Source: a virus. Taken from it: a stretch of 27,316 nucleotides of DNA. Location of the stretch: positions 1 through 27,316 of the IMG/VR virus record IMGVR_UViG_3300046167_000303. One strand, written 5' to 3'. Both the position numbers and the translations under genes were made by a program. The notes under the pieces are model-generated. The model was given only the letters and a program-made list of their open reading frames with translations. It searched no databases and was not told the origin of the DNA. How positions within the stretch are numbered: position 1 is the first letter of the stretch; each line of letters starts with the position of its first letter. Positions 1 through 27,316 of the stretch are shown here, piece by piece.

Positions 1-1
1 G

Positions 2-370
2 ACTTGGGAGAATTTTAGTTTAGAAGAGTTCGCTTGCAAGCATTGTGGTGAAAACAAGATTGAAAAAGAACTTGTTGATAAGCTACAATTGCTGAGAACA
101 GAAGTTGGATTTCCGTTTAAGATTACAAGCGGTTATAGATGCGCAGATCATCCTATAGAAAAGAATAAATCCGCCCCAGGCACGCACGCTTTAGGTTTAG
201 CAGCTGACATATATTTAAGAGGCAACCAGGCTTTACAAGTATTATCAAAAGCTACTGACTATGGTTTTACTGGAGTTGGGGTTAATCAAAAAGGAGATGC
301 GAGGTTTATACACTTGGATATATCTAAGGATGCAAACGGCAGGCCAAGACCTCACATTTGGAGCTACTAA
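2..370 (+). CDS. Endolysin, peptidase M15 family (5' end cut by window edge)
   Basis: Cell-wall peptidase expected to cut peptidoglycan peptides for lysis at the end of infection. The frame is open from base 2, so the true start lies before the window; a TTG at 89 is internal. Visible marks are the F-A-C-K-H-C-G segment near the start, which is usual in phage M15 enzymes, the T-S-G-Y-R block, the zinc-site motif G-T-H-A-L-G-L-A-A-D, and a second F-I-H-L-D. The His and Asp of the first motif and the His of the second are the expected metal ligands. About 123 residues are present, close to the usual length, so little is missing. Its stop overlaps the start of the next gene, a holin-like membrane protein, which supports a lysis role. 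Confidence 0.88.
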   Translation, partial: TWENFSLEEFACKHCGENKIEKELVDKLQLLRTEVGFPFKITSGYRCADHPIEKNKSAPGTHALGLAADIYLRGNQALQVLSKATDYGFTGVGVNQKGDARFIHLDISKDANGRPRPHIWSY

Positions 371-612
371 TGATGGACATTACTACATTGTTATTTTGGA
401 ATGTAATGATTACACTTGTAATCATGCCAATCATTCATAGCATTAGGTCTAACGCGACAGAAACCAAAAGAATTGATATACTGGTAAACAAGACTCGGGA
501 AGAGGTTGCTAGCAAATACGTTACTAAAGAGGAATTTGCAATAAGCATAGATAGAGTTATAGACCGTTTAGATAAACTAGACGAAAAAATGGATAGATTA
601 ATAACAGGCTAA
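370..612 (+). CDS. Small membrane protein, holin-like
   Basis: An 80-residue protein with one hydrophobic N-terminal segment (about residues 3-24, ending before Ser-Ile-Arg-Ser) followed by a charged, probably coiled-coil tail rich in Asp, Lys, Arg and Leu. I chose the ATG at 370, which shares its A with the endolysin stop (TAATG). A TTG at 358 would add four residues, and an ATG at 373 is also possible. Position next to the endolysin suggests a holin or spanin-like accessory that lets the lysin reach the wall. There is only one membrane segment, so an antiholin or other membrane anchor is equally possible. Confidence 0.6.
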   Translation: MMDITTLLFWNVMITLVIMPIIHSIRSNATETKRIDILVNKTREEVASKYVTKEEFAISIDRVIDRLDKLDEKMDRLITG

Positions 613-613
613 T

Positions 614-1075
614 ATGAGTAAAGGCGCTTTTCAAACAAGACTAGGACAAATGGGAGAGATCCCAAACTTCCAACAAACTCCTCCAATGGCTCATACTGGT
701 AATTATTTTATGCCACCAAAGCCAAACTATTTACCTGTAGAAAAACAAGCTATGGCTAGGGTTGACCAGCCAATGTCTATACAACAGCCTATAGCAAACA
801 TTATGGCTAGTGGTATATCTCAACAACCAAGAGAAACTCCAGTACCAATATCGCCTCCCATAACACAACCCATAGCACCGCCCATAGCGCCTCCTGCAAG
901 ACAAACGCATATACAAGTTCCTTCACTATTGATGCAACCAGAAATACCAGGAGCGCCAATACAAACACCTCCACAGTCTTTACTACAACCCCAAGACTAT
1001 AGAATGGAAAGCCAGGGCGCTTACGGCAGACCAATGTCCAGGGGATCTTTACCACCTATAAACTTATTTAGATAA
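614..1075 (+). CDS. Proline/glutamine-rich protein of unknown function
   Basis: I do not recognise a family. The 153-residue product is low in complexity. Its middle (about residues 70-130) is dominated by Pro, Gln, Ile and Ala, with short repeats such as P-I-A-P-P-I-A-P-P, and looks disordered. It starts one base after the upstream stop and ends in a TAATG overlap with the next gene, so it is translated with its neighbours. Its place between the lysis genes and the scaffold gene suggests a minor virion or assembly protein, but that is inference only. Confidence 0.65.
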   Translation: MSKGAFQTRLGQMGEIPNFQQTPPMAHTGNYFMPPKPNYLPVEKQAMARVDQPMSIQQPIANIMASGISQQPRETPVPISPPITQPIAPPIAPPARQTHIQVPSLLMQPEIPGAPIQTPPQSLLQPQDYRMESQGAYGRPMSRGSLPPINLFR

Positions 1076-1341
1076 TGTCTATTACACACGAAGAAGCCAT
1101 ACAGGCAGAACAAGCAGAAATATTACTTAAATCAGATGTCTTTAAAAATGCTATGGAAAACTTAAAAAATGAGTACATAACTCATTGGTTAAATTCCAGA
1201 GATATAAAAGATGTAAACATCAGAGAAGACTTACACAGGTCTTTATTACTATTGCCAGAGGTTGAAAGACATCTGCGCATCCTTGCAGAGAAAGGAAAGC
1301 TGACAAAAGCAAATATTAACAAAATTAGAAATATTGGTTAA
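1075..1341 (+). CDS. Small conserved-type phage protein, unknown function
   Basis: An 88-residue, mostly helical and charged protein with no membrane segment. It starts on the ATG that overlaps the stop of the proline-rich gene. The C-terminal part (V-E-R-H-L-R-I-L-A-E-K-G-K) reads like a short helical hairpin. Small proteins of this kind often lie just before the scaffold gene in podoviruses, but no function can be assigned. It is followed by a 60-base AT-rich gap that could hold a promoter for the scaffold and capsid genes, though I could not pick out a convincing -35/-10 pair there. Confidence 0.65.
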   Translation: MSITHEEAIQAEQAEILLKSDVFKNAMENLKNEYITHWLNSRDIKDVNIREDLHRSLLLLPEVERHLRILAEKGKLTKANINKIRNIG

Positions 1342-1401
1342 TACTTCCCTTTTCACACATTCTTGATATAAAATACTTATAAATACATTTAAGGAGTATT
1401 T

Positions 1402-2403
1402 ATGAGCAATAACGGAAAACCGACTGCTTTACAAAGCGACACAGAATTAGCTGCGTCTGCGTTTGAAAGCATGTTAACACCTGAAGAGGATAATGTTGAG
1501 AATGTTTTAGAAGAACAAGATGTGGCACAAGAAGAAGTCATTGAAGATGATTCTGAATTTGTTGAAGATGAATTAGATCAAGAAATTATAGATGAGTTAG
1601 AAGATGGCGAAGAGGTTGAAGATGAACACACAGATGTTGAAGAGGAAGCTCCGCAACTTCAAACATTTACCGTAAAGGTAGATGGCCAAGAGGTAGAAGT
1701 CACGCAAGAGGAACTCGTCAACGGATATTCTCGTCAGCAAGATTATACGCGTAAAACTCAAGAACTCTCTCAGCAGCGTAAAACTATTGAGCAGAAACAA
1801 TCAGAGTTAGAGCAAAGGGATGCGATCTATTCGCAGTTATTACCGAAAATGGAAGCACAGTTGAATAGTGCTTTAGGCGAAGAGCCAGATTGGAACGCAT
1901 TATATGAAGATGATCCAGTTGGTTATGTAAGACAACAGCAAGTTTGGAATGAACAAAAGCAAAAGCTAGACGCTGTCCAAGCTGAACAACAAAGACTCCA
2001 ACAAGAGTCATTTGTAGAACAGCAAAAACTTATTCAACAACAAGTTGAAGAGGGACAAACAAAGCTACTTGAGGTTATTCCAGAATGGCAGAACCAAGAG
2101 GTTGCCAATAAAGAAAAAGCTGAGATTGCGTCTTATGCAACTGAGGTCTTGGGATATACCCAAGAAGAGATCAACTCTGTATATGACTGGAGAGCTTTAC
2201 TTGGTTTAAGAAAGGCATGGTTAAGTGATAAAATTGCTGAAACTGTCAAGAAAAAACCAACACAAAAAGCACCAGCTAGAGTTGCAAGGCCTGGTACTGC
2301 TAACAAAAGAAAATCGGTAGCACCTGTAAAGAGAGCAACACAAAGATTAGCTAAGTCTGGCAAATTGCAAGACGCAGCTAAAGTTTTTGAACAATTAATA
2401 TAA
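1402..2403 (+). CDS. Capsid scaffolding protein
   Basis: Scaffold that guides procapsid assembly. The 333-residue protein has a very acidic N-terminal third (about 25-90, long Glu/Asp runs), then a conserved-looking block near 105-125 that includes G-Y-S-R-Q-Q-D-Y-T-R-K-T, then a long Gln/Glu/Lys coiled coil to about 225. The tail is basic and contains R-A-T-Q-R-L-A-K-S-G-K-L-Q-D-A-A. This order (acidic, coil, basic coat-binding tail) and the place directly before the capsid gene are typical of podovirus scaffolds. A clear AAGGAG site precedes the ATG. Confidence 0.85.
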   Translation: MSNNGKPTALQSDTELAASAFESMLTPEEDNVENVLEEQDVAQEEVIEDDSEFVEDELDQEIIDELEDGEEVEDEHTDVEEEAPQLQTFTVKVDGQEVEVTQEELVNGYSRQQDYTRKTQELSQQRKTIEQKQSELEQRDAIYSQLLPKMEAQLNSALGEEPDWNALYEDDPVGYVRQQQVWNEQKQKLDAVQAEQQRLQQESFVEQQKLIQQQVEEGQTKLLEVIPEWQNQEVANKEKAEIASYATEVLGYTQEEINSVYDWRALLGLRKAWLSDKIAETVKKKPTQKAPARVARPGTANKRKSVAPVKRATQRLAKSGKLQDAAKVFEQLI

Positions 2404-2425
2404 ATTTTAAATATAGGAAAATATC

Positions 2426-3373
2426 ATGGCTCAAATAAATAATGTCTTTGATACATATGATGCGCAGGCTGATAGAGAACAATTAAGTAATGTTATCTAT
2501 AACATTTCTCCAACAGCAACGCCTTTTATGTCATCAATCGGTAAAAACTCAATTAAGAACGTAGTTTTTGATTGGCAAACAGAAGCTCTACCAACAGTAG
2601 ATGCAACTGGTGAAATTGAAGGATTCAGATTAGATGGAGCAACATCTGCTTCTACTGCAACAGTAAGAAAAACTAATGTTGCAATGATCTCAAAAAGAGA
2701 TGCAACAGTATCTGGTTCTCAAGAAACAAGTGATCCTGCTGGTAAAAAGTCAGAAATGGCACACCAATTAGCTATTATGGCTAAAGCTTTGAAAAGAGAT
2801 ATGGAAACAGCTCTTTGTCAAAAAGGTGCTAGAACAACTGGTAGTAATACTCAAGCTAGGGTAACTGGTGGTTTTGAATCTTGGATGACTTCAAACGTAT
2901 CAAGAGGAACTGGCGGTTCAAGTGGTGGTGACGGTGTTGCTCCAACTGACGCAACAACTGGTAACAGAAGAGCTTTAACTGAACCTTTATTAAAGTCAGT
3001 TTTACAATCTTGCTTCCAAAACGGTGGTGAGCCTTCACTAGCGATTTGTGGTCCAGTAAACAAGCAAGTTATTTCTGGTTTCACAGGTAGATCTCAGGCT
3101 AGACAATTTGTTGATGCAAACACAGTAGAAGCTTCTGTTTCTATTTACGCATCAGACTTTGGCGAGCTAAAAATCGTACCATCTAACTTCAGTAGAGATA
3201 GATCACTATTATTAGTAGATCCAGAATATGCTAAAGTTTCTTACCTAAGAGACTTTAAAACAGTTGATATCGCTACAGTAGGGGATGCAACTTCGAAGAT
3301 GCTCTTGGTAGAATTCGGTTTGGAAGTAGGTAACGAAGCTGCACACGGCATCGTTGCTGACTTAACTACTTAG
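2426..3373 (+). CDS. Major capsid protein, SU10-like (DUF5309) family
   Basis: Main shell protein, expected to have the HK97 fold. The 315-residue product begins with features of the SU10 major capsid / DUF5309 family: F-D-T-Y-D-A-Q near residue 8, then Q-L-S-N-V-I-Y-N-I-S-P-T-A-T-P-F near 20-35, and W-Q-T-E-A-L-P soon after. The length suits the family. It sits between the scaffold and a terminator, as expected for the most highly made virion protein. A Gly/Ser-rich stretch near 155-170 is probably a surface loop. The family match comes from remembered motifs. Confidence 0.9.
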   Translation: MAQINNVFDTYDAQADREQLSNVIYNISPTATPFMSSIGKNSIKNVVFDWQTEALPTVDATGEIEGFRLDGATSASTATVRKTNVAMISKRDATVSGSQETSDPAGKKSEMAHQLAIMAKALKRDMETALCQKGARTTGSNTQARVTGGFESWMTSNVSRGTGGSSGGDGVAPTDATTGNRRALTEPLLKSVLQSCFQNGGEPSLAICGPVNKQVISGFTGRSQARQFVDANTVEASVSIYASDFGELKIVPSNFSRDRSLLLVDPEYAKVSYLRDFKTVDIATVGDATSKMLLVEFGLEVGNEAAHGIVADLTT

Positions 3374-3393
3374 TAGAGTTAGTCAATAACTTT

Positions 3394-3421
3394 AAGGGAG
3401 GCTTCGGCTTCCCTTTTTTTT
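3394..3421 (+). terminator. Intrinsic terminator after capsid gene
   Basis: A nine-pair stem (AAGGGAGGC with GCTTCCCTT, one G-T pair) closed by a TTCG tetraloop runs directly into an eight-T tract. It lies 20 bases after the capsid stop. The next genes continue on the same strand with little room for a new promoter, so it probably lowers rather than ends transcription, giving more capsid than tail message. Confidence 0.9.
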
Positions 3422-3436
3422 GTGCTAAAATTAAGC

Positions 3437-3727
3437 ATGGCAAAAACCACAGTTATAGATCATAAGAGAAACTTTAAATCTGTATTTGCAACAGAGGATG
3501 ATAAGTTTATATACCATACTAAACAGGATGTTAATCCTACTTTAGAGTATGTAAAACAATTGTCTGAGCAAGCCCCAGGCAAAGATCTTAGACATATAGC
3601 AGAAGTTCCAATGATTGTATATCAAAGAGCTGTAAGAGAAGGATGGGCGCAAGATCCAGCAAAGTGGAAAGACTGGTTAAACCATTCAGACAACAAACCA
3701 TTTAGAACATGGAAAGGTAAAGTATGA
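3437..3727 (+). CDS. Small phage protein downstream of capsid gene
   Basis: A 96-residue soluble protein of unknown function. I chose the ATG at 3437; a GTG at 3422 sits at the edge of the terminator and is less likely. Neither start has a strong Shine-Dalgarno site. The C-terminus (W-L-N-H-S-D-N-K-P-F-R-T-W-K-G-K-V) resembles small proteins found next to the capsid gene in many podoviruses. The stop overlaps the adaptor gene start by four bases (ATGA), so the two are likely coupled. A head-completion role is possible. Confidence 0.7.
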   Translation: MAKTTVIDHKRNFKSVFATEDDKFIYHTKQDVNPTLEYVKQLSEQAPGKDLRHIAEVPMIVYQRAVREGWAQDPAKWKDWLNHSDNKPFRTWKGKV

Positions 3728-4374
3728 CATACGATGAATTAAAAACTAACATTGCAAGTTTTCTTAATAGATCTGATTTGACTAACCAGTTAGATTTTTT
3801 CATTGATGCAACAGAGGCAGAGTTAAATAGAAGATTAAGAAATAAAGACATGGTAAAAAGAGCTACTGCAACAGCAGATGGCCAGTATTTATCATTACCA
3901 ACCGATTGGTTAGAAGCTATCAATGTGCAAATAGATAGCAACGACTTTAGCCCATTGTTCCAACAGTCTATAGAATCAATGGATGTGTACAGAAAAAGCA
4001 AAGGTAATGCTACAGGACAACCTGTTTACTTTGCATTGGTAGATAACACAATTGAATTAGCACCTACACCAGACTCAAGTTATACGTTACAATTAACATA
4101 CTACGGCTCTATAGATGCTCTAAGTGATACGAATACAACGAATTTTATTTCTACATCATATCCAGACGCATACCTATATGGTGCTTTAAAACACGCATCT
4201 ATCTTTCTTATGGAAGATGATAGAGTTGCTTTATTCACATCACAGTTTGAAAAAGCTTTAGAAGAGATGAGAATGGAACAAGAAAAAGCAGAGTTTGGTA
4301 AGGGATCTTTAATGCAAAGACGAAAAACTTACGGAAAAACTGGCAGAAATACTTACATTTTTAAAAATAATTAG
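3724..4374 (+). CDS. Head-tail adaptor protein (SU10 adaptor-like)
   Basis: Expected to form the ring between portal and tail. The 216-residue protein has the order seen in phage adaptors of the SU10/gp4-like kind: an N-terminal helix pair (T-Y-D-E-L-K..F-L-N-R-S-D-L), a helix with E-A-E-L-N-R-R-L-R, then L-P-T-D-W-L-E, a beta section ending in L-Q-L-T-Y-Y, and the block Y-P-D-A-Y-L-Y-G-A-L-K-H-A, which is common in this family. The C-terminus is a charged helix. It lies two genes after the capsid gene, where the adaptor normally is. Confidence 0.82.
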   Translation: MTYDELKTNIASFLNRSDLTNQLDFFIDATEAELNRRLRNKDMVKRATATADGQYLSLPTDWLEAINVQIDSNDFSPLFQQSIESMDVYRKSKGNATGQPVYFALVDNTIELAPTPDSSYTLQLTYYGSIDALSDTNTTNFISTSYPDAYLYGALKHASIFLMEDDRVALFTSQFEKALEEMRMEQEKAEFGKGSLMQRRKTYGKTGRNTYIFKNN

Positions 4375-4383
4375 GAGAACAGA

Positions 4384-4776
4384 ATGGCAGGATTTAGTGA
4401 TTATTTAGAGGACAAGATCTTAGAGCATGTCTTTGGTGGCAATGCTTATTCAGCACCGTCAACATTATATGTTGCTTTATATACAGTAGCACCAACTGAT
4501 ACAGGTGGTGGAACTGAAGTATCTGGTGGCGGTTATGTAAGAAAGGCATCGGCATTTACTGTGTCTGGAACTAACCCAACAACAGCAAGTAACACAGGTG
4601 CAGTTGAATATCCAACAGCTACAGCAAACTACGGAACAGTAGTTGCAGTTGGTATCTTTGATGCACTATCATCAGGAAACTTGTTAGCATACGCAAACTT
4701 AACTACATCAAAAGTTGTAAGTACAGGAGATGTGTTCAGATTCAACACTGGTGATTTAGACGTAACACTGGCTTAA
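4384..4776 (+). CDS. Phage virion protein, tail-associated family
   Basis: A 130-residue protein beginning F-S-D-Y-L-E-D-K-I-L-E-H-V-F-G-G, then L-Y-V-A-L-Y-T, a Gly-rich loop (S-G-G-G-Y-V-R), a Thr/Ala-rich beta section and a final L-A-Y-A-N-L-T. This pattern recurs in small proteins beside tail genes in many siphoviruses and podoviruses, often labelled tail or tail-fibre protein. The exact role is unknown. A GGAGAACAG Shine-Dalgarno region precedes the ATG. Virion assignment is fairly safe from the neighbours. Confidence 0.72.
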   Translation: MAGFSDYLEDKILEHVFGGNAYSAPSTLYVALYTVAPTDTGGGTEVSGGGYVRKASAFTVSGTNPTTASNTGAVEYPTATANYGTVVAVGIFDALSSGNLLAYANLTTSKVVSTGDVFRFNTGDLDVTLA

Positions 4777-4780
4777 GATC

Positions 4781-5325
4781 ATGGCCAGTATAGGCTATAA
4801 CAAAGGCTACTACTCAAGATCAAAGTATAACGATCTTGCGTTTCAAGCCGAAGCAACCATTCAAGTCGTTTCAGGAGTTACCGCTACTGGAACACAAATA
4901 GATGTACCCTACAGCAGTCATACAGGCTGTTTCAGGCTTTACTGCAACTGGCACACAGATTGATAGAGCAGTTGCAAACATTGTAGCTGTATCAGATGTC
5001 AATGCAGTAGGCAGAAAAACACACGGTGCTAATGCAACCGATTGCAGCAGTATCAGACTTTGACTCACAGGCATTTATAACCGTAGCTGGTTTCTCAACC
5101 ATTGCACAAACATCAGGCTTTGATGCAACAGGTAGAGCAACATTCGCAGCCGCATCAACGATCAACCAAACCAGTAGCCTTGTAGCTGTTGGTGGTCTAA
5201 AATGGGAAGATATAATTGTTCCAGACGATACATGGACAGATCAGATAGTTGCAAGTGCAACATGGACAGATCAAAGTAACCCATCAACAAATTGGACTGA
5301 ATTAGACAAACAAGAGGCAGCTTAA
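4781..5325 (+). pseudogene. Repeat-containing virion gene broken by two +1 frameshifts
   Basis: Three reading frames join into one sensible protein of about 180 residues. Frame 1 runs from the ATG at 4781 to near the CCC at 4907-4909. Frame 2 continues to near the CCG at 5038-5040. Frame 3 runs to the stop at 5325. Across the joins the text keeps a repeat of the form A-x-I-x-x-V-S-G-F-T-A-T-G-T-Q-I-D, and the last part has W-T-D repeats (T-W-T-D-Q, twice) and N-W-T-E-L-D. Each break fits one extra base, both beside C runs. Either the gene is decayed or the source read has indel errors. It sits between tail genes, so it is probably a tail or fibre-linked protein. Confidence 0.75.
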
Positions 5326-8300
5326 ATGGCAGATACATATACAACTAATCTAAACTTAACAAAACCAGAACCAGGTGCAGCAGAAGATACCTGGGGTATT
5401 TCGCTTAACGCTGACTTAGACTCTCTTGATGCAATCTTTAGTACCTCTGGTACACAGATTAATTTAAACCCAAACCAAATTAATTTTGCAGATGGAAAGA
5501 AACTAATTCTTGGTACAGGTTCAGATCTACAAATCTACCATGATGGTAGTCATAGCAGACTTGTAGATAGTGGAACAGGTAATTTTATTATTCAAGCAGC
5601 TCAATTTAGAGTTAATACTTCAGATGATGCAGAAGCAATGATTAAAGCTGATGTTGATGGTGCAGTAAATTTATATCACAATGGCTCAGCCAAACTAGCC
5701 ACAACCTCAACAGGAATTAACGTAACAGGCACAGTAACAAGTGATGGTTTGACTGTTGATGGTACAGCACAAATAAATGGTACTAATGCAGGACAATTAA
5801 CCTTAGATGCCACAGGTCAATATAATCAAATAACTTTTGAGCAAAACAGTGGTAATAATTCAGGTGGAGATATAGTTTATGACCATACAAATGACCAATT
5901 GTGGTTGCGTTCACTTGCTGTAGGTAGCGTACATTTAAAAACAGGTACAACCGCAGGTAATACAGTAGATAGACTAAAGGTAGCATCTAACGGAGACATA
6001 TCCTTCTACGACGATACAGGCTCAACTCAAGGTTTCTTTTGGGATTCTAGTGCTGAGAGATTGGGGGTGGGGACAACAGCACCAGCAGCTAAACTTGATG
6101 TAAGGGCTGCAAATGGAAGTGAAATAAGTTTAAATATTGGTAGAAGTGATACTGGTAGTTACTTCAAAGTCAATCATGCTGGGGATGATTTAAGAATTTA
6201 TAATACAGGCGGTTCAGGTAAAGATATTTTATTTGGCGTTGATGCTGCTGGTACTAATCAGAATAATAAAGTTGGCATAGGTACAGCTTCGCCGAGTTCT
6301 GCTTTAGACGTAACAGGAACAGTAACAAGTGATGCACTTACTGTAAGCAATGGAACAAACACAACTTCTATTCCTACAACTTCTGATAGAGTAGCTTTCA
6401 CAGGTGCATCTTTAAATTATGTTCAAAGTGCTGGTAATTTATTTATACAGCCAACTGGTGATTTAACTTTAAATGGTAGTAGCTCTGAAATAATGAGACT
6501 TAAAGATGGAAAAGTTGGAATTGGCACAAGTTCACCAAGTAATATTTTACATATACAATCTGCAAGTGCTACTGGTGCTATTTTAAATTTAGAAACAACA
6601 CATTCAAGTGGCATACCTATCTACAGTATGAAAGGAGCGCACTCAGCACAATTAAGGTATCAAGATGAAAATGGAAATAATCAGTCAAGGATAGACTTTT
6701 TAGATGGTGGTGATTTTAATTTTATAGATGCTACTAGCGGAACATCCCACATGAAAATTAGTTCTAGTGGTAATGTTGGAATAGGTACAATTTCACCTGA
6801 TGCTCTTTTAGAAATTGATAAAGGTAGTGAAGGTGAATATCTAAGAGTCGGTGGTGATAATGCTTCAAATGCACGTTCATTAAGATTTACAAGCTCAACA
6901 GCAAGTGGAAGTAGTGTTGGTGCTTTACATACAATTAAAGCAAATAGTGTTGGTGGTGAAATTGCCTTTGCGAATGGTAATGGCAATATTATGTATCTCG
7001 ATGTTAACCGTAATGTTGGAATAGGTACAAGTTCACCAGCAAGAAATCTACATGTTCACGCATCTAACTTTACAGATTTACATTTAACAAACGATACAAC
7101 TGGTGCTACAGCTAGTGATGGTACAAGTTTTACTGCTATTGGTTCAGATATTTATTTAACTAACAGAGAAGCTGGAAACATGGTTTTCCAAACTTCAGGA
7201 ACAGAAAGAGCTAGAATAGACTCATCAGGTAATCTTGCCATAGGTAATATAAGTGCTGCTGCTAAATTAGATATTAGACAAGATTCAGGCTCGGCTATTA
7301 GATGTGAAGATGGTAGTGGTGCATATTTTGTAGTTAAACAGGGTGGTCTTGTTGGTATAGGAACGCCTTCACCCGATGCACCTTTAACAGTACATAACAG
7401 TTCTGACCCTGAAATAAGATTTGGGTACAGTTCAACACAAGACCACAAAATTGCATGGGATAGTTCTAAAGTATTTATTCATGCTGACCCTGAAAATGCT
7501 AATGGTAGTTCAGCTATAGGATTTGCAGTTGATGGAAGTGAAAAAGCTAGGATAACATCTACAGGCAGACTTGGGTTAAATACTACAAACCCAACTACAG
7601 ATTTTGAAGTTAATGCAACAGGTGCTAATGGTATAAAAATTACCTCAGACCAACCTTACTTATTTTTTAACGATACAGATAATGCTGGAACTGCTTACGA
7701 TTCAAGCATTTCGTTTAGTAATGATAGTATGTATATAGGCGGTGCTAGTGCTGCATCTATTGTACGTTTCAGAAACAAAGCAAGTTTTGGAGAGTCTGCT
7801 AGACTGGATACTAGTGGTAATTTATTAGTTGGAACTACATCTACCGCACCTTACGCTTCAACATCTAGTACAGCACAAGGAATCGCTATAAGAGGTGATT
7901 TTGGTTTGATAGGTGCATCAAGACCAAATAATTATTCTTTATCTCTTAATAGAGCTGGTACTGATGGCGATATTGTTAATTTTAGAAAAGATGGCTTAAC
8001 AGTTGGAAATATCGGATGTCCAGATGGTGCAAACGGTTCACAATTAGTTATAGCTGCTGGAACAAATGGAACTAATACTGGTGTTGGATTACGTTTTACC
8101 TCTTTCACAGTTAAGAATATTATACCGTGTTATGATGATGGTAGTTCAGCCGATAATCTTATAGATTTAGGTACATCAAGTGCAAGATTCGATGATATCT
8201 ACGCTACCAACGGAACTATACAAACTTCAGACAGAAACGAAAAACAAGACATACAAGCCTTAACAGATGCAGAGCAAAGAGTTGCTACAGCATGTAAAGG

Positions 8301-8535
8301 TTTGATTAGAAGATTCAGATGGCAAGATGCAGTAGAAGAAAAAGGCGATGATGCTAGATTACACTTCGGTGTCATAGCTCAAGACTTACAAGATGCGTTT
8401 ACAGCAGAAGGCCTTGATGCAGGTAATTATGGTATGTTTATATCTAGCACCTGGGAAGATGATGACGGGGTAGAGCAAACTAGGCTCGGAGTAAGGTATA
8501 ATGAACTCCTAGCTTTCATAATAACAACTTTATAG
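5326..8535 (+). CDS. Long tail fibre with Peptidase_S74 chaperone tail
   Basis: A 1069-residue fibre, probably trimeric, for host binding. Residues 1-45 (A-D-T-Y-T-T-N-L-N-L-T-K-P) form an anchor shared with the shorter fibre at 9015. The shaft contains at least eight spaced repeats of the type V-G-I-G-T-x-S-P-x-x-x-L-D-V, with S-S-G-N-V/L between them. The last 102 residues begin S-D-R-N-E-K at S968 and include R-F-R-W-Q, H-F-G-V-I-A-Q-D and R-Y-N-E-L-L-A-F-I-I. These are the marks of the S74 intramolecular chaperone, which folds the trimer and then cuts itself off before the Ser. The stop is followed directly by a GGAG site for the next gene. Confidence 0.9.
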   Translation: MADTYTTNLNLTKPEPGAAEDTWGISLNADLDSLDAIFSTSGTQINLNPNQINFADGKKLILGTGSDLQIYHDGSHSRLVDSGTGNFIIQAAQFRVNTSDDAEAMIKADVDGAVNLYHNGSAKLATTSTGINVTGTVTSDGLTVDGTAQINGTNAGQLTLDATGQYNQITFEQNSGNNSGGDIVYDHTNDQLWLRSLAVGSVHLKTGTTAGNTVDRLKVASNGDISFYDDTGSTQGFFWDSSAERLGVGTTAPAAKLDVRAANGSEISLNIGRSDTGSYFKVNHAGDDLRIYNTGGSGKDILFGVDAAGTNQNNKVGIGTASPSSALDVTGTVTSDALTVSNGTNTTSIPTTSDRVAFTGASLNYVQSAGNLFIQPTGDLTLNGSSSEIMRLKDGKVGIGTSSPSNILHIQSASATGAILNLETTHSSGIPIYSMKGAHSAQLRYQDENGNNQSRIDFLDGGDFNFIDATSGTSHMKISSSGNVGIGTISPDALLEIDKGSEGEYLRVGGDNASNARSLRFTSSTASGSSVGALHTIKANSVGGEIAFANGNGNIMYLDVNRNVGIGTSSPARNLHVHASNFTDLHLTNDTTGATASDGTSFTAIGSDIYLTNREAGNMVFQTSGTERARIDSSGNLAIGNISAAAKLDIRQDSGSAIRCEDGSGAYFVVKQGGLVGIGTPSPDAPLTVHNSSDPEIRFGYSSTQDHKIAWDSSKVFIHADPENANGSSAIGFAVDGSEKARITSTGRLGLNTTNPTTDFEVNATGANGIKITSDQPYLFFNDTDNAGTAYDSSISFSNDSMYIGGASAASIVRFRNKASFGESARLDTSGNLLVGTTSTAPYASTSSTAQGIAIRGDFGLIGASRPNNYSLSLNRAGTDGDIVNFRKDGLTVGNIGCPDGANGSQLVIAAGTNGTNTGVGLRFTSFTVKNIIPCYDDGSSADNLIDLGTSSARFDDIYATNGTIQTSDRNEKQDIQALTDAEQRVATACKGLIRRFRWQDAVEEKGDDARLHFGVIAQDLQDAFTAEGLDAGNYGMFISSTWEDDDGVEQTRLGVRYNELLAFIITTL

Positions 8536-8544
8536 GAGAACAAG

Positions 8545-8901
8545 ATGGCAAATACATACGAATGGGACTGTAAAACAGTAGACGTGTACCCAGAATACGA
8601 GGATCACACAGATACAGTTTACAACGTCCATTGGAGACTTAACGCAACAAGTAGTGAAACACACGAAGTAGATGGTCAAGAAGTACCATACACCGCTAGT
8701 GTTTATGGCACTCAATCATTATCATTAGAAGATGTCGGTACAGACTTTAAACCTTTTGACGAATTAACTAACACAATAGTTACTGGTTGGGTTGAAGGTA
8801 ATATGGGTGAAGAGGAAGTAGCAAACTTAAAGTCTGCTTTAGACTCAAAAATATCTGAAGAGATAACACCTACGACTGAAACAAAAACTATAGGCGAGTA
8901 G
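8545..8901 (+). CDS. Small beta-rich phage protein (DUF7936-like)
   Basis: A 118-residue protein with a V-H-W-R-L-N-A-T core, then S-V-Y-G-T-Q-S-L, a F-K-P-F-D-E-L segment and I-V-T-G-W-V-E. The rest is a Glu/Lys-rich C-terminal helix (N-L-K-S-A-L-D-S-K-I). This layout resembles the small DUF7936-type proteins found beside tail fibres in marine and enteric podoviruses; that link is from memory. It starts after GGAGAACAAG, nine bases past the fibre stop. A fibre chaperone or fibre-tip accessory would fit but is unproven. Confidence 0.7.
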   Translation: MANTYEWDCKTVDVYPEYEDHTDTVYNVHWRLNATSSETHEVDGQEVPYTASVYGTQSLSLEDVGTDFKPFDELTNTIVTGWVEGNMGEEEVANLKSALDSKISEEITPTTETKTIGE

Positions 8902-9009
8902 ATGGAAACACTTTTTCAAGTTGTTATCATAATTGGGATAATATACTTTATAATAAATAAAAAGAAACCAGAATGGATAGATACAATACTATCCAAATTT
9001 AAGAAGTAA
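8902..9009 (+). CDS. 35-residue single-span membrane peptide
   Basis: The ATG follows the preceding TAG with no gap, and the frame ends five bases before the next ATG. Residues 5-18 are strongly hydrophobic (F-Q-V-V-I-I-I-G-I-I-Y-F-I-I), followed by N-K-K-K and a short charged tail. This is a classic short membrane anchor with a positive inside flank. It could be a second holin-like or spanin-like peptide placed among tail genes. No family is recognised. The tight fit between its neighbours and the clean membrane profile are the evidence that it is real. Confidence 0.6.
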   Translation: METLFQVVIIIGIIYFIINKKKPEWIDTILSKFKK

Positions 9010-9014
9010 ACATT

Positions 9015-9902
9015 ATGGCAGATACCTACACCACCAATTTAGAACTTAGAAAACCACAAGTAGGAGGCGCTACTAATGAATGGGGTGGCAGATTAAATAA
9101 TGATTTAGATATCATTGACGGTATTTTTGCTGCTAATGGCGCAGGTACTAGTGTAGGTCTTAATGTTGGTAATAATAAAACCTTAACAGTAACTGGTACA
9201 TTAACCTCTACTGGTACAGCATCTTTTACAACTATTGATGTAAATGGTGGTGCAATTGATGGATCTCCAATCGGTGCAAATTCAGCATCAACTGGTGCAT
9301 TTACTACTTTATCAACAACTGGTTTAGCTACTTTAAATAGTGCAACAATAACTGGAACATCTACACTAACCACAGTAGATATAAACGGTGGCGCAATAGA
9401 CAATACTGCTATTGGTGCTACTACAGCCTCAACTGTTGCAGCAACTACAATAACAGGAACTACTGTTACAGCTAGTGGTAATGTAAATACTACTGGTGGC
9501 GAGCTACAAATCAATGGTACTAACGTACTAGAAAAAGTATATCCAGTTGGATCTATCTATATCAATGCAACTAGTGCAACCAATCCAGGTACATTACTTG
9601 GTTTTGGTACATGGGTGGCTTTTGGAGCTGGTAAGGTTGTGGTTGGTTTAGATTCTACTGATACAGACTTTGACACAGTAGGAGAGACTGGCGGTGCAAA
9701 AACACACACATTAACAACTAGCGAAATTCCATCACATACACATGCTTTAGATGCTAGTGATAATCCAGGTGGATCTGGAGCGATTGAGGTTGCTGGTGGT
9801 TCACCAACATCAACACAATCAACACAAGCCACAGGTGGCGGAAGCGCGCATAACAACTTACAACCATACATAGTTGCTTATATGTGGAAACGTACAGTAT
9901 AG
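9015..9902 (+). CDS. Short tail fibre / collar-domain receptor-binding protein
   Basis: A 295-residue fibre. Residues 1-40 (A-D-T-Y-T-T-N-L-E-L-R-K-P, then W-G-G-R-L-N-N-D-L-D) closely match the start of the longer fibre and probably dock at the same tail site. The middle is Thr/Ala/Gly repeats, with D-I/V-N-G-G-A-I-D occurring three times. The C-terminal 110 residues hold V-Y-P-V-G-S-I-Y-I-N, G-T-L-L-G-F-G-T-W, I-P-S-H-T-H and N-N-L-Q-P-Y-I-V-A-Y-M-W-K. These mark the phage tail-collar / gp10 C-terminal type of tip domain, in which His-rich loops bind metal. Confidence 0.87.
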   Translation: MADTYTTNLELRKPQVGGATNEWGGRLNNDLDIIDGIFAANGAGTSVGLNVGNNKTLTVTGTLTSTGTASFTTIDVNGGAIDGSPIGANSASTGAFTTLSTTGLATLNSATITGTSTLTTVDINGGAIDNTAIGATTASTVAATTITGTTVTASGNVNTTGGELQINGTNVLEKVYPVGSIYINATSATNPGTLLGFGTWVAFGAGKVVVGLDSTDTDFDTVGETGGAKTHTLTTSEIPSHTHALDASDNPGGSGAIEVAGGSPTSTQSTQATGGGSAHNNLQPYIVAYMWKRTV

Positions 9903-9911
9903 GAGCTGACA

Positions 9912-11426
9912 ATGGCCCTATACCCAATCACGCCACCCGCAGGAATAGTAAAAAACGGTACTGATTACGCCAACAAAGGACGTTGGGTAGATGGTGATTT
10001 AGTACGTTTTGAAAACGGTTATCTTAAACCTATTGGCGGTTGGACAAACTTTGAAAATACTACCCTAGCAGGCACGCCGATAGCCATGTATTCTTATAGA
10101 ACTAATGACGGAGACAAGGTTCTAGTTGTTGGCACAAGAACAAAAGTTTATGTATTTTATAATGATGCCTGGATAGATATCACACCATCGGGTTTTGTTG
10201 GCGATTCTGTCAATACTTCAAATGGCTATGGTACATACGATTATGACGAAGAGAATTATGGAGTTGCAAGATCAGCGTCTACGCTTGCGTTAAAAACAGA
10301 TCATTTCTCATTTGATAATTGGGGAGAGCATTTAGTATTTTGCTGTTCTAGTGACGGTAAAATATATCAATGGCGACCAGATGCAGGTTCAGGATCTCCA
10401 GATACTATAGCTACACAAATAACAAACTCACCAATAGGATGCCAGGCTATTATAGTAACCAATGAAAGACACTTGGTAGCTATTGGTTCATACAGCGATC
10501 CTAGGAAAATATCCTGGAGCGATAGAGAAGACAATACCAACTGGACCGCAACAGCAAGAAACACAGCTGGAGACTTACAAATACCTACTGGTGGTAGAGC
10601 CTTGTATGCAGTTAAGTGGCAGAACAGCGTTATTATATTTACCGATATTGGTATTAATAAAATGTATTATGCTGGTTCTCCATTTGTATATGGAATACAA
10701 GACGCTGGAGTTAATTGCAAGGCTATCTGTCCTAGAGGCATAGTTGCTTCTGGTGACTTCATATCATGGATTGGCGAGAACTCATTTTTTACATACTCAG
10801 GTACTGTAAAAGAACTAAAATCAAATGTGCATGATTTCATTTTTGATAACATACAATCTGGTACACAAGAAAATACTTTTGGTACACATAACGTAGACTT
10901 TAATGAGATATGGTGGTTTTTCCCAGTCGGGGATGACTACCAACCAACACCAAACAAATATGTTATCTGGAACTACTTAGATAATGTATGGTCCATAGGA
11001 TCTATGAATAGAACATGTTGGATTGACCAGGGAGTATTTGCTAATCCAATAGCATGCGACTCAAACGGTAATGTATACGAGCATGATAAAAGACCATTGT
11101 TTGACTCACCAGGCATAGGCAATCAAGTGCCATTTTGTACTAGCGCACCTATAGAGCTAGGTAATGGCGACAGGGTAATACAAGTAAACCAAATTATTCC
11201 AGACGAAGAATCTGCAAACTTACCAGGCATAACTGTAGGATTTACTGGTGGCTTTACACCTTTAGGATCTCAAACAGATTTCGGTAACTTTACCTTCCAA
11301 ACAGACGGATATACTGATGCAAGGTTTAGCGCAAGACAGGTACAAATGAAAATTACAGGATCTTTAACAGAAGACTTCCAGGTTGGAGTTATAAGAGTTG
11401 ATGGTAAACCAAGAGGTAGAAGATGA
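9912..11426 (+). CDS. Tail nozzle / DNA-stabilisation-like structural protein
   Basis: A 504-residue, beta-rich protein. It opens with P-P-A-G-I-V-K-N-G-T-D-Y-A-N-K-G-R-W and then G-Y-L-K-P-I-G-G-W, the start typical of podovirus proteins that form the beta-propeller tail nozzle. Those are counterparts of T7 gp12 and P22 gp10 by position and role. Propeller-like blades follow, such as G-E-H-L-V-F-C-C-S-S-D-G-K-I-Y-Q-W. The C-terminal 120 residues, with the F-T-G-G-F-T-P segment, may be the nozzle tip. The stop overlaps the next ATG by four bases (ATGA). Family placement rests on the N-terminal motif and gene order. Confidence 0.78.
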   Translation: MALYPITPPAGIVKNGTDYANKGRWVDGDLVRFENGYLKPIGGWTNFENTTLAGTPIAMYSYRTNDGDKVLVVGTRTKVYVFYNDAWIDITPSGFVGDSVNTSNGYGTYDYDEENYGVARSASTLALKTDHFSFDNWGEHLVFCCSSDGKIYQWRPDAGSGSPDTIATQITNSPIGCQAIIVTNERHLVAIGSYSDPRKISWSDREDNTNWTATARNTAGDLQIPTGGRALYAVKWQNSVIIFTDIGINKMYYAGSPFVYGIQDAGVNCKAICPRGIVASGDFISWIGENSFFTYSGTVKELKSNVHDFIFDNIQSGTQENTFGTHNVDFNEIWWFFPVGDDYQPTPNKYVIWNYLDNVWSIGSMNRTCWIDQGVFANPIACDSNGNVYEHDKRPLFDSPGIGNQVPFCTSAPIELGNGDRVIQVNQIIPDEESANLPGITVGFTGGFTPLGSQTDFGNFTFQTDGYTDARFSARQVQMKITGSLTEDFQVGVIRVDGKPRGRR

Positions 11427-11788
11427 TATCACCAGAAAGTAAAGCCCAATATATACAAAGAGTAACTAATTCTAAACTGACTGTATCTGGAACAACGTCT
11501 TTAGAAACAATATATACAGCACCGACTGGTACGGATTTTGATTTTGCCATTGTAGAGTCTATTTTAGTATGTGACCACGGCAACCAACAAACAAACATAG
11601 ATATATCAATAACTACTGGTGCATCTAACTTTTACATTTTTAAACAACATAATATAACAGCACACGCAACTGACGAATTATTACAAAATGATTTAGTTTT
11701 AACGGCTGGACAGGTCCTAAAAATACAAGTAAGCCATGCAAACATTAATGTCATTGCAAGCCTAGTAGAGTATGCAAAAGGCGATTAA
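11423..11788 (+). CDS. Small beta-sandwich virion protein, unknown
   Basis: A 121-residue protein rich in Thr, Ile and Val, with strands alternating with short turns (L-T-V-S-G-T-T-S-L-E-T-I-Y-T-A-P, then F-D-F-A-I-V-E-S-I-L-V) and no membrane segment. It looks like a single beta-sandwich domain, such as a decoration or tail accessory protein. It overlaps the nozzle gene by four bases and the next gene by 17 bases. No family is recognised. Confidence 0.68.
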   Translation: MISPESKAQYIQRVTNSKLTVSGTTSLETIYTAPTGTDFDFAIVESILVCDHGNQQTNIDISITTGASNFYIFKQHNITAHATDELLQNDLVLTAGQVLKIQVSHANINVIASLVEYAKGD

Positions 11789-12149
11789 TGAAAGCTGGCA
11801 AGAGGAATGGATAAGAACCAAACCTCTTATAGCAAAAGCGGTTAAACATCAAGATGCCTATACAATTGATGACATAGAAGATAAAATAAGAGAAGGAATA
11901 TTCCTACTTTGGGCTAGCAACAATGCAGCATTTGTAACAGAGTTTGTAGTATTTCCACAGCACACCGCAATGAACTTACTCTTTTGTGGTGGTGACTATA
12001 AAGAATTAGAGGCGATGTTGCCACACATAGAAGAGTACGCAAAGAAATGTGGAGTGAAAAGACTCTACGGTGGTGGCAGAAAAGGATGGACAAGAAAGCT
12101 TAAACATCTTGGATTTGTAACAGAACATTTAATTAGAAAAGATTTATGA
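11772..12149 (+). CDS. GNAT-fold-like phage protein (T7 gp13-position homologue)
   Basis: A 125-residue protein. It has a helical start, the strand pair I-F-L-L-W-A-S-N-N-A-A-F-V-T-E-F, then a strand A-M-N-L-L-F-C-G-G, a helix and C-G-V-K-R-L-Y-G-G-G-R-K-G-W. It ends L-K-H-L-G-F-V-T-E-H-L-I-R-K-D-L, the G-F tail usual in acetyltransferase folds. T7 gp13, placed between tail and internal core genes, is also GNAT-like, and this gene has the same position. Whether it acetylates anything is unknown; related virion genes may be structural. The start at 11772 lies inside the previous gene, and no later in-frame ATG would keep the N-terminal helix. Confidence 0.65.
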   Translation: MQKAINESWQEEWIRTKPLIAKAVKHQDAYTIDDIEDKIREGIFLLWASNNAAFVTEFVVFPQHTAMNLLFCGGDYKELEAMLPHIEEYAKKCGVKRLYGGGRKGWTRKLKHLGFVTEHLIRKDL

Positions 12150-13210
12150 GTAAAGGAAAAACAACAACTACACAAGAAGCAACGCTACCAGATTGGCAGA
12201 AACAGGCTTATCAAGACTATTTAGCTAGAGCGCAAGAAGCTGCTGACATACCATTTCAGGGATATACTGGCGATAGAATAGCAGGTTTATCTCCAGAAGA
12301 GATGCAAATGGGCGCAGGTATACAAGGTATGTATGGTAGTGCCTTTGGTGGATTTGATCCCACAAGACAATTACAACAATTGGCTGGTCAACAAGCTCCA
12401 CAAATGGGAGATGTGCAATCTTTATTAGATGTAGATATTGGTGCGTATCAGTCACCTTATCAACAACAAGTTATAGACCTAACAGAGCAAGACTTTGCTA
12501 GACGTAGAGATTTACAACAACAGCAAGCGCAAGATGTAGCAATGCGATCTGGTGCGTTTGGTGGCTCAAGAGGAACTATATACGAGCAAGAAGCATTAAG
12601 ACCTTTACAAGAACAAGAAGCCAGGACAGTTGCTGGTTTACGACAGTCAGGATTTGAGCAAGCGCAAAGAGCTGCTGAGTCTGACATAGCAAGACAACAA
12701 CAGATGGCCATGCTCGCCCCCGAGCTGGAGCTAAGAAGCAGACAACAACAAGCTGGACTCCTGGGTGGTTTATTAGGCGGACAAACGCAAGCACTAGGAT
12801 TACTTGGTGGTTACGGTGGTTTGGCTAGAGGACTAGAGCAACAAGGCAGAGACTTTGACTTCAGCGAGTTTATGAGACAACAACAATACCCAGCATATCA
12901 ATTAGGATTGTTTGGACAGGGCGTGCAAGGTATGCAACCCTTGGTTGGTCAGACAACCACATCCGAATCAACAGCTGGCCCTATGGGCGTGCTAGGCGGT
13001 ATAGCAGGACTTGGTAGCTCATTAGCGTTAGGAGGTATAAATCCTTTTAGTGGCCTTAAAGGTTTATTTGGGGGCGGGGGCGCGCAAACATTTGCGGGTG
13101 GTAGCGTTGTTCCACCTATGCAAAATTTTAATTTTAATCCAGGCGGAATGGTTGGATCAGGCTATCAATCTGGTCAAGTTAATTTACCACCAAGCTTATT
13201 CGGAACTTAA
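12146..13210 (+). CDS. Internal virion / ejection protein, Gln- and Gly-rich
   Basis: A 354-residue protein whose central half (about 95-200) is long Gln/Ala/Arg helix, with the block Y-Q-S-P-Y-Q-Q-Q-V-I-D-L-T and later M-R-S-G-A-F-G-G-S-R. Both blocks recur in internal virion proteins of marine podoviruses. From about 205 it turns Gly/Leu-rich (L-L-G-G-L-L-G-G, L-G-S-S-L-A-L-G-G), a stretch that could insert into membrane during genome delivery. It is the first of three large proteins in series after the tail genes, the place where podoviruses keep their core/ejection proteins. Its start overlaps the GNAT-like gene by four bases. Confidence 0.75.
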   Translation: MSKGKTTTTQEATLPDWQKQAYQDYLARAQEAADIPFQGYTGDRIAGLSPEEMQMGAGIQGMYGSAFGGFDPTRQLQQLAGQQAPQMGDVQSLLDVDIGAYQSPYQQQVIDLTEQDFARRRDLQQQQAQDVAMRSGAFGGSRGTIYEQEALRPLQEQEARTVAGLRQSGFEQAQRAAESDIARQQQMAMLAPELELRSRQQQAGLLGGLLGGQTQALGLLGGYGGLARGLEQQGRDFDFSEFMRQQQYPAYQLGLFGQGVQGMQPLVGQTTTSESTAGPMGVLGGIAGLGSSLALGGINPFSGLKGLFGGGGAQTFAGGSVVPPMQNFNFNPGGMVGSGYQSGQVNLPPSLFGT

Positions 13211-13212
13211 TT

Positions 13213-14418
13213 ATGGCATTTGGAAAACCTAGAACACCTCTAACACCAGAGGAGCAATTACAAAGAAGGCAAAACCTTGGACTAGGTTTATCCGCATTGT
13301 CAGAAACCTTAAAAGGCGGAGATCCTGTTGGCAGAACTTTGGGATTGCAACAACAATTTGCAGAACAACAACAAACAGAACAAAAAGCGTTGTTAAAAAA
13401 ACAAGAGCAACAACAAAAAGAAGAGCGAGAAAGAACTTTAAACGCATCAATTGACGCCCTGGACATTCCAGAAACACAAAAGAATTTTTATAAACAGCTA
13501 AGTACACCACTGAAGTCTCAAGCAGTAATGCAGTCTTTTAAACAACAACCCAGGAAAACGGTTCAGCAAGGCGGTATTCATTATTATGTTGATACTGGCA
13601 AGCCTGTATTAGACGTAGACGCTCCCGCGGACGAGGGAGATGACACAGCTGCAATACAAAACTATGATTTTGCGCAAACAATTACAGATCCTGTATTAAA
13701 AAATCAATTTTTAGCCATAACTGGAGCTTTAAAATATGATCCGCAGGCAATGGGAAAACTTGAAGAGTCAAAACAAAAAGCTAAATCTGGTGGTTTGCTT
13801 TTAACTCCTGGAGAAAAAAAACTTGACGAAAGATTTACGCAAACAGCAGAAAAATGGGTATCAAGCGGATCCGCGCAAGTGGATGCAAATTTAGCCAACC
13901 TGGATAATAAAATTAACAGGCTATATGCTGGTGAGGAAAATGTATCTGGACCTGGGTTTACTTTTATTCCAGAGGCTCTTAAACCAGTATTGGCACCTGG
14001 AGCGGTTGGGTTCCTGGATGAGATTAGTGATATAACATTCCAATCTTTGAGAGAGACACTAGGCGCACAGTTTACCGAAAGAGAGGCTAACAGACTTATA
14101 AGAGCATCTTTTAACCAAAGTCTTCCAGAAGAGTTAAATATTCCTAGGCTACAAAGACTTAGCGCGAAATTAAAATCAATTAAACAAAGTAAAGATAACC
14201 AACTTGCTTATTGGATGGACAAAGGAACATTAAAAGGTTACGAAAAAGATGATGTAACTTTTGACAACATTTTAGATTCAGTATTGTTTGATGAATATAA
14301 ATCCATGACAAGCGAAGAGGTGCTTAATAGATATAAAGAAGCTCCTACCACAGAGGAAAAACAGTCTATTTTAAGATATGCAAAACTATTAAAAGAACAA
14401 GAAAGCGGAGGGCGATAG
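13213..14418 (+). CDS. Internal virion protein, coiled-coil
   Basis: A 401-residue protein starting two bases after the previous stop. Residues 45-80 are an almost unbroken Gln/Glu/Lys coiled coil. A C-terminal region near 280-330 contains S-L-R-E-T-L-G-A-Q-F-T-E-R-E-A-N-R-L, then L-N-I-P-R-L-Q-R-L. This resembles a block seen in phage DNA-ejection proteins. There is no signal peptide. Its place second in the trio of internal proteins supports a role inside the capsid or in the channel formed at ejection. Confidence 0.7.
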   Translation: MAFGKPRTPLTPEEQLQRRQNLGLGLSALSETLKGGDPVGRTLGLQQQFAEQQQTEQKALLKKQEQQQKEERERTLNASIDALDIPETQKNFYKQLSTPLKSQAVMQSFKQQPRKTVQQGGIHYYVDTGKPVLDVDAPADEGDDTAAIQNYDFAQTITDPVLKNQFLAITGALKYDPQAMGKLEESKQKAKSGGLLLTPGEKKLDERFTQTAEKWVSSGSAQVDANLANLDNKINRLYAGEENVSGPGFTFIPEALKPVLAPGAVGFLDEISDITFQSLRETLGAQFTEREANRLIRASFNQSLPEELNIPRLQRLSAKLKSIKQSKDNQLAYWMDKGTLKGYEKDDVTFDNILDSVLFDEYKSMTSEEVLNRYKEAPTTEEKQSILRYAKLLKEQESGGR

Positions 14419-14423
14419 TATAA

Positions 14424-15950
14424 ATGTCTTTATATGATGATCTTTTAAAGGTACAGGAGGTTGAAGAGGTTGTTGCTACAGCACCTAAAGTCGAGCAGCC
14501 AGTCTTAAAACAAGCTATACAAAATTTACCAGGAAGCACACTACAGCTTGGTAAAGATATAGTAACCCCATTATTACAACCCATAACAACAGCAAAATCA
14601 GTTTATGCTCTGGGAAAAGGAATAGTCCAATTGGCAATACCTGGGGAGCAAAAAGACGAAAAGACAGCCAGGGCTGTAGGTCAATACTTTGCAAATAGAT
14701 ATGGTGGTTTAGAAAATATAAAACAAACCTTTGCTAAAGATCCTGCTGGTTTTTTAGCTGACGCATCAGTTGTATTAACAGGTGGAGCTACTATTGCAGC
14801 AAAAGCACCAAAATTAGCTGCTACAGCAGAAAAGGTTGGTAAGGTTGGACAAGCCATAGATCCAGTAAGATTATCATTAAAAGGCGCACAAAAGGTAGCT
14901 GGTCCTGTAAGCACCGCAGCAAAAGAAACTTTAGGATTAACAACTGGTGTGGGATCAGAAGCAATAGGCCAAGCTTTTAAAGCTGGTGCAACAGGTGGAT
15001 CTGCTCAAGAAAGATTTATAAGAAACATGCGAGAAGACACAGGGCAATTAGATGTTGTTGATAGAGCATTTGTTGCTTTGAAAGACATGGGATCACAAAG
15101 AGCTGCTGAATATACAAGTGGTATAAAAGGATTGAAGCTTGCGGAACAACCCATAGACTTTGCACCAATACAAAAACAAATGAGCGAGCTTGTCGCTGAT
15201 TCTTTTTATGAAGGCATACCAAAATACGACACTCCTACAATTAAAAAATTACAAGATGTAAAAAATGTTGTTGATGAGTTTGCATCAAATCCAAAAACCC
15301 ATACCGCAGAAGGTTTAGATATATTAAAAAGAAAAATAGACGATCTATATCCATTACAAGCAAAGGCAAAGGGTGAGCAAAGAATTATTGCAGACATAAG
15401 ATCTAAAGTAAAAAATGAAATTTTAGATCAAGTACCAGGATATGCAGATGTTATGAGGCCTTATGAAGAGGCGTTAAACTTAGAAATACAATTAGCAAAA
15501 GAATTGTCATTAAATAAAAAAGGTGCAGCTGGAACTACTTTAAGAAAATTACAGTCAACGATGAGAAATAATGTCAACACATCTTATGGCAATAGATTGG
15601 ACATGCTAAATAAATTAGATCCAGATCTTTTACCAGATCTCGCTGGACAAGCTTTAAGTGAGTTCCGACCAAGAGGTTTACAGGGTGCAGTTGGCTCTGG
15701 GACAGCCATAGCATCATTTCTTGAACCAGGATTGGCAGCAACCTTACCTTTTCAATCACCCAGGCTTATGGGTGAGGCTGCATTAAAAGCAGGGCAAACG
15801 AGAAGAGCTTTTGGAGCAATACCACAACAAGCCGTGTTGCCAACCGCCAGGGCATCAAGATTGGGATCCGCAATAGGTAGAGAGCAAGAAAAACAAATGA
15901 CTCCAGAAGAGCTACAAAGGTTGGAGTATTTAAACAGCCTGCTGAATTAG
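14424..15950 (+). CDS. Large internal virion protein, Ala-rich helical
   Basis: A 508-residue protein and the last of the late block. Residues 25-60 are mildly hydrophobic (L-P-G-S-T-L-Q-L-G-K-D-I-V). Residues about 110-170 are rich in Ala, Gly, Lys and Val, and could form an amphipathic membrane-active region. The remainder is long helices with heptad-like spacing, and near the end M-T-P-E-E-L-Q-R-L-E. No enzyme motif is seen. It probably travels in the virion with the two proteins before it. Transcription of the late block seems to end after it or after the small nuclease gene, but I see no terminator. Confidence 0.7.
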   Translation: MSLYDDLLKVQEVEEVVATAPKVEQPVLKQAIQNLPGSTLQLGKDIVTPLLQPITTAKSVYALGKGIVQLAIPGEQKDEKTARAVGQYFANRYGGLENIKQTFAKDPAGFLADASVVLTGGATIAAKAPKLAATAEKVGKVGQAIDPVRLSLKGAQKVAGPVSTAAKETLGLTTGVGSEAIGQAFKAGATGGSAQERFIRNMREDTGQLDVVDRAFVALKDMGSQRAAEYTSGIKGLKLAEQPIDFAPIQKQMSELVADSFYEGIPKYDTPTIKKLQDVKNVVDEFASNPKTHTAEGLDILKRKIDDLYPLQAKAKGEQRIIADIRSKVKNEILDQVPGYADVMRPYEEALNLEIQLAKELSLNKKGAAGTTLRKLQSTMRNNVNTSYGNRLDMLNKLDPDLLPDLAGQALSEFRPRGLQGAVGSGTAIASFLEPGLAATLPFQSPRLMGEAALKAGQTRRAFGAIPQQAVLPTARASRLGSAIGREQEKQMTPEELQRLEYLNSLLN

Positions 15951-15954
15951 TTAA

Positions 15955-16368
15955 ATGTCCCGCCAATCAGAAAGAGTTGGCCGTTCTGGAGAATATTTAG
16001 TAGCCTCGGTGCTTTCTGCTTTTTCGGACACCGTTACCGTGATGCCACACGGATCTAAAGCCGACATCATCTTTGAGGTTGACCACACTCTTTACAAGTG
16101 CCAGGTCAAAACACAAAAACAAATAGAGAAAGCTAGAAAAAACTGGAGGTTTGATTTGCGTTGTGGTTCTCATTCTAAAAATAGGTTTTATAAGAAGGGT
16201 GATATAGATGTGTATGCTTTGGTAGCACTAAATTGTCAAAAGGTTTTATTTGCTTTCCCTTGTGGTAAAGGACAGATAACCGTTGAAGACAAAGATATCC
16301 AAGCAACAGATTCGTTGCAAAATACAGAAGATCTATTTAAAGAGCTTCGATGTCCAGAAGAACTTTAG
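15955..16368 (+). CDS. PD-(D/E)XK endonuclease-like protein
   Basis: A 137-residue protein with the order expected of the small PD-(D/E)XK nuclease family typified by PDDEXK_5. There is an N-terminal helix with G-R-S-G-E-Y-L-V-A, then P-H-G-S-K-A-D-I-I-F-E-V-D, then C-Q-V-K-T-Q. The Glu of the helix, the Asp of K-A-D-I and the Lys of Q-V-K-T would make the metal site, with Gln replacing the usual second acid. It could be a resolvase, a homing-like nuclease or a debranching enzyme. It follows the virion genes by four bases, and its last 32 bases overlap the convergent minus-strand gene. Confidence 0.72.
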   Translation: MSRQSERVGRSGEYLVASVLSAFSDTVTVMPHGSKADIIFEVDHTLYKCQVKTQKQIEKARKNWRFDLRCGSHSKNRFYKKGDIDVYALVALNCQKVLFAFPCGKGQITVEDKDIQATDSLQNTEDLFKELRCPEEL

Positions 16369-16567
16369 GATCTTCATAATGCTCTATAGTATTAATACCC
16401 AAAGATATTAAATACTCAGCAACTTTATGTTGATCCTTTTTTTGGTTCTCACAGAAATCAGCAAACTTTTTAGCCAGATGTTTATTTATATATACAGGCT
16501 TCCTTCCATTTCTCTCAATGAAAATTGGATCTTCAAACTCGCATAAATTCATAATTACCTTACTCAT
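16337..16567 (-). CDS. Small protein of unknown function, minus strand
   Basis: A 76-residue protein with C-E-F-E-D-P-I-F-I-E near the start, then a basic and helical middle (Y-I-N-K-H-L-A-K-K-F-A-D-F-C-E-N-Q-K-K). It could be a small DNA-binding or regulatory protein, but no family is recognised. It overlaps the upstream DUF3310 gene by eight bases and the nuclease gene on the other strand by 32 bases at its 3' end. Such a convergent overlap is consistent with early and late genes being made at different times. Confidence 0.6.
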   Translation of the reverse strand: MSKVIMNLCEFEDPIFIERNGRKPVYINKHLAKKFADFCENQKKDQHKVAEYLISLGINTIEHYEDPKVLLDIEAL

Positions 16568-16877
16568 TTATTGATACTTCTACAGAATATTTGCCAATGT
16601 CGTTACCATCGCAATCAACACCATGTACCATTTCTAATTCAAGACAGATAAAATGTATGGCTTTTTGTAGATCCTTTATCCTGTCTTCCCTTTCTCCTTT
16701 ATTTCTAGTTATGTACTTCAAACAACTACCTAAGTTATAGGATAGCTTATTAGCATATATATAATCAATTGGTTGTATTTTCAAATGGTTATAGTGCGTG
16801 CCACCTACCTGGTTGTTTGTAGCCAACTTATCTATTGATTGATCCCATTGCTCTGGTGTTATATTATCAATGCTCAT
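16560..16877 (-). CDS. DUF3310 protein (T7 gp1.7-like region)
   Basis: A 105-residue protein carrying the DUF3310 signature: N-Q-V-G-G-T-H-Y-N-H-L-K-I-Q-P-I-D-Y-I (about 22-40), then L-G-S-C-L-K-Y-I-T-R-N-K-G (about 50-62), then D-L-Q-K-A-I-H-F-I. The family includes the C-terminal part of T7 gp1.7, a nucleotide kinase that acts on dTMP and dGMP. Many phages carry only this short form, whose activity is not settled. A near-perfect ATAGGAGGAATT site precedes the ATG. It is the first gene of a two-gene minus-strand unit diverging from the replication operon. Confidence 0.88.
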   Translation of the reverse strand: MSIDNITPEQWDQSIDKLATNNQVGGTHYNHLKIQPIDYIYANKLSYNLGSCLKYITRNKGEREDRIKDLQKAIHFICLELEMVHGVDCDGNDIGKYSVEVSINE

Positions 16878-16905
16878 AATTCCTCCTATATTTTTAAATT
16901 AATGC

Positions 16906-16934
16906 TTGATAACGAGTATATTAGCGTATATGAT
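16906..16934 (+). promoter_or_regulatory. Sigma-70-type promoter of the replication operon
   Basis: TTGATA, 17 bases, TATGAT: one mismatch to consensus in each box and ideal spacing. It lies 31 bases before the ATG of the HTH gene at 16965, which has its own AGAGGAG site. Between the boxes is a direct repeat, GTATAT at 16917 and again at 16927, ten bases apart. That is one helical turn and a possible binding site for a regulator, perhaps the adjacent HTH protein. Confidence 0.7.
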
Positions 16935-16946
16935 TATAAAAATCAA
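16918..16946 (-). promoter_or_regulatory. Candidate divergent promoter for DUF3310 unit
   Basis: On the minus strand, TTGATT (16946-16941), 17 bases, then TAATAT (16923-16918). The -10 box is weak (four of six). It overlaps the plus-strand promoter almost fully, so polymerase could probably occupy only one of them at a time. Confidence 0.4.
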
Positions 16947-16964
16947 AACAAAGAGGAGTAAAAC

Positions 16965-17168
16965 ATGAGTAATAGTGAAAAAAAGTTTATTGATACTAAG
17001 CAACTCGCTGAACGCTGGATGAGATCACCTAGAACAATAGAAAACTGGAGAAATAAAAAGATGGGGCCAGACTATGTAAAGTTGGCTGGAAAAGTTGTCT
17101 ATGACATGGAAGAGATCTTAAAGGTAGAGGAAGAGTCAAAGGTATCAAATGAAGCACGCACTACTTAG
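16965..17168 (+). CDS. Small helix-turn-helix protein (HTH_17/AlpA-like)
   Basis: A 67-residue DNA-binding protein. Residues about 9-50 (D-T-K-Q-L-A-E-R-W, R-S-P-R-T-I-E-N-W-R, then V-K-L-A-G-K-V-V-Y-D-M-E-E-I) fit the MerR-like HTH_17 / excisionase fold, including the basic beta wing. Proteins of this kind act as excisionases or as small transcription regulators. No integrase is visible in the window, so control of its own operon is the better guess. It is the first gene of the replication block, and its end overlaps the nuclease gene by 20 bases. Confidence 0.78.
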   Translation: MSNSEKKFIDTKQLAERWMRSPRTIENWRNKKMGPDYVKLAGKVVYDMEEILKVEEESKVSNEARTT

Positions 17169-17880
17169 CCCATCTGCATCAGACAAATGGACAAAATGCC
17201 CAGGGATGCCAAAGCTAGCAGCAAAGGTTGACTACCAGGTTGGAGTACCTGCTGCTGTTGGTACATTAATACATTCCATGACTGAACAATTACTAAAAGG
17301 TTTTTTAGTAGACGTTAGCCTGGAGGATTATTGGCTAGGCAAAAAAGAATTTGTAGAGGATTTTGAAATAGAGGTAGACCAGGACATGATAGATTGTGCC
17401 AAGGTTTATGTAGATTATGTGCAAAATCGCACTAAAGAAATTGACGGGAGATTGCTTGTTGAACAAAAGGTTAGACTGGAAGAGATTTCAGATAATCTAT
17501 ATGGATACGCTGACGCACTTATCGTAACCCCTAAGAGAATGTGTGTCATAGATCTAAAGACTGGTAAATATCCCGTCAGTCCAGATCAAAATAAACAAGC
17601 AATGATTTACGCTTTGGGAGCGTTATCAAGATATGGTAGTGAAGACACTGAGGTTGAAATTACCATAGTGCAACCTAGAGCAACCTGGGGCGGTGGCCCC
17701 ATCAAGACATGGCATACAACCGCTGAGTATTTAGTGGATTGGGCCTACGATTTCTTACAGCCCGCAGTTGATGCGTGTGAAGAGGAAAACCCTAAATATG
17801 TATTTGGGGATCATTGTCGCTGGTGTAACGCAAGAAGCATCTGCGATTTATATAAACTTAATAACAAGGAAAAAAAATGA
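17149..17880 (+). CDS. DUF2800 / Cas4-AddB-like nuclease with Fe-S cluster cysteines
   Basis: A 243-residue PD-(D/E)XK exonuclease-type protein. Visible sites in order: C17, G-T-L-I-H with H42, E105, G-Y-A-D with D122, D-L-K-T-G with D135 and K137, and Q150-x3-Y154. Three cysteines follow at C223, C226 and C232. One Cys at the N-terminus and three at the C-terminus around a RecB-type nuclease core is the layout of the AddB, Cas4 and Dna2 iron-sulphur nucleases. All catalytic residues are present. With the Sak4-type ATPase and SSB-like protein nearby it probably resects DNA ends for recombination. ATG at 17149 overlaps the HTH gene. Confidence 0.88.
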   Translation: MKHALLSPSASDKWTKCPGMPKLAAKVDYQVGVPAAVGTLIHSMTEQLLKGFLVDVSLEDYWLGKKEFVEDFEIEVDQDMIDCAKVYVDYVQNRTKEIDGRLLVEQKVRLEEISDNLYGYADALIVTPKRMCVIDLKTGKYPVSPDQNKQAMIYALGALSRYGSEDTEVEITIVQPRATWGGGPIKTWHTTAEYLVDWAYDFLQPAVDACEEENPKYVFGDHCRWCNARSICDLYKLNNKEKK

Positions 17881-18122
17881 GTGAAGTACAACAAGAACCT
17901 ATAAAGTTTAGCTTTGAAGAGGGTGGAACTGAATATGCGTATGACGATCTTACTGAAGAGAATAAGATACATTACAACAAACTAGCTAATGTTGAGAGAC
18001 AGAAAAATGAATTAGTTGGTAATGCAAATTTTGAACTAGAAAAGCTTGATATTTTAAGAGCTGAATATAGTAAAAGATTACAAGATGCAGTTGAGTCTGA
18101 ATCAGTTATAGAGTCTGCATAA
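17877..18122 (+). CDS. Small coiled-coil protein (DUF6447-like)
   Basis: An 81-residue protein. A short acidic beta part (F-S-F-E-E-G-G-T-E-Y-A-Y-D-D-L) leads into a helix pair (K-L-A-N-V-E-R-Q-K-N-E-L, then L-D-I-L-R-A-E-Y-S-K-R-L). The pattern is like DUF6447 proteins, which occur beside phage replication genes and have no known activity. It overlaps the nuclease gene by four bases (ATGA) and shares one base with the Sak4 gene, so all three are translated as a set. A structural adaptor between them is only a guess. Confidence 0.68.
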   Translation: MSEVQQEPIKFSFEEGGTEYAYDDLTEENKIHYNKLANVERQKNELVGNANFELEKLDILRAEYSKRLQDAVESESVIESA

Positions 18123-18847
18123 TGGGTTTAGCTGATATAAGAAAAAAGAGCAAACAGAAGCCACCTAGAATTATTGTTCACGGTGGCCCTGCTGTTGGTA
18201 AAACACATTTAGCTTCACAAACCAAAAACCCTATCTTATTAGACGTGGAAGACGGTTTGGGAAAGATTGAAATGGACAATATACGTTGCAAATCTTTTGA
18301 AGATGTAATGGAGAACCTAAACGAGCTAGCGCAGGAAACACACGACTATAAAACAGTTTGTGTTGACTCTTTAGATTGGTTAGAAAATTTATTGTGGGAA
18401 AAAGCATGCCAGGACAATGGTTGGAAATCGATTGACCAGCCAAGTTTCGGGAAAGGCTATACCGAAACATTGACGTACTGGCGCAAGTATATACACGCGT
18501 TAAATGTGCTTAGAGAAAAGGGCATGATGATATTCCAGATATGTCATAGCGAAGTCAGAAAGGTAGAAGATCCCAGGATTGAACCTTATGACCGTTACTC
18601 TCTCAAGTTGCACAGAAAAGCATCTGCATTGTTGTTAGAACACTCAGACGCATGTTTTTTTGCAGCTAAGAAACTTGGCACTATCAAGGTACAAGGCAAG
18701 AGCGGTGGCATGACTACTAAAACTGTAAGTGGCGATAGAATCATTTACACAAATGAAGAGCCAGCATTTTTAGCTAAAAACAGGTACAACTTACCTGATG
18801 AGATACCAATGGACTGGGAAACAATAAGAGGGGAGATGTTGAAATGA
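18122..18847 (+). CDS. Sak4-type RecA-like ATPase (AAA_24), recombination mediator
   Basis: A 241-residue single-domain P-loop ATPase. Walker A is G21-G-P-A-V-G-K-T28, and Walker B is T-V-C-V-D82-S. Near 130-145 lies M-M-I-F-Q-I-C-H-S-E-V-R, the sensor-like strand of RecA-fold proteins. Length and motifs fit the AAA_24/Sak4 group, which anneals or pairs single strands together with a phage SSB. A DUF669 SSB-like gene lies two genes downstream and a nuclease two genes upstream, matching known Sak4 neighbourhoods. The stop overlaps the ATG of the next small gene. Confidence 0.88.
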   Translation: MGLADIRKKSKQKPPRIIVHGGPAVGKTHLASQTKNPILLDVEDGLGKIEMDNIRCKSFEDVMENLNELAQETHDYKTVCVDSLDWLENLLWEKACQDNGWKSIDQPSFGKGYTETLTYWRKYIHALNVLREKGMMIFQICHSEVRKVEDPRIEPYDRYSLKLHRKASALLLEHSDACFFAAKKLGTIKVQGKSGGMTTKTVSGDRIIYTNEEPAFLAKNRYNLPDEIPMDWETIRGEMLK

Positions 18848-18972
18848 ACGAGATAATCTCTGAGGAATATAACGAGCATAACCCTGGAGAAGATCCGCAA
18901 TTTACTGATGGTTATTGTAACTATTGCGGATCTGAAGAGGATGATTGTGTTGAATATAAATGTTGGATTTAA
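18844..18972 (+). CDS. 42-residue Cys-containing miniprotein
   Basis: A short frame starting on an ATGA overlap with the Sak4 gene and ending 14 bases before the next ATG. It is acidic throughout and has four cysteines, Y-C-N-Y-C-G (25 and 28) and D-C-V-E-Y-K-C-W (35 and 40), a spacing that could bind zinc. The tight coupling and exact fit in the gap argue that it is real. No family is recognised. It could assist one of the DNA proteins around it. Confidence 0.62.
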   Translation: MNEIISEEYNEHNPGEDPQFTDGYCNYCGSEEDDCVEYKCWI

Positions 18973-18986
18973 ACAAGGAGTAAATT

Positions 18987-19481
18987 ATGGATCTAAGTAA
19001 TTATAAGGTTGACGTCACAAATGACGATAGAATAAATTTAAAACCTGGTAGGCATGTGTTGCACTTCCAGGGCGAAACAGTATTAACAAGCGAAAGAAAC
19101 CAGAACTGGGAAGGATATAGCGCAAAATTTGAAGTTGGTGATACAGCTCAAACCGTTGACGCGTTATTTACAACCAGGCATGAAAATGAAAAAGTAGTGC
19201 AAAATGGTCTAAAGTCATTACTTGCAATGTGTAAAGCAATGGGCTTGAAAGAATTGCCTAGTGATACTGAAACCGCATTTATGGGTAAAAGTGTATCTGC
19301 CGTTATCAAACAAAAAGAAGGAAGTACCTTTTTTGAAGTTGACCAGGACTGGGGCCGAACATGGGAACCTACTGATAAAAAACCAAAAGTGGTAAGTGAG
19401 AAGCCTATAGAGGCATCTCCGTCTGCGGAAGATCTTGATAAGATGGGATCAACTACGCTAGACGATGACGCACCATTTTAA
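18987..19481 (+). CDS. DUF669-like single-stranded DNA-binding protein
   Basis: A 164-residue protein. The beta-rich core (about 15-125; R-H-V-L-H-F-Q-G-E-T-V, then Y-S-A-K-F-E-V) is followed by a disordered Pro/Ser/Glu tail that ends D-D-D-A-P-F. That end is nearly the acidic tip of bacterial SSB (D-D-D-I-P-F), which recruits partner proteins. The core looks like DUF669, a family common beside Sak-type recombinases. I infer that it coats single-stranded DNA during replication and recombination. A strong AAGGAG site precedes the ATG. Confidence 0.8.
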   Translation: MDLSNYKVDVTNDDRINLKPGRHVLHFQGETVLTSERNQNWEGYSAKFEVGDTAQTVDALFTTRHENEKVVQNGLKSLLAMCKAMGLKELPSDTETAFMGKSVSAVIKQKEGSTFFEVDQDWGRTWEPTDKKPKVVSEKPIEASPSAEDLDKMGSTTLDDDAPF

Positions 19482-19857
19482 TTTTGACAACAACGACAGG
19501 CCAACGCTGTGTGCATATTGTAAAGCACCAGCGGGGCCTTTATTAAAGAAAGACAAAGAACATTGGCTTGGAGCATGCTGTATGGCTCATTTAAAAAAAC
19601 TAGGTGAAGGCGAACGCCTCCCTAACAAGGCGCAACTTAATGACATTGGTACTGAGTACGCTATAGCATCCACCAAAAATTTATACAAAAAATTATTGAT
19701 TGACAACAAAGGCGAACCCTTGCATGAATGGGAAAGGGACGATAGAAAAAAAATATTTGTTTCAATCATTAGAGAATATCTAAACTGGGCCAACGCCAGG
19801 GCCAGGGAAGATGACGAAAGGCTTATAAATGGATCTAAAAAAATACTGCAAAGATAA
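19465..19857 (+). CDS. Cys-motif protein of unknown function in replication operon
   Basis: A 130-residue protein. The N-terminal third has C-A-Y-C near 16-19 and G-A-C-C-M-A-H about 20 residues later, a plausible zinc-ribbon site of Cys and His. The rest is charged helix (R-D-D-R-K-K-I-F-V-S-I-I-R-E-Y) ending in a basic tail. It begins inside the SSB-like gene (17-base overlap) and ends 29 bases inside the primase-helicase gene. It could be a primase or helicase partner, but this is inference from position only. Confidence 0.7.
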   Translation: MTHHFNFDNNDRPTLCAYCKAPAGPLLKKDKEHWLGACCMAHLKKLGEGERLPNKAQLNDIGTEYAIASTKNLYKKLLIDNKGEPLHEWERDDRKKIFVSIIREYLNWANARAREDDERLINGSKKILQR

Positions 19858-21661
19858 CAATATAATACCAGAACTTAAAAATACAAATACACATAAAAAA
19901 ACAACAAACGACTTAATACATGAGATGCAGGCACAAGGTTTGCAAATCAATCACCTGGAATCAACAGGTAAAATTGTTAGGGTGCCAGTCGCTCTACCTG
20001 GAATGAAGCCAGACCTAGGCGGTTCTAAGTCTGGTTATTATGTTGTTAATGAATTACACGGTCACTACTTCGCAACATTTGGTAATTGGAAAACAGGCTT
20101 TGAGGGTAAGTGGAGTTCAGTTGATTCTAATACTTTAAGCCAGGTGGACAGAGAAGCTTTACATAAACAAATGCAAGAAGCATCTGAGCAAGCGAAAATT
20201 GATAGAAAAATTAAGCAAGATGAGGTGGCAGAAGAGATACGGGAAAAATTTAATAAATGCAACGATGTTGTCGAGCATGAGTATCTCACAAATAAAAAGG
20301 TTAAAAACTATGGGTTGAAACAATCTAACGGTAGTTTAATTGTTCCCGTGTATTCTACTACAGGTGCAATAAGATCTATACAGTACATAGATAAAAAAGG
20401 GGGTAAAAAGTTTGCCTCCGCATCAGAAATTAAAGGTAATGTTTTTCTTATTGGAATTACATTTAACGAATTAGCTAATTGTGAAAGATTGGTAGTAGCT
20501 GAAGGTTACTCAACATCCGCAACAATATATGAAGCTACCCAGATTCCCGTGGCTTGCGTATTTAGTGCCAACTTTACGTTGGATGCAGTCTCTAAATTGC
20601 GCAAGCTGACGGGTGCTAGAATTATTTTAGCCCTGGATCACGATGACAACGGCGTGGGTGAAAAGAAAGCCCAGGAATGTGCAGCAGCAATACCCAACGT
20701 GGCCGTGCGTCTGCCCAGCGAGCGTGGCGATTACAATGACTTATATTTAAAGCATGGTTTAGATAAAGTGAAAGCTGAGTTGATGGAACACAAGCTTGGT
20801 ATACAAAAGTATGCTATTCGTAACCTGGTAGGCACACCAGAACCACAAAAGTTTTTAGTAGAGGGATTGATACCAATGGGTAAACCAGGACTCCTGGCAG
20901 CGTCTGGTGGAGTTGGTAAATCATTAAGTGTAATCCAATTGGCATTGTGCATAGCTTGTGGTGGAAGATGGTGGGGAAAAGATGTTACTGAGCGTGGTAA
21001 CTCTATTATATTTGCCAGTGAAGATGATCTTCCAGAGATCCACAGAAGACTAGAACTCCTGGATCCCCTGGGAAAAAGATTCCAATCAGAGCATGAGGTT
21101 TATATCTTTCCGATTCCAGAGCAGAAAGAACCAATGATTTTATTGAGGGAAGAAGGCGTCACGGATCTTGCAATGGAATTAGTGGAAGAAATTAAATCAA
21201 TACCAAATATTAAATTGGTTTGTTTTGATCCGCTCCAGGCATTTACCACTGGTAATGTTTCTAGTAGTAACGAAGTTGGCCAGTTGTGGGGATCTTACTG
21301 TGCAAACATAAGCGCAAGGTTACAGTGTTGCACGCTAACCGTACATCATTTAAACAAACAAGGTTTAACGGTAGATTCAGATGACCAGATGGTTCAGAGA
21401 ACAAGCGTGAGGGGCGCCTCGTCACTTGTCGATTCGCAGAGGTTCTGCCTCACAATGGCCCTGGCAAGTGCAGAGGATTGTGAAAGAATTTGTGAAGAGC
21501 AACATGTACCCTACGACAGAATGGCGGTGGTAAGGGGCGCGCTTGTAAAATCTAACAGCGGAGGCGTAGACTATTCTGCAAAAACATTATTTAGACGCAA
21601 CGGTGTTTTAGAACCATTAAATGAACCGCTAGATACCAGTAATTTATATGACAATTTTTAA
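19829..21661 (+). CDS. Toprim primase and RepA-like helicase fusion
   Basis: A 610-residue bifunctional replication protein. The N-terminal 200 residues include F-A-T-F-G-N-W-K-T-G, usual in plasmid/phage Toprim primases. The Toprim core has V-V-A-E225-G-Y-S and A-L-D270-H-D272-D-N-G, giving the catalytic Glu and the D-x-D pair. The C-terminal half is an AAA_25/RepA-type hexameric helicase: Walker A G360-G-V-G-K-S365, then S-E-D-D-L-P-E, Walker B V-C-F-D-P-L, and T-V-H-H-L-N-K. It should both prime and unwind. The cysteine zinc finger seen in T7 gp4 is not visible, though the preceding small Cys protein might supply one. Confidence 0.9.
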   Translation: MDLKKYCKDNNIIPELKNTNTHKKTTNDLIHEMQAQGLQINHLESTGKIVRVPVALPGMKPDLGGSKSGYYVVNELHGHYFATFGNWKTGFEGKWSSVDSNTLSQVDREALHKQMQEASEQAKIDRKIKQDEVAEEIREKFNKCNDVVEHEYLTNKKVKNYGLKQSNGSLIVPVYSTTGAIRSIQYIDKKGGKKFASASEIKGNVFLIGITFNELANCERLVVAEGYSTSATIYEATQIPVACVFSANFTLDAVSKLRKLTGARIILALDHDDNGVGEKKAQECAAAIPNVAVRLPSERGDYNDLYLKHGLDKVKAELMEHKLGIQKYAIRNLVGTPEPQKFLVEGLIPMGKPGLLAASGGVGKSLSVIQLALCIACGGRWWGKDVTERGNSIIFASEDDLPEIHRRLELLDPLGKRFQSEHEVYIFPIPEQKEPMILLREEGVTDLAMELVEEIKSIPNIKLVCFDPLQAFTTGNVSSSNEVGQLWGSYCANISARLQCCTLTVHHLNKQGLTVDSDDQMVQRTSVRGASSLVDSQRFCLTMALASAEDCERICEEQHVPYDRMAVVRGALVKSNSGGVDYSAKTLFRRNGVLEPLNEPLDTSNLYDNF

Positions 21662-22241
21662 AATGAAAGACTTGTACGAAGTAAAAAAAATATCATACCA
21701 GGACACAAAACCATTTATTTTAGACATACATTACGCTAAACGTATGCCATCTATTAGTTATGCTTATGGTTTATTTTTGAACGATCAATTGGTTGGTATT
21801 ATTTCTTATGGATCACCAGCATCTCCACATTTGTGTAAAGGTATAGCTGGTGAAAAGAACAAAAAATTAGTTATAGAATTAAATAGATTAGTTTTAAAAA
21901 ACAATAAAAAAAATGAAGCATCTATGTTAATCGGTGCATCTTTTAAATTATTACCTAAACCAAAAATAATAGTTTCGTATGCTGACACAGCACAAGATCA
22001 TTTGGGAGTTGTTTACCAGGCTACTAATTTTTTATTTACAGGTACTTCTAAACCTAGAACAGATATGGCTGGTAAAGATGGTAAACATTCCAGGCATCAT
22101 TTAGGCGATAGGACCAAAAGAGTTTATAGAAGTGCTAAACATAGGTATGTATATCTTTTGGGTAATAAAAGACAAAAAAGACAATTAAAACAAGAATTAA
22201 GATATGGAATTATGGATTATCCACGAAAAAACGAGGAATAA
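21648..22241 (+). CDS. mom: Mom-family DNA modification protein
   Basis: A 197-residue protein with the run of motifs seen in the Mom family: H-Y-A-K-R-M-P-S-I-S-Y-A-Y-G, then Y-G-S-P-A-S-P-H-L-C-K-G-I-A-G, L-N-R-L-V-L, E-A-S-M-L-I-G, V-S-Y-A-D-T-A-Q-D-H-L-G-V-V-Y-Q-A-T-N-F, and a basic R-S-A-K-H-R-Y-V-Y end. Mu Mom turns adenine into N6-methylcarbamoyl-adenine and so blocks many restriction enzymes. The same role is inferred here. It is the last gene of the replication operon and starts 14 bases inside the primase-helicase gene; an ATG at 21663 is a second option. No neighbour resembling the Mu regulator Com is evident. Confidence 0.85.
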   Translation: MTIFKMKDLYEVKKISYQDTKPFILDIHYAKRMPSISYAYGLFLNDQLVGIISYGSPASPHLCKGIAGEKNKKLVIELNRLVLKNNKKNEASMLIGASFKLLPKPKIIVSYADTAQDHLGVVYQATNFLFTGTSKPRTDMAGKDGKHSRHHLGDRTKRVYRSAKHRYVYLLGNKRQKRQLKQELRYGIMDYPRKNEE

Positions 22242-22246
22242 CCATA

Positions 22247-22308
22247 GGGAGTGTTAGGGACATAGTATGGGAGTGTTAGGGACATACCTTGGGTAAGATA
22301 GGGACATA
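22247..22308 (+). repeat. Three 22-bp-spaced iterons, possible origin
   Basis: GGGAGTGTTAGGGACATA occurs at 22247 and 22269, and a diverged third copy, GGGTAAGATAGGGACATA, at 22291. The ten-base core TAGGGACATA is identical in all three, and the spacing is exactly 22 bases (two helical turns). This is the form of plasmid iterons bound by a Rep protein, and a winged-helix gene follows. Reading as an operator array for the same protein is the alternative. Confidence 0.85.
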
Positions 22309-22335
22309 GTACGCCCCTACTTGGGTCATATATCC

Positions 22336-22355
22336 ATATCATACTCATATGATAT
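22336..22355. promoter_or_regulatory. AT-rich perfect palindrome between iterons and initiator gene
   Basis: ATATCATA, four bases, TATGATAT: an eight-base perfect inverted repeat in a very AT-rich stretch. In iteron plasmids, dyads like this before the rep gene bind Rep dimers and shut off its synthesis. The AT-richness would also suit a DNA unwinding element. Confidence 0.7.
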
Positions 22356-22356
22356 A

Positions 22357-22388
22357 GGAAGCGAACCCCTTGAGGGGGTTCAGCTTCC
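22357..22388 (+). other. Strong 13-bp hairpin in leader of winged-helix gene
   Basis: GGAAGC plus GAACCCC pair with GGGGTTC plus GCTTCC around a five-base loop, with one bulged A at 22382. No T tract follows on either strand, so it is not an intrinsic terminator. It starts one base after the palindrome and ends 23 bases before the ATG at 22412. It could be a leader RNA control element or a single-strand priming hairpin of the origin. Confidence 0.8.
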
Positions 22389-22411
22389 AGGGAAAAAAAA
22401 GAAGTAAAGAA

Positions 22412-22843
22412 ATGAAAAGATTTAAAACAATAGACAAGGACCACTGGTGGATCACAGCACACACGAGCGAGCGGGAGCGAGCGGGAGTCTTTGTCCCGTT
22501 AGAGCTAGCCAGGAGAGATGGAGACTTCTCCAGGGTGAGAGCAGTGGTATGGGCTTGGTACAGGCGCGAGTGCGGGCGGACGGATCTATCCGTGAGTGCG
22601 AAGCTTATTATGTGGGCGCTATGCGAGCGGTGGAGGTATGAAACCTGGAGCAGCCATGATGCGATTAGTTATTATGCAAAGATGACTGGTGTTAATAGAA
22701 AAACATCTGGTAGAGCTATGACTGAGTTAATTGAGAAAGAGGTGGTGTGGTGTGTCCTGGAGGGTGAGCAGAAGCGCTTGAGGAAATCACAACCTGGTGG
22801 TAAGAAGCATTTTTTGTTAGTGGGCCTGGTAGACCTATTGTAG
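22412..22843 (+). CDS. Winged-helix (HTH_36-like) protein, candidate replication initiator
   Basis: A 143-residue protein. Residues about 65-115 (A-K-L-I-M-W-A-L-C-E-R-W, then A-I-S-Y-Y-A-K-M-T-G-V-N-R-K-T, then A-M-T-E-L-I-E-K) fit the HTH_36 winged helix found in phage and plasmid replication proteins. I chose the ATG at 22412; a TTG at 22370 would put the start inside the hairpin. Base and codon use are clearly more GC-rich than the neighbours, with a tandem AGCGAGCGGG near 22466, suggesting separate origin. With the iterons upstream it could start replication or repress its own promoter. No nickase motif is seen. Confidence 0.78.
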   Translation: MKRFKTIDKDHWWITAHTSERERAGVFVPLELARRDGDFSRVRAVVWAWYRRECGRTDLSVSAKLIMWALCERWRYETWSSHDAISYYAKMTGVNRKTSGRAMTELIEKEVVWCVLEGEQKRLRKSQPGGKKHFLLVGLVDLL

Positions 22844-22899
22844 GTGAGCGCACACGGAAGGTTGTAATGGAGGAGTTCCCGCGAGCGCTCGTGAGAGGA
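22844..22899. other. Convergent gene gap with GC palindrome
   Basis: Space between the winged-helix gene and the end of the minus-strand gene chain. It holds a perfect ten-base palindrome CGAGCGCTCG at 22882-22891. GATCAATC starts at 22898 and repeats at 22911, inside the neighbouring minus-strand gene. There is no T tract, so I do not call a terminator. Confidence 0.5.
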
Positions 22900-23004
22900 T
22901 CAATCAGAGCGATCAATCCATCTAACTATTAACTCTACAACAAGTAGAGCTGTAATGGTAGTTAAAGCCATTGTTAAAATTATTAGTTTAATTGCCTCAA
23001 TCAC
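22900..23004 (-). CDS. 34-residue membrane peptide
   Basis: A short frame starting on GTG that overlaps the stop of the gene before it (GTGA). Residues 5-27 are hydrophobic (I-K-L-I-I-L-T-M-A-L-T-T-I-T-A-L-L-V-V) and flanked by charge, ending R-W-I-D-R-S-D. It is the last gene in the minus-strand chain. Evidence is the membrane profile and the coupling. The start codon is weak and no family is known. Confidence 0.5.
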   Translation of the reverse strand: MIEAIKLIILTMALTTITALLVVELIVRWIDRSD

Positions 23005-23126
23005 TTCTTTTCTTTTTTATCTTTGGTTTCTTTTTTCTTTTTGTTTTTGCCGAAGATGCGATCAAACTCAGACTCGTATTTTTTACGATCTGGAATTGGT
23101 CTTGGCGTACTTCCTTTCCCTGACAT
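23001..23126 (-). CDS. Small basic phage protein (M-S-G-K-G-S type)
   Basis: A 41-residue protein opening M-S-G-K-G-S-T-P-R-P-I-P, then Y-E-S-E-F-D-R-I-F-G-K, then a run of Lys and Glu. Short proteins with this opening and the F-D-x-I-F-G ending occur in many unrelated phages. Their function is not known to me. An AGGAG site (CCAGGAGTAACC) lies in front of the ATG, inside the last codons of the upstream gene. The pure Lys/Glu tail may be a nucleic-acid or protein contact surface. Confidence 0.75.
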   Translation of the reverse strand: MSGKGSTPRPIPDRKKYESEFDRIFGKNKKKKETKDKKEKK

Positions 23127-23129
23127 TGG

Positions 23130-23309
23130 TTACTCCTGGTTAATATGTTTATAGCGTTTATCTTTTGCAAACGCCCTGGTTAGTTTCGTGCGGTCATCTT
23201 TAGATACGATCCTTAATAGTTTCTCTGGTGTTAGGCCATTTTTCCATCCACCGCTTTGGTTTAAGCCGTATTTATCGCGCATTTGTTTCATTAATTGGTC
23301 TGTGGTCAT
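23130..23309 (-). CDS. 59-residue protein, unknown function
   Basis: A complete frame between two well-supported genes. It reads M-T-T-D-Q-L-M-K-Q-M-R-D-K-Y-G, then S-G-G-W-K-N-G-L-T-P-E-K-L-L-R-I-V, then basic helix. It has a GAGAGG Shine-Dalgarno site that lies in the last codons of the upstream gene, and no membrane segment. The helix-turn-helix-like run L-T-P-E-K-L-L-R-I-V and high charge hint at nucleic-acid contact, with low certainty. Confidence 0.66.
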   Translation of the reverse strand: MTTDQLMKQMRDKYGLNQSGGWKNGLTPEKLLRIVSKDDRTKLTRAFAKDKRYKHINQE

Positions 23310-23311
23310 TT

Positions 23312-23494
23312 CTAAAGCCTCTCAACGCCATGTTTGTCAACGTAGGCTATGTTGTCCCCGTCTATGTCTTTAAGTAACCACGCGCCTTCTGTGTTAGTTT
23401 TAGAGGTATCTTCTGAAATGTAGGCATAATCGCCAGTGATTCCATTGTCTGCCATATGAGCTTTATATTTTGCTAGTGCTTGGTCAAATGTCAT
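23312..23494 (-). CDS. 60-residue acidic protein, unknown function
   Basis: A small alpha/beta protein: helix F-D-Q-A-L-A-K-Y-K-A-H-M, then two or three strands (D-Y-A-Y-I-S-E-D, A-W-L-L-K-D-I-D-G-D-N-I-A-Y-V). The ATG overlaps the stop of the 31-residue gene upstream (ATGA), and a GGAAAG site lies seven bases before it. It looks like a compact soluble domain of the type phages use to bind host proteins. No family is recognised. Confidence 0.68.
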   Translation of the reverse strand: MTFDQALAKYKAHMADNGITGDYAYISEDTSKTNTEGAWLLKDIDGDNIAYVDKHGVERL

Positions 23495-23586
23495 AGTCTT
23501 TCCGTGAATAGTAATATTAATAAATGCAATTGTTCATCTCTTAGATTTCTCAAATGCTTTGGTATTCGTCTTCTGTCTATCTTCAT
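23491..23586 (-). CDS. 31-residue basic peptide
   Basis: A short frame with a very strong AGGGAGGACC site and overlaps at both ends (ATGA at start and at stop). It reads M-K-I-D-R-R-R-I-P-K-H-L-R-N-L-R, then a Leu/Ile-rich end. This is an Arg-rich, probably amphipathic helix that could bind membrane or nucleic acid. The exact couplings make it likely to be translated, though it could be a leader peptide whose main job is to hand ribosomes to the next gene. Confidence 0.55.
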   Translation of the reverse strand: MKIDRRRIPKHLRNLRDEQLHLLILLFTERL

Positions 23587-23681
23587 TTGTCTTGGTCCTC
23601 CCTGGTAATTATTAGATATGCTCCATGTAGGCAAAAGACCATAAATGAAAGCACGATTAGAATTTCTATACAGTCAATCAT
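23583..23681 (-). CDS. 32-residue membrane peptide
   Basis: A short frame with a perfect AGGAGG site in the end of the upstream gene and ATGA overlaps on both sides. Residues 5-25 are hydrophobic (I-E-I-L-I-V-L-S-F-M-V-F-C-L), followed by T-R-E-D-Q-D-K. It is a single-span membrane peptide. Phage peptides of this size can block superinfection or disturb host membrane enzymes; neither is shown here. Confidence 0.6.
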   Translation of the reverse strand: MIDCIEILIVLSFMVFCLHGAYLIITREDQDK

Positions 23682-23956
23682 TGAGCGGCCCTCCTGGCTT
23701 TTGCTTTCTCGTTGTTATGATGCCTTGTCTCTTCGTTAAGTGGAGCGTGTAGCTCGTCTAAGTAGTCCAGGGCTAGTTTTTTCTGGTCTTTGGTTAATTG
23801 TATTAAGATCTTGTAATCTGATCTTTTCCACATCGGCCATTGGTAAAAACACTTATCTTTGTTTTTGTATTCCCAGAGAACTGGTTTGTTTATGCCTTCT
23901 ATATGGTCTTCCCAAACATAGAAATCATCTCTAAAGGTATCTGCAAATCTTTCCAT
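23678..23956 (-). CDS. 92-residue protein, unknown function
   Basis: A Trp-, Tyr- and Lys-rich soluble protein. The N-terminal half holds many aromatics (D-F-Y-V-W-E-D, C-F-Y-Q-W-P-M-W-K). The C-terminal half is helix (L-T-K-D-Q-K-K-L-A-L-D-Y-L-D-E-L) with a basic end. It starts on a TAATG overlap with the gene before it, after AAGGTGGG. No family is recognised. Confidence 0.68.
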   Translation of the reverse strand: MERFADTFRDDFYVWEDHIEGINKPVLWEYKNKDKCFYQWPMWKRSDYKILIQLTKDQKKLALDYLDELHAPLNEETRHHNNEKAKARRAAQ

Positions 23957-24156
23957 TACTTCCCACCTTTTAAAAATTCAACAAAGCCATCAATAATGTT
24001 TTCAGCTTCTTCAAGGCTAGTAGCATCAAACCAAAAATCCATTCCTAAATGGCCCCAGTTTTCATGTGCATATTTACTTGGTCTTACTGCAAAAATTGGT
24101 GTGCCATTATAACTAGCCATACCAATATTAAAATTATTATAAAGTTGCTTCTCCAT
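23956..24156 (-). CDS. 66-residue alpha/beta protein, unknown function
   Basis: A small soluble protein. An N-terminal strand region (P-I-F-A-V-R-P, W-G-H-L-G-M-D-F-W-F-D-A) is followed by a helix S-L-E-E-A-E-N-I-I-D-G-F-V-E-F-L. A perfect AGGAGG site precedes the ATG. The fold hint (beta, then a helix ending the chain) resembles single-domain phage inhibitors, but no match is known to me. Confidence 0.68.
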   Translation of the reverse strand: MEKQLYNNFNIGMASYNGTPIFAVRPSKYAHENWGHLGMDFWFDATSLEEAENIIDGFVEFLKGGK

Positions 24157-24165
24157 TACTTCCTC

Positions 24166-24255
24166 CTAGTTTTTTAGAAAATGATTAATTAAATAAGAAC
24201 CATGCCAAGCTTTGCGCCTGGCTGGTTTTCTGAATAGTTTTTTTAATAAGTTCAT
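24166..24255 (-). CDS. 29-residue basic peptide
   Basis: A very short frame starting on a TAATG overlap and preceded by the module AAGGAGGTAGCGTAATG. The product, M-N-L-L-K-K-L-F-R-K-P-A-R-R-K-A-W, is strongly basic and amphipathic, like a membrane-active or nucleic-acid-binding peptide. It may be a true minigene or only a relay between the genes on both sides. Confidence 0.5.
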   Translation of the reverse strand: MNLLKKLFRKPARRKAWHGSYLINHFLKN

Positions 24256-24434
24256 TACGCTACCTCCTTTATTACAATTTTAGCTTTTTTGTCACCGATT
24301 ATTTTTCTTGCTCTGTTAATTGCTTTTCTGTCAGTACCACAATTCATGTTGTGAATTTGAATATAGTTGCCATGTTGAGGCAAGTCCTCAAAGTTAAACC
24401 AGCCATTGCCATGTGTTCTAATTACATATTCCAT
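24255..24434 (-). CDS. 59-residue basic protein, unknown function
   Basis: A complete frame between coupled genes, with the AAGGAGGTAGCG site at its own start and a second copy encoded in its last codons (I-K-E-V-A). The N-terminal part is Trp/Phe/His-rich (H-G-N-G-W-F-N-F-E-D-L), and the C-terminal part is basic helix (R-K-A-I-N-R-A-R-K-I-I). It could bind nucleic acid. No family is recognised. Confidence 0.65.
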   Translation of the reverse strand: MEYVIRTHGNGWFNFEDLPQHGNYIQIHNMNCGTDRKAINRARKIIGDKKAKIVIKEVA

Positions 24435-24718
24435 TACGCTACCTCCTTTTTATTGTGGCTTGGCCACATGCTTTGGTTGATAATCATATCAACTGTGTTT
24501 TTATCTAAACCTTGATTAGTATTCCAGGCATTAATCTTTTCTTGGTTCCAATTCGCACAATCACCAATCTCAAGATCAACACAAGGATAATAACCACCCT
24601 CATAATCAACGACAGCAACAGTACCTGGTAAACCAATATCAGCTCCATCGTACAGCGCAACCCTCTTGCCTTCTGCTTTTTTCTTATCAACAAAGTGATT
24701 TATTTTATTAATATCCAT
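24434..24718 (-). CDS. 94-residue protein, unknown function
   Basis: I chose the ATG at 24718; the ATG at 24733 lies before the GGAGGT site and is rejected. Layout: helix (K-I-N-H-F-V-D-K-K-K), a beta barrel-like middle (R-V-A-L-Y-D-G-A-D-I-G-L-P-G-T-V-A-V-V-D) and a helical end, finishing K-K-E-V-A. The middle recalls small SH3-like barrels. The stop overlaps the next ATG. Confidence 0.68.
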   Translation of the reverse strand: MDINKINHFVDKKKAEGKRVALYDGADIGLPGTVAVVDYEGGYYPCVDLEIGDCANWNQEKINAWNTNQGLDKNTVDMIINQSMWPSHNKKEVA

Positions 24719-25011
24719 TACGCTACCTCCCATGTTTTTTTGTAAGCCATCACATGTCTTTGTAAACCACCCTGGTTGTAGATTGGTTTATCAACCTCGG
24801 TCTGACAACCTAACATGTAAGGGTTGACATTCTGAACTCTTCCATCTTCCAACTCAATAGTTACTGTTTTGTGGTAATACTCACAAGGCACAACCTTGGT
24901 AACAGTTCCCCAACCAGGTATGTTGGCCATGTCACCTTTGTAATAGATCTTGTCACCAGCATCAATGCCACCAACATATCTTTCATCGTTCCATTTGTGT
25001 TTATTAGTCAT
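24718..25011 (-). CDS. 97-residue SH3-like-barrel type protein
   Basis: First gene of its transcription unit. The text (A-G-D-K-I-Y-Y-K-G-D-M, G-W-G-T-V-T-K-V-V-P, K-T-V-T-I-E-L-E-D-G-R-V) suggests a small beta barrel of the KOW/SH3 kind, as in many phage regulators of host RNA polymerase or ribosomes. That is a fold guess, not a family match. It has a perfect AGGAGG site and lies under the promoter at 25047-25074. Its last codons (W-E-V-A) carry the next gene's GGAGGTAGCG site. Confidence 0.7.
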   Translation of the reverse strand: MTNKHKWNDERYVGGIDAGDKIYYKGDMANIPGWGTVTKVVPCEYYHKTVTIELEDGRVQNVNPYMLGCQTEVDKPIYNQGGLQRHVMAYKKTWEVA

Positions 25012-25046
25012 TTTTCCTCCTTATTTAACAACCTCATTACCCACTA

Positions 25047-25074
25047 AGTATAGCATGTACAATGCACATGTCTA
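25047..25074 (-). promoter_or_regulatory. Promoter of second minus-strand unit, with operator-like dyad
   Basis: On the minus strand, TAGACA (25074-25069), 16 bases, TATACT (25052-25047). Between the boxes is an inverted repeat CATGT-N7-ACATG (25054-25070), the right place for a repressor. It drives the genes from 25011 down to 22900. Confidence 0.6.
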
Positions 25075-25079
25075 CTCTT

Positions 25080-25547
25080 TTATACTATTAATTTAAGTTT
25101 TTTGATAGTGTCCTGGGCGTCTTTGTGTAGGATCCCAATACCGCCAGCTTGTATCCAGGCGTTGATGTTATCTGCTCTATCATCAATTAGTATGTGGTCC
25201 TCCCTGGCATAAACGGCCTTATGTTTGCCTTTGATGGTGCATGTTACAAGAACTCCAGGATCAACATTTTTTCTAATCCAGAAATATTTATCAGCTGCAA
25301 CTCTCTTTCTGTTTACATCACCAGTTGCTGTTAGGATCTCCCAATACAAACCAGTGCCTTTTACATAATTAATTAGATCTTGCATACCTGGCATAATTGG
25401 TAACTCCAGGAACAGTCCCTGGTCGCTTAAATCTTTTTTTCTATCATCATAGGTACCAGGATCCAAAGGGCCGTTTAAAAACTTTGGCCCTTCTACTCCT
25501 TTGACAAAATCAGCTAACACTCCGTCCATGTCTATAAATATGTTCAT
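25080..25547 (-). CDS. HAD-fold 5'(3')-deoxyribonucleotidase
   Basis: A 155-residue HAD phosphatase. Motif I is D6-M-D8-G-V-L-A-D-F, motif II I-L-T-A-T-G, and motif IV H-I-L-I-D-D-R-A-D-N-I; a Lys in G-K-H-K may be motif III. Asp6 is the nucleophile. The pattern fits the NT5C/YorS-like group, which removes phosphate from deoxynucleotides. In a phage it could drain host nucleotide pools or save bases for reuse. It is the last gene of the first minus-strand unit and overlaps the gene before it (ATGA). Confidence 0.88.
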   Translation of the reverse strand: MNIFIDMDGVLADFVKGVEGPKFLNGPLDPGTYDDRKKDLSDQGLFLELPIMPGMQDLINYVKGTGLYWEILTATGDVNRKRVAADKYFWIRKNVDPGVLVTCTIKGKHKAVYAREDHILIDDRADNINAWIQAGGIGILHKDAQDTIKKLKLIV

Positions 25548-25804
25548 GCCACTCCCTTGTCATATCTGGTCATTTTATCTTTTGGTATTTCCTTGTGAAT
25601 CCAGTCAATAATCATTGGATCTCTTTGGGTTGCTTTGTATGTATTCATAAACATATAAGCATCACAATCTTCCTCCAGGTAAACTTTGTTACCCATTTGG
25701 TAGCTGAACGGGCTGATCTTGTTGGCTATGCCTAGATCGTCTAGCTCTCTATCTTTAACAACCAGGTATCCATGGCTGCCTGTTATGTAAAATTTATATT
25801 CCAT
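25544..25804 (-). CDS. Conserved-type small phage protein (S-H-G-Y-L-V-V)
   Basis: An 86-residue protein. It begins with T-G-S-H-G-Y-L-V-V, then L-D-D-L-G-I-A-N-K-I-S-P-F-S-Y-Q, then K-V-Y-L-E-E-D-C-D-A-Y. This set recurs in small unknown proteins of many phages (form: G-H-G-W-L, then Y-L-E-E-D-C-D). The function is not established. It starts on a TAATG overlap with the gene before it, after AGGAGGATAA. Confidence 0.75.
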   Translation of the reverse strand: MEYKFYITGSHGYLVVKDRELDDLGIANKISPFSYQMGNKVYLEEDCDAYMFMNTYKATQRDPMIIDWIHKEIPKDKMTRYDKGVA

Positions 25805-25959
25805 TATTTATCCTCCTTATTTTTTAACGCGTCAAGTATCGTTTCAAGCTTTTCAAGATCATCCCAAAGGACCTGGCCTTTTTGAAGCTTTATGTTTTCA
25901 ATTGTCATTTCAAGTCTTTTTATTGCAAAAAACAATGTGTATCCTCCAATCGCTTTCAT
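25804..25959 (-). CDS. 51-residue helical protein
   Basis: A short complete frame with a GGAGGATAGG site and couplings at both ends. The N-terminal part is slightly hydrophobic (A-I-G-G-Y-T-L-F-F-A-I) and is followed by a Leu-spaced coiled coil (L-W-D-D-L-E-K-L-E-T-I-L-D-A-L). It may dimerise or attach to membrane. No family is recognised. Confidence 0.65.
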   Translation of the reverse strand: MKAIGGYTLFFAIKRLEMTIENIKLQKGQVLWDDLEKLETILDALKNKEDK

Positions 25960-25962
25960 AAC

Positions 25963-26481
25963 CTATCCTCCTATGTTGTTTTTAACCAGGCACTTACCAT
26001 AGACATGGTTGGCATAGTTAGTTAGTTTCTTTGTTATCTTTTCTTGCTCAGCATCTTTCTTTGCTATCTCTTCTTTATCCATCATTGTTGTGTTGACAAT
26101 CTGAACATCAACCATTTTTCTCACATGGTGTATTGTCTTCATTTCGCAGATCTTTGCTTTTTGGGCATCAGTTAACTTGGTAACATCAACAATCTCCTGG
26201 AACTCAGCAAGCCATTCTTTGCTATCCCAGACAGGATTTAATGTGTAAGTCTTGATGTGTCCCTGGTCATCTTCATAAAGAACTTTAATACCAGCATAAG
26301 TGCTTTTCTTAACAGCGCACCATTTATCAGTCTTGGGGTTTAGAGTCTGGTAACAAAGTCTGTCACCTCTCTTAGTTGTCTCAATCCAATATTTTCTCTT
26401 GGTTTTAAGAGTGTATCCCCAGGGATAATTGTCAACTGTCACAGCGTTGTCAGCTGCATCCTTGTTATAAATAATAGTCAT
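25963..26481 (-). CDS. 172-residue protein, unknown function
   Basis: The largest unknown of the minus-strand chain. The N-terminal 100 residues are beta-rich (Y-P-W-G-Y-T-L-K-T-K-R-K-Y-W-I-E, G-D-R-L-C-Y-Q-T-L-N, V-L-Y-E-D-D-Q-G-H). The rest is charged helix, with K-E-E-I-A-K-K-D-A-E-Q-E-K-I near 138. Its last codons (I-G-G) hold the GGAGGA site of the next gene, and its ATG overlaps the zinc-ribbon gene stop (one shared base). No catalytic motif is seen. Confidence 0.7.
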   Translation of the reverse strand: MTIIYNKDAADNAVTVDNYPWGYTLKTKRKYWIETTKRGDRLCYQTLNPKTDKWCAVKKSTYAGIKVLYEDDQGHIKTYTLNPVWDSKEWLAEFQEIVDVTKLTDAQKAKICEMKTIHHVRKMVDVQIVNTTMMDKEEIAKKDAEQEKITKKLTNYANHVYGKCLVKNNIGG

Positions 26482-26696
26482 TAGTTCAACCCTCCTTCTT
26501 CAATCATTTTTAAAATATCTTGTTTCTTTTTTTCCATGAATATTTCGCCACATGGATTGCAAAGAACTTTGTCATAACAGAACTGGATCTTGTTATTTCC
26601 TCCAGTAGCATCACAACCACATTCCTCACAAATCTTGCCATCATTGGTGCATGCCACATCAATAACTTCATCACTGCTTATTACATACTTAGTCAT
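26481..26696 (-). CDS. Zinc-ribbon-like small protein
   Basis: A 71-residue protein and first gene of the first minus-strand unit. The cysteine pattern I-C-E-E-C-G-C, then about 12 residues to F-C-Y-D-K-V-L-C-N-P-C-G, gives two or three C-x2-C knuckles able to bind zinc. The end is a Lys/Glu helix. It could be an early regulator acting on DNA, RNA or a host protein. AGGAG precedes the ATG, and the promoter at 26731-26758 lies just upstream. Confidence 0.7.
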   Translation of the reverse strand: MTKYVISSDEVIDVACTNDGKICEECGCDATGGNNKIQFCYDKVLCNPCGEIFMEKKKQDILKMIEEGGLN

Positions 26697-26730
26697 TTTT
26701 TACTCCTTTTAAATTAACAACCACATTCAT

Positions 26731-26758
26731 ATATTACACTATACTACTCTATTGTCAA
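26731..26758 (-). promoter_or_regulatory. Promoter of first minus-strand unit
   Basis: On the minus strand, a perfect TTGACA (26758-26753), 16 bases, then TAATAT (26736-26731), a weaker -10. It lies 35 bases before the zinc-ribbon gene and would serve genes down to the nucleotidase at 25080. Confidence 0.6.
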
Positions 26759-26772
26759 CACTCATACTGCAA

Positions 26773-26816
26773 TTAATAGTAATAAATAGTTAATAGTGTT
26801 GTATTTAAGCTATAAT
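26773..26816 (+). promoter_or_regulatory. Direct repeats and -10 box before terminase gene
   Basis: TTAATAGT occurs at 26773 and 26790 (17-base spacing), and a perfect TATAAT lies at 26811-26816, 11 bases before the ATG. No good -35 is present, so a regulator bound at the repeats may be needed. Transcripts would have almost no leader, and no Shine-Dalgarno site is visible. Confidence 0.45.
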
Positions 26817-26826
26817 TAATCGGATT

Positions 26827-27264
26827 ATGACAAATAAAATGCCAAAAAAACGAGGAAGGAAACCCATAAATATTGACCTGGAAAGGGTTGAATATCTGGC
26901 GTCTTTGAACATGGGAATCATGGATATATGCCGTAGCCTGGGGATAGGATGGGACACGTTCAATAAACATAGGAATAAAAAAAACTCGGAATTAAAGGAG
27001 AGATTGGACGCAGGGAAAGCGCGAGGACTTCAGCTCGCCACGTCCAAGCTCATGGAAAAAATCCAGGACGGTGACTTCAACTCCATCCAGCTCTACCTCA
27101 AATCAGCTGACAGAGACACCTGGGCGGAAAAACAAACAGTTGAACATAATCTAAATTTAAGTGACGTACTCACGCAGGCTCGGGCGCGCGTGATAGATCA
27201 CAAGCCAGGCAAACCCGAGCAGCTAATCAAGATCCCGCGCGAGAGCGAAGGCGCGAAGGAGTGA
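26827..27264 (+). CDS. Terminase small subunit
   Basis: A 145-residue protein. The basic start (K-K-R-G-R-K-P) and a helix-turn-helix (V-E-Y-L-A-S-L-N-M-G-I-M-D-I-C, then L-G-I-G-W-D-T-F-N-K-H) are followed by a helical oligomerisation part and Y-L-K-S-A-D-R-D-T-W. This matches short phage small terminases, which mark packaging sites for the large subunit. The C-terminal third is GC-rich (I-D-H-K-P-G-K-P), unlike the N-terminal part. The large subunit should follow at the right edge. An alternative is another phage HTH protein. Confidence 0.78.
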   Translation: MTNKMPKKRGRKPINIDLERVEYLASLNMGIMDICRSLGIGWDTFNKHRNKKNSELKERLDAGKARGLQLATSKLMEKIQDGDFNSIQLYLKSADRDTWAEKQTVEHNLNLSDVLTQARARVIDHKPGKPEQLIKIPRESEGAKE

Positions 27265-27316
27265 GCGTGCTAGCTAGCCCCCCCCCGTGTGTTTTTTCCT
27301 GGGTGCTTTATATAGA
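27261..27316 (+). CDS. Possible start of terminase large subunit (3' end outside window)
   Basis: A GTG at 27261 overlaps the small-subunit stop (GTGA) after AAGGAG, and the frame stays open to the edge, with a second GTG at 27267. It crosses a nine-C run (27278-27286) that would encode Pro-Pro. The 18 residues seen match nothing, and the run could hide an indel, so identity rests only on expected gene order. Confidence 0.3.
   Translation, partial: MSVLASPPPCVFSWVLYI
27269..27286. repeat. Perfect palindrome joined to nine-C run
   Basis: GCTAGCTAGC (27269-27278) is its own reverse complement and runs into a tract of nine C, the longest C run in the window. It might be a packaging or regulatory mark just after the small terminase, or simply a region prone to slippage and read errors. 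Confidence 0.4.

Follow-up and report, generated by a model that had tools for sequence, protein, structure and literature searches.

What would an array of iterons followed by a putative replication-initiator gene be doing in a phage that also encodes a primase-helicase? The sequence studied here, a linear viral contig of 27,316 bp that we call the window, was the subject of an earlier note, which had left three answers side by side: the origin of the phage, a captured plasmid replicon, or the basis of a phage-plasmid state. From sequence comparison, we suggest that the module is the phage's own iteron origin together with its initiator gene, and we assign this reading a probability of about 0.72. 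The iteron origin proposed earlier is hence retained, as most likely belonging to the phage itself, while the two plasmid-based readings are not.

The phage and the surroundings of the probable origin block

The contig starts inside an M15 peptidase gene and ends just past the small terminase gene, which is why the large terminase and portal genes are missing from it. Its major head protein and terminase have relatives among tailed phages, several of them podoviruses, and no close relative of the right-hand 7.3 kb was found among isolate phages at the DNA level. The phages that bear the origin block are uncultured and mostly marine. One relative of 35,287 bp (G013) has ends that overlap by 99 bp and looks complete; GC skew is positive almost all the way round it. 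GC skew gave no origin-type turning point and tracks gene orientation. In model searches, PolA had no match in 12 records, and neither PolB nor PolIII-alpha in 9. A tyrosine integrase was detected in one of 12 phage records; this lone gene (G022, 22181-22648; L316) belongs to a distant relative in an otherwise integrase-free group.

Between the helicase gene and the origin block (Table 1) lies a Mom-like gene (Pfam Mom, 3.5e-37), whose product probably modifies phage DNA against host restriction. It is absent from all 11 related records searched and is considered accessory. The single near match to a DnaA box, TTATCCACG at 22217, falls inside this gene and was discarded.

Table 1. Features of the probable origin block and adjoining genes in the window
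Feature	Position	Strand	Remarks
Toprim primase + AAA_25 (RepA-type) helicase gene	19829..21661	+	probable partner, upstream of rep
Mom-like DNA-modification gene	21648..22241	+	between helicase and origin
Iteron 1	22247..22268	+	core TAGGGACATA, 22255-22264
Iteron 2	22269..22290	+	core 22277-22286
Iteron 3	22291..22312	+	core 22299-22308
Degenerate fourth iteron core GGGTCATA	22323..22330	+	in register, 22 bp after iteron 3
Invariant ATATATCC element	22328..22335	+	between iterons and hairpins
Hairpin 1	22336..22355	.	AT-rich palindrome, 8-bp stem; arms 22336-22343 / 22348-22355
Hairpin 2	22357..22388	.	13 bp = 6 + 7 bp, one bulged A at 22382
rep	22412..22843	+	143-aa winged-helix (HTH_36-like) putative replication initiator

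Iterons phased to an invariant element

As had been noted earlier, three repeats with an identical ten-base core, TAGGGACATA, follow one another at a spacing of exactly 22 bp (22247-22312). The sequence GGGACATA occurs three times in the 27,316 bp of the window, each time in an iteron, where 0.72 occurrences would be expected by chance; a count of three, taken anywhere and with spacing ignored, was reached in 2 of 100 shuffles. The first reading had missed the degenerate fourth core, which overlaps ATATATCC; CATA stands one base ahead of ATATATCC in 67 of 70 relatives. Absence of the repeats from related phages would have spoken against an origin, and they are present: across 70 distinct related upstream regions, GGGACA is found at 27, 48/49 and 69/71 nt before ATATATCC. 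Because the repeats are phased to this element in so many distinct regions, their periodicity is not due to chance, and a phasing of ~21-22 bp places them on about one face of the helix. The element is exact in 68 of the 70 distinct relatives, and its last six bases are identical in all 70, a figure that is partly a matter of construction, the regions having been collected with ATATATCC and two one-base variants; the element is likewise seen upstream in relatives recovered solely through their protein. In some groups the iterons are bracketed by a strong, long inverted repeat; the window and many other sequences do not have it, and for that reason it was left out of our claim.

Conservation of the block and the probable helicase partner

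Searches with the Rep protein and with the repeat pattern recovered the origin block in more than 60 distinct uncultured phage contigs, with Rep proteins 53-100% identical to that of the window. In almost all relatives with enough sequence to tell, the repeats, rep and the helicase partner occur as a conserved set. The order of elements is unchanged in the distant L174 group, whose stem sequences differ; L174 itself carries dyad iterons (GGGACATATTGTCCC).

Of 121 informative loci (a set that includes overlapping loci of the same contigs), 120 have a Toprim/AAA_25 gene upstream of rep and in the same orientation, and AAA_25 was found in all seven distant records tested. The helicase of the window matches AAA_25 with E=4.9e-31 and has a Toprim domain; a homologue in a Wolbachia phage is annotated as "similar to RepA of plasmid RSF1010". 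That the phage also has a primase-helicase had been pointed out earlier. Its presence is borne out, and we consider it probable that this Toprim/RepA-type enzyme is the partner of Rep, and not a rival system.

The gene downstream of the hairpins is HTH_36-like, as first described, although the match of the window's Rep (E=4.6e-4, 20.4 bits) lies below the 25-bit Pfam cut-off. Among 20 Rep members, all match HTH_36 (best E=2e-6) and 13 match a PHROG "replication initiation protein" family, all of these matches being weak. Pfam returned only HTH_36 for the window protein, the RepC family was not among the matches of the 20 members, and the window protein did not match Rep_3. Sequence search of the PDB returned nothing, and comparison by fold, with a model of pLDDT 64, returned only general MarR-like winged helices at E>=0.06. 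No relative of Rep was found in 72,556 plasmids (tblastn, E<=1), in 84,980 bacterial and archaeal genomes, or among isolate phages.

Two hairpins conserved in structure and variable in sequence

The AT-rich palindrome with 8-bp arms and the 13-bp hairpin behind it are both where the earlier note placed them. Their covariation went unseen at that time, and it is the new part of this analysis and its strongest feature. Both hairpins are found in every relative, between the iterons and the rep start codon and in fixed order, hairpin 1 directly after ATATATCC and hairpin 2 0-5 nt further on, with the structure kept and the sequence variable. We collected 16 distinct variants of hairpin 1 (122 stem pairs) and 22 of hairpin 2 (297 stem pairs), in which pairs repeatedly swap between A-T and G-C. 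All 419 pairs are Watson-Crick as scored, with no G.T and no A.C, in a test that rests on related sequences and in which scoring stopped short of an outermost G.T present in some hairpins (e.g. L165: GGAGAG.../...CTCTCT). Seven terminator-like hairpins of the same loci, passed through the same routine as a control, yielded four G.T and three A.C in 60 pairs, and the routine hence does not hide wobble pairs as such.

The arms of hairpin 1 pair at 100%, versus a mean of 52% and a maximum of 80% with shuffled 3' arms; these pairs were counted by script, since MAFFT alignments broke the pairing register. For hairpin 2, an alignment of 12 variants shows 10 of 12 pairs altered on both sides and a covariation of 0.655, versus 0.232 when shuffled and <=0.148 when slid (0 of 500 shuffles). 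Hairpin 2 also retains exactly one bulged nucleotide in all 22 variants, where its two stems meet; in most cases it is an A on the 3' side.

The window's Rep protein accompanies three hairpin-1 alleles that differ in sequence and are all perfectly paired, and the hairpin-1 allele ATATCATAGTCATATGATAT is common to three groups of Rep proteins with no more than 60-77% identity between them. Since one Rep occurs with several alleles and one allele with several Reps, the sequence of hairpin 1 is probably not read by Rep, and the alleles seem to be exchanged between phages or to arise repeatedly. RNA stems normally tolerate G.U pairs, and in our reading the absence of G.T pairs from these stems thus points to hairpins that act as DNA rather than RNA.

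The distance from hairpin 2 to the rep start codon ranges from 12 to 107 nt among relatives. In L174 and L298 an extra block of ~80 nt lies between hairpin 2 and rep, setting the two further apart, and has an inverted repeat of its own, GAGGTAGATTA...TAATCTACCTC in L174 and a similar one in L298. Rfam returned no family for the region, only one chance match (E=1.8) far below the gathering score; neither a promoter nor a terminator was found, and there is no T run.

The iteron core at other initiator-type genes

In contigs without a Rep relative, pairs of GGGACATA at 21-23 bp spacing are about as numerous as we would expect by chance, and therefore only their placement is informative. Several are located within or next to genes for winged-helix, initiator-type proteins in unrelated phage contigs. 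The best cases are L214 (HTH_36 4.7e-11, DnaT 8.3e-7), with a 23-bp iteron period and the iteron core inside the gene, and L172 (HTH_36 1.5e-5), with an adjoining TTATCCACAG box. In L182/L189 the period is 22 bp, which means that the repeats are not a protein repeat, and L132 and L128 are weaker cases. Iterons of the GGGACATA type are also found at a Rep_3 initiator, confirmed by Pfam in L253 only; L261 has a similar protein. This placement is suggestive and does not amount to a test; a common iteron code of HTH_36 initiators is possible.

L253, L261 and L237 are Oscillospiraceae/Ruminococcaceae contigs with 22-23-bp GGGACATAGACTTTTTC iterons, which in L253 and L261 directly precede the Rep_3-type initiator gene. 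Many other GGGACATA arrays in bacterial contigs were set aside, being either dispersed repeats or arrays with a 21-bp period, many of which fall inside open frames. In L228-L275 (Coriobacteriaceae SIG39), 21-bp arrays of GGGGACATACATGTGGCGACC are scattered across many contigs belonging to a single metagenome bin.

Comparison with known replication systems

In plasmid RSF1010, RepC acts on the iterons, RepA unwinds and RepB' primes at ssiA and ssiB; in ssiA a 21-nt hairpin is preceded by a single-stranded tail of 6 nt, and the tail is recognised by its sequence (PMC4434180, PMC6925257). The ATATATCC element and hairpin 1 of the phage together have the same shape as ssiA. Like the IncQ oriV of RSF1010, with its three ~20-bp iterons, the phage has three iterons, of 22 bp and with one degenerate copy in addition; it likewise encodes a separate, putative iteron-binding protein and a helicase of the RepA type (AAA_25), carries hairpins that follow a fixed single-stranded 5' tail and may be primer sites, and lacks a polymerase of its own. 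Unlike RSF1010, its Rep is no RepC homologue by Pfam, a Toprim domain joined to the helicase takes the place of the RepB' AEP primase, its hairpins adjoin each other and rep, and the replicon that hosts them is a phage. We do not take the module to descend from IncQ.

Replication of pRN1 requires a stem-loop whose structure is conserved and whose sequence is not, and a stem mutant was rescued by restored symmetry (PMC4234260). The pRN1 family, from Sulfolobus plasmids and reported also in phages, thus shares with our module a structure-conserved, sequence-variable stem-loop beside a replication gene; in contrast, pRN1 combines a fused AEP primase-SF3 helicase with one 100-nt stem-loop and no iterons, whereas the phage has Toprim and AAA_25. 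The lambda O-type and HTH_36/DnaT phage initiators are also winged-helix proteins with their own iterons nearby, and in L214 a gene of this kind contains the iteron core seen here, but in our phage the iterons lie upstream of the gene, Rep has just one short domain, and the module includes a structured pair of hairpins. Rep_3 iteron plasmids (e.g. L253, L261) similarly have 22-bp GGGACATA iterons adjoining the initiator gene, yet Rep_3 consists of two winged helices and bears no detectable similarity to the phage Rep.

Discussion

We propose, by analogy, that the module works after the manner of an IncQ origin, though its primase is of another kind and its initiator is unrelated. Rep would bind the 22-bp iterons, open the AT-rich DNA next to the last of them and recruit the phage's Toprim/RepA-type primase-helicase. 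Both hairpins would be exposed as single-stranded DNA or as cruciforms and be recognised by the primase-helicase through their shape, together with the fixed ATATATCC tail, marking the starts of primers that host polymerase would extend. We give hairpins acting as DNA primer sites slightly less than an even chance. More tentatively still, the block may represent an undescribed class of origin, in which iterons are combined with two shape-read DNA hairpins that serve a Toprim-type primase-helicase as single-strand primer sites, the hairpin sequences turning over and passing from phage to phage as equivalent alleles, with Rep unchanged.

It could be argued instead that the hairpins fold in the leader RNA of rep and regulate the gene through stability, translation or autoregulation, the iterons upstream being either origin or operator. 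The position of the hairpins ahead of the rep start codon in every relative would suit such a role, single strands of the region fold better than shuffles (RNA z -3.3), and a hairpin at the 5' end or a bulged base is often a signal between RNA and protein. We nevertheless regard it as unlikely, given that no G.U appears among the scored stem pairs despite their repeated A-T/G-C switches, that the minimum-energy RNA fold of the window omits hairpin 1 while the DNA fold forms it, that the start codon lies at such variable distances from hairpin 2, and that no Rfam family, promoter or terminator was matched. The exactness of the stems might also reflect the mutation process and not selection, with template switching correcting quasi-palindromes; this would yield Watson-Crick arms free of wobble and could account for the fast turnover of alleles under identical Rep proteins. 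But it would erase the bulge of hairpin 2, which every variant keeps, and both hairpins persist in every relative, close together and in fixed order, so that we hold this explanation to be very doubtful.

Two further readings concern the block as a whole. The repeats could be an operator array, and the small HTH protein a repressor of its own promoter or of a replication switch, without a role in initiation: a winged-helix protein of 143 aa that resembles MarR-type folds would fit, and operators usually lie beside the gene of their regulator. The PHROG initiator matches, the constant company of a primase-helicase and of two hairpins conserved in structure, the occurrence of this repeat core in and beside HTH_36-DnaT and Rep_3 initiator genes elsewhere and the lack of a detected promoter all make this distinctly improbable. 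Capture of a plasmid replicon by the phage, with a phage-plasmid state as the outcome, is the least credible of these possibilities, and only a very small chance can be granted to it. Iterons followed by a rep gene are the standard layout of iteron plasmids, but the protein has no relative in the plasmids or the bacterial and archaeal genomes searched, the module is an inherited part of a whole phage group, and 11 of the 12 records are without a tyrosine integrase.

The origins of uncultured phages are almost never located. If the block is, as we believe, the phage's own iteron origin, it can here be read directly in dozens of genomes, together with a specific set of partners, because the hairpins covary. 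The succession of phased GGGACATA, ATATATCC, hairpin, hairpin and rep provides a signature with which further cases can be searched for. If the hairpins do act as DNA, their variants would constitute a natural set of compensatory mutants and a simple test of RSF1010-style priming in phages, and the origin would be one that is recognisable by its shape rather than by its sequence.
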